Positions 1 through 36,069 of a stretch of DNA of 36,069 nt are shown here, in pieces; positions within the stretch are counted from its first letter, which is position 1; the number at the start of each line of letters is the position of its first letter. A model generated the notes under the pieces. It was not told the origin of the DNA. It did no database searches and saw only the letters and a program-made list of their open reading frames with translations. Source of the stretch: a virus; IMG/VR virus record IMGVR_UViG_3300020156_000458, positions 1-36,069 of that record; one strand, written 5' to 3'. A program made the position numbers and the translations under genes.

Positions 1-342
1 CTCGCTGCTTACGCCGCCAAAGCCGAGCGCCGCCTCGATGCGCTGCTCGGTGTGCCCGCCGCCCATCCGGCCGGGCGCGAGTTGCAGCGCCAGGTCAAGG
101 CGTGGCGTGGCAAGTTCTTCGTCTTCCTCAGCGACCGCCGCGTGCCGCCCACCAACAACTGCAGTGAGCAGGAAATCCGCCCGTCCGTGATCTTCCGCAA
201 GGTCACCAACGGCTTCCGGTCCGACTGGGGGCCGGGCATCCACGCCGGCTATCGCTCCGTCACCGGAACCGCGCGCCGCCAAGGCCAGTTCGCCTGGACC
301 GCCATCCGCAACCTCATCGACGGCACCTTCCTCGTCGCTTAA
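1..342 (+). CDS. IS66 family transposase, C-terminal fragment (5' end outside window)
   Basis: The open frame runs from base 1 to the stop at 340-342 and gives about 113 residues of transposase C-terminus. It carries the hallmark TNN-x-SEQ-x-IRP stretch followed by a G-x-RSDWG segment and a T-x3-RQGQ motif, which is the conserved end of the IS66 DDE domain. The protein would catalyse transposition of its own element and has no role in the phage. The rest of the gene (roughly 400 residues in the family) lies off the left edge, so it is unknown whether the full gene is intact. Confidence 0.85.
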   Translation, partial: LAAYAAKAERRLDALLGVPAAHPAGRELQRQVKAWRGKFFVFLSDRRVPPTNNCSEQEIRPSVIFRKVTNGFRSDWGPGIHAGYRSVTGTARRQGQFAWTAIRNLIDGTFLVA

Positions 343-376
343 TGGCTAAGCTGGCGCCAGCTGGGTGAGGAGTTAC
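1..376 (+). mobile_element. IS66-family insertion sequence, right end only
   Basis: The 3' part of an IS66-type element enters from the left edge. After the transposase stop (340-342) a short tail ends in a GAGTTAC block at 370-376. Read inward from the other strand this begins GTAACTCC, which fits the GTAA-type terminal inverted repeats common in this family. The exact boundary and the expected 8-bp target duplication cannot be confirmed because the left end of the element lies outside the window. Confidence 0.6.
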
Positions 377-578
377 GCTTTCGCGCGTCCATTTTTGGTT
401 CTTGATAAAGTCGGCCAACGCCCAGCCCGCCATAATGGCGGAGCTGTGCGGCCCGGCGGCCGAGGCTGGCATCCCCAAGGTCGCCGAAGCCGCTTCCAGC
501 TACCACTATGCTGGCGCGTACCGGGTCTAGCCGGGCGCAGGCAGTTTGGGCGACCAAACGTCACCCCTACCTTGTTCG
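377..578. other. Junction between IS66 end and prophage lysis genes, no clear gene
   Basis: No gene is convincing here. A 31-codon frame on the plus strand (435-530) stays open upstream towards the IS end and could be the tail of a host gene cut by the insertion, but I do not recognise its product. The left attachment site of the prophage is expected in or near this stretch because the phage genes start at 579. It cannot be located without the sequence downstream of int. Confidence 0.35.
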
Positions 579-809
579 TCAGCGTGGACTTGCCGGGTCT
601 TTAGCCAGCGAGGCAGCAGCACCCAGCACCGCCAGACCAATGCCCAGCCATCCCTGACCGGAAGCCGCGCCCTGGGCGGCGGCATCGGCAACGCTGGCCG
701 CCGCCGTCACCCACGGGGACGAAGCGATCATCCCGACTCCGCCCAGGATGCTGGCGAGACCGGCATAGGTGCTGGGTTCCTTCAGGCGCTGCATGTTGAT
801 GGTCTTCAT
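579..809 (-). CDS. Small holin-like membrane protein
   Basis: This 76-residue protein has two hydrophobic stretches (about residues 14-40 and 52-68), rich in Gly and Ala, and a short charged C-terminus. It follows the cell wall hydrolase gene, where a phage holin is expected. A holin opens the inner membrane so that the endolysin can reach the peptidoglycan. The start is chosen by a strong ribosome site: AAAGGAGG lies just upstream of the ATG at 809. An upstream extension of the frame is possible but has no such site. Holin is inferred from size, topology and position, not from a recognised family motif. Confidence 0.6.
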   Translation of the reverse strand: MKTINMQRLKEPSTYAGLASILGGVGMIASSPWVTAAASVADAAAQGAASGQGWLGIGLAVLGAAASLAKDPASPR

Positions 810-901
810 GGTTGTGCCCCTCCTTTGGGCATCAAAAATGCCGCACGGCGGAATGCAGGCGGCAGAACGGTGGATCAGGGGTGCGGGCAGGATCAGGCGA
901 G

Positions 902-1327
902 CTACTTCAGCTCCAGCCGGAAGAAGCGGTGATTGCCGATCACGGCGACCGGTTTCTTGCCGCCCGACCATGCCGGCGACACTCCGGCGGTGTGGTAGTG
1001 GTCAGCACCGTTGGTGACCTCTGCCAGCCGGCCGGACAGCAGCGAATCGGCAATCTCCAGTGCCGCGCGATAGCTGGCATCGCGGTCGGTCACCGCCAAC
1101 AGCTTGGCCCGGTTGGGATCGTCCGCCAGCCAGCAGGAAAACTGATAGGGCTTCAGGCACACGGTGATGGGGGAGCTGCCCCACCAGCGCGGATTGCGCA
1201 CCCGGTTCTGGATGACGCAGGCAACGGCGGCCATGCCATTGCGGCCTTCGCCGCGTGCTTCACCCCACAGGGTGCGGGCGATCACCTCCCGCGCCGTCAT
1301 GGCGGGGAGCGGGGGAGACTGGGTCAT
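902..1327 (-). CDS. SleB-type cell wall hydrolase, probable phage endolysin
   Basis: The 141-residue protein matches the Hydrolase_2/SleB fold. The WGEARGEG block at residues 21-28 holds the presumed catalytic Glu23, followed by the AAVACVIQNR helix, and the end carries GADHYH and IGNHRFF motifs typical of the family. These enzymes cleave peptidoglycan glycan strands. No signal peptide is visible, so it probably depends on the neighbouring holin. The start at 1327 follows an AAGGA site. Its place in the left-end lysis cluster supports the endolysin role. The protein is about the size of the catalytic domain alone, with no cell wall-binding domain. Confidence 0.85.
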   Translation of the reverse strand: MTQSPPLPAMTAREVIARTLWGEARGEGRNGMAAVACVIQNRVRNPRWWGSSPITVCLKPYQFSCWLADDPNRAKLLAVTDRDASYRAALEIADSLLSGRLAEVTNGADHYHTAGVSPAWSGGKKPVAVIGNHRFFRLELK

Positions 1328-1340
1328 TGGTCGAATTCCT

Positions 1341-1505
1341 TCACTGACGGAGTGGAGGGCCAAGCCGGAGGAAACCGGCGGACATGCCGCTGTTGGCGGC
1401 GAGAAGCAGGCGGGCGAGCGTGAGACGGGCGAGGGCTTCATCCCCGCTGCAGTCCATCAGCACGCGCGCCGCGAGCTGCTGCACGGCGTCATGCGGCGGA
1501 GGCAT
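1341..1505 (-). CDS. Small protein of unknown function in lysis cassette
   Basis: A 54-codon frame starts inside the end of the upstream spanin-like gene (17-nt overlap) and stops 13 nt before the endolysin start. A good ribosome site (GAGGTGG, 3 nt before the ATG) supports translation. The product is mostly helical in character, with a Leu/Ala-rich middle, and lacks a signal peptide or lipobox, so it does not look like an outer-membrane spanin. I do not recognise a family. Position suggests a lysis or lysis-timing role, but that is a guess. Confidence 0.45.
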   Translation of the reverse strand: MPPPHDAVQQLAARVLMDCSGDEALARLTLARLLLAANSGMSAGFLRLGPPLRQ

Positions 1506-2007
1506 GATCCACCTCGACATCCGCCAGGGCGCGGGGGGCCATCGCACGGAGGGCGGCCACGTCCACCCCCAGCGCGGCGAGCTGATCGACCAAGGCGACG
1601 ATGATGCGGGACTTCTCTTCGTCGCGATGCTCCAGCCCCACGAGCTGCGCCCGGATCGCGTCCAACTCGCGGGCGAGCGCGACATTCTCCGCGCGCAGTC
1701 GTTCTTCGCGCCGAGTCGCACCGCCTCGCATGGTGGCGTAGGCATCGGCCAGTGGCCGGGCGGCCCGCGGCAGCGCCTGGACCACGGTGACGAGGACGAG
1801 CACGACAGCGGCCAGGGCGGCGAGGAAGGCAACGCCTAGCACCAGCTCCAGCGCCACCACGGCAGTGCCGCCGCGCTCCAGCAGGTCAAGAAAGCGGTTG
1901 AGCTTCCCAGCTAACTGGTCGAGGGGGGGCGGGTCAGTGGTCGCCATAGCGGCACCACAGGTCACCAGCACAGAGCCGGCGTAAGTAATAGCCCGAAGAA
2001 TGGTCAC
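1489..2007 (-). CDS. Membrane-anchored coiled-coil protein, spanin-like
   Basis: This 172-residue protein starts with GTG at 2007 behind a GGAGG site. It has a hydrophobic N-terminus (residues 5-22), a long transmembrane segment (about 47-78) and then a charged, heptad-like helix (about 90-140) rich in Arg, Glu and Leu. A membrane anchor followed by a periplasmic coiled coil is the layout of inner-membrane spanins (Rz type), which complete lysis of Gram-negative hosts. The N-terminal LVTC is close to a lipobox but has Thr before the Cys, so lipidation is doubtful. It could instead be a second holin. No matching outer-membrane spanin was found. Confidence 0.5.
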   Translation of the reverse strand: MTILRAITYAGSVLVTCGAAMATTDPPPLDQLAGKLNRFLDLLERGGTAVVALELVLGVAFLAALAAVVLVLVTVVQALPRAARPLADAYATMRGGATRREERLRAENVALARELDAIRAQLVGLEHRDEEKSRIIVALVDQLAALGVDVAALRAMAPRALADVEVDHASAA

Positions 2008-2024
2008 AATGCCCTCCGCGCATG

Positions 2025-2045
2025 AAAAAAGCGCCCTATGGGCGC
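2025..2045 (-). terminator. Intrinsic terminator between tail-tip and lysis genes
   Basis: On the minus strand the RNA would form a GCGCCC/GGGCGC hairpin with a 3-nt loop, followed directly by six U residues. It lies between the 85-residue gene (stop at 2085) and the spanin-like gene (start at 2007), so lysis genes need read-through, antitermination or their own promoter. Confidence 0.8.
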
Positions 2046-2084
2046 CTGTGTGATCTTAGGTTTGGAGTGTTGTCGCGGACGGGG

Positions 2085-2342
2085 TCAGCGCAGCAGATCG
2101 CGCATGCCCTCGTCCTCTTCGATGCTGGACGCACAGTGCCCCGACTGGCCGAAAGCGACGCGGAACACTGCATCCACTGCCCAGCGGATCGGGGCGGTGA
2201 TCCAGCGCCAGCCCGGCCCGAAGTCACCGCGCTGCGCCTTGCCCAGCCGCGACGACAGGGTTTCGTCGCAGTCGCCGCCCAGGACCGCATTGGCCAGCTG
2301 ATCGACGGCAACAGCGACGTTCAGCGCATAGCGCCCGATCAT
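2085..2342 (-). CDS. Conserved small phage protein of unknown function
   Basis: The 85-residue protein belongs to a type often seen beside tail genes in proteobacterial prophages. It has a short N-terminal ALNVAVAVDQLANAVLGGD helix, then DETLSSRLGKAQRG, an aromatic stretch and an acidic SIEEDEG end. The order helix, SSRLG-K and acidic tail is recognisable, but no activity is known to me. The ATG at 2342 overlaps the stop of the DUF4376 gene in an ATGA arrangement, indicating coupled translation. A terminator follows at 2045. Confidence 0.7.
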   Translation of the reverse strand: MIGRYALNVAVAVDQLANAVLGGDCDETLSSRLGKAQRGDFGPGWRWITAPIRWAVDAVFRVAFGQSGHCASSIEEDEGMRDLLR

Positions 2343-3037
2343 TCCGGCCAGCCATTGGCGATGGAGACAGCGTCAGGGTCTGGGCTGGTCAGCACCTCGT
2401 CCTTCAAGTCGCGAGCGAACTGCATCATGCGCCCGTACCAGTCCCCAACAGCGGCCGACAGAGCCAGCCCAGCGGCCGGTGTCGGCAGGGGGAGGCGCGT
2501 GTTGTCCATCGTGATCCAACCGGTGGAATAGCCTTCAGTCCACGGCACGGTGCCGCTTTGCGCCAGCACCGCCGCAATTGCCATGCCGCCAAGGTCAGCG
2601 CGGCCACGGTCCGACACGTCAATCCGCTTGGTCTGGTACGGAGCGCCTTCGGCCAACCGGCGGTCTCGCTCTGCGTTAATTTCAGCCACCCGCTTGGTGC
2701 GGGCCTCCGCTGCCTGCGCAGTCTCTTCATGGGCGGTCAGAGGCAAAAGCCGATACGCCACCGCGACGGCACCAGCCCCGACGACCCATTCGTCTTGCGG
2801 CAGACGCTCCACCCGCTTGCCGATCCCAGATGGCGGCGTGTCGATCAGCGGCAGCACGCGCCACGATGGGCACATAGCCGCCCAGTCCTCTCTTGTCCAA
2901 TGAACCCACACTTCGCGCGGATGGTTGATTGCGTCGTCTCCATCACCATAAGTGATCGGTTCAGCCGTGTAGTAAGTCGCAATGATACGATTGTCAGCGA
3001 CAATGGCCGCAGGAAGCATTCCCATCTTGTCCCCCAT
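2339..3037 (-). CDS. DUF4376 tail-fibre-associated protein
   Basis: The 232-residue protein ends in a DUF4376-type domain (about residues 105-220): a long charged helix with INAERDRRL, then a YQ-x-KRIDVSDRGRADLGG segment and a hydrophobic end. DUF4376 proteins lie at the distal end of phage tail fibre modules and are thought to be fibre parts or assembly factors. The N-terminal half, with DNRIIATYYT and a Trp-rich stretch, is less familiar. The start at 3037 shares one base with the stop of the upstream gene (TAATG). A second ATG four codons later is possible. Confidence 0.75.
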   Translation of the reverse strand: MGDKMGMLPAAIVADNRIIATYYTAEPITYGDGDDAINHPREVWVHWTREDWAAMCPSWRVLPLIDTPPSGIGKRVERLPQDEWVVGAGAVAVAYRLLPLTAHEETAQAAEARTKRVAEINAERDRRLAEGAPYQTKRIDVSDRGRADLGGMAIAAVLAQSGTVPWTEGYSTGWITMDNTRLPLPTPAAGLALSAAVGDWYGRMMQFARDLKDEVLTSPDPDAVSIANGWPE

Positions 3038-3930
3038 TATGGCACGGTAAACCGCACACCAGACCCGGTGTAGTCGAAGACATAAACTTGCCCGGTTGGC
3101 GAAATGAGCACACAACGGCCAGGGCCACCGCGCGTGTAACTGGTAGCCGCCGGCGTGGCTGCATTGTTGCCGAAATGCGGGTCTGTGCTGTTTGGCCCGG
3201 TTATGTTGACGGCGTTGCCCAACAGCCCGGAATAGCTCGACCCGCCACCGCCGCCGCTTTGCCCGCCACCAGCCGAGCCGCCGCCACCGCCACCCCAATA
3301 GCCGCCGCCACCGCCGCCGCCGACGCTATCGCCCCATGGCGGGCTCGCACCGCCGTTCGGCCCTTGCCCTGGCTGGCCGGGCGCCTCAGAAGTTCCCCCG
3401 CCAGGGCCAGGGCCGGTTTGCGTGCCGCCCAACCACCCCACGCCCGTCAACCCGCCGGCATCGAAGCCGTTAGGGCCGACGTTGCGGTTTCCCGCACCAC
3501 CGCCACCGCCGGCCACGGCAAGAAGCACACTGTTCAGGTAGAGCGACGTTCTCGCCCCACCGCCGGCGCCAGCAGTCAGAGGCGGGAAGGCGTACCCGCC
3601 GATGCCGCCGCTGCCGCCGTTGGGGTCCGGCGTGGCTCCACCAGCCGACGGGACGTAACCTTGGGTCTCTGCCGCGCCGCCATTGCCGACGTAGATGTCG
3701 AGCACGTCGCCGGATTTGAGCGACACCGTGCCGGATACAAAACCACCCTTACCGCCAGTGGCGAGAACATTGCCGCCCGCCGCCCCCCAAAGCTTGACGG
3801 TCCAAATACCGGAAGACTTCCCAGCACCCATCAGCAATTCATCGAACAGGTTGCAAAGCGTTTGCCTGTCGTCCTGCCACTCCGGCATGCCGGGCAGGAT
3901 CAGCTTTCTGGTGTTCGGACGGATCAGCAT
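3037..3930 (-). CDS. Glycine-rich tail tip adhesin (PF12810-like)
   Basis: The 297-residue protein begins with a short non-repetitive region (1-40), then a WTVKLWGAAGG motif, GGKGGFVSG and a long glycine-rich body (about 140-232) with runs of up to seven Gly. The order GA-GG, GGKGG, VAGGGGG and GGGGGSSYSG matches the glycine-rich domain also found in receptor kinases and in phage adhesins. Polyglycine-sandwich folds of this sort carry variable receptor-binding loops at fibre tips, as in T-even-like gp38. It starts 2 nt after the fibre gene and probably sits on that fibre. Host-receptor binding is inferred. Confidence 0.7.
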   Translation of the reverse strand: MLIRPNTRKLILPGMPEWQDDRQTLCNLFDELLMGAGKSSGIWTVKLWGAAGGNVLATGGKGGFVSGTVSLKSGDVLDIYVGNGGAAETQGYVPSAGGATPDPNGGSGGIGGYAFPPLTAGAGGGARTSLYLNSVLLAVAGGGGGAGNRNVGPNGFDAGGLTGVGWLGGTQTGPGPGGGTSEAPGQPGQGPNGGASPPWGDSVGGGGGGGYWGGGGGGSAGGGQSGGGGGSSYSGLLGNAVNITGPNSTDPHFGNNAATPAATSYTRGGPGRCVLISPTGQVYVFDYTGSGVRFTVP

Positions 3931-3932
3931 GG

Positions 3933-5225
3933 CTAGGAGGCCTGCTTTACAATGGAATAGTAAAACTTTCCGTCCGGGTAGACCTTGCCCGTCGCGAAAT
4001 TGGTCTTACCCGCTGCTGTGTTTGCGGAGGTTCCGCCGATGTTGATGCAGTTGGCGCCAAAGCTCATCGTGCGGCCACCAATGCCATCCTGCGTCCATTT
4101 GATGGTTAGTGAGTGGACGGTATTGCTACCCGCAGCCGGTGGATTGAGCGGATTGGCGATGATCGAATTGGCAGAGATAACGCCGCAGTCGAAATCGATG
4201 CCCGCATCGCAATCGGAGGTGAAGGTATTTCCGACCGCCGCCAGAGATACCAAGCTGGTACGCGGCGGCTTCATGAAGGTCAGCACACCACTGGCCGCGG
4301 TGCGGAACACCTCGACGCCACCGACGACGAAGCCCAGCACACCCGCCGCCGACCGATAGAAGCCGCTCGTTGCCTCGCCAATCCGCAGACCCAGCGTGTC
4401 CTTGTCAACGCCAGCATAGGTTTGCAACCATCCCGTCAAGGTGCCGCCGGCCAGCTTGAGGAAGGTCGCCACCGCGCCGGCCGGCGTCACTGCTTTGTCG
4501 GTTGCCGTCCCTGTTGCGGTCTCGGCATTCGTCGCAGCCGCCATCAGCCCATCCGCGCCGTTGGCTCCATTTGTGCCATTCAGCCCAGCCGGACCGCGGA
4601 TATTGCCCACGGGGGCGCCCCAGGCGCCAGCCACCTTGGCGTAAACGTCGCCATTGGTCGTGTTGAGGTACTGATCACCATCGTTGCCCAGGCCGGCAGC
4701 TGGCGCCCCGGCACCGGACAACCACCGCGTGGTGTCACCGGTCCGAAAAAAGCCCACTGCCACCGGATCAGCAGCGGAAAACCCGCCCGGCCCCGCCATA
4801 TAGCTCACGGGCACCTTGCAGTAGCCTGCGGCGACCGTCACAGCTCCGGTGACGGTGAAGAGTGCCCACTTGGTGGCATCTGTCCGATGCCCGATCCGCA
4901 GCAGCCCCTTGGCCGTCGAAGTGCTGTCGTCGAACAGACCAATGACGGCGGACACATCGGCACCAGCAGCATCGGCAGTGGACACATAGACCTGTGTCGC
5001 AGTCGCTACGGTGGCGGCGTTCACGCGCACCGCGCCGCTGCCAGGATTGGCATCCGCCGTATCGGCATTCCAGACATTGGTAATGGCTGGCACCGCCGCA
5101 CCCAACGCTGCTGCCCGGTTCGTCAGTTCTACCAGGACGTTGTCCCAGAACTGATCCCAGATCGTCGCGTAGGCATAGGGGGCGAAGCTGGCAAAGGTGT
5201 AGGGCACACCGTTGAAGGTCGCCAT
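3933..5225 (-). CDS. Tail fibre protein with collagen-like segment
   Basis: The 430-residue protein has an N-terminal attachment region, a fibre motif GDQYLN-x3-GDVYAK-x3-AW (residues 183-202), a short collagen-like GPAG-LNG-TNG-ANG-ADG stretch (211-226) that implies trimerisation, and a C-terminal beta-rich region. The LKLAGGTLTG segment is a common tail-fibre repeat unit. It would be the side or central fibre that carries the host-binding tip. The start at 5225 is supported by a GGAG element about 11 nt upstream, inside the preceding gene. The adhesin and DUF4376 genes follow directly. Confidence 0.8.
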   Translation of the reverse strand: MATFNGVPYTFASFAPYAYATIWDQFWDNVLVELTNRAAALGAAVPAITNVWNADTADANPGSGAVRVNAATVATATQVYVSTADAAGADVSAVIGLFDDSTSTAKGLLRIGHRTDATKWALFTVTGAVTVAAGYCKVPVSYMAGPGGFSAADPVAVGFFRTGDTTRWLSGAGAPAAGLGNDGDQYLNTTNGDVYAKVAGAWGAPVGNIRGPAGLNGTNGANGADGLMAAATNAETATGTATDKAVTPAGAVATFLKLAGGTLTGWLQTYAGVDKDTLGLRIGEATSGFYRSAAGVLGFVVGGVEVFRTAASGVLTFMKPPRTSLVSLAAVGNTFTSDCDAGIDFDCGVISANSIIANPLNPPAAGSNTVHSLTIKWTQDGIGGRTMSFGANCINIGGTSANTAAGKTNFATGKVYPDGKFYYSIVKQAS

Positions 5226-5226
5226 C

Positions 5227-6087
5227 TCAGATCAGCTCCTCAGCGTTGATGCCCCAGCCGTAGCGGCGGGGCATGGTGGCGGTGGTAGTGGTGATGCCAA
5301 CCGTCTCCGTCAGGGCGGCGTAGACGGTGCGCCGAAAACGCACGGACGGCGCATCGTCAGGGTCGTAGACCAGAAGGAAGTCCCCGGACTTGCCCAACTG
5401 ACGATCGATTTCGAAGCCGGTGGCATAGGCTTCCGCTTCGGTCATGTGCTCGAAGGTGATAGATACTTCCCGGTAGCCGGGCCGCCTGCGCACCAGCCGC
5501 AGCCCGCCACGCGTGCGGCGGCACTCGCTGGGGTCCACCGACCGCACCTTCACCCCAAACGCCATCTTGTGCTGGGAGGCCTCGCCGGCCATGAAACGTC
5601 CGGCCTGGAAGTAACCGGCCGGGTTTGTCGCGTCGGACACATAGGTGAAGAGATAGCGGCCATAGACGGTCGACGGGGCGACATGCAGATCGACCGTGCC
5701 GCCGGGATAAGCCCCTATGTCGATGCCGGAGAATGGAAATGCGCCGAAGGGCTGCTGGCCCCACACTTCGGTCGGCGTCCACATCAGCTCGAAGCCGGTG
5801 TCATAGACCGGCGAGCTGCCGTCCGCGTGGTTGGAGACAACATGCCGGCGACGCGCGGTCTGGGTGCCGTTGTGGTTGAGCACAGCGAACATCGACAGCG
5901 GTACCAACCGTCCGAGGTCAAGCCGCCACCATGTCGCCGCTTCGGCTGTACCAATGGAGCGGGCCAGTTCCATCACGTCCTGGGTCGCGAGGTTGGACAG
6001 CGCCAGCCCCCCACCATCAACCCAAGCGCCACCGTCGAAGGCCCCGCCATCGCTAGGCTTCTTCCAGAGGACATGAAGCGGCTTCAT
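5227..6087 (-). CDS. Tail tip protein with discoidin-like N-terminus
   Basis: The 286-residue protein has an N-terminal half typical of galactose-binding (discoidin-like) folds in phage tail tips: NLAT, then WWRLDLG followed by VPLSMFAVLNHN and a strand-rich stretch. The C-terminal half is beta-rich and contains a Arg-rich REVSITFEHMTEAEAYA segment. The gene overlaps the stop of the preceding tail gene by ATGA and lies one base before the fibre start, so it is translated as part of the tail-tip block. A role in forming the distal tail or contacting surface sugar is inferred from fold and position. Confidence 0.6.
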   Translation of the reverse strand: MKPLHVLWKKPSDGGAFDGGAWVDGGGLALSNLATQDVMELARSIGTAEAATWWRLDLGRLVPLSMFAVLNHNGTQTARRRHVVSNHADGSSPVYDTGFELMWTPTEVWGQQPFGAFPFSGIDIGAYPGGTVDLHVAPSTVYGRYLFTYVSDATNPAGYFQAGRFMAGEASQHKMAFGVKVRSVDPSECRRTRGGLRLVRRRPGYREVSITFEHMTEAEAYATGFEIDRQLGKSGDFLLVYDPDDAPSVRFRRTVYAALTETVGITTTTATMPRRYGWGINAEELI

Positions 6088-7598
6088 CCCTGCACCGTCA
6101 TCTTGAGGGTTTCGTCGTTGGCGTCGCGCTCGATTTCCAGCACCAGCCCACGCCAGCCACCGGAGAGGCCGAAACGCGAGTCGGTCAGCTTCACCGTGTG
6201 CCCCACCGTAAGGCCGGGGGTCAGCGGCACGACCACGTCGAAGGCCTTGCGCTTAGCGCTGAAGAGGGAAAGCCGGCGGTCACGCTCTGCCGTGGCCGCC
6301 ACTTCGGTATCGAAGAGGGTCTTGCCCTCCTCTTCCGTTGCCAGCAGCGAGGCGCCAGCGGCGGCAGCGTTGGTCGCCACCGCGGTCCAGCGGTATTCGT
6401 TCTGGAAGGCCTCCAGATCGGCAGCGCTAACGTTGACCCTGTCCAACTCGTCAGCGGTGAAGATCACACCGAAGGGGCGGTAGCCCAGCTTCAGCGCCTT
6501 CATCCGTCGATCCACCGGGCGCGGCGTCAGGTCGATGATGGTGCGTTCTGTGAACTCAAAGTCCGCCGTTGCGGCCGGACCATCGTAACGGCCCAGCGAC
6601 AGCAGGCGGTCTTCACCGAAGCCCCAGTAGGCCCCGACCGAGTCGGCGAGCTGGTCGATTACGTCGCGCACCTTGGGCACGCTGGACCCGTCACACCAGT
6701 AGCCCAGCACCGCCGGCTGAAGCCCATTGAAGGCGGCGAAGGACACGTCCAGCAGGCTTGCCCCGGTGACCGTCGTCATGCTGGTGACGACATGGCGCAC
6801 CAGATCGGCGAAGCGATAAACCCAGGCACCGGAGACCTTCACCCCCTCCGCGTCGATGGTGAAGCGCCCATTCGGTTTCTGCCCCAGACGGATCAGTCCG
6901 GCCGTCTTGGATGTCGCGACGTTGGTGCCGGTCAGCGAGGCCGCCACCAGGGCGGTATAGGAGGCGAAATCCCCCACCGCAGCCGGATAGGTGACGCCCA
7001 TGTCGCGGGCCGCCAACAGGGAGCTGAAGCCGGCCGGATCGACCATGTAGACGTTGTTCGCCGCATTGATCAGCACTGGCTCTATCTGCCGCCGCCGGCC
7101 GATCAGCCAGGGCTTGTCCCGCCCCCTCAGCTCTGCGGTGCCATCGACCCCGCCGGTTCCGCCGAACTGCCCGCGCGAGGCCGGCACGTCCAGCAGCACC
7201 AGCAGGTCACGCAGCTGGATTTCGATTTCATCGCCCGGCACCAACTGTTCGGCCGCACCGGAGAACAGGACGGTGAAGTCAGCCAGGGCAGGCCGCTCCT
7301 GCGGGCTGTACAGGATCTCCACCAGCCGGCCATCCCAGTCCAGATCGGACAGCCAATCCAGCTTGCCGTCGTCATTGGCGAGGGTGGCGGAGCCGAAGCT
7401 GGTTTCCGAATAGCCGCCGATGGCAGAGCCGCTGAAGAGCGAGCGGCGAACCGCCAGAGGGGTTTCGATACGGCGGACGAAATAGGTGTTGGACGGACTG
7501 TCCGCCGGCTCGGAGGTGAAGCCAAGGTCGGAGAAGAAGAGAGGCCGCACAGCGCCTATGCTGGCGTCGTACGGCTCTGCACGCATCAGGTAGGGCAT
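6084..7598 (-). CDS. Tail tip / baseplate hub-like protein
   Basis: The 504-residue protein is encoded directly after the tape measure gene (4-nt gap), where siphoviruses place the distal tail and hub proteins. It opens with a beta-rich domain (TPLAVRRSLFSGSAIGGYSETSFG) and has a middle section of alternating strands, and an end with GLTVGHTVKLTDSRFGLSGGWRGLVLEIERD. That last part resembles the OB-like strands of hub proteins. No catalytic motif (peptidase or lysozyme) is visible. I assign it to the tail tip by order and fold character; a precise family name is not certain. Confidence 0.6.
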   Translation of the reverse strand: MPYLMRAEPYDASIGAVRPLFFSDLGFTSEPADSPSNTYFVRRIETPLAVRRSLFSGSAIGGYSETSFGSATLANDDGKLDWLSDLDWDGRLVEILYSPQERPALADFTVLFSGAAEQLVPGDEIEIQLRDLLVLLDVPASRGQFGGTGGVDGTAELRGRDKPWLIGRRRQIEPVLINAANNVYMVDPAGFSSLLAARDMGVTYPAAVGDFASYTALVAASLTGTNVATSKTAGLIRLGQKPNGRFTIDAEGVKVSGAWVYRFADLVRHVVTSMTTVTGASLLDVSFAAFNGLQPAVLGYWCDGSSVPKVRDVIDQLADSVGAYWGFGEDRLLSLGRYDGPAATADFEFTERTIIDLTPRPVDRRMKALKLGYRPFGVIFTADELDRVNVSAADLEAFQNEYRWTAVATNAAAAGASLLATEEEGKTLFDTEVAATAERDRRLSLFSAKRKAFDVVVPLTPGLTVGHTVKLTDSRFGLSGGWRGLVLEIERDANDETLKMTVQG

Positions 7599-7602
7599 TG
7601 GA

Positions 7603-10600
7603 TCACCCGTTCACGGCACGCCGCTGACCGACCGGCGCAGCGGTGCGGACGAGGCGCTTGGCAAGGTTGGAGATGGCCGACACCGTCTCATCGTCTCCGT
7701 CTTCGATAGCGCCAAGGATGCGCTCCAGCACGGCGACCGCACGGTCGAGCCGCTGCTCCAGCCCTGCGGTGTTGATGACGATGGGGGGGATGCTGGGCGC
7801 GCGGAGGGCGGTGACGTTGGCGCCCCAGCGGTCATTTGCCGCCTGGAAGCGCCGCGCCATCGCCAGCGAGGTTTCGTGCGGATAGACCCGCTCGCCCCCG
7901 GCCATCCGCACCAGCTCTGGTCCGCGCTCGCCCACCCAAGCCAACCCCGGCAAGGCGGACGGGGTGCCCACCGCATAGCCGGGAATGCCCCGCTCGCGCG
8001 CCCAACTCCGCATGGCGGCTTCGTAGGCGTCCGCCTTGCCATAGGCAGCCAGCCAGCTATTGACCGTCCATGGGTTAGCCTCGCCGGTGTAGCCGACCGA
8101 CCGCAGGATCGACAGCCAGTCCTCCGTGGGAACCTTGTCGCCCAGTGCCGCCACGTCAGCCGAAGCGGTGTAGCGGAAGGGGTTGTTGCCCCAGTCCAGC
8201 CGTTCGTCGGCGGCACGCAGAACCTGATAGGCGGTGTCCGGTCCCTGCGCCCGCGCCCAGGTCATGATCCCCGGCAGGGTTCCGGTCGACAGGCCCGCGA
8301 GCATTTCCGACAGGGTTGCGCTCGACTTGGTGCCGGTCAGCTGTTGCAGCGGGGTCAGCGCCGCCTGCCACACGGCATAGCTCTGGCTCATGATGCTGTT
8401 GAGGTCGACCAGCGCCCCATATTGCTTCTGCCCCAGGCTGGCGGCTTCCGCCCGCTGGCGCTGAAGCTCCTTCAGCGCAGCATTTGCGGTGTCGAGTTGC
8501 TGCTGGGCGGTGTCCACACCCTGCGCCTGGAGACCGCCGAACTCGGCAAAGACCTGCCGCACCCGGTCATAGTCGCTGGTGTCGGTCGAGCCGAAGAAGC
8601 CCTTGGCGAGCTGCACCAGCGCCGGGCCGAGCTGCTGAAGGGTGGCGAGCGCCGCCGTCTTCTCCGCCTCGCTGGCGGCGGGGCTTTTGGCCGTCTGATA
8701 GGCAGCCTCAAACTGCCGGCGGGCTTCAGCCAACCGGTCGCGGGCGTTCAGCGGGCTGTTGTCGTTGACGGCAAGTGCATCATAGGCCTGCCGGAACTGT
8801 TGTGCCGCCTGCGCGCCCGCTTCCAGGCTTTCGACCAGCGCCTGTTGCGCGGTGATCTGGGCATCGTAGGCGGCCAGCACATCGGCCTGCGCGAGGCTGA
8901 ATGCCTGCGCGGCATATTCGGCCGCCTGCACCTGCCGCAGCAGGTCGGTGCTGTAGCCTGCCGCCTTGGCATCGGCCAGTTCCTTGGCCTGTTGCTGTTG
9001 CAGCGCCAGCAGAGCGGAGTCGCGGTCACGACCGAGCGTAGCGTACATCCGGCTGTTGATGTCTGCCTGATAGCTGGCGAGCGCCTGCGCAGCCTCCGTT
9101 GTCGCCGAAGCCGCATCCCGCAGCGAAACAGCCAGGTCGTGGATATCGTCGGAGAAGCTGGCCGCGACGATGTCGAGCTGCGAGGCGTCCAAGCCGGTCA
9201 GCAAGGATTTCAGCGAGGCGTCGAAAATCTCGGTGGCGCGTTGGGTGCTGAGACCGACCGCGGTCAGGTTGCGGGCGTTGATGTCCCGCGTCTTCATCAG
9301 ATCGTTGATGGAGTTGAGGTAGTCCCGGCCCAGCGCCGTATTGAGCTGGCGGTTGGCATCGTCCTGCACACTCGCCTTGATGCGGGCGCGGGTCTCCGCC
9401 TCGATCTGATCGACAGTGGCAGCCAGGGCTGGGTTGAGCTGCTGATAGGCCTCCCGCAGCGCCTGGAACTGGCCGGTCAGGGCGGCCATGTCCTGTTCGG
9501 CCTGGGTATAGTCCGGCGGGTTGCGGAGCTGGTCGAGGTAAGCGTTCAACTGATCGGTGGCGAGCCTCACATACTCGCTGCCCAGGTCCAGCCCCTTCGC
9601 CCGCTCCAGTTCGTCCAGCATCGGCTTCAGCGATTCGGCGGTCGCTTCCTTGGCCGCCTTGGTGAAGCTGGCGAGCGACTTGTCGAGGGCGGCCAGGGCG
9701 GTGGTGCCGGCATCGATGCCGGCACCCAGCGCGATGTCCTTGGCGGCATCCTCGTAGCTGGTCGCCTTGGTGTTCCGAATGGCCTTGGTGACGGCAGCCC
9801 CGGCGTTGGTCAGGCCGCCGGCTTCAAGCAGGGTGTAGCGCAGCAGGTTGCCCAGCGCGTCGTCCCCTGTGCCGAACTCCTTGTAGGGTACGCTGCCGCC
9901 GACGTAGAGGCCCTTGGCCGCGGTCTGGCCGATGCCGAAATCCTGCTTCAGCGTGCCGCCGCCGGCCGCTGCCGCGGTGAAGATCGTGCTGAAGGCGGTG
10001 CCCAGCTTCTGGGCATCTTCGATCTTGCCGTCGTTGTCGACCTGGAAGTTGCCCGCCGTGGCGCTCTTGCCGCCGGCATTGATGGTGATGTCCGCCGATG
10101 CGGTGGGACCGACGGATGCCTTCTGGGTGCCGATCATGCCCATGATCAGACCGACCACGGCACCGATGGCCGCTCCCACCGGCCCGCCCAGCGACGACAG
10201 GCCGATGACGGTCGAGAGGTAGCCCGCCCCGGCACCGGCCAGAGCGCCAGCAGCCCCGCCCACGACCTTGCTGTTGGTCTTGGTGCCGAGCCAGCCGCCG
10301 ACCAGACCGCCGCCCAGGGCACCGGCCCCGGCGGCACTCAGGTAGGCCGAGAGGCCGCCCGTGATGCCGCCGACCGTGGTGCTTCCGGTCGCCGCCGCGT
10401 TGCTGACACCGCCCAGCGTCGGCATGACGCCGATGTCGGCAGCCAGCCCGCCGGCTGTGGTGGTCATCATGGTTCCCTGGGTGCCGGCCATCGTGCCGAT
10501 TCCCAGGGTCGAGTAGCCGAACTTGTCGATGGCGTTGGTAATGCCGCCAGTCAGCCCCAGCTTGTCCATAGCCCAGCCGCCGGCCTTCGACACGGCGGTG

Positions 10601-13600
10601 TTGGTCAGGCTGCCGGTCAGGCTGTTGGTGGCAGTGCCCGCCGCGCCCGTAGCCCCAGACGGCGCGGTGATGCCGAACAGCGACGGCATCGCGCCCACGA
10701 CCTGGGTGACGATGGGCAGGACGATGTTGGCTTCCAGGGCGGCGATGGCGATGCGCTTGAAGATGGACTTGAAGACGTCCACCACGCTGGTGGCCTTGCC
10801 TGGGTCCATCAGCCGGTCGTACAGCGCCTCCGAGATGTCGCCGCTGATTTCCTTGGCTGTGGCTTGGACCGCCTTCAGATAGTCGATCATCGCCCGCTTG
10901 TCGGCGATCTGTTCCTGCCACGCCAGCCACTGCCGCGCCCCATCCTCGCCCAGTTCCGCCACCTTGCGGGCGGCTTCCTGCTGGTTGCGCAGGGCGGTCA
11001 TGGCCCGCTCACGCACCGGCTCCGCCTGCCCCATCAACTCCAACTCACGCTGGGCAAGGGCAAGGTTGTCGTTGGCGCTCTGGCGTTCCTGCTGAAGCCG
11101 GTTGTTGTCGTTGGCCGCCCGGTTCTTCCGGTAGGCGTCCATCGCATCGTTCAGCGCCTTTTGGGCTTCGGTGCCGGCGACAGTGGCGTCGGCGCCGAGC
11201 TTGCGGATCAGGGCGAGCTTGTATTCCTCTTCCTGCGCCACCCGCACCGCCGCACCGCCGGACGCCATGGCAAGCGTCAGCGCGTTGGTGTTCGCCGTCT
11301 CCAACTCCAGCGTCCGGACCGTCTCATTCCGGATCTGAACGATGGCCGCGGCCTCTTCCCGGCGGTTGGCGGCGGCAACCGCCATGACGTTGCCGTTCCC
11401 CTTGGCGGCTTCCTGGGCCAGCTTGGTGGCATAGGCCGCCTGTCGCGTTGCAGCCTCGCCCAGCCCGGCGGCCTGCGCCATGACCATCTGGGCATCGGCG
11501 GCCAGCAAGATATCCTTGCCGGCCTGACCGGCGGCTGCACCGGCTTCGGCGATGGCGACGGCGTAATCCTGGGCGGCATTGGCTTCGGCAACCTTCCGGT
11601 CTGTACCGCGGGCCACCATCTGCTCCACCGCCTTCTGGCGGTTCAGATCGGCAACCTGGGCAGCGTTGCCGGCGGCCTGCGCCCGTGCGATCTGCTTGTC
11701 GAGGTCAAGCACCTTGGCGCGGGCGGCGGTGGCGGCTTCCACCCGCTTGGTTTCCACCTCCTGCGCCTTGCCCAGCAGTTGCAGATACTCCGGACTGACC
11801 GTGGTCAGCGGGGCCTTGCCTTCCTTCTCCCGCTGCTGATTGATGCCCTGAAGCACGGTCAGCGCCGTGCGGGCGGCACCCTCCGCCGCCCCGGCCTGGG
11901 CCAGTTCGCGGTTCATGTCGGCGATGGCCGATGCGACGGGATCGATCTTCAGCTTCAGCGCGGCCATGATGCCGGCGATCTGCTGGGCATCGGTGCCATA
12001 GGTGCGGAGGAGTCCCGACCCGGCCTTCAGCGCCTGCCCCAGTGCGGTGACCGCCTTTTCGGTTTCGGCCTGCTCGTTGGTCATCAGCCGGCCCGACTGG
12101 ACGGTCAGCCCGGCCTGCTTCAGCGCATCCCCCGTTGCGGTATTCAGCGCGTTGAAGGCGGCGGTGCCGCGGGACAGCTTGCTCGCCAGCTCCAGCCCAA
12201 CCGCGTCGCCGGTCTTCTGCGACACCGACATCATGCCGTCGAGCACGGCGGCAGTGGCTTCCACTTGCTTGCGCGCGGCGGCGAGTTGCGCTTCCAACCT
12301 CTTCAACCCTGCATCGCCGTTGCCGAAGAGGTTGGAGAACATGCCAGCGGTTCCGCCGGCTTCGGACGGATCGGCAGAGGCGCGCTGTTCGGCAATCAGC
12401 GCCTGAAGGGCAGCGACCTTTTGCGCAGCAGCATCGGCCGCCGCCTGCGCCGCACTCAGTTCGTTCCGCTGCTCTTCCCTCAACTGGTTGGCCCGCTCGC
12501 GCGACGCGCCGGTCAATTCGTCGATGCGGCGGCGACCTTCGGTCAGCGTGCGATTGTAGAGTTCCTGCGCCTTGTCGGCTTCCGACGTCCGGGTCGCCAG
12601 ATACGCGACCGCTGCCCCCGCCGCCAGGAAGGCCGCACCCCATGGGCCACCCACCAGCCCCAGCAGTGAGGACAGCCCGGCCCCCGCCCGCGACAGCAGG
12701 GTCGCGGCAGCGGTGGTGCGGGCGATGGCGGAAGCCTGCGCCTGCGACGCCATGTTGACGGCGATGGAGGTCTGCGCGACGCGTTCGTCGGCAGCGGCGC
12801 GGGCGAGGCGGGCCGCTGCCAAAGCCTCTTCCGCCTGGACGAGGCGGGCGGTCTTGCCGATGGCGGCATCCAGCGCCACCGCCGCTTCATACTGAGCGGC
12901 ACGGGCGGCCAGATCGGATCGGGCCTTGACCGCAGCCGCTTCGGCGGCGGCCAGATCGGCGGCGGCGGCCTGGGCGGCAGCAGCAGCCCCGGCCCGAAGC
13001 GCCGCCTCCTTCTGAAAGATATGGCCGGTGTTCCGCACCAGCTCGCCGCGAAGCGCAATCTGCGCCTTGGCGAACTCCAGCCCGGCGGCGATTGCCGGCA
13101 CCAGCCCGCGCGCCACATAGACGCTTGCCATGGCCGTGCCGACCGCCGTCACCCCGGTGGCGACGGCGTTCAGGTTCTCGCCCAGCGCCTGGATGCCGCG
13201 GGCCAAGGTCGTGGTGGCACCGCCTGCTTCGTTCGCCTCGCCGATCAGCTTGCCCATGGCGTTGTCGAGGGTGGCGAGCGACCGGGCAATGGTCGGCACC
13301 GTCTTGTCGAACTCCGCCTGGATTTTCGGAATCTGCGCAAGGAAGGCGTCGAAGAACTGCTTGTTGGTGACCTTGCCGTCGTTGATGAGCTGTTTCAGCC
13401 GCGAGACGGAGCCACCCGCTTCGGTCAGCCCATCGGCGACCGCCTTCGCCACCCGCGGGGCACCATCAAGGATGGAGTTGAATTCCTCCGCCTGGACGCG
13501 GGTGGAGCCGAGCAACTGCCCGAGCTGCTGCGTCGCCCCGGATGCTGCGTCGGCACTGGTGGCGGAAACGGCAAGCGCCTGGGCGACGCCACCGGAGAAG

Positions 13601-14043
13601 CGGGTCAGTTGTTCCTGGGACGCGCCCAGCTCGCCCGCCGCCTGGGAGGCGCGGCTGTAGACGTCCACCACTGATGCCATCGACACGCCCGCCTTCTGGG
13701 CGGCCTGAAAGAGCTGTTCCTGCGTCGCCTTCATCTGGCCGGCATCCTGCGACACCAGCCGCAGGCGGTTGCCGACCTGGGTCCAGGCTTCGGCATAGGT
13801 GAGGGTCTTGGCCGCCATGGCAGCGAGGCCGCCAACCCCGATCACGGCGGCGAACTGGGTGAGCCGCTGCGTCACCAGGGACGCGGAGCGGTTGACCTGC
13901 GCCATCGCCTGATCCATCCGGCCGGCGGAAGCCGTCAGCGCCCGTTCGGCGCGGGCAACCGACTGCTCCGCCGACCGCATGCCGCGGTCCAGCCCGCCGG
14001 TATCGGCGGTCAGAGAGACGGAAAGGCCTTCGAGTTCAGCCAT
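7603..14043 (-). CDS. Tail length tape measure protein
   Basis: This 2146-residue protein is the largest in the window. The N-terminus (about residues 1-230) is the tape-measure N-terminal domain, with SLTADTGGLDRG followed by repeated Ala-rich helices and the AEEFNSILDGAPRVAKA motif. Long Ala/Gln-rich coiled coils follow. A Gly/Ala-rich hydrophobic block lies at about 1210-1310, and the end has the common VGERGPELV and GGERVYPHE motifs (about 2020-2050). The start at 14043 gives the usual MAELEG opening; two codons further upstream have no better site. At about 1.5 angstrom per residue it predicts a tail near 320 nm, which is long for a prophage of this size. Confidence 0.93.
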   Translation of the reverse strand: MAELEGLSVSLTADTGGLDRGMRSAEQSVARAERALTASAGRMDQAMAQVNRSASLVTQRLTQFAAVIGVGGLAAMAAKTLTYAEAWTQVGNRLRLVSQDAGQMKATQEQLFQAAQKAGVSMASVVDVYSRASQAAGELGASQEQLTRFSGGVAQALAVSATSADAASGATQQLGQLLGSTRVQAEEFNSILDGAPRVAKAVADGLTEAGGSVSRLKQLINDGKVTNKQFFDAFLAQIPKIQAEFDKTVPTIARSLATLDNAMGKLIGEANEAGGATTTLARGIQALGENLNAVATGVTAVGTAMASVYVARGLVPAIAAGLEFAKAQIALRGELVRNTGHIFQKEAALRAGAAAAAQAAAADLAAAEAAAVKARSDLAARAAQYEAAVALDAAIGKTARLVQAEEALAAARLARAAADERVAQTSIAVNMASQAQASAIARTTAAATLLSRAGAGLSSLLGLVGGPWGAAFLAAGAAVAYLATRTSEADKAQELYNRTLTEGRRRIDELTGASRERANQLREEQRNELSAAQAAADAAAQKVAALQALIAEQRASADPSEAGGTAGMFSNLFGNGDAGLKRLEAQLAAARKQVEATAAVLDGMMSVSQKTGDAVGLELASKLSRGTAAFNALNTATGDALKQAGLTVQSGRLMTNEQAETEKAVTALGQALKAGSGLLRTYGTDAQQIAGIMAALKLKIDPVASAIADMNRELAQAGAAEGAARTALTVLQGINQQREKEGKAPLTTVSPEYLQLLGKAQEVETKRVEAATAARAKVLDLDKQIARAQAAGNAAQVADLNRQKAVEQMVARGTDRKVAEANAAQDYAVAIAEAGAAAGQAGKDILLAADAQMVMAQAAGLGEAATRQAAYATKLAQEAAKGNGNVMAVAAANRREEAAAIVQIRNETVRTLELETANTNALTLAMASGGAAVRVAQEEEYKLALIRKLGADATVAGTEAQKALNDAMDAYRKNRAANDNNRLQQERQSANDNLALAQRELELMGQAEPVRERAMTALRNQQEAARKVAELGEDGARQWLAWQEQIADKRAMIDYLKAVQATAKEISGDISEALYDRLMDPGKATSVVDVFKSIFKRIAIAALEANIVLPIVTQVVGAMPSLFGITAPSGATGAAGTATNSLTGSLTNTAVSKAGGWAMDKLGLTGGITNAIDKFGYSTLGIGTMAGTQGTMMTTTAGGLAADIGVMPTLGGVSNAAATGSTTVGGITGGLSAYLSAAGAGALGGGLVGGWLGTKTNSKVVGGAAGALAGAGAGYLSTVIGLSSLGGPVGAAIGAVVGLIMGMIGTQKASVGPTASADITINAGGKSATAGNFQVDNDGKIEDAQKLGTAFSTIFTAAAAGGGTLKQDFGIGQTAAKGLYVGGSVPYKEFGTGDDALGNLLRYTLLEAGGLTNAGAAVTKAIRNTKATSYEDAAKDIALGAGIDAGTTALAALDKSLASFTKAAKEATAESLKPMLDELERAKGLDLGSEYVRLATDQLNAYLDQLRNPPDYTQAEQDMAALTGQFQALREAYQQLNPALAATVDQIEAETRARIKASVQDDANRQLNTALGRDYLNSINDLMKTRDINARNLTAVGLSTQRATEIFDASLKSLLTGLDASQLDIVAASFSDDIHDLAVSLRDAASATTEAAQALASYQADINSRMYATLGRDRDSALLALQQQQAKELADAKAAGYSTDLLRQVQAAEYAAQAFSLAQADVLAAYDAQITAQQALVESLEAGAQAAQQFRQAYDALAVNDNSPLNARDRLAEARRQFEAAYQTAKSPAASEAEKTAALATLQQLGPALVQLAKGFFGSTDTSDYDRVRQVFAEFGGLQAQGVDTAQQQLDTANAALKELQRQRAEAASLGQKQYGALVDLNSIMSQSYAVWQAALTPLQQLTGTKSSATLSEMLAGLSTGTLPGIMTWARAQGPDTAYQVLRAADERLDWGNNPFRYTASADVAALGDKVPTEDWLSILRSVGYTGEANPWTVNSWLAAYGKADAYEAAMRSWARERGIPGYAVGTPSALPGLAWVGERGPELVRMAGGERVYPHETSLAMARRFQAANDRWGANVTALRAPSIPPIVINTAGLEQRLDRAVAVLERILGAIEDGDDETVSAISNLAKRLVRTAAPVGQRRAVNG

Positions 14044-14103
14044 GGATGGATTCCGGATGGAGGAAGGGCGCCACGGCATGACCGGGCGCCCTGCGGGTCG
14101 GAC

Positions 14104-14714
14104 TCAGGCTGTCGGCTTCCGGTAGCGTGGACTGCTCCGGAGGATGGCGATCAGCCGGTCGGCGGCTTCTTCCTCGGAGGCGGCGGCAGGGGTTTCCTCC
14201 TTCGCCGCGCCCCAAGGGTTGGTCTTCTTCAGGAAGTCGACGCGACCATCCAGGGCCAGCTCGATCTGGGGAATGGGAGTGTCCCAGAAGACATCCGGCA
14301 CCCATCCGAGCCATCCCGTCGCGTACTTGAAGAGTTGTTCCAGATACGCGTCGAGGGTCAGGCCTCGCCGTTTCCCTCATCGTCCTCGTTGTCCTCGGTG
14401 GACGGCATGTCGTCCGGGCGCTTGCCGCCGTTCATCAGGATGACGATGAACTCGATCAGGGGGGCGGCCAGATCGCTGATGCCGGCGGTGAAGACCTTGT
14501 CGTTCAGGCCCTTGGCAGCCTCGCCCTTGATGCCGGCACCGGCCGCGATGATGAAGGAGGCGGCGGCGATGTCATGGCCGGCGACGCGCGGCACGGCACC
14601 CTGAAGGCCGGTGAAGTGGTTGCTGATCGCCATCGCGGCGCGCGGGGTCGGCTTCAGCACGACCTTTTCGCCGTCGAGGGTGATGGTGACGGTGCCGGAG
14701 TTCAGCTTGGACAT
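14104..14714 (-). CDS. Tail assembly chaperone GT fusion made by -1 frameshift
   Basis: The two adjacent frames 14358-14714 and 14104-14369 are joined by a -1 shift at GGGAAAC (14376-14370). The zero-frame codons are GGA AAC; after slipping they pair as GGG AAA and reading continues as CGG CGA with no stop until 14106-14104. The product would be 203 residues: 115 from the G part and 88 from the T part. Lambda-type siphoviruses make G and GT in this way to coat the tape measure during tail assembly. The T part has no ribosome site or ATG of its own (only a GTG at 14301), which supports expression by frameshifting. Shift efficiency is unknown. Confidence 0.75.
14358..14714 (-). CDS. Tail assembly chaperone, G-like (GTA gp10-like)
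   Basis: The 118-residue protein lies between the tail tube and tape measure genes, the standard place for tail chaperones. Its N-terminus (GTVTITLDGEKVVLKPTPRAA) resembles the GTA gp10-type opening of alphaproteobacterial phages, then comes a helical region ending in LIEFIVILMNGGKRPDD and an acidic tail. It probably wraps the tape measure protein and recruits tail tube subunits. The start at 14714 follows AGAGGA, 9 nt upstream. Its last codons hold the slippery heptamer used to make the longer fusion. Confidence 0.75.
   Translation of the reverse strand: MSKLNSGTVTITLDGEKVVLKPTPRAAMAISNHFTGLQGAVPRVAGHDIAAASFIIAAGAGIKGEAAKGLNDKVFTAGISDLAAPLIEFIVILMNGGKRPDDMPSTEDNEDDEGNGEA
14370..14376 (-). 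other. Slippery heptamer GGGAAAC for -1 frameshift
   Basis: The heptamer reads G GGA AAC in the zero frame of the G-like gene, which is the canonical X XXY YYZ form. It lies 9 nt before the zero-frame stop (14360-14358). Two nt downstream a CGAGG/CCTCG hairpin with a 6-nt loop (14367-14352) could act as a stimulator, though it is short and closer than usual. Confidence 0.8.
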
Positions 14715-14759
14715 GGTCGAATTTCCTCTTGGTCAGGGGGAAGAGTGTCAGGGCGGATG

Positions 14760-14794
14760 AAAAAGGCCGGTGGCGCCCTGACACGCCACCGGCC
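14760..14794 (-). terminator. Intrinsic terminator between tail tube and chaperone genes
   Basis: An 11-bp perfect stem (GGCCGGTGGCG with CGCCACCGGCC, 8-nt loop) is followed on the minus strand by five U residues. It lies between the tail tube stop (14839) and the chaperone start (14714) and would cut transcription of the tail genes downstream of the abundant tube protein. Confidence 0.85.
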
Positions 14795-14838
14795 CGCTGA
14801 ACCGCCACCGGAGCGCTGCCCCGGCCGGCGGTGTGCCG

Positions 14839-15312
14839 TCAGGCGACCCCGCGGGCGCCTTCGATGATCCCGCCGTCGATGCCGATATTGATCACGGCCT
14901 TCACGACCTGATTGGCGTCGCCGAACTGGTTCTTGTAGGAGAAGATTTTCGCCGGGAAGAAGAAGCGGGTCGGCTTGGCACCTGCTCCGGCCGGCTTGTC
15001 GTTCATCTCGACCTTGATGTTCACGTTCTCGTAGCTGTCGAGACCGACCAGCACGTCGCCCTGACCTTCGTCTTCCGGGTTGCGGGCGACGGTGATGGAG
15101 AAGGTGCCGTTGTCCAGCGCGCCCTTCAGGCGGCGAACGATGCCGTCGTCGATGGTGGTGTAAGTCACTTCCTGGAACTGCGCGCCGAACTCGCCGACGT
15201 CCAGTAGGTTGCCGACGCGCACCCAGGTCAGCGCATCGAACTCGGCCAGCGTGTCGGCGGCGGTACCGGCTTCGATGAAGACCTTCATCTTTGCGGTGGA
15301 AATCGCACCCAT
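14839..15312 (-). CDS. Major tail tube protein
   Basis: The 157-residue protein has the pattern of siphovirus tail tube proteins: an N-terminal STAKMKVFIEAG segment, W-x-VG-NLLDVGEFG, a beta-rich core with TIDDGIVRRLKGALDNGTFSITVARN, and an end that forms the tube barrel (KPTRFFFPAKIFSYKNQFG). It polymerises around the tape measure to make the tail. The GAGGAGAA ribosome site 5 nt before the ATG is the strongest in the tail region, fitting a protein needed in many copies. Terminator-like hairpins flank the gene on both sides, so its level could be set separately. Confidence 0.88.
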   Translation of the reverse strand: MGAISTAKMKVFIEAGTAADTLAEFDALTWVRVGNLLDVGEFGAQFQEVTYTTIDDGIVRRLKGALDNGTFSITVARNPEDEGQGDVLVGLDSYENVNIKVEMNDKPAGAGAKPTRFFFPAKIFSYKNQFGDANQVVKAVINIGIDGGIIEGARGVA

Positions 15313-15327
15313 GGGGGTTCTCCTCAG

Positions 15328-15351
15328 AAAAAGAGCCGCCCCATGGGCGGC
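15328..15351 (-). terminator. Intrinsic terminator upstream of tail tube gene
   Basis: On the minus strand a GCCGCCC/GGGCGGC stem with a 3-nt loop is followed by UCUUUUU. It lies between the tail terminator gene (stop at 15380) and the tail tube start (15312), so transcription of the tube gene needs read-through or a promoter in between. Confidence 0.8.
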
Positions 15352-15379
15352 CCGGAAGCTCCGGCAATGCCGAAGACGG

Positions 15380-15775
15380 TCAGGCGCTCTGAAGCAGAGC
15401 GCGGAAGCGGATCACGCCGTGACGGGTCAGCCCGTCCGGCTCCAAGAAGACGGCTTCGAAGGCGAAGCGCAGGGTCACCAGTTGCGGACCGTCGACCGGG
15501 AGCGGCTGCTGGTGCAGCGCTGCCTTGATGGTGCCCATCAGCTCCTTCACCTCACGCTTGCCGGAGTAGCGGCTCCAGACGTGGATGACGGTGTCGATCT
15601 CTTCGGCTTCGTCATCGCCCAGCATCGGCCAGTCGGTGACGGTGTCTTCGCCGATCACGACATAGGGGAAGGCCTGCCCTTGCGGCACGTCGTCCAGCAC
15701 CGGCACGGCATCGCCCAGCGCCGCCGTCAGCGCGGTGAACAGGGCCTTCTGGAGCGGCCAGGATGCGGCGCTCAC
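15380..15775 (-). CDS. Tail terminator / completion protein (DUF3168)
   Basis: The 131-residue protein fits the DUF3168 (gp17-like) family: an N-terminal LQKALFTAL helix, then PVLDDVPQGQAFPYVVIGEDTVTDWP, an HVWSRYSGKREVKELMGTI segment and a beta-rich end. Members cap the top of the tail tube and join it to the head. It starts with GTG at 15775 in a GTGA overlap with the upstream stop, so it is translationally coupled. Order (gp10-like, DUF3168, tail tube) is the same as in HK97-like phages. Confidence 0.85.
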   Translation of the reverse strand: MSAASWPLQKALFTALTAALGDAVPVLDDVPQGQAFPYVVIGEDTVTDWPMLGDDEAEEIDTVIHVWSRYSGKREVKELMGTIKAALHQQPLPVDGPQLVTLRFAFEAVFLEPDGLTRHGVIRFRALLQSA

Positions 15776-16230
15776 GGCTTGCCCCCTTGCCGGGCGGCGG
15801 CACGCGACAGCGCCTCGTTCACCGCGGCGCGGATCAGCTTGACGCTGTGCGCCCGGTGTCGGCGGTAGGCCGGGAACAGGAAGGGCTGGGCCGGCGCACC
15901 GGGATGGTGGATCACCCCGCCGTCCGGCATCCGGATGTCGTGCGGGGCCGCACCGAACTCCACCAGATGGATGTGCCGGGCGCGGCGCTTGCCCCAGGAC
16001 CCGACGCGGGCTTGAAGGCCGTTCCGGCTGATCATGAGCCGCAGCTTCCGCTTCAGCTCGCCCGTGGCATAGGGATGTTCCGGGCCGGGAGCGGCAGCCA
16101 GGGCATCGGTGAAGATCGCGGCCCCAGCCTGGGCAATGGCCTGGGTGACGCCGTCCTTGATGTCGATCGGCAGCTTGCGCAACGCGGCGCGGAGCGCCCG
16201 GCCGCCCGACACGGCGGATTTTCTAGCCAT
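15772..16230 (-). CDS. HK97 gp10-like head-tail joining protein
   Basis: The 152-residue protein resembles the HK97 gp10 family: an N-terminal helix with RALRAALRKLP, a middle section ending in a AHIHLVEFG-type motif (HLVEFGAAPHD), and the PAQPFLFPAYRRHR end that is typical of the family. It helps attach tails to filled heads. The start at 16230 shares one base with the stop of the head closure gene (TGATG). The family assignment is fairly secure from motif order and position. Confidence 0.85.
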   Translation of the reverse strand: MARKSAVSGGRALRAALRKLPIDIKDGVTQAIAQAGAAIFTDALAAAPGPEHPYATGELKRKLRLMISRNGLQARVGSWGKRRARHIHLVEFGAAPHDIRMPDGGVIHHPGAPAQPFLFPAYRRHRAHSVKLIRAAVNEALSRAAARQGGKP

Positions 16231-16568
16231 CAGATCGCGACCCCTGCTTCGGCGTCGATGGTGAGGAAGCCGGAGCGCGGCCCGGCATCGGCGATGAAGC
16301 GGACGTTGTGCGCCCGCCCGTTCCAGACGATCCGCATGCCGTCGGTCAGGTCGCGGCGGTGGCGCAGCTTGAAGCGCATCATGGTGGCGGCTTGGAGCTG
16401 CTGCGCATCGGCGCGTTCCTGCCCCGACACCGGCCAGACCTGCGCCCAGACAGTCGCCACCGGCACCCAGGCTTCGACGGCACCGCCGCCGCCATCGGCG
16501 ACCCGGCTCTTGGTCTCGATGCGGATGCGCTGGTCGAGAGCGCCCGCACCGGTCTTGGCCCCAGTCAT
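16230..16568 (-). CDS. Phage head closure protein (SPP1 gp16-like)
   Basis: The 112-residue protein opens with GALDQRIRIETKSRVADGGGGAVEAW, the usual start of head closure/head-tail adaptor proteins, followed by VWAQVWPVSGQE and a beta barrel region ending in GFLTIDAEAG. Such proteins form a ring below the connector that keeps DNA in the head. The start is set at 16568 by the ATGA overlap with the upstream gene; a longer frame exists but lies over that gene and lacks a site. Confidence 0.85.
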   Translation of the reverse strand: MTGAKTGAGALDQRIRIETKSRVADGGGGAVEAWVPVATVWAQVWPVSGQERADAQQLQAATMMRFKLRHRRDLTDGMRIVWNGRAHNVRFIADAGPRSGFLTIDAEAGVAI

Positions 16569-16873
16569 GCGAACGACCACTTGCGGTAGGGGGACAGCAG
16601 CCATTCAACGGTTTGGTTTTCCGTGCGAATGGTTCCCGTCACCGCCGCCTCTCTGGTGGCGTAGAGGTCGCCCAGGATCAGCAGGACAGCGGCCTTGACC
16701 GGGGCAGGAACAGGCACCTCCGCGCCGGCCTCGTCCGTCCAAGGCACAGATCGGTTCAGCGACTCCGCTACGGCACCTTCGGCCGCCATCAACTTCAGCG
16801 TGATGTCTGCGTCGTCGGCGTCGCCGTCGACGCGCAGATGTGCCTTGGCTTCATCCAGGGTGATGATCGTCAT
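16565..16873 (-). CDS. gp6-like head-tail connector protein
   Basis: The 102-residue protein starts MTIITLDEAKAHLRVDGDADDADI, the recognisable opening of HK97 gp6-like connectors, and continues with helices that end at AAVLLILGDLYATRE and VEWLLSPYRKW. It forms a ring under the portal. A GGAG element 8 nt before the ATG at 16873 supports the start. A hairpin terminator lies just upstream and the stop overlaps the head closure start by ATGA. Confidence 0.88.
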   Translation of the reverse strand: MTIITLDEAKAHLRVDGDADDADITLKLMAAEGAVAESLNRSVPWTDEAGAEVPVPAPVKAAVLLILGDLYATREAAVTGTIRTENQTVEWLLSPYRKWSFA

Positions 16874-16894
16874 GGAGAGCGCTCCAAGAGAAAC

Positions 16895-16916
16895 GGGGGT
16901 GCCGGACAGCACCCCC
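16895..16916 (-). terminator. Terminator-like hairpin before connector gene
   Basis: A perfect 8-bp stem (GGGGGTGC/GCACCCCC, 6-nt loop) is followed on the minus strand by GUUUCUC. The U tract is weak, so this may attenuate rather than stop transcription. It lies between the small head protein gene (stop 16924) and the connector gene (start 16873). Confidence 0.6.
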
Positions 16917-16923
16917 ACACAGA

Positions 16924-17352
16924 TCAGACCGGCGGATTGGGCGTCGGGACGAGCTGCGGATGCCCCAGAACGGCGATGGCCGCCAGATAGACGTTGCCGC
17001 TGTCGTTGCCGGAGGGGGTGACGGTCAGGCGGACATACCGCTTGCTGCCCAGGTAACCGATCTTGCGGGTCTCGCTGTCGTCGGCATAGGTCATGTCGGC
17101 GAGCACTTCGGTTCCCAGCAGGTTATCGTCGGGAACCGCCATGGCATCCGACAGGGCCGCGTCATCGCCATGCTCGACCAGCACAGCGAAGGTGGCGTTC
17201 GTGTCCGTCAGCGCTCCCGAGAGGATCACGAACGTCAGGCTGTCAAAGCCCTGCACGTCGATGATCTGGGAGACGAAGGCGGTGTTGTCCGTCCCAGCAG
17301 CCTGCGGGCTGATGGCCCGCAGGGGGTGGATATGGTTCATCAGGTCGCGCAT
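16924..17352 (-). CDS. Small structural protein downstream of major capsid
   Basis: The 142-residue protein has an N-terminal tail, then a beta-rich body with IIDVQGFDSLTFVILSGAL, FAVLVEHGDDAAL and KRYVRLTVTPSGNDSGNVYLAAIAVLGHP. Proteins with this pattern follow the capsid gene in many alphaproteobacterial prophages and may be capsid decoration proteins, but I know no confirmed function. GAAGGAGG, 7 nt before the ATG at 17352, decides the start over a second Met five codons later and suggests high expression. Hairpins flank the gene on both sides. Confidence 0.65.
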   Translation of the reverse strand: MRDLMNHIHPLRAISPQAAGTDNTAFVSQIIDVQGFDSLTFVILSGALTDTNATFAVLVEHGDDAALSDAMAVPDDNLLGTEVLADMTYADDSETRKIGYLGSKRYVRLTVTPSGNDSGNVYLAAIAVLGHPQLVPTPNPPV

Positions 17353-17383
17353 GCGTTGGCCTCCTTCAGGCCGGAAAGCGAAG

Positions 17384-17403
17384 CGGCGCCACGAAGGGCG
17401 CCG
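17384..17403 (-). terminator. Possible attenuator hairpin after major capsid gene
   Basis: A 7-bp GC stem (CGGCGCC/GGCGCCG, 6-nt loop) sits between the capsid stop (17435) and the next start (17352). The following minus-strand sequence CUUCGCUUU is only weakly U-rich, so this is less certain than the others. Confidence 0.4.
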
Positions 17404-17434
17404 GCTTTGCAGAGATAGCGGTGATGGGGATGGA

Positions 17435-18829
17435 TCAGCTTGCCGCGAACTTCAGCAGCTTGATCGCATCGAAGTTTTGAACGTCGCCGCCGACGCGCTT
17501 GGTCGTGTAGAACTTCACGAACCGCTTGTCGGTGTAGGGATCGCGCAGCACCCGGATGCCCTGCCGGTCCACGACGATGTAGCCGACCTTGAAATTGCCG
17601 AAGCCGATGGGGAAGGCGTTGGCGGCGATGTCTGGCATATCCTCCAACTCTTCGATGCCATACCCCAGCAGCGACTGAGGCTGGCCGGCGGCGATGTTTC
17701 CCATCGACCACAGATAGTTGCCGTCACCGTCCTTCAGCTTGCGCACTTCCGCCACAGTCGCCCGGTTCATCGTCCAGACAGCCCCCGTCCGGTAAGCCGG
17801 ATGGAGCGCATGGACGAGATCGATCATCTTGTCACCGGGATTGGTGTCGGCAAAGCCACCCGCCTTCCCGGTCGCGATGTACTGAAGCTTGCCCCACGGC
17901 CGGCTGGTGTCCTTCGTGGTCACCGCATTGGCACCATAGCTGAGGAAGCCGCGGGGCTTGCCGACGCCGTCGCCCAGCACGAACGCGGTGTTCTCCACCC
18001 GGATCAGCTTGTCCGCGATCTTGCCCGACAGCCACGCCTCGACGTTCACCGCCGCATCGTCCAGCAGGCGCTGGGTGATGTGCGGCTCGGCATACTGCTC
18101 ATGCACCGGGATGCGGTGGGAACCGACCTGCGGCGTGCCGGTCTCCGAACGGCTGTCCTTCTCGCTGACCCAGCCCCCGGTGGATGCCTCGTCCTTGTCA
18201 TACGGGAACTCATAGGCATCGGTGGTGATGGTGATGTTGTCGGCGATGCTGCGAACGGGGGAGGTCTCGAACAGCCGGGTGCGGACATTGCTGTCCATGC
18301 TGGCCGGAACCCACAGACCGCCGTCCGGGTCCGAACCGTACGACAGCTCATTGCGCATGCCTTCCGGCAGCAGCTCGCCATTGGCACCGCCCCGGCGGAC
18401 ATGGGCGAGGAAGGCAGCGGTGTAGGCGTTGTAGCGCTCCACGTCGCCTTCGGGCACAGCCTCGACCGGCTTGCCGGTGCGGGCGGCGATGAACAGGCGG
18501 GCTTCGTTGCGCAGATCGTTGCCTTGCGGATCGCCGTTGCCGCCACCGACGGTCAGACGGCCGATGTCCTTTGCCTGCTTGTCCAGCGCCGCCTGAAGCT
18601 CGGTGATGGCAGCGTTGATCTTGTCCACCTTGGCGAGGGTCTCGGGAAGGGCCTGTCCGCCCTTCTCAATCTCCGCAAGGCGCTGATCGTTCGCGGCCTT
18701 GAACTCTTCGAAGGCCGTCCCGATGGCGGCAACCAGTTCCACCGGATTGGTCGGGTTGTTGTGCGGGGCAGCCGGGCCGGCGAAGACGGCGAGCGAACTG
18801 CCCCGCTTGATGTCGAGAAGCGTCTGCAT
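17435..18829 (-). CDS. HK97-family major capsid protein
   Basis: The 464-residue protein has the HK97 layout: an N-terminal coiled-coil delta domain (about residues 30-95) that acts as an internal scaffold, then a capsid body with EGMRNELSYGSDPDGGLWVPASM, GWVSEKDSRSETGTP and an end with GYGIEELEDMP and VVDRQGIRVLRDPYTDK. The scaffold part is probably removed by the ClpP-like protease encoded next to it. An AGAGGTAA site lies before the ATG at 18829, overlapping the end of the protease gene. Length and motif order fit the family closely. Confidence 0.93.
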   Translation of the reverse strand: MQTLLDIKRGSSLAVFAGPAAPHNNPTNPVELVAAIGTAFEEFKAANDQRLAEIEKGGQALPETLAKVDKINAAITELQAALDKQAKDIGRLTVGGGNGDPQGNDLRNEARLFIAARTGKPVEAVPEGDVERYNAYTAAFLAHVRRGGANGELLPEGMRNELSYGSDPDGGLWVPASMDSNVRTRLFETSPVRSIADNITITTDAYEFPYDKDEASTGGWVSEKDSRSETGTPQVGSHRIPVHEQYAEPHITQRLLDDAAVNVEAWLSGKIADKLIRVENTAFVLGDGVGKPRGFLSYGANAVTTKDTSRPWGKLQYIATGKAGGFADTNPGDKMIDLVHALHPAYRTGAVWTMNRATVAEVRKLKDGDGNYLWSMGNIAAGQPQSLLGYGIEELEDMPDIAANAFPIGFGNFKVGYIVVDRQGIRVLRDPYTDKRFVKFYTTKRVGGDVQNFDAIKLLKFAAS

Positions 18830-18835
18830 GGGTTC

Positions 18836-19696
18836 TTACCTCTTGATGGTCGCGTGGAGCCGCGCGAGGGCGGCGGTCAGTTCAGCGTCGTCTTCACCAG
18901 CGTCCTGCATGGCTTCGACGGCAGAAAGGCCGGAGCGCAGCAGCGCCCGAGCCTGGGAGCGGGACAGCCCAGCGTCACGCGTGAGCACCCGCTCGAAATC
19001 CCGTTTGGTGTTGGCCGGGCCAACCTGAAGCGCCCGAAGCGCGGCCGGCACGTTGGCGAAGACGGTCAGATCGAAGGCCGCCTGGGCGGGGGTCTCGCCA
19101 CCCTTGGCCTGGGCAAAGCCCAGCTCGACGGCCTGATCGCCGCTCATCCAGGTTTCCGCATCCATCATGGCGCGAACGGCGGCAGCGTCCTGACCGGTTC
19201 GCTCCGCATAGGTTTTCGCCAGAGCGGTATCGATCTGCTCCAGCACCCCGGACGCTTCGGTCATGGCCCTGCGGTCACCGGCCACCACGGTCCAGGCGTT
19301 GTGGATCATCAGGAAAGCGTTGGATGGCACCGTGATATGGTCGCCGGCCATCGCGATCAGGCTCGCCGCCGAAGCGGCAAGACCGACCACCTCGACTTCG
19401 ACACGGGCCGGATGGGCCTTCAGATCGTTGTGCATGGCGATGCCGTCGAACACGTCACCACCGGGCGAATTGATCTTCAGGTGGATCGTGCCACCCCTGA
19501 TGCCGGCGAGCTGGGCGCGCAGATCGGACGCACTGACCCCCCACATGCCGATTTCGTCGTAGAGGGTGATTTCGGTTCGGTCGCCAGATGCGTTGACCGC
19601 AAAGTCACGGCCGGCAGCACGATTGAAAAAGGGCCTGCGCGTTTGCGTCAGACCCTCGGGAGCGTCGATGCGGTTGAAGATGGCGAAGTGATTCAT
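18836..19696 (-). CDS. ClpP-like prohead maturation protease
   Basis: The 286-residue protein is a ClpP-type serine peptidase (S14-like) used by HK97-like phages to trim the capsid. It shows INSPGGDVFDGIAMHNDL (about 75-92), the nucleophile segment GLAASAASLIAMAG with Ser109 in the ClpP position, MIHNAW with His132, and WMSGDQAVELGFAQ (183-196) near the acidic residue. A C-terminal tail beyond the peptidase fold is rich in helices. The ATG at 19696 overlaps the portal stop as ATGA. A longer frame upstream lies over the portal gene and is not used. Confidence 0.92.
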   Translation of the reverse strand: MNHFAIFNRIDAPEGLTQTRRPFFNRAAGRDFAVNASGDRTEITLYDEIGMWGVSASDLRAQLAGIRGGTIHLKINSPGGDVFDGIAMHNDLKAHPARVEVEVVGLAASAASLIAMAGDHITVPSNAFLMIHNAWTVVAGDRRAMTEASGVLEQIDTALAKTYAERTGQDAAAVRAMMDAETWMSGDQAVELGFAQAKGGETPAQAAFDLTVFANVPAALRALQVGPANTKRDFERVLTRDAGLSRSQARALLRSGLSAVEAMQDAGEDDAELTAALARLHATIKR

Positions 19697-20922
19697 GACT
19701 GGGTGCCTCCGGGTTCGACCGGCATGCCGCCGGTTTGCCGGACCATGTTCCCCTCGACGATGAATTCGTCGCCGCCCAGGTCCGTTCGCGGGTTGCGGTC
19801 TTCCAGCGCCCGCCACTCGTTTGCATTGATGACGCCGTTGCGACGCTGGATTTGCAGAGCTTCGGCCCGGCTCTTGCTGTCGCCACGCAACAGGGCATCG
19901 ACGTTGTGTTTCACGTACAAAGACGGGTCGTTGTCGAGCAAGTCACGTCCAATGCATTGCTCCCAGCAAACCAGCCAGGGGGCCAAGCTGTCGGTGACGA
20001 ATTCAAGCGCTTGGTGCTCGATGTTGTTGTTCGTGGAACGGTCAAGGTCCGCGATCTTGTGCGGCGGAACGCCGAAGATGCCTGCGATTTCCGAACGGTT
20101 GAATTTCCGGCCTTCAAGATACTGCGCGTCTTCCATGGAAATGCTGACAGGCTTGTACTCAACCCCTTGATCCAAGATCGCCACCCGGTGCGCGTTCTGC
20201 CCACCGGCATAGAGGGATTCGAAGTCCTGCCGCATCTCCGCCTTGTTGCCGATCTTTCCGGCGGCCTGAAGGATGCCAAGGGGCTTTGCCCCGTTTGAGA
20301 AGAAGCGCGACCCGTGCTCACGCATTGCCAGACCGTCGCCGATGGTCTCGCGATGGAGCCGAATTGGGTTAAGGCCGGTCACGCCATCATCACTGTCCGA
20401 CCAGAGATGCAGGACGTCCTGACGCGCCAACTCCACCCGCCGTCCATCGGCACGGGTGTAGACGTAGGAAACGGCGAGGGTGCGCTCGTCTTGCTTGGGC
20501 TGGACACGATCCGGATGCAGGCGTAGCAGCTCTTGGACATCACCCCGGAAGCCACGGACCTTCAACGAGAAAGCATTGCCCCGGTACAGCAAATCGCGCT
20601 GCTTCAGCTTCCGCCACTGGAAGCTGGTCTGCCATTCGTTCGGGCGGTCGTGCAGCAGGCGGTAAACCGGCAGGTCGGTGGCCGGCTGCCGCTCCGAAGA
20701 GGTTTTCCGGAACAGCACCAGGGGAAGGTGCGCGATGCTGTTGGTCAGCACACGCACACAGGCGGCCACCGCGGCGAAGCGCTGGGCGGAATCCACCGTT
20801 ACGGCAGCGCCCGACGCCGACGTGTAGCCCCCCAGAAGCTGACTGATCACGGTTTGCAGATCCGTGGGTTCGGTGATTTCGGCCCGGTGGCGGCGGGGGC
20901 CGTTCCGCTTCGTCTTCTTCAT
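19693..20922 (-). CDS. HK97-family portal protein
   Basis: The 409-residue protein fits the HK97 portal family: AVTVDSAQRFAAVAACVRVLTNSIAHLPL at the N-terminus, LKQRDLLYRGNAFSLKV, a DVLHLWSDSDDGVTGLNPI loop, and the conserved helix FNRSEIAGIFGVPPHKIAD. It forms the dodecameric DNA channel at the capsid vertex and docks the terminase. The first residues are basic. The start at 20922 follows a GGGAG element about 12 nt away and lies 16 nt after the terminase stop; the ATGA overlap with the protease start couples the next gene. Confidence 0.92.
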   Translation of the reverse strand: MKKTKRNGPRRHRAEITEPTDLQTVISQLLGGYTSASGAAVTVDSAQRFAAVAACVRVLTNSIAHLPLVLFRKTSSERQPATDLPVYRLLHDRPNEWQTSFQWRKLKQRDLLYRGNAFSLKVRGFRGDVQELLRLHPDRVQPKQDERTLAVSYVYTRADGRRVELARQDVLHLWSDSDDGVTGLNPIRLHRETIGDGLAMREHGSRFFSNGAKPLGILQAAGKIGNKAEMRQDFESLYAGGQNAHRVAILDQGVEYKPVSISMEDAQYLEGRKFNRSEIAGIFGVPPHKIADLDRSTNNNIEHQALEFVTDSLAPWLVCWEQCIGRDLLDNDPSLYVKHNVDALLRGDSKSRAEALQIQRRNGVINANEWRALEDRNPRTDLGGDEFIVEGNMVRQTGGMPVEPGGTQS

Positions 20923-20938
20923 GCGGCTTCTGCTCCCA

Positions 20939-22636
20939 TCACCCGAACATGCCACCGGACTGGTAGTCGATCTCTGTGCCGCCATCGGCGTGGAAGACGA
21001 TGGCGCGGCCAAGCGCCATGACGGCGGCGACAATGCCGTCGATGCGCTCGCCGCTGGTCGCCTTGTTCGGCTTGATGTTGTCGGCGGCGTCCCGGTCGAT
21101 GGCGACGTTCTCCGCCATCCAGTCCAGCACCGGGTGGCCGCCGTGCGCCAGCTCGTGCCCCACGACCATGGCTTCGAAGCGCTTGGCCGGAGCCGACATC
21201 GATGCGAAGCCCTGCCCGAACGGCACCATCGGCAGACCGTCCGCCGTCAGGTTGGTGACGAGCTGGGTCGCGTTCCAGCGGTCATAGGGGGCTTCGATCA
21301 GGCTGTAGGCGCCCGCATCCTCGCGGATCGCCGCTTCGACCGCGCCATAGTCCACCACGTTGCCGGGGGTGGCGGTCATGGCCTTATCCCGCGCCCATAG
21401 GTCATACGGCACCCGGTCCCGGCGAGACCGCAGGTCGATGTTGCGTTCCGGCACGAAGAAACGGGGCACGACGAACCACGGATCGTCGTCGCCCTGCGGC
21501 GGGAACAGCTTCAACCAGGCGGTGATGTCGGTGGTGCTGGACAGGTCCAGCGCGCCGAAGCACGGACGGCCAAACAGGAAGCGGGGCAGTTCCTTCCAGC
21601 CGACCGGGCCGACGCATTGCCGCCAATCGGCCATCGGCAGCCAGCGGGTGTCCTGCTGCGTCCACATGTTCAGATGCAGGCGCTTAAAGGTGTTCTCGTA
21701 GCCCGGCACCCGCTTGGCGTGGGCGCATTCCTGCATCAGGTATTCGAGCGACACGGCATCGCCCACGGACGGGTTGGCCTTCGCCCAGGTGCGCGGATCG
21801 GTCCAGTCGTCCGCCTCGTCCGCCATGAACAGGATGGGCAGCAGTGACGGATCGTCATCGACGCCGTCACGCACCCGCACAGCCTGTTCATGCACCTCCC
21901 AGCAGATGCCCTGACGGCGGGAACCCGCCGTGGTCATCAGCGCCTCCAACGGCTCTTCGCGGGCGCCCACCGCGGTGTGCAGAACGTCCAGCAGATCCCG
22001 GTTCGGCTGGGTGTGCAGTTCGTCGAAGATGATGCCGGAGGGGTTCAGCCCGTGCTTCGTCTCCGCGTCGGACGACAGAACGCCGTAGCTCGCCATCAGC
22101 CGGGCGCAGATGACGGACCGCTTGAACACCTCGCAGGCGCGCGAAAGCTGGGGCGAAGCCAGCACCATGCTGGCCGCCTCGCGGAAGACGATGCTGGCCT
22201 GTTCGCGGTCTGCGGCGGCGGAATAGATTTCGGCCGACCGCTCGCCGGCCAGCAGCAGCAGCAGCGCCAGACCGGCGGCGAAGGTGCTCTTGCCGTTCTT
22301 GCGGGCGATGAACAGGTACGCCCGCCGCACCACCCGCCGGCCGGTGGATGCCCACTTGAAGCCGAAGATGATGCTGACGACGCGGCGCTGCCAGTACTTC
22401 AGGTGGAAGGGCTTGCCGGCCAGCCGGCCCTTCGAATGCCGCAGGAAGGTGGGGAAGAAATCGCATGCCTTGTCCGCCGCAGCCTTGTCGAAGACGAAGC
22501 GGGGATCGTTGGCATAGCGCTCCCAGAGCCGGTCCACCACGGCGGCGGCGTGGGCTTCCGCAAACGCGATCACCTCCGCCTCAGTGGGCGGGGTGACGGT
22601 CACGGCATCACTGGAGCCAGCCGACTGGATCGTCAT
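20939..22636 (-). CDS. terL: Terminase large subunit
   Basis: The 565-residue protein is a Terminase_1-type packaging motor. The ATPase half shows a Walker A variant ARKNGKST (residues 111-118), Walker B GIIFDE (201-206) and the TTAG coupling motif (235-238). The C-terminal nuclease half has the FGALDLSSTTDITAW aspartate strand typical of the RNase H-like fold. It cuts and translocates phage DNA into proheads. The frame overlaps the end of terS by 29 nt when started at 22636; earlier Met codons within the overlap (for example near 22660) are possible. Confidence 0.93.
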   Translation of the reverse strand: MTIQSAGSSDAVTVTPPTEAEVIAFAEAHAAAVVDRLWERYANDPRFVFDKAAADKACDFFPTFLRHSKGRLAGKPFHLKYWQRRVVSIIFGFKWASTGRRVVRRAYLFIARKNGKSTFAAGLALLLLLAGERSAEIYSAAADREQASIVFREAASMVLASPQLSRACEVFKRSVICARLMASYGVLSSDAETKHGLNPSGIIFDELHTQPNRDLLDVLHTAVGAREEPLEALMTTAGSRRQGICWEVHEQAVRVRDGVDDDPSLLPILFMADEADDWTDPRTWAKANPSVGDAVSLEYLMQECAHAKRVPGYENTFKRLHLNMWTQQDTRWLPMADWRQCVGPVGWKELPRFLFGRPCFGALDLSSTTDITAWLKLFPPQGDDDPWFVVPRFFVPERNIDLRSRRDRVPYDLWARDKAMTATPGNVVDYGAVEAAIREDAGAYSLIEAPYDRWNATQLVTNLTADGLPMVPFGQGFASMSAPAKRFEAMVVGHELAHGGHPVLDWMAENVAIDRDAADNIKPNKATSGERIDGIVAAVMALGRAIVFHADGGTEIDYQSGGMFG

Positions 22637-23168
22637 GATTCGCCTGGGGCTTGGGGGCATCGGACGAATGCGCCGTGGGGGACGGCGCATCGGGGAGCGG
22701 CAACTGGTACTGGCGCGCGGCGCCGAGCTGCGCCGCGGTGCTGATCCGGGCCTTGGTGTTCTGGGTCAACTGGTCGCTGTACTTCGCCATCAGCCGGGCT
22801 TGGGCGTTCATCACGCCCACCTCCGGCCGGGTGCGCACATAGCCCGTCTCGGTCGTGTAGGTGATGCCCTTGCGGTCGACCACCTTCTTGCAGCGCAGAT
22901 ACAGAGCGCGGGCCTCGCAGTAGGCGCGGAAGGTGGTCAGGTCGGACGGACGCCCCAGGCCGGTGGACAGGAAGCGCGGCAGCTCTTCCAGCCACACCTC
23001 CCGCTCGCCCTTGGTCAGGGAGGCGGGAGGCGCGAACTCCGATGCCGGCTCCGTCGACGCGACGGCAGGCGGGGCCTCCGTCGCCGGGGCCGCCGCTCGC
23101 TTGCGCCGTCCGGGGTTGCCGGCGAGGGCATTCAACGCCTCCGCCTTTGGCTTCCTTCCTCTCGTCAC
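22608..23168 (-). CDS. terS: Terminase small subunit, P27 family
   Basis: The 186-residue protein starts with GTG at 23168 and opens TRGRKPKAEALNALAGNPGRRKR, the usual basic start of P27-type small terminases, followed by a Pro/Ala-rich linker, then the LTKGEREVWLEELPRFLSTG helix and the DLTTFRAYCEARALY helix that define the family. It recognises the packaging site and loads TerL. An AAGG element precedes the start closely. With the HNH nuclease upstream it forms the HNH-TerS-TerL set of cos-type phages. Confidence 0.9.
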   Translation of the reverse strand: MTRGRKPKAEALNALAGNPGRRKRAAAPATEAPPAVASTEPASEFAPPASLTKGEREVWLEELPRFLSTGLGRPSDLTTFRAYCEARALYLRCKKVVDRKGITYTTETGYVRTRPEVGVMNAQARLMAKYSDQLTQNTKARISTAAQLGAARQYQLPLPDAPSPTAHSSDAPKPQANHDDPVGWLQ

Positions 23169-23260
23169 CGCCTTGGCTCAGAAAAAAAAGTTATTTCCCA
23201 ATTTCGCGAACGTGCGCGCGGGGTTAAGGCACCGGTCCGTGGGGCGAAAGGTCCCAAGGA

Positions 23261-23677
23261 TCAGACTCCCCCCATCCGCCGGGGGCACCGGCCGGGAGCC
23301 GGCTGCCCAGCGCGGGCCGCCGCCCGCTCCGCCGCCTGTTTCGGCCCGTCGTGGCAGGGCTTGCACAGGCTTTGGGTGTTGTCGCGGCTGAAGAACAGCG
23401 CGCGGTCGCCGTGGTGCGGCTTGATGTGGTCGACCACAGTCGCCGCGACGGTTAAGCCGTGCTCCCCGCACATGCGGCACAGCGGCTCCACCGACAGCCG
23501 CCACGCTCGGATGTCCAGCCACGACTTGACCTTGTACCAGCCGCGCCACGGCTGCGCTTCTTGACGGGCGCGGTCGTGGCGTTGGCGGTCTTCGGCAGCG
23601 TGGGCATCGCAGAAGCGGCTATCGGTCAGACGACCGCAGCCGGGACGGGCGCAGGGTTTTTTTGGCTTCCAGGGCAT
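23261..23677 (-). CDS. Phage HNH endonuclease, packaging-associated
   Basis: The 138-residue protein has the HNH core: CRMCG (Cys67, Cys70), VVDHIKPHHGD with the Asp83-His84 pair, then SRDNTQSLCKPCHDGPK with Asn100, the second Cys pair (105, 108) and His109. A further Cys cluster at the N-terminus (9, 14, 23) may bind zinc. HNH enzymes beside TerS and TerL in HK97-type phages are needed for cutting at cos. No convincing ribosome site precedes the ATG at 23677. The location right after the strong inverted repeat at 23698-23734 fits a packaging-site neighbourhood. Confidence 0.9.
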   Translation of the reverse strand: MPWKPKKPCARPGCGRLTDSRFCDAHAAEDRQRHDRARQEAQPWRGWYKVKSWLDIRAWRLSVEPLCRMCGEHGLTVAATVVDHIKPHHGDRALFFSRDNTQSLCKPCHDGPKQAAERAAARAGQPAPGRCPRRMGGV

Positions 23678-23697
23678 ATCGGGGAGGGTTGAAACGC

Positions 23698-23734
23698 AGT
23701 GCGCCCGGCTCGGGTTACCCCGGCCGGGCGCACT
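23698..23734. repeat. Perfect 12-bp inverted repeat between early operon and packaging genes
   Basis: Arms AGTGCGCCCGGC (23698-23709) and GCCGGGCGCACT (23723-23734) are perfectly complementary, and the 13-nt loop itself contains GGGT/TACCC-like complementarity. It lies in the only sizeable gap between the replication genes and the HNH-TerS-TerL block. It could be a terminator without a U tract, or part of a cos region. I cannot tell which. Confidence 0.75.
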
Positions 23735-23778
23735 AACTCAATCTAGTGGGGAAGCTAACAGAAAACCGCCCGTGTCCG

Positions 23779-24360
23779 TCAAGAGGGATTTTTTGGCACA
23801 GCGAGACCAAATGTTGCGGCGTAGCCCGCCAGCACCTTCAACACCGCGTCGCGGGTCCGGTCTTCCCGCACACCCAGAAGCTTGTCCAGCGCGGCCGGTG
23901 ACGCTTCACCGGTCAGCACCTTGACCGTGACCACGTCGAGATAGAGCGCGTCATGCCGGCCGCGCAGCAGCCCCGCCTTGCCGGATGCGCGCACCGCCGC
24001 CCGCCACTCCGCCACCCGTCGCGCCGGAGCCGACACCGCCCACGATACGGTGCCGCCGGACGGAGCCAGCGGCGGGCTGGTGCGGTTGCCGCCGTCGACC
24101 GCCAGCCGCGACGGATCAATCGCCCGCAGCCCCGACGCCGTCCCGATCTCGGTCGCCAACCCACGGCCGATGTCGACGGCAGCAGCGAGCTGCGCCACGT
24201 CCATCCGGCCACGGGCATACATCAGCGCCACCCAACCGCGCCCACACACCAGCCCCGGCACCGCCGGGTCGCCCCGCTCCGGCAGGTCGCGCAGCCGGCC
24301 GGTGATCAGCCCGTCACTGTCGCCTTCACCCCTGCCCGGTATCACCGCTCCGCCATCCAT
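23779..24360 (-). CDS. Unknown protein at the end of the early operon
   Basis: The 193-residue protein is not recognised. It has a Gly/Arg-rich start, a helical stretch around DVAQLAAAVDIGRGLATEIG, and a C-terminal region (about 130-190) with YLDVVTVKVLTGEASPAALDKLLGVREDRTRDAVLKVLAGYA that looks like a small helical DNA-binding fold. The frame is open further upstream through the iteron array, but the ATG at 24360 with a GGGAG element 10 nt away is the plausible start. As the last gene before the late block it could be a late regulator. That is inference from position only. Confidence 0.6.
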   Translation of the reverse strand: MDGGAVIPGRGEGDSDGLITGRLRDLPERGDPAVPGLVCGRGWVALMYARGRMDVAQLAAAVDIGRGLATEIGTASGLRAIDPSRLAVDGGNRTSPPLAPSGGTVSWAVSAPARRVAEWRAAVRASGKAGLLRGRHDALYLDVVTVKVLTGEASPAALDKLLGVREDRTRDAVLKVLAGYAATFGLAVPKNPS

Positions 24361-24368
24361 GCCCGAAT

Positions 24369-24627
24369 GCTCCCTGTTGCTCCCCGCCCGGCGGGAATGC
24401 TCCCTCTCTGAACCCCTTGGAAAATCTCGTTTTAGGGAGGATAGGGAGGATAGGGAGCAATAATCGGAGGTCTGCCATACGCGCCCGCACGCCCCCGCGC
24501 ACACACATATGTGAGACCCCCGAAAATCGCTCCCTATCCTCCCTATGCTCCCTAAACCCAGCATTTCCGCGCCTTTCCCCAAGGTAGCCATGCCCGCGAT
24601 TGCTCCCTCTGGGGTCGATTGCTCCCT
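24369..24627. repeat. Iteron array of GCTCCCT, probable replication origin
   Basis: The 7-mer GCTCCCT occurs six times on the plus strand (from 24369, 24399, 24529, 24547, 24602, 24621) and once on the minus strand (24452-24458). Near copies lie at 24379, 24538, 24434 and 24443. In both central blocks copies follow at exactly 9-bp spacing. The array fills the gap between the D5-type helicase gene and the next gene, the usual place for the origin of phages and plasmids that use such helicases. The last copy begins upstream of the helicase stop by only a few bases. Confidence 0.75.
24431..24556. repeat. 28-bp inverted repeat with one mismatch inside the iteron array
   Basis: The left arm (24431-24458) is three 9-bp units of the form AGGGAGGAT preceded by TTT. 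The right arm (24529-24556) is its reverse complement except at one base (24440). A 70-nt centre separates them and includes an alternating purine-pyrimidine ACACACATATGTG tract. The arms could form a cruciform on DNA or a very long RNA hairpin. Confidence 0.85.
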
Positions 24628-24633
24628 GTCCCG

Positions 24634-26280
24634 TCAGAGTTCGGGGGGCGGGGCATCGACGTTCTGGGGCAGCCCGTCCAGCAGGCACAGCCCCACATAC
24701 TCGTTCACGCCGCAACTCTTGACTGTGCGGAAGCCGCGATCCTTCATTTTTCGCCCGAACCCGTTTTGTTTGAGAGGTTCTTGTGCATTTCTTTCGCACC
24801 ACTTCGTGTAGGCTTCGTACAGCGCCGTAGCCGTGACGCGCCGATCCCGCAGGGCCGCCGTCTCCGCTTCGAGGAAGTCGCCCAGCGGGTCCTGATCGCG
24901 CCGGTACTCTTCGACCGCTGCCATGATCTTCTCGGGCGGGTCCAGGCCCTCTTCCAACCACAGCCACAGCCCATCCAGCAGCCAGTTCAAGACCCCGTCC
25001 TTCTCCGCGACCAGCTTGTCAAGGATGTGCGGGTCGCGCTCATCCGGGGTGATGAAGACTTCGAACGGCACCAGGATCACGCGGCGCCAGATGCCCACGT
25101 CCTGTCCCCGGATGATCGGCCGATGGTTGGTGACCATGATCGGCGTGAACTCCGGCCGGAACTCGAACGGGTCCTTGTTGAGCTTGCGCGTCTCCATCGG
25201 TTCGCCGCCGGTCACCTCTTTGACCAGACCTTCCGACAGGGCCTCACCCTTGTCCGGCTCGTTCATCAGCACCAACCGCACGCCCGGCAGCTTGGCGATG
25301 GAAGGCTTCGGCCCGTCCGCCTTCTTGTCCTTTCCGTCGAGGAAGACGCCCACCGGGATGGTGGCGGCATAGTCCCCGAAAACCTTCCGGATCAGGTCAA
25401 CCAGCTTCGACTTGCCGTTCTTGCCGGTGCCGTAGAAGATGACAAATATCTGTTCAGATGTGTCGCCCGTTAGGCAGTATCCAAGCAGCTTTTGCACGAA
25501 TTTCCTCACATCTTCATCTGGAAGAATGCGCTTGATGAAACGGTCGAACTGCGGCGCACTCGCCTGTGGGTTGAAGGCGGCACCGGCAAGCCGGGTGATC
25601 AGGTTCGCCTTGCGGAAGCCGCCCAGGTGCATCTGGTCACGGCTTTCCGGCTTCTGGCGCAGGTCCAGCGTGCCGTTCTCAGCCGTCAGCAACCAGGGGT
25701 GCGCGTCCATCGCCCGCATCGGCTTCGACAGGTAGGGCTTGGCCTGTTCCAGCGCGCCCTTCACCTTCGGCGTGTCGCCGCTCTTCACGGCGAATTGCTC
25801 GAACGCCTTCAGGCCGCGTTCCCAGTCCTTGATGCGTTCCAGCCGCAGCTTGCCCTGGACATTCGGATCAAGCTCTTCGGTCTCGGTCGGAGGTGCCGGC
25901 GGCGGCCCCAGGTCGCGCAGCTCCTTCACCTCGTCCCGCAGCTTCTCCACCATGCGGTGGCACAGCTTCGTGGCTGCCGCCTCGCCCAGCTCGTAGCCGA
26001 AGCGCTTCCCGTCCCAGACCGCCCAGCCGTTCTGATCGACGAAGACAAGGTCACGGCCGAACCGCTGAATCAGCCGCTCCCCATTGCCCTTGTCAGACTT
26101 ATCGTAAGTTGCAAGCTCTCGGTCAGGCGGCGGTTCACCCTCGTCATCGTCCGGCGGCTGGGCGACGCCACTGCCGCCCGTGCCGGCATCGACCACGACC
26201 GCGCCGTCGATCTGCTGTCGCAGGTCTTCCAGCGTGTCGGGCAGGTCCGCCGGCACGATCTTGGAACCGTCATCGGGCAT
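24634..26280 (-). CDS. D5-type phage replicative helicase (P4 family primase C-terminal type)
   Basis: The 548-residue protein (from the Met at 26280; a Met ten codons earlier is the alternative) has a D5_N region (ENGTLDL, about 200-207), then a superfamily 3 helicase with Walker A GTGKNGKS (284-291), a Walker B-like VLMNEPDKGE (about 347-356) and sensor VTNHRP (about 383-388). The end (487-517) is the D5-type winged helix. It unwinds the origin and drives the fork. The primase half found in fused relatives is absent; that activity lies in the separate prim-pol gene upstream. The gene ends at the iteron array, which it probably recognises. Confidence 0.9.
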   Translation of the reverse strand: MPDDGSKIVPADLPDTLEDLRQQIDGAVVVDAGTGGSGVAQPPDDDEGEPPPDRELATYDKSDKGNGERLIQRFGRDLVFVDQNGWAVWDGKRFGYELGEAAATKLCHRMVEKLRDEVKELRDLGPPPAPPTETEELDPNVQGKLRLERIKDWERGLKAFEQFAVKSGDTPKVKGALEQAKPYLSKPMRAMDAHPWLLTAENGTLDLRQKPESRDQMHLGGFRKANLITRLAGAAFNPQASAPQFDRFIKRILPDEDVRKFVQKLLGYCLTGDTSEQIFVIFYGTGKNGKSKLVDLIRKVFGDYAATIPVGVFLDGKDKKADGPKPSIAKLPGVRLVLMNEPDKGEALSEGLVKEVTGGEPMETRKLNKDPFEFRPEFTPIMVTNHRPIIRGQDVGIWRRVILVPFEVFITPDERDPHILDKLVAEKDGVLNWLLDGLWLWLEEGLDPPEKIMAAVEEYRRDQDPLGDFLEAETAALRDRRVTATALYEAYTKWCERNAQEPLKQNGFGRKMKDRGFRTVKSCGVNEYVGLCLLDGLPQNVDAPPPEL

Positions 26281-26364
26281 CACGCACCTGAAAGCCTCTG
26301 GCACGCCCATCGGGCGCCCAATTTGTGAGGGGGGCGGGGGGAGGCGCGGAGGGGTGCCAGCGGG

Positions 26365-27072
26365 TCATGAACCCACCTCCCCGGCGTCCGCCGTGAATTT
26401 GTCCGTCTGGTTCCCCCAGACGTCGAAGCCCAGCCAGGATTGGCGGGCGAATAGCTCGCACGCGGGACCGCTGGGGATCAGCCGGCGCGCCATGGCGTAT
26501 TGCTCATCAGGCTTCCGGGAATGCTCGCGCGTGACCGCGTCCAGAGCGTCGCCACCGTCCAGCAGGATGCCGCGTTCCGACGTGCAGCCCGGCCCATAAG
26601 GCGGTTCACCGATGGCCCACAAGGTGACATGCTCGGTCGAGACCCGGACGACATAGCCGGGGCCGAAGGCCAGCTTGCCGGAGGGGGTGCGCTTCACCCA
26701 GGGGAAGCCGGTGACGTACCGGAAGCCCCACACCTCCCCCACGGCGATGGCCTGGGGCAGCATCGCCCATGTGCCCCACATCCACAGCAGGCAGCCCCGC
26801 GGGTTGGCGAGCTGCTGCACCGGCAGAGCCTTGATGGCGTCCACCGGCATGCAGGCGTAATGCGCCACCGGGTTCTTGCCCTCGCCCTTAGCGGAGCGGT
26901 TGTAGAAGCGCCACGGCGGGTCGGCCATGATCAGGCGATACGCCGCGGGGGCGAGGTTGCCCCACTGCCACGATGCAGGCTTGCCCGACAGCGATACCGC
27001 CCGAGAGGGAGCATCGCCCCCAATCGCAGGAAGATCGAACAGGAGGGGGCCAGGGGAGGTTGACTTGGTCAC
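26365..27072 (-). CDS. MT-A70 family DNA adenine methyltransferase
   Basis: The 235-residue protein has the catalytic DPPW motif (residues 51-54) after YRLIMA, a VAHYACMPVDAIKALPV segment typical of phage MT-A70 enzymes, LLWMWGTWAMLP and a FELFARQ-type SAM-fold strand (CELFARQSW). It transfers a methyl group to N6 of adenine in DNA. In phages this usually protects DNA from host nucleases. The GTG start at 27072 overlaps the upstream stop as GTGA, so it is part of the replication operon. The target sequence cannot be predicted from the protein alone. Confidence 0.9.
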   Translation of the reverse strand: MTKSTSPGPLLFDLPAIGGDAPSRAVSLSGKPASWQWGNLAPAAYRLIMADPPWRFYNRSAKGEGKNPVAHYACMPVDAIKALPVQQLANPRGCLLWMWGTWAMLPQAIAVGEVWGFRYVTGFPWVKRTPSGKLAFGPGYVVRVSTEHVTLWAIGEPPYGPGCTSERGILLDGGDALDAVTREHSRKPDEQYAMARRLIPSGPACELFARQSWLGFDVWGNQTDKFTADAGEVGS

Positions 27073-27338
27073 GCGGCGGCCCTCGTTCGGTCTTGGTCGA
27101 ATGTCACCGCAAGCTGTTCAGCGGCAGCCACCTGCCGGGCGATGCCGGCGGCGAAGGTCTCGGAGTCGGCGATCAGCACGACCAACAGGTCGAAGGCATC
27201 CGACCACAGGGCGGCGCAGTCGCGACGGCGCTCACGGTGCCCCAGCAGCCGGCGACACCAGCAGTAGACGTCGGGCGCACGGCGTGCGGTCGTGCTCATG
27301 TAGCGGAAGGCCAGCAGGCGCGCGGCGGCGTCATCCAT
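27069..27338 (-). CDS. Small unknown protein between primase and methyltransferase
   Basis: The 89-residue protein is mostly helical, with a CWCRRLLGHRERRRDCA stretch in the middle and a Leu/Ile-rich helix (AFDLLVVLIAD) after it. I do not recognise a family. The Met at 27338 overlaps the primase stop by 8 nt; an earlier Met four codons upstream also exists. Its stop overlaps the methyltransferase start, so the three genes are translated together. The two Cys pairs could bind a metal but the spacing is not a standard zinc motif. Confidence 0.55.
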   Translation of the reverse strand: MDDAAARLLAFRYMSTTARRAPDVYCWCRRLLGHRERRRDCAALWSDAFDLLVVLIADSETFAAGIARQVAAAEQLAVTFDQDRTRAAA

Positions 27339-29043
27339 GGCCGCCCCCATTCCGCGCCCGGCGGGGAGGGAAGCGCACCGTCACCCGGCCATCACCGCCC
27401 AGCGCCCGCGCCACCCGGCCGCGCAGCTCGTCCGACGCGGCGTCCGCGCCGATCACGATCACGTCCCGCACCGTCTCCGGCAGCGCCAGATGCAGCAGCG
27501 CCGACACCGGCCCGCCGATCCACACCGGCACGCCCGGATAGGCGTTGCGGGTCTGAAGCCCGATCACGGCCCCAGTGGTCAGGTGCAGCCGCTCGCCCGA
27601 GACCTTGCCCAGGCGCACCGCCGCGCCCTGCCAAGCGCCGATCAGGCGGCGGGACGGCAGCACCTCCCCTGTGCTGGGATCGGCGATGGTCGCCATCCGG
27701 CCATCCGGCGACAGAAGGGTCGCCAGCACGGCGCGCACCTCCGGCTTGCCGTCCCGGTCAGGCCACCGCGCCATGCCGGCCAGCAGAGCGGGCCACCGGC
27801 CGATGCACACCGGCTCCGCCCCGTCCGGGCCATGCAGGTATTCCACCTCTCCGAAGCCGAACCACGGGCCAGCGGTCGCCGGGTCCACGCCGCTGGCAGC
27901 GAGGAAGGTGGTGGCGGGCGTATCGGTCAGCGATGCGGCGCGGGCATTCCACACCGCCCGGCCGGCGGCCATCTGCACGCCCAGGGCAGCCGGAGACGGG
28001 GCGCCGCCACGGTGCCGGCGCTGGGGCTGATAGCGCCGCTGTTGCCGCTCCGGGCGTTCTGGCACGTCGCGCGGGTGGTTCCGTCCGGCCGCAATGCCGC
28101 CGTCGATGATCTTTTCCAGATGCGCCGGGTCCCACCCGCCTTTGCGCGGGTCGATGCTCCATTGCAGAGCTGCCGCCATCAAATGCTGGCGCACCAAGTC
28201 TTCCGGTAGGGCGTTCGTCGCCACCAGCCCGCCCAGCTTGAAGGCGGCTTCGTTCAGCGCGTTGTTCTGGTTGCCCGGCCCGGTCTGGCGGACGGTCTTC
28301 ACCTCGTCATCAAGCGCGGCGCGGGCATAGGCGGAGATGCGTTCGGTCTTGGTCGAAGGGGCACGTGCGGCAGCCTTCGGCACCGGCTGGCCGATGCGCT
28401 TGGCGAGGAAGGCCGGCAACTCGCGCCCATCGAGGCGCAGGCGCAACCAGTCAAGGTCTTCCGGCTCTCCCATCAGCAGCCGGATCACCCATTCCGGGGC
28501 TGGCACGACGGGGGTGGAGTCTGGGCTGCCGATCCAGGCATATCGCCCGCCGTTCGGATGGATCGACGGGGCGGCGAGGATGTACCCGCCGGTCGACCGG
28601 GTGTCAAGACCCGGCCCCAGGCGCGACCGCGCGCTGTTCTTCACCGGGCGGCCCGGCCAGCGGAACAGCCAGTGCCGCCCGCCGCTGGGGGTGTTCTGCC
28701 CCAGCGTCTGCGGCAGCGGCTCCCCGAACAGCTCTTCCAGGATCTGCAACGTCTCGAAGCCGTTCTCCGCCGGCTTGTCGCCCACCGCGTCCTTGATGTC
28801 GGCGTCCATCACCCAGAAGCCGGACTGTTCGCCAGCAGCCAGCCCGACATTTGCCCGCGGCCAACGGGTCCAATACTGTTTCACCCAATAGGGGGAGGTC
28901 TTGGCGTCATTGACGCCATGTTCGAAGAAGTCCTTTTCCTTGTAGGGCAGCTTGTCCCCGGCCACGCACGGGAACACTGCCCAGCCGCGGGCTGCGTAGG
29001 CCGCCGCCGCCTCGAACAGTTCCGGCCCGGCAACTTCGGTCAT
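27331..29043 (-). CDS. Bifunctional prim-pol with C-terminal Toprim-like region
   Basis: The 570-residue protein starts with a prim-pol (AEP) domain: WAVFPC (21-26), the metal-binding MDAD (79-82), SGGRHWLFRW (120-129) and GGYILAAPS (152-160) are the conserved blocks. A helical linker with NNALNEAAFKLGGLVA (260-275) follows. The C-terminal part (about 400-560) resembles the DUF7146/Toprim fold (DGRMATIADPSTG, then GAWQGAAVRLG and VPVWIGG), but the usual EGIETAL glutamate block reads TTGAVIGL, so that half looks catalytically dead. It makes primers for phage replication together with the D5 helicase. It overlaps the next gene by ATGA. Confidence 0.88.
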   Translation of the reverse strand: MTEVAGPELFEAAAAYAARGWAVFPCVAGDKLPYKEKDFFEHGVNDAKTSPYWVKQYWTRWPRANVGLAAGEQSGFWVMDADIKDAVGDKPAENGFETLQILEELFGEPLPQTLGQNTPSGGRHWLFRWPGRPVKNSARSRLGPGLDTRSTGGYILAAPSIHPNGGRYAWIGSPDSTPVVPAPEWVIRLLMGEPEDLDWLRLRLDGRELPAFLAKRIGQPVPKAAARAPSTKTERISAYARAALDDEVKTVRQTGPGNQNNALNEAAFKLGGLVATNALPEDLVRQHLMAAALQWSIDPRKGGWDPAHLEKIIDGGIAAGRNHPRDVPERPERQQRRYQPQRRHRGGAPSPAALGVQMAAGRAVWNARAASLTDTPATTFLAASGVDPATAGPWFGFGEVEYLHGPDGAEPVCIGRWPALLAGMARWPDRDGKPEVRAVLATLLSPDGRMATIADPSTGEVLPSRRLIGAWQGAAVRLGKVSGERLHLTTGAVIGLQTRNAYPGVPVWIGGPVSALLHLALPETVRDVIVIGADAASDELRGRVARALGGDGRVTVRFPPRRARNGGGHG

Positions 29044-29642
29044 GGCCGGTTACCCTCCGCCCGCTCGCCCGCACGCAGGCGGTAGGACACTGCGGCGATA
29101 CCGAACACGCACCCGCGTACGGCATCGTCCATCGGCTTCGTCGGCTGCCAATCCTCCGGTTCCAGCGGCCACGAGTCGGACGGCTGACCCGGCGGGAAGT
29201 CGTCCCGGCGGTGATAACCGGCATGGGACAGATATTCACCACCGGCCGAGTCCAGCGTGCCGGGCGACAGTTCGTCATCGGCCGCCGCGCCGTCGTCTAC
29301 CGCTTTCTGAGCGGCGGCCAGCTCGCGCACCACGATGGACAGAGCGTTAATGTCGGACCCCGTCAATCCCTCCGGCAGCGTCAGCACCAGGCGGCTCTGC
29401 ACCTTCGGCAGGCCCGGCAGTGACCGGACACCGATCCCCGACACCCAGGTGTGGCCCTGCTGATCCAGCTCGGGCTTATAGCCGTGACGGGACAGGCTCC
29501 GGCCGAAATTGGCCCGCGTCAGGGGGCGCAGACGCTTGCTATTGCAGAAGACGGAGTAGGCGTTGAACAGATCGCGGACACGAACGGAGGCTTCGCGTCC
29601 CTCGCATGCACTGCGGAGGAACGCGTTCAACGTGGCGGGCAT
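29040..29642 (-). CDS. D5-type winged-helix protein in replication operon
   Basis: The N-terminal part (residues 25-55) of this 200-residue protein is a winged-helix module that aligns without gaps to the C-terminal end of the phage D5 helicase: L-x2-AY-x3-C-x6-P-x7-R-x5-G. The rest contains PEGLTGSDINALSIVVREL helix and an acidic, Trp-rich tail. It probably binds DNA, perhaps the origin, and may load or regulate the helicase. An AGGA site 7 nt before the ATG supports the start, and ATGA overlap links it to prim-pol. The functional role is inferred from the shared module. Confidence 0.65.
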   Translation of the reverse strand: MPATLNAFLRSACEGREASVRVRDLFNAYSVFCNSKRLRPLTRANFGRSLSRHGYKPELDQQGHTWVSGIGVRSLPGLPKVQSRLVLTLPEGLTGSDINALSIVVRELAAAQKAVDDGAAADDELSPGTLDSAGGEYLSHAGYHRRDDFPPGQPSDSWPLEPEDWQPTKPMDDAVRGCVFGIAAVSYRLRAGERAEGNRP

Positions 29643-29645
29643 GGG

Positions 29646-29993
29646 TCAATCCTCCAGGGCTTGGGCCACTCTCGCGGCGTGGGTTGCGGGCGCGAACAGC
29701 GGCATGTCATCGACAGCGCGTTGCGCCGGATCGAGGCGCCGGTTGGCGCAGAAAGGGGCGTTGAAGTTGGCGAGCGCCACGGCCAGAGCGTGGTTGTCGA
29801 GACCGCCGGCCAGCCAAGCGGCGGCGACCTGGGCCAGTCCGCGCGCGGCGCTGTCGATGTCCGGCACCGCGGCGATTGCTCTAACCAGGGCGTCGCGGTC
29901 GGCGTCCTGGGGACGGCCGATCAGCACCCGGCCGCAAGCCAGCGACAGGGCGATGCCGGGATCGAGATCACGGGAGCCGGCCGGGGCGGTCAT
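29646..29993 (-). CDS. Unknown small protein in replication operon
   Basis: The 115-residue protein is Ala-rich and helical, with LVRAIAAVPDIDSAARGLAQVAAAWLAGGLDNHALA in the middle and a FNAPFCANRRLDPAQRAVDDMPLF segment near the end. I do not recognise a family. It overlaps the upstream gene by ATGA and lies 3 nt before the next start, so it is co-translated with the replication genes. Confidence 0.6.
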   Translation of the reverse strand: MTAPAGSRDLDPGIALSLACGRVLIGRPQDADRDALVRAIAAVPDIDSAARGLAQVAAAWLAGGLDNHALAVALANFNAPFCANRRLDPAQRAVDDMPLFAPATHAARVAQALED

Positions 29994-30262
29994 GCAGGCA
30001 CCTCTTGCGCCGCATGATCCGGCCGGCAGGCTTCCAGATGGCCGGCGAGCGCCGACACCATGCTGTCGGCGTCAGCCCAACCGGACGCCCAGCCCCAGCC
30101 GCTGACGGTGTCGGGCAGATAGGGATTATCGGTCAGGGGACGACCAGAGAGGCAGGCGGCAGAGCCGTCCCCCCAGGCCGTAAGGAACCGCACGTCGGTC
30201 GGATGCTCCATCCTGCCGGACAGCATCATGGCAACGCCCCCGGTGGTCAGCAGCGCGGTCAT
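29990..30262 (-). CDS. RMF-like small protein
   Basis: The 90-residue protein has the pattern of ribosome modulation factor-like proteins: an aromatic AWGDGSAACLSGR, then DNPY (residues 45-48) and a W-rich GWGWASGW block (55-62). In RMF itself the analogous GR, CPY and WLGGW positions bind 16S rRNA and help dimerise ribosomes. Phage-encoded versions are known but their role is unsettled. The ATG at 30262 shares one base with the upstream stop; a GTG one codon earlier is possible. The assignment rests on motif order only and is moderate. Confidence 0.55.
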   Translation of the reverse strand: MTALLTTGGVAMMLSGRMEHPTDVRFLTAWGDGSAACLSGRPLTDNPYLPDTVSGWGWASGWADADSMVSALAGHLEACRPDHAAQEVPA

Positions 30263-30756
30263 CACGCCACCTCTACGGCACGGGGGCCAGCCGGAATGGA
30301 GGCGGTCACGTCCCTCTCCAGGGCGTCGAGCACCCCGCGCAAGACGGCCAGCTCGCGCAGCACCTCGCGGCCTTCTTCCGCCGTGATCTGCCTGCCGCCG
30401 TCACTCTTGGGGCAGCGGGCCTGCCGGACGGCTTCGGCCACGTCGCCCAGCTCCACCATGGCTTCGGCAAGCCGCGCCATCGGGTCGCCCGGCACCGCGG
30501 CACCATCGGCCGAACGGCGCAGCTCCGCCTTATAGGCGGTCAGGATCGGCGGGGCCTCGCCACGGCCAATCATGGCACGATCCAGGCGCAATGCCTGGAA
30601 CAGGGGAATGCGGTGCGCGTCGTCGTCGGGGTCCGACCACATGCGAACGAGGCGCGCGCTCTTGCTGGTAACGGCCTCGACCTGGGCGTCACCCAGAGAG
30701 GCATGGACGAGAAACACCGCGTCCTCTAGGGACAGCGGATCACGGCGCTTGGTCAT
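30262..30756 (-). CDS. CII-like phage regulator
   Basis: The 164-residue protein has a helix-turn-helix region in its first half (about 10-80): LEDAVFLVHASLGDAQVEAVTS, then RLVRMWSDPDDDAHRIPLFQALRLDRAMI, which matches CII-like and related alphaproteobacterial phage regulators where a W-SDP motif follows the recognition helix. A helical C-terminus with LREL-x-LLRGVLDAL-like repeats may mediate oligomerisation. It is the second gene of the leftward early operon. A role in the lysis/lysogeny decision or in late gene control is inferred. Confidence 0.65.
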   Translation of the reverse strand: MTKRRDPLSLEDAVFLVHASLGDAQVEAVTSKSARLVRMWSDPDDDAHRIPLFQALRLDRAMIGRGEAPPILTAYKAELRRSADGAAVPGDPMARLAEAMVELGDVAEAVRQARCPKSDGGRQITAEEGREVLRELAVLRGVLDALERDVTASIPAGPRAVEVA

Positions 30757-30792
30757 TGTCCGGTACTCGCGTGTCGATGGAACAGGATATTT

Positions 30793-31134
30793 TTAGTTCG
30801 CGCGTTCATACTGCGGTTCTGTCGACAGCTGCTCTCCACCCAGGACAGGGGCGGCGCAACGCGGCGCAAGTCGCCGTGTTCGCAGCAGCTTCGAGACGAA
30901 GCGTCGTCGCGAATGGGAGCCGTGGTGATGCGAGGCGATAGCGTCGGTTGGAGCAGCGGCGGCCATGTAAGCTTCAGCGCGCTCAATCACGGTCAGGGTG
31001 ATGCCTGCACCTTCGGTGAGACGCTTCACAAACTTGTGGTCGCCTACGGCATCGAGTCCGAAGCGGGCTGCGGTGAGTCCGTGCAGACGCAAAAACGCCT
31101 GAACACGAACCAATATGTGCTGTCGCGTATGCAT
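30793..31134 (-). CDS. Cro-position small DNA-binding protein
   Basis: This 113-residue protein is transcribed divergently from cI and begins just left of the operators. Residues 1-58 carry a compact helical region with FLRLHGLTAARFGLDAVGDHKFVKRLTEGAGITLTV, a type common in alphaproteobacterial phages and seen as a Cro-like HTH. The rest is Arg/His-rich and low in structure. Its place at the start of the leftward early operon facing the repressor suggests the Cro role. A weak GGGA element precedes the ATG at 31134. The C-terminal part could be untranslated sequence if an earlier stop were missed, but the frame is open. Confidence 0.6.
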   Translation of the reverse strand: MHTRQHILVRVQAFLRLHGLTAARFGLDAVGDHKFVKRLTEGAGITLTVIERAEAYMAAAAPTDAIASHHHGSHSRRRFVSKLLRTRRLAPRCAAPVLGGEQLSTEPQYERAN

Positions 31135-31148
31135 GGTCCCGGATGTTC

Positions 31149-31186
31149 GGATAAATTTACCCCTTTTGGCAAGGGTAAATTTATCC
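31149..31186. promoter_or_regulatory. Operator pair in cI-cro intergenic region
   Basis: Two 14-bp sites face each other: GGATAAATTTACCC (31149-31162) and GGGTAAATTTATCC (31173-31186). With one flanking base they form a perfect 15-bp inverted repeat around a 10-bp centre. Each site is itself a near-palindrome of GGGTAnnnnTACCC. The pair lies between the divergent cI and cro-position genes and almost certainly controls both. Confidence 0.85.
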
Positions 31187-31207
31187 GTTCGGGTATCGAG
31201 GATGCTC

Positions 31208-31221
31208 GGGTAAGTTTCCCC
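31208..31221. promoter_or_regulatory. Third operator-like site next to cI start
   Basis: GGGTAAGTTTCCCC matches GGGTAnnnnTACCC with one mismatch and ends 1 nt before the cI ATG. A bound repressor here would block its own gene. A lone GGGTA half-site is at 31191-31195. Confidence 0.6.
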
Positions 31222-31222
31222 A

Positions 31223-31945
31223 ATGGCTAAGAATCAGGTTAGACCTTCCGAGACACCCATTGGCCGCGAAATTAGGCGCCGAATGGATATCTTTGGCTGG
31301 AGTATCGCAGAGTTAGAGCGCCGGGCCGAGTTGAGTGAAGGCGGCGCTAAGAACATTATTTACGGAAAGTCTAAGAACCCCCGCGCAGATACGTTAAAGA
31401 AGATTGCAAAAGCGCTGGGCTGCACGACTAATGACTTATCTCGCGATGATATCGGCGAGGACACTATTGCTAATACTCCAGATGTTCCTGCGGATGTATT
31501 TGGCGGGTCGAGCGACCACATCTTAAACGGCGGGATGCCCATTACTGAACTTGATGTTCGGGCTGGAGCTGGCCCAGGAACTCTAACCGAGGAAAATACT
31601 GCGACGCACACATGGCGTGTGCCCACGGAAGTAATTCGCGGGTACACGTCTGCTCCATCTGAAGAACTCAAGATCATTACGGTTTATGGTGACTCAATGG
31701 AGCCAACCTTGATGCCAGGGCAGCGCATCATGGTTGACATCGCTGACAGAACACCGTCACCACCAGGGCTATTTGTTGTTTGGGACGGTCTTGGCCTTGT
31801 GGTGAAGCGGCTGCAGGTTATCCCTCACAGCGATCCCGTTTGCGTCCGCATTTCCTCGGACAATCCCCGATACGAACCTTATGAACGCACGCTAGAGGAA
31901 GCTCATATCCAGGGACGTGTCATTGGTGGCTGGCGTTGGATGTAG
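31223..31945 (+). CDS. CI-type repressor, XRE HTH plus S24 peptidase
   Basis: The 240-residue protein has an N-terminal XRE helix-turn-helix (about 14-72) and a C-terminal LexA/S24 domain (about 108-240). The nucleophile Ser158 (GDSMEPTL) and Lys195 (LVVKR) of the self-cleavage dyad are in place, and an Ala-Gly site lies at 114-117, so RecA-dependent cleavage and prophage induction are expected. No ribosome site precedes the ATG; the third operator lies there instead, so translation may be leaderless or use an alternative start. Base composition is lower in GC than in the structural genes. It should keep both early promoters shut in the lysogen. Confidence 0.93.
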   Translation: MAKNQVRPSETPIGREIRRRMDIFGWSIAELERRAELSEGGAKNIIYGKSKNPRADTLKKIAKALGCTTNDLSRDDIGEDTIANTPDVPADVFGGSSDHILNGGMPITELDVRAGAGPGTLTEENTATHTWRVPTEVIRGYTSAPSEELKIITVYGDSMEPTLMPGQRIMVDIADRTPSPPGLFVVWDGLGLVVKRLQVIPHSDPVCVRISSDNPRYEPYERTLEEAHIQGRVIGGWRWM

Positions 31946-31981
31946 TGTGTTCACCGGTAGAGTTGATGGTTTTGAAGGGGC

Positions 31982-32009
31982 GTGGAGAGTCAGATAATGG
32001 ATTCTCCAC
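31982..32009. terminator. Possible two-way terminator between cI and cargo gene
   Basis: GTGGAGAGTC (31982-31991) and GATTCTCCAC (32000-32009) pair with one wobble pair and an 8-nt loop. The sequence on either side is AT-rich but has no long T run. It lies between two genes that point at each other, so it may end both transcripts. Confidence 0.5.
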
Positions 32010-32023
32010 ACCCAGATTTAAAT

Positions 32024-33013
32024 TTAAGCTTTAGACACTCCGACGATTTCTGCAACTTTATCCACAAAACACACCGTTCCATCGTCGATGGAATACCGTA
32101 GTAATCGGATTCCTAGTTGATGCAGAACCTCGCGGTCTAACGGTGTGGGGTCGCCGGGTAATACAACAACGAGGACGCCAGGACTGCTAAGTAGGGCTTT
32201 GTAGAAAAATAATTGTCCAATAGCAGTGTATATCGAATATGGCGTTACCTCCGTTTTCACTTCAAACAAACCAATCGCTTTTCCCTCGTCTCCGTAAAAG
32301 AGGTCAGGCCCACGCCGCATCTGGCGTTCATCAGATGGGGAAAGGCCTATTATTGTTAGCTCCTCCGCTAGAGCATTAACAACAACATCGTGAACTGGAT
32401 CGACAGTTCTAGGATCTCTCGCCGGAATTTCATATCTCTTCGGCAATTTGGCTTGAAACAAACTGTGGTTTGTTTTTCCCTCTGCACCCGCTTCAATGTC
32501 TTCCCAATAACGCCTTACGCGGGCGCAAGCTTTAATATAGTCTTCTATATCATCAAGAAAGTTTTCATCATCTAAGCATGCAACTTTGTAGTATTCTCTC
32601 GAAACTTTGCTGCTAAGCTGGACATTTTCTCTCTTTGTCCCAAGGTCAAATGCCCTATCGAACATATCTGTTTTGATCGCCTTAGGTTTAGCTTTTAGGT
32701 ACCCCCAGTGCAGTAACCAGCGTTTAGCGCCATCCTGAACAAGCTGGCCCGTAAAACCTTCGCGAGTCCCAGAAAATGGCATATTGATCTGAACAACACG
32801 TTTAGTAGGCTCATTACCGCGTAGGAGACCGAACTCAAACCAGTGCTTTTCACCATTCTTGTCTGCCCAATAGTCCATCCAGATTCCACGATCTGGTACC
32901 CCAAAACGCCCGCTGCGGCCAAAGCGGAATGCACTTGGAGCGGTGCGGAAAAGGGATTTCAGATCATCAGCGGCCTTAATCAGGCTTCTTTCTGCGCTCA
33001 CGGGCTTCAACAT
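32024..33013 (-). CDS. PD-(D/E)XK nuclease-like cargo protein, possible defence gene
   Basis: The 329-residue protein has a C-terminal region with the PD-(D/E)XK pattern: an upstream helix (HDVVVNALAEELT, 208-220), GPDLFYGD with Asp237, IGLFEVK with Glu251 and Lys253, and a helix with AIGQLFFYKAL (264-274). The N-terminal half (about 25-110) is aromatic and beta-rich and may be a sensor or target domain. It lies between cI and the rightward promoter, is AT-richer than the phage around it, and points opposite to cI. This is the layout of a lysogenic conversion (moron) gene, often superinfection or plasmid defence. No exact family is recognised; activity is inferred. Confidence 0.65.
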   Translation of the reverse strand: MLKPVSAERSLIKAADDLKSLFRTAPSAFRFGRSGRFGVPDRGIWMDYWADKNGEKHWFEFGLLRGNEPTKRVVQINMPFSGTREGFTGQLVQDGAKRWLLHWGYLKAKPKAIKTDMFDRAFDLGTKRENVQLSSKVSREYYKVACLDDENFLDDIEDYIKACARVRRYWEDIEAGAEGKTNHSLFQAKLPKRYEIPARDPRTVDPVHDVVVNALAEELTIIGLSPSDERQMRRGPDLFYGDEGKAIGLFEVKTEVTPYSIYTAIGQLFFYKALLSSPGVLVVVLPGDPTPLDREVLHQLGIRLLRYSIDDGTVCFVDKVAEIVGVSKA

Positions 33014-33184
33014 GCTGCATTTACCTATTCTGAGTTGCTATTAACGAGATAGGTACACATTAATTTGCTTTCTCTTGTCCGTCTACTCCAACGATGTAAT
33101 CCGTTGGCTCGCACGATCTGTGCGTGCTGTAGCGGTCTGATAGGCTCAAGCCTTATATCTCGAACACACGAGCTGGCAAAAATT
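33014..33184. other. Intergenic region upstream of cargo gene
   Basis: This AT-richer stretch lies between the cargo gene start (33013) and the operator-controlled rightward promoter. It holds small imperfect palindromes such as GCAC/GTGC around 33111-33123. It should contain the leftward promoter of the cargo gene, but no box stands out. No gene is visible. Confidence 0.4.
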
Positions 33185-33236
33185 GGGTATAGATACCCCA
33201 ATCACGCTTGACAGGGTATATTTACCCGAATTAGAC
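33185..33236 (+). promoter_or_regulatory. Repressor-controlled rightward promoter with two operators
   Basis: GGGTATAGATACCC (33185-33198) and GGGTATATTTACCC (33214-33227) repeat the cI operator pattern. A perfect -35 box TTGACA (33208-33213) lies just before the second site, and the site fills the 17-bp spacer up to TTAGAC (33231-33236), a weak -10. Repressor bound here would exclude RNA polymerase. The promoter points at the small genes and the integrase. Confidence 0.8.
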
Positions 33237-33309
33237 CTTGCTTGGTCGCTCGGCTTAGCCCCGATGCGTATCGGCTCTGAGACCACTCATAGATATCAGG
33301 ACATTCAGC

Positions 33310-33519
33310 ATGAAGCACCGCCGTATAATGCGCAGCCCTTCCGCCCTACATGCCACCGCCCGCGCCATGGGCCGCAAGATTGCCGACCTGGGCGGCTCCG
33401 GCGACGCGGTGACGGAAGCCGACCTGCTGACCGACTTCAGCGCCGCCGACATCGCCGCCCATGCCGAAGCCGCCCGCGGCTACGCGCGGTCAATACTGGG
33501 CAGTCGCTCCGTCGCCTGA
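33310..33519 (+). CDS. Conserved small phage protein, first gene of rightward operon
   Basis: The 69-residue protein has a helical core with MGRKIADLGGSGDAVTEADLLTDFSAADIAAHAEAARGYAR. Proteins of this shape (EADLL then FSAADI and a run of A/R helices) are found near repressor regions in alphaproteobacterial prophages; no function is known to me. It is the first gene after the operator-controlled promoter, so it is made on induction. A GGA element about 10 nt before the ATG is weak. Confidence 0.6.
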   Translation: MKHRRIMRSPSALHATARAMGRKIADLGGSGDAVTEADLLTDFSAADIAAHAEAARGYARSILGSRSVA

Positions 33520-33630
33520 CCAGGCCGGCGACCCGAGCGGGTGCGGTTCAGCCGCGCTCCCTCTGACCGCCGCCGCAGCAGGCAGCGTGCGCGGTCGGCG
33601 CTATCCGGCCATACGAGTGCCCCAGCGTGA

Positions 33631-33663
33631 GACCCCCGGTTTTCGGCGAAAGTGCCGGGGGTC
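33631..33663. repeat. GC-rich hairpin between first and second rightward genes
   Basis: GACCCCCGG (33631-33639) and CCGGGGGTC (33655-33663) pair perfectly, and an inner TTTC/GAAA adds 4 bp around a GGC loop. No T tract follows. It could attenuate the rightward transcript before the next gene (33691). Confidence 0.65.
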
Positions 33664-33690
33664 GCTGGGACCATCCCCGAGACATCGACA

Positions 33691-34116
33691 ATGACCGACG
33701 CCACGGTTCCGGTGGACGGCGGAGCTTTGCCCGCCGTGCCCCAGACGCACCACCCCGACTTTGAAGCGATTTACCGCCTGTGGATCGACATCATCCGCGA
33801 GGCGCGCATGCTGGGTGGCCGCGACGCCGCCCGCCGACTGTGGCGGTCTTCGCCCCTGCCGCCGTTGGACGCGCACAGCAAAGGGAAGGACACCCCTGGC
33901 TGGGTCGAGTCCTTCCTCTCCGACAGCACGGAACCGGCTTCTGGTGCCCGCCTGAAGGCGGAGGCGCTGTGGACCGCCTATGTCGCTTGGTGCCAGCCGC
34001 GCGGCCTGGAACCGATCACCCGCGCCGGGCTGATGCGCCAGCTCGCCCGCCATGGCCTGCGGCGCCAGAAGGCAAGCTGCATCTACTTCCTGAACCTGCG
34101 TCTGCGGGTCCAGTGA
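33691..34116 (+). CDS. Free-standing D5-type winged-helix protein
   Basis: The 141-residue protein ends in a winged-helix module (residues 93-123) that aligns without gaps to the end of the phage D5 helicase and to the protein at 29040-29642; the invariant residues are Leu, Ala-Tyr, Cys, Pro, Arg and Gly at fixed spacing. A GW-x-ESFL stretch before it resembles the helicase linker too. The N-terminal half is a helical region with HPDFEAIYRLWIDIIREAR. It may be a DNA-binding regulator. The start at 33691 gives the natural opening, though the ribosome site is poor; a GTG at 33652 lies inside the hairpin. Confidence 0.65.
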   Translation: MTDATVPVDGGALPAVPQTHHPDFEAIYRLWIDIIREARMLGGRDAARRLWRSSPLPPLDAHSKGKDTPGWVESFLSDSTEPASGARLKAEALWTAYVAWCQPRGLEPITRAGLMRQLARHGLRRQKASCIYFLNLRLRVQ

Positions 34117-34478
34117 TGCCGAAACCCAGCAAATCCGCGGCGTGTACACGCGTTCCGTCAGATGCCCCAGGAGTGGCCTCTGCGCGCCCGGCCTGTGGAT
34201 CGGTCTGCCGCGAGTGCGGAGCCATCTACACGGCCTCCGATCTGGCGCAGGAATTCTGCCGACCCGCCTGCCGCGTCGCCTGGAACAACCGGGCGCGGCT
34301 GCGCGGAGCGAAGCTCTACGAAGCGGTGATGACGTGGCGCGTCCTTCGCCAGCCCGGCGGCTTTGCCGCGGTCACCGCACTTGTCTCTGCCTTCCTCGAC
34401 GAAGACCGCACCGCCGGCCGGCGGTGGCGGCCCCGCACCTACGACCCCAAGACCGGCCGCCGCACGCGCCGGAAGTGA
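34116..34478 (+). CDS. Small zinc-ribbon-like protein
   Basis: The 120-residue protein has a C-x2-C pair (Cys31, Cys34) and a C-x3-C pair (Cys48, Cys52), the pattern of a small zinc-binding domain, followed by a basic helical part with WNNRARLRGAKLYEAVMTWR and a Arg-rich end. Similar proteins occur in alphaproteobacterial phages without known function. The start shares a base with the upstream stop (TGATG), so the two genes are coupled. Confidence 0.65.
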   Translation: MPKPSKSAACTRVPSDAPGVASARPACGSVCRECGAIYTASDLAQEFCRPACRVAWNNRARLRGAKLYEAVMTWRVLRQPGGFAAVTALVSAFLDEDRTAGRRWRPRTYDPKTGRRTRRK

Positions 34479-34484
34479 GGAACC

Positions 34485-34667
34485 ATGACTGTGATCGGCC
34501 ATTGCCATGACTGCGGCGAATACACTCTGATCAACCGCACCACGCGCTTGTGCGACGTGTGCACTGAGGAGGCGGAGTTATTCGCCGCCCTCCCGTCGCG
34601 CGAAGACACCATCGCCCTGATCGGCCGTCAGTTCCTTCCTAAGAGGGGCGATCACCATGCCTTTTGA
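34485..34667 (+). CDS. Very small four-cysteine protein
   Basis: The 60-residue protein has two C-x2-C pairs (7/10 and 23/26), a likely single zinc knuckle, and an acidic helix with EDTIALIGRQFLP. GAGGA just before the ATG at 34485 is a good ribosome site. No function is recognised. It belongs to the string of short genes ahead of int. Confidence 0.6.
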   Translation: MTVIGHCHDCGEYTLINRTTRLCDVCTEEAELFAALPSREDTIALIGRQFLPKRGDHHAF

Positions 34668-34752
34668 GCTTCTGCCCGCCCTGATCTTTACCGCGATCCT
34701 CGCCGGCAGTGGTGGCGGTTTCGTGCGGTTCATGCGTGCGTGCGGGCGGTGA
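34657..34752 (+). CDS. 31-residue membrane peptide
   Basis: A 31-codon frame overlaps the end of the preceding gene by 11 nt, with AGAGGGGCG upstream. It encodes a single hydrophobic helix (LLPALIFTAILAGSGGGF) followed by a basic end, as in small phage membrane peptides. It is short enough that chance cannot be excluded, but the ribosome site and tight packing support it. Confidence 0.5.
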   Translation: MPFELLPALIFTAILAGSGGGFVRFMRACGR

Positions 34753-34756
34753 AGCC

Positions 34757-35008
34757 ATGACCGCCGCCAAAGCACGCCCTTCCGAGTTGCCCGGCTGGCC
34801 GCGCCTGCTGTCGCGCGAGTTGGCAGCGGCCTACATCGGCCAGTCGCCGAACGTGCTGGACCGGCTGGGCATCACCTTTCACAGGATCGGCTCCCGGCGG
34901 ATGTACGACCGGACCGATCTGGACCGCTGGGTGGACGATTTGGCGGGCCACCGGCAGGATGGAGCACCTCAATCCTGGACGGAGCGAATTTCCCAATGCG
35001 GAACGTGA
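34757..35008 (+). CDS. Excisionase-like helix-turn-helix protein
   Basis: The 83-residue protein has a MerR/HTH_17-type winged helix (about 17-62): LLSRELAAAYIGQSPNVLDRLG, then HRIGSRRMYDRTDLDRWVDDL. Such small proteins next to integrase act as excisionases or directionality factors. The start at 34757 lies 4 nt after the preceding stop, and its end overlaps the integrase start by 13 nt. Together with the repressor-controlled promoter upstream this gives a clear excision module. Confidence 0.75.
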   Translation: MTAAKARPSELPGWPRLLSRELAAAYIGQSPNVLDRLGITFHRIGSRRMYDRTDLDRWVDDLAGHRQDGAPQSWTERISQCGT

Positions 35009-36069
35009 AGCGGGTCACCGCCAAGGGGCGGGCCTACTACTATCACCGGGGCACCGGCATGCGCCTGCCGGGCGAACCCGGTAGTGCTGAGTTCGAAGCC
35101 GAATACCGGCGGCTGGAAGGCATCGCCGTCGAGAACAGCGACGCGGCTGCCCCGGTGGTCTGCAAGACGCTAGGCGCGCTGCTGATCGCCTATCGGGGCA
35201 GCCCGACCTTTGCCGAGAAAGCCGATTCAACCAAGGCCGACTATCACGAAGCGATGGATTGGTTGAAGCCGCTGCACGACATGCCGTTGGACCGGATTGA
35301 CACCCCGACCATGACCCGGCTGCGCGATCAGGCGTACAAGACGCGCAAGCGGTGGTTCGCGAACCACCTGCTGCGCTTCATGTCGGCACTGTTCAACTGG
35401 GGCCGCCCCTACGGCTACATGGACGCGAACCCCTGCGAGAAGGTTCCGAAGATCCGAAAGCCGCGCGGTGAACGCGTGGTCAACCGCCCGTGGACCGACG
35501 AAGAGTTCGCCAGGGTTATGGCAGCGATGCCGCCGGAGCTGCGCGTCGCTGTGGCGCTGGGTGCACATGCCGGCCTGCGCGAGGGCGACGCCATCCGCTT
35601 GACGTGGTCAGCCTACCGTGGCGGCGTGATCGAGTCGCGACAGGCGAAGACCGACGACCCGATCTGGGTGCCGGTGCATTCGGAGCTGAAGACGATCCTC
35701 GACGAAGCACGCGCCCGCCTGCCGGCTCTGTCGGCGAAGCTGGCGGCGAAGAACCGCCCGGTGCCCATGACCATCGTCGTCGGACAACGCGGCGAGCCGT
35801 TCACGGAATCTGGCTTCCGTGCCCGGTTCTTTAAGGTGATTCGGCAGCTGGTGGCTGAAGGCAAGGTCCAGCCCGGCCTGACCTTCCACGGCCTGCGGCA
35901 CACGGCTGCCACAAAGCTCGCGGATGCCGGCTGCGACACCCGCGACATCATGGCGATCACGGGGCACAAGACCGAAGCGATGGTCGCCCGATACACCCGG
36001 TCGGCAGACCAGAAGCGGCGCGCGACTGCGGCGATCATGAAGCTGGAAGGGGTGGGGAGGAAGGCGTGA
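34996..36069 (+). CDS. int: Tyrosine recombinase integrase
   Basis: The 357-residue protein has an N-terminal arm-binding region, a core-binding helical domain (about 55-150) and a catalytic domain with the full set: Arg195 (GLREGD), Lys218 (AKTDD), HGLRH with His298 and Arg301, His324 (GHKT) and the nucleophile Tyr333 (ARYTR). It inserts and excises the prophage at att. GGAG about 10 nt before the ATG supports the start. Its stop is the last codon of the window, so the att site expected just beyond int is not visible. Confidence 0.95.
   Translation: MRNVKRVTAKGRAYYYHRGTGMRLPGEPGSAEFEAEYRRLEGIAVENSDAAAPVVCKTLGALLIAYRGSPTFAEKADSTKADYHEAMDWLKPLHDMPLDRIDTPTMTRLRDQAYKTRKRWFANHLLRFMSALFNWGRPYGYMDANPCEKVPKIRKPRGERVVNRPWTDEEFARVMAAMPPELRVAVALGAHAGLREGDAIRLTWSAYRGGVIESRQAKTDDPIWVPVHSELKTILDEARARLPALSAKLAAKNRPVPMTIVVGQRGEPFTESGFRARFFKVIRQLVAEGKVQPGLTFHGLRHTAATKLADAGCDTRDIMAITGHKTEAMVARYTRSADQKRRATAAIMKLEGVGRKA

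Follow-up and report, generated by a model that had tools for sequence, protein, structure and literature searches.

A two-cluster operator layout of the lambda kind around a cI-like gene in an alphaproteobacterial-type phage, and the concerted change of its operators among relatives

Can one phage repressor hold two divergent early operons through a single operator motif that recurs about 2 kb apart on either side of its own gene? This question is raised by the 36,069-nucleotide IMG/VR viral record IMGVR_UViG_3300020156_000458, which was analyzed here in its full length and is called the window below. An earlier note on this DNA had proposed that five copies of one palindrome, grouped in two clusters with a cargo gene between them, place replication and excision genes under the same CI repressor. 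We consider it very probable that the window contains an OR/OL immunity region like that of lambda, belonging to a temperate phage or prophage. With its two operator clusters, the system is of the lambda kind, here in a phage of alphaproteobacterial type.

Operators, promoters and genes of the window

Five 14-bp sites of the palindrome GGGTAnnnnTACCC begin at 31149, 31173, 31208, 33185, and 33214, exactly where the earlier note had placed them. Its further statement that all five share the same palindrome holds to the letter for the remote pair, whereas each of the three near sites carries one arm mismatch. The near cluster lies between cI and a divergent cro-like gene and comprises the OR-type operators O1 (GGATAAATTTACCC, 31149..31162), O2 (GGGTAAATTTATCC, 31173..31186, 24 bp from O1), and O3 (GGGTAAGTTTCCCC, 31208..31221, 35 bp from O2), all matching at 9/10 arm bases; a single nucleotide separates the end of O3 from the ATG of cI. 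The remote cluster, 2 kb off, consists of an outer OL-type operator (GGGTATAGATACCC, 33185..33198) and an inner one (GGGTATATTTACCC, 33214..33227), which are 29 bp apart and both match at 10/10 arm bases; no third site of this cluster was found in the window.

Between positions 31000 and 33400 there are five sites with at least 9/10 arm bases, whereas 1000 dinucleotide shuffles averaged 0.041 and never reached five; for the two 10/10 sites, the shuffles averaged 0.001. Over the whole 36-kb record, seven sites with at least 9/10 arm bases were counted versus a mean of 0.27 (60 shuffles). When two mismatches were allowed, the motif occurred 13 times in the window versus 7.2 expected, which is not a strong enrichment, so the signal is carried by the clustering and by the high-scoring sites. 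The sites at 3584 and 4118, which lie inside long minus-strand ORFs (3037-3930 and 3933-5225), were rejected as operators and treated as chance occurrences.

Both clusters overlap predicted early promoters that diverge from each other. A putative -35 element of a leftward, PR-like early promoter (TTGCCA, minus strand, 31167..31172, read from 31172 to 31167) stands between O2 and O1, 4 nt before O1, and thus O1 fills the spacer between the leftward -35 and -10 while O2 is located just upstream of the -35; the same element occupies the homologous position in most relatives. On the plus strand, the -35 TTGACA of a PL-like rightward promoter (33208..33213) is directly followed by the inner operator at 33214, which bears out the earlier statement that the last site fills the spacer of this promoter. 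The -10 elements are weak, the best rightward candidate being TAGACC (33232..33237, plus strand, 3/6 match, spacer of 18).

The cI gene (31223..31945, plus strand, 240 aa) encodes a repressor with a Cro/C1-type HTH (HTH_26, 1.8e-9; HTH_3, 3.5e-7) and a peptidase S24 domain (Peptidase_S24, 5.3e-12). Its A94-G95 and S158 are conserved in the family alignment, and no sequence match among solved structures was obtained at E≤1e-3. Because the gap between O3 and the ATG leaves no room for a ribosome-binding site if the message starts at or near the ATG, the cI mRNA is probably leaderless, as is the cI message of lambda.

Leftward, the first gene (30793..31134, minus strand, 113 aa) is cro-like. Its first ~65 residues align with small genes located at the equivalent position in relatives (34% identity with the protein of L112), and it matches phrog_7669, a family of unknown function (E=4e-4), and no Pfam HTH family; the name Cro is a weak assignment made from position and slight similarity. 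The next gene (30262..30756, minus strand) shows weak CII-like similarity (phrog_101, CII-like, E=0.0065; Phage_CP76, E=0.011; phrog_38866, E=7e-13), and the same operon contains a Prim-Pol replication primase (27331..29043, minus strand; PF09250, E=3.8e-38). Behind the rightward promoter, the first gene (33310..33519, plus strand, 69 aa) has no Pfam or PHROG match, and no N gene was recognized there; N-type antiterminator proteins are generally hard to recognize. Farther along are a small HTH gene with weak excisionase-like similarity (34757..35008, plus strand, scanned from 34754; HTH_17, E=0.016; phrog_25900, E=6.5e-7; phrog_66, excisionase, E=0.015) and a tyrosine integrase at the end of the operon (34996..36069, plus strand; PF00589, E=2.6e-19). 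Replication functions are found in the left operon, and the integrase and excisionase-like gene in the right one. With one cluster preceding each operon, the arrangement agrees with the earlier proposal that replication and excision genes would be under one repressor.

Relatives of the repressor and their operators

Searches of viral contigs with the CI and cargo proteins of the window gave no relative. A search of viral contigs with the integrase yielded one weak locus, and a near-identity DNA search gave no match in phages and one 201-bp match in plasmids. Because no close relatives were found, the comparison was made within the wider family and not by footprinting among close relatives.

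Two scans started from the motif. Scanning of viral contigs for two exact copies of the motif at a distance of 5-35 bp resulted in 30 loci. Eight of them (L006, L007, L012, L013, L014, L023, L031, and L033) possess a CI homologue whose gene has the motif upstream and a pair with a spacing of 28-30 bp downstream; the CI homologue was absent nearby or several kb off in 22 of the 30. A scan of genomes for pairs whose sites are separated by 12-18 bp resulted in 40 stretches, mostly tandem repeats in unrelated bacteria, and most of the non-Rhodobacterales stretches had no nearby CI homologue. The same layout together with a CI homologue was observed in L042, L057, L061, L063, L068, L074, and L075, among which L042, L061, and L074 have the sites already seen in L006, L031, and L012. 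Since these sets were selected by motif, the pair itself is no evidence in them; independent of the selection were the position of cI, the near sites, and the TTGAC located between the two sites.

A further set of relatives was chosen by CI protein alone. Profile A1, built from 13 CI proteins (those of the window and of loci found by motif), was searched against 196 genomes belonging to the same order as G001 (Salipiger bermudensis) and gave 29 hits in 24 genomes, two of which (G001 and G006) were already known from the motif scan. The other 27 hits were divided into 15 higher-scoring ones, taken over a long range (L110-L124), and 12 lower-scoring ones, taken over only 1.7-2.2 kb downstream. 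In 12 of the 15, one and only one pair with a spacing of 28-30 bp occurs downstream whose arms match a cI-proximal palindrome of the same locus at 8/10 or more; of the 60 shuffles of downstream DNA made for each locus, 0-2 contained such a pair, and eight of the 15 loci remain at an arm match of at least 9/10. Among the three loci with no pair, L121 and L122 have no operators and the contig of L117 ends 3.9 kb downstream. The lower-scoring hits included two with a pair (L101 and L107; 2/12) within their 1.7-2.2 kb. The pairs of L110 and L126 were missed by a motif-free search of 4.5 kb downstream and were found over a longer range, and the second sites of L118 and L124 are weaker and were found at a looser threshold only.

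The operators of these loci belong to several classes: GGGTA..TACCC (L110 and L111, with GGGTT near), GGGAT or GGGAC..(A/G)TCCC (L112, L113, L114, and L116), GGGGA..TCCCC (L115), CGGT..ACCG (L118), GGGGG..CCCCC-like (L119, L120, and L123), and GGGAA..TTCCC-like (L124). Within a single phage, the near and remote sites agree at 98 of 110 arm bases (11 loci) versus a permuted mean of 76.6, and this value was reached by 2 of 200,000 permutations of the remote sites. For this comparison, the palindrome upstream of cI supplied the near operator of each locus, and the site following the -35 supplied the remote one, except in L123 (-35 = TTTACA), whose remote operator was chosen by match; the 11-locus version left out the window and L116, which resembles L112. 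Across 26 loci, operator similarity tracks the DNA-binding domain of CI (Mantel r=0.25, with 102 of 5000 permutations as high; partial r=0.31), versus r=-0.07 for the C-terminal domain, a signal that is modest and from which phylogeny is not fully removed. Thus, the near and remote operators match and change together in CI homologues picked blind to their operators, which lends comparative support to the earlier claim that a single repressor acts at both clusters; one protein reading both would be the simplest cause of such concerted change.

Besides the arms, the spacing of these elements was compared. The inner remote site is preceded, at a distance of 0-3 nt, by TTGAC in 25 of the 26 loci compared (a count that includes 13 motif-found loci and the window), the exception being TTTAC in L123. 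Where a third near site is present, the near sites are spaced by about 24 plus 34-36 bp, and the 24-bp distance between O1 and O2 recurs in relatives. The O3-A-ATG layout is also present in L126 and in phage RcapNL. Moreover, 17 of 30 loci searched yielded an integrase, and in 16 of these 17 it is located past the remote pair and oriented with that pair's promoter; the integrase of L126 is on the opposite strand.

The window CI itself is only 18-22% identical to the other A1 CI proteins. In a class-wide sample, 53 of 385 genomes matched it, the best with up to 48-50% identity, and 20 loci of these best relatives were examined, none of which passed the paired test with operator-like sequence. 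By eye, L155 has the two-cluster layout with its own AGGAA..TTCCT-like sites; the pairs of L150, L152, and L159 were set aside as GC-rich chance pairs, and L153 is mis-anchored. L147 and L148 have a near promoter with a spacer operator, and no remote pair was seen in either, within only 0.9 kb of downstream sequence in the case of L148. Since the best relatives of the window CI mostly have no remote pair, the two-cluster layout is a trait of part of the wider CI family and not its rule.

How the two clusters may work, and other explanations

We infer CI binding, repression, autoregulation, and SOS release along the following lines. CI, with its HTH and self-cleaving S24 domains, would bind the GGGTAnnnnTACCC dyad. 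Occupation of O1 and O2 would block the leftward promoter of the cro-like, CII-like, and Prim-Pol genes; O2 is placed where it could help the cI promoter, and O3, abutting the start codon, could shut off cI at high CI. In lambda, O2 likewise assists and O3 limits cI transcription. From the inner remote site in the spacer of the TTGACA promoter, CI would also block the rightward operon, which ends in the excisionase-like gene and the integrase. Cleavage of CI would then release both operons together, that is, replication along with excision/integration, and the cargo gene, a probable nuclease, would stand outside both lytic operons.

If both operons are co-regulated in this way, looping through two pairs of CI over 2.0 kb has, by analogy with lambdoid phages, about an even chance. 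In a competing account to which we give somewhat less than even probability, CI represses the two promoters from separately bound clusters with no loop, and the remote pair is a cooperative pair serving its own promoter. This account gains from the distances: the remote pair lies from ~0.67 to 6.9 kb from the cI start in relatives, so no fixed loop length is kept. It is opposed by the fact that the remote site is a pair in CI-selected loci, as an octamer loop between two operator pairs would need, and the steadiness of this pair fits looping. According to PMC8053113, in vivo looping between such clusters was seen with each of the three lambdoid repressors tested, those of lambda, HK022, and phiKO2 (natural spacings of ~0.6 to 2.3 kb), and lambda CI formed loops beyond 2 kb between two tetramer-bound sites.

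Other explanations take CI away from the shared motif. It is improbable that the Cro-like protein or a host regulator is the main user of the motif while CI binds elsewhere: the operators track the DNA-binding domain of CI, and they differ between phages within one bacterial order, which disfavors a host regulator. In favor of this explanation, the Cro-like protein here has no structural assignment, and by analogy with lambda, whose Cro and CI share operators, a role of Cro at the same sites is likely as an addition to that of CI. Many tandem GGGTAnnnnTACCC pairs occur elsewhere with no CI homologue nearby, as would be expected if the remote pair were a replication iteron or a chance recurrence; its location behind cI, the 28-31 bp spacing, the abutting TTGAC, and the concerted change with the near sites make this reading very improbable. 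CI acting at both clusters is the preferred reading.

The window resembles lambda OR/OL in that its repressor gene, of the HTH-S24 type, is placed between two clusters of operators and the early operons diverge. In both, three of the operators are OR-type, the second cluster is at the other early promoter, and the interval contains accessory gene(s) (rexAB in lambda). The clusters are ~2 kb apart in the window and 2.3 kb apart in lambda (PMC8053113). Unlike lambda, the window has a 14-bp GGGTA dyad, 35 bp between O2 and O3, two remote sites 29 bp apart, a cargo gene that is convergent with cI and not co-transcribed with it, and a rightward operon of unknown genes, an excisionase-like gene, and an integrase, in which an N gene was not recognized. 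OL and OR also stand on either side of the repressor genes of HK022 and phiKO2/N15, separated by ~700 and 630 bp (PMC8053113), but these are enterobacterial phages with other operators and repressors. The temperate Rhodobacter capsulatus phage RcapNL (Capnelvirus, JQ066768) has a CI-like repressor 29.8% identical to that of the window, distances of 24 bp (O1-O2) and 35 bp (O2-O3) as read from its sequence, and a remote pair that has a spacing of 29 bp and occupies the gap separating RcapNL_00048 from RcapNL_00047. Its operator core (GGGGA..TCCCC), its remote -35 (TTGCAA), and the two small genes in its interval differ from those of the window. In the R. capsulatus phage paper PMC8601537, a word search did not find the word "operator".

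This kind of two-cluster layout is already known, and the alphaproteobacterial family appears undescribed in the literature searched. No description of it came up in literature searches, covering few subscription journals, on Rhodobacterales/alphaproteobacterial temperate phage repressors and operators or on lambdoid looping and immunity regions. PMC9122126 was among the literature covered.

We lean toward the view that these loci represent a widespread family of alphaproteobacterial temperate phages, undescribed in the literature searched, in which the operator scaffold is fixed (OR, 24+35 bp; OL pair, 28-31 bp around TTGAC), the arms have repeatedly diverged in concert at both clusters, and the enclosed interval is a slot for exchangeable defense genes. 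Lambda's two-cluster repressor layout very probably also runs the switch in alphaproteobacterial phages. If the family reading holds, its members would be naturally matched repressor-operator pairs with which to examine how immunity groups diverge and whether octamer looping is what maintains operators in pairs. With both clusters shifted together, such matched pairs would make the origin of immunity groups, as well as the need for paired remote operators, testable by CI swaps among natural variants.

The interval between the clusters

The earlier note had also placed a cargo gene between the two clusters, and it is present at 32024..33013 (minus strand, 329 aa) in its own orientation, the one minus-strand gene of an interval whose G+C content is 47% versus 67% downstream. 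In relatives, the same interval holds variable genes and ranges from almost nothing to several kb. According to PMC8585504, which cites Degnan et al. 2007, the cI-n interval of lambdoid phages, beside cI, is an accessory-gene hotspot (rexAB, bstA). The feature in common is a location beside the repressor for variable and often defense-related genes; in the window, the cargo gene is on the strand opposite to cI.

No Pfam, PHROG, PADLOC, or NCBIfam match was obtained for the 329-aa cargo protein. Its GPDL..FEVK..AIGQL motif is kept in part in two distant relatives; E251, K253, and the IGQL stretch are invariant in the alignment, in which the D is not aligned as invariant. The structural model is of low confidence (mean pLDDT 54), and its best PDB matches are EndoMS-type nucleases (E=4e-3 to 1e-2). 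The partly shared motif and this low-confidence model point to a probable PD-(D/E)XK-type nuclease.

A PADLOC scan was carried out on 10 of the 25 slot ORFs (≥110 aa) of relatives. L113, L114, and L126 account for the three of the 10 scanned slot proteins that had no PADLOC match, and the other seven matched PADLOC models at E≤1e-3 (one at only 1.4e-4). The interval between the clusters may thus be a place to look for phage-carried defense genes, of which the probable nuclease of the window may be one. The matches include PD-Lambda-5 A and B (L109), SIR2-type proteins (L110 and L111), DUF3800/PDC-M04A (L112), an ankyrin protein (L110), and a weak restriction-type match (L007).

The gene between the operator clusters

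The interval between the cI-proximal operators and the remote pair of operators holds, in the window, one low-G+C cargo gene on the minus strand (32024-33013), which encodes a protein of 329 aa. This protein has no family matches in Pfam, PHROG, PADLOC or NCBIfam. Its sequence and modelling point to a probable PD-(D/E)XK nuclease, and the gene is a candidate phage-carried defence gene. In five related loci (L109, L110, L111, L112 and L007), genes located between cI and the remote pair match PD-Lambda-5, SIR2-type, DUF3800 and HSDR_N models. In this phage family the interval is probably a slot for exchangeable defence genes.

Closest relatives of the window CI

Two loci whose CI proteins are among the nearest relatives of the window CI (L147 and L148) have a near operator of different sequence inside the spacer of a TTGAC promoter, and no remote pair was seen in either (L148 covers 0.9 kb downstream). 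Loss or gain of the remote cluster may have occurred in the course of the wider CI family's evolution.

Motif copies elsewhere and a contig label

The operator dyad, GGGTAnnnnTACCC, also occurs elsewhere. Four perfect sites lie within 232 bp in Haemophilus haemolyticus (L065, 4967-5198), and two viral contigs carry iteron-like four-copy arrays with spacing alternating between 19 and 25 bp (L011, 9800-9876; L030, 437-513); in these three loci no CI homologue of this family was found. Pairs 22 bp apart in four unrelated viral contigs (L005, L020, L032 and L034) probably belong to another regulator.

An alphaproteobacterial-type CI switch is present in L068, a contig titled Nocardioides marinus, whose genome came up in the sample of genomes from the order Rhodobacterales; this label may be wrong.

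Follow-up and report, generated by a model that had tools for sequence, protein, structure and literature searches.

A putative defence nuclease gene, foreign-looking cargo beside the repressor of a temperate phage

What does a protein of 329 amino acids, P0001, do at the locus of a temperate phage where its gene lies between the cI-like repressor gene and the right operators? The gene is part of a 36,069-base IMG/VR virus record, analysed here over its full length and called the window. An earlier note on this DNA had read the gene as an AT-rich moron that encodes a PD-(D/E)XK-like nuclease with an unfamiliar N-terminal domain. We consider it probable, at roughly 60%, that P0001 is an imported, single-gene, putative defence nuclease, carried as cargo of the immunity region and expressed in the lysogen.

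Prophage-borne defence cargo is an already known kind. Genes 30-31 of mycobacteriophage Sbash are given as a lysogenically expressed prophage defence with features in common with RexAB (PMC6426596), and the P2/P4 hotspots hold variable temperate-phage genes with a known or supposed action against other phages in the lysogen (PMC9122126). Like these, the P0001 gene is a variable gene of a temperate phage; unlike Sbash 30-31, which are not described as a nuclease in that part of the source, P0001 is a predicted nuclease and its gene is placed between cI and the right operators. Among the titles and abstract openings of the literature, no description of the P0001 nuclease family was found.

The immunity region and its variable slot

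The window comes from a temperate tailed phage. Terminase matches were found, a phage integrase lies near the right end, and most of the structural-type genes, read by eye, are on the minus strand. The reading frame for P0001 opens with ATG and was present exactly as the earlier note had given it (Table 1). It is convergent, tail to tail, with the gene for the cI-like repressor, the two being 78 bp apart, and the stem-loop in this gap is a possible two-way terminator for both genes.

Table 1. Features of the immunity region and of the P0001 gene, in window positions
Feature	Position	Strand	Basis
Left operator palindrome GGATAAATTTACCC	31149-31162		palindrome scan
Left operator palindrome GGGTAAATTTATCC	31173-31186		palindrome scan
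Left operator-like site GGGTAAGTTTCCCC, immediately 5' of cI	31208-31221		palindrome scan
cI-like repressor, HTH and Peptidase S24 domain	31223-31945	+	domain matches (Pfam)
Stem-loop between the tail-to-tail cI and nuclease genes	31978-32013		folding z -2.5 (plus), -4.0 (minus)
P0001, 329 aa: unclassified N-terminal part and PD-(D/E)XK nuclease	32024-33013	-	ORF list, alignment
C-terminal PD-(D/E)XK nuclease domain, residues about 205-329	32027-32401	-	motif conservation; homologue model
Catalytic motif D237 ... E251-x-K253	32255-32305	-	invariant in 27/27 members
N-terminal conserved region, residues about 30-165	32519-32926	-	alignment; no known family
Right operator palindrome GGGTATAGATACCC	33185-33198		palindrome scan
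Right operator palindrome GGGTATATTTACCC	33214-33227		palindrome scan
69-aa ORF, right border of the variable slot	33310-33519	+	DNA conserved in related prophages L034, L036

The window has seven palindromes of the form GGGTA-N4-TACCC, with one mismatch at most, where 0.31 would be expected, and five of the seven fall in the immunity region. Those at 31149, 31173, 31208, 33185 and 33214 thus bracket the repressor and the nuclease, and the placement of the gene between cI and the rightward operators, as claimed earlier, was correct. A TTGACA at 33208-33213 directly precedes the last of these palindromes and was read by eye as the -35 element of a promoter facing right; it was absent from the promoters predicted by the promoter scan. 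The nuclease gene itself runs leftward, pointing away from the right operators, and its position between these and cI suggests that it is transcribed in the lysogen.

The base composition of the gene sets it apart. The GC content of the frame is 0.470. Outside 31.1-33.3 kb the window has a GC content of 0.669, and the lowest value of any 990-bp stretch there is 0.602. The GC3 of the frame is 0.43, compared to 0.76-0.88 for eight other phage genes. The nuclease gene is foreign-looking cargo. The cI-like repressor gene is likewise AT-rich (GC 0.527, GC3 0.52), and we therefore assign the odd composition to the whole repressor-plus-cargo module; a composition unlike that of the phage genes, as the earlier note had it, holds for the nuclease but is not specific to it.

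Searching viral contigs with the primase/helicase-like protein of the window phage (named by eye) gave seven loci, of which four (L033-L036) have backbone DNA in common with the window; the other three (L037-L039) are only distantly related. The DNA matches of L034 and L036 extend up to 30.8 kb and begin again from 33.31 kb, so that the part holding cI and the nuclease gene is left uncovered. The slot is filled in L036 (784-2025) and L033 (24-989) by a gene with a WYL and a weak TerB match, which lies beside a small repressor-like ORF and also points toward it, while no clear large gene was seen by eye in L034 and L035. Over the compared stretches of L032-L039, tblastn with the nuclease (E 1) gave no match in any of the eight loci, so that among the four related prophages the slot holds the WYL-TerB gene in two, no large gene in two and the nuclease in none. 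Composition and slot comparison both mark the P0001 gene as variable cargo of foreign appearance at a prophage position that is itself conserved, which is the moron position that had been proposed. A search of plasmid DNA for a relative of the phage backbone found none.

A two-part family with a predicted nuclease fold

P0001 consists of two parts. No match to the protein was found in Pfam (E 1), PADLOC-DB 2.0.0, PHROGs, NCBIfam or PDB sequences, and the N-terminal half by itself had no counterpart in any of these libraries and no detected modified-base reading domain. The N-terminal profile picked up two acetyl-CoA carboxylase chains in the PDB at E 0.75, which we took as chance. The PDB sequence profile of the protein returned three chains up to E 10, of which two are keratin and the third, 2eo0, aligns over the catalytic motif at a nonsignificant E of 0.29; we take 2eo0 to be ST1444, a Hjc-type resolvase.

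Homologues were nevertheless collected, and the alignment and tree comprise 27 members, P0001 and 26 homologues that are 17-30% identical to it, one of which lies on a second viral contig (L056). D237, E251, K253, G266, Q267 and G104 are invariant in all 27, G266 and Q267 belonging to a GQLFFY helix, and L268 and L215 (26/27), G62 (25/27) and H208 (23/27) are nearly so. The D ... E-x-K motif of the PD-(D/E)XK nuclease superfamily is hence present in every member. The earlier note had picked the right residues as the nuclease core, Asp237, Glu251, Lys253 and a Q-containing helix, and had named lack of their conservation among homologues as what would speak against it; they are conserved without exception. 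In the N-terminal region, the conserved positions are W45, F61-G62, V74, I76-N77, D94, H102 and G104. At one further position, a glutamate found in 26 of the 27 members is Lys189 in P0001, the sole exception. Left out of these counts were L004, which is frameshifted and of which only the first open piece was aligned, unmended, five partial or weak matches (L012, L013, L019, L020 and L021) and the plasmid matches H40, H47, H48 and H49.

The family is thinly spread. Tblastn of P0001 against 50,697 phage records found nothing, and neither single-sequence scans with P0001 over genome contigs and viral contigs, viral contig scans with queries A1, A4, A7 and A8, nor tblastn of the Microvirga homologue against phages gave anything useful. 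Against plasmids, tblastn found four distant relatives, and further searches added more. Whole genomes with a match numbered 7/385, 1/43, 7/398, 1/78 and 5/298, low rates from sets that overlap and that each include their own centre. The named members, patchy in occurrence, belong to Alphaproteobacteria, Betaproteobacteria and Hymenobacter (Bacteroidota), and the homologues reside on plasmids and other mobile DNA, in defence loci and in another phage. In the tree, P0001 sits on a long branch (1.99), and its clade includes members from Roseomonas, Microvirga and a Rhodospirillales MAG. The pairing of this N-terminal region with the nuclease is a recurring two-part architecture and not peculiar to the window phage. 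The statement that no named system has this pairing thus stands for the libraries searched, while the pairing itself recurs across the family.

Several homologues have features of their own. Two from Rhizobium (L054:4473-5426 and L004:5509-6735) have a different or extra start region of about 150 aa with an IAIGWS motif and no Pfam match, which may be a second recognition domain; the extra region of L054 gave nothing below E 0.12 against the PDB. The G359 homologue (L010:442-3249) sits between two closely similar nitroreductase-like reading frames. In L057 and L059, by eye, one homologue is found amid conjugation genes (TrbE- and VirD4-like) and one adjoins phage tail-like genes.

For the fold, we turned to the phage-borne homologue of L056 (21% identical to P0001), the AlphaFold model of P0001 itself (two sequences) having a pLDDT of 36, too low for use. 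The three-sequence model of the homologue has a mean pLDDT of 47.5, with block means of 59-82 over residues 221-339, and its C-terminal elements (residues 224-339) run helix-strand-strand-strand-helix-strand-helix-strand. The best VIA-align matches of this domain are nucleases or proteins of the same fold, among them AF1548 (Z 10.4), VC1899 (10.3), CRISPR ancillary nuclease 2 (9.9), a P. abyssi repair endonuclease (9.5), XisH-type proteins (9.4-9.5), Card1 (9.3), EndoMS (9.1), McrBC (8.3), LmuA (8.2) and NucC (8.0); AF1548, VC1899, XisH and YaeQ are of the PD-(D/E)XK fold. Since mainly residues 214-339 of the model were covered, these matches say nothing on the N-terminal fold; the N-terminal part, where Can2 and Card1 have a CARF sensor domain, was modelled with low confidence. 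Foldseek with the same model gave no match reaching E 0.001 in the PDB and one match, over 118 aa and unnamed, among viral structures (1.1e-4). By the homologue model, the C-terminal domain belongs to the PD-(D/E)XK fold, the core having been seen in the L056 protein; the structure comparison proposed in the earlier note is thus answered in favour of a nuclease-like domain for a homologue, whereas the model of P0001 was too poor to be read.

Homologues in defence neighbourhoods

Several of the homologues have neighbours known from antiviral systems. Two are directly downstream of type I restriction-modification genes, in L006 (roles by eye) and, together with a DUF6602 gene, in L024. In L025 (8716-16067) and L049 (1-6011), whose homologues are 72% identical to one another, the homologue follows MzaC-D-E as the next gene after AIPR (MzaE), and it is possibly an unlisted accessory gene of MZA operons. 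The G515 homologue was considered as MzaA or MzaB and rejected, as it is not the gene found by either model. Other homologues are near Pycsar (L052), a type VI retron RT and a ThsB-like TIR gene (L003), SIR2 and pAgo genes (L050), a NERD-kinase/PglW-like gene (L028) or a DrmA-like helicase (L002, where the gene caller preferred an opposite-strand ORF to the homologue). On the phage contig L056, a type II methyltransferase and restriction enzyme pair (5489-8022) lies between terminase- and portal-like genes, with the homologue further along; the latter matched none of the families of PADLOC-DB 2.0.0. Other homologues (for example L005, L022, L023 and L058) are surrounded by ordinary or core genes.

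As a control, up to six of the nearest called genes at 22 homologue loci were compared with those at 22 loci taken from other places in the respective record or genome. At 1e-20, the 130 proteins on the homologue side had 141 PADLOC families and the 131 control proteins 30, with models that overlap. By eye, from annotation and the PADLOC/Pfam output, with the best 25 families considered for PADLOC, a clear defence gene was present at no fewer than 8 of the 22 homologue loci (L002, L003, L024, L025, L028, L049, L050 and L052), compared to at least 3 of the 22 control loci (L071, L074 and L081; two-sided Fisher p 0.16). Ambiguous homologue loci were not counted, namely those with a kinase (L046), a Fic protein (L047), UvrD and PD-(D/E)XK (L051) or a restriction endonuclease further out (L053), and L006, L054, L056 and L057 stand outside the 22 and its pairing. 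Because the paired control is not significant, the association with defence is suggestive and not proven. As the family is often found near bacterial anti-virus systems, P0001 probably helps the infected cell to repel rival viruses.

Possible modes of action

In the defence reading, the lysogen would express the gene by leftward transcription that starts on the side of the right operators. The N-terminal domain would sense a feature found only in incoming DNA or during infection, candidate cues being a modified base, a DNA structure or ends, and the C-terminal domain would then cut DNA, with D237, E251 and K253 as the predicted metal-dependent active site. Such cutting would block superinfecting phages or plasmids. 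No methyltransferase gene adjoins the nuclease as in type II restriction-modification, the neighbours being cI and short ORFs; the distinction of self from non-self would therefore have to come from the N-terminal domain or from an infection trigger. We expect the mode to be either intrinsic discrimination, in a type IV-like manner, or an infection trigger leading to abortive infection, and prefer neither.

Type IV restriction systems (McrBC, Mrr-like) combine a nuclease with a separate recognition domain and have no methyltransferase of their own. P0001 resembles them in lacking its own methyltransferase, and McrBC is among the structural matches of the homologue, but P0001 has no detected modified-base reading domain and no NTPase partner alongside. 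With regard to MZA (PADLOC MzaA-E), which the homologues of L025 and L049 follow, the window nuclease has no adjoining MZA gene, and no large Z1, DUF4420 or AIPR genes were seen beside it when the ORFs were read by eye.

It is possible, if doubtful, that P0001 is an abortive-infection effector, inactive until infection and then degrading all the DNA of the cell, thereby stopping the multiplication of the invader. Can2, Card1, Cdn1 and NucC, whose nuclease domains have the fold of the L056 homologue (Z 8.0-9.9), are bound or activated by cyclic oligoadenylates, as the titles of the structure entries also say, and with such signal-activated nucleases as structural neighbours an inducible effector is conceivable, all the more as a constant activity without a coupled methyltransferase would be harmless only with intrinsic discrimination. 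However, only the nuclease domain is covered by these matches, and its fold is common to very many enzymes, and, unlike these proteins, P0001 has an unclassified N-terminal part and no cyclase, CRISPR or other signal gene recognised adjoining it in the window, the Pycsar genes by the L052 homologue being a single case.

An enzyme of the phage's own DNA metabolism, such as a junction resolvase or repair nuclease serving replication, is improbable. Its fold would be common to Hjc, EndoMS and SfsA, and 2eo0 is the only PDB profile match that is not a coiled coil, but the gene lies inside the immunity region, away from the replication genes, and on this position and its foreign composition we rejected a replication nuclease; moreover, the four related prophages lack the nuclease over the stretches compared, and the homologues are patchy bacterial cargo. 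Still less probable is a restriction enzyme whose methyltransferase partner is encoded elsewhere in the phage. The candidate partner, the ORF at 26365-27072, has by eye a DPPW motif, which we take to be typical of MT-A70 adenine methyltransferases, and is probably of that type; this ORF belongs, however, to the backbone common to L034 and L036, both without the nuclease over the compared stretches. As relatives without the nuclease carry the same ORF, the pair does not travel together, and we discarded it as the partner. We give equally little credence to decayed or selfish cargo that serves no function today, to which the long branch and the replacement of a family-conserved glutamate by lysine would point, since the frame is open, all catalytic residues are retained and the gene has an ordered place in the immunity region.

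A more far-reaching idea, speculative and rather unlikely as a whole, is that the N-terminal region is an undescribed sensor, so that a single polypeptide, needing neither a methyltransferase nor a second gene, distinguishes the DNA of an invader from that of the cell, and that phages, conjugative elements and plasmids exchange this module, which in addition joins type I restriction-modification and MZA systems as an extra nuclease.

What this work marks out is an unnamed nuclease family with an N-terminal region that is conserved yet undescribed in the libraries searched, and with D237, E251 and K253 as clear catalytic residues for mutation. If active, P0001 would be a compact one-gene defence, possibly with a novel means of detecting foreign DNA or infection, and the prophage would carry it at the very locus that sets its immunity.
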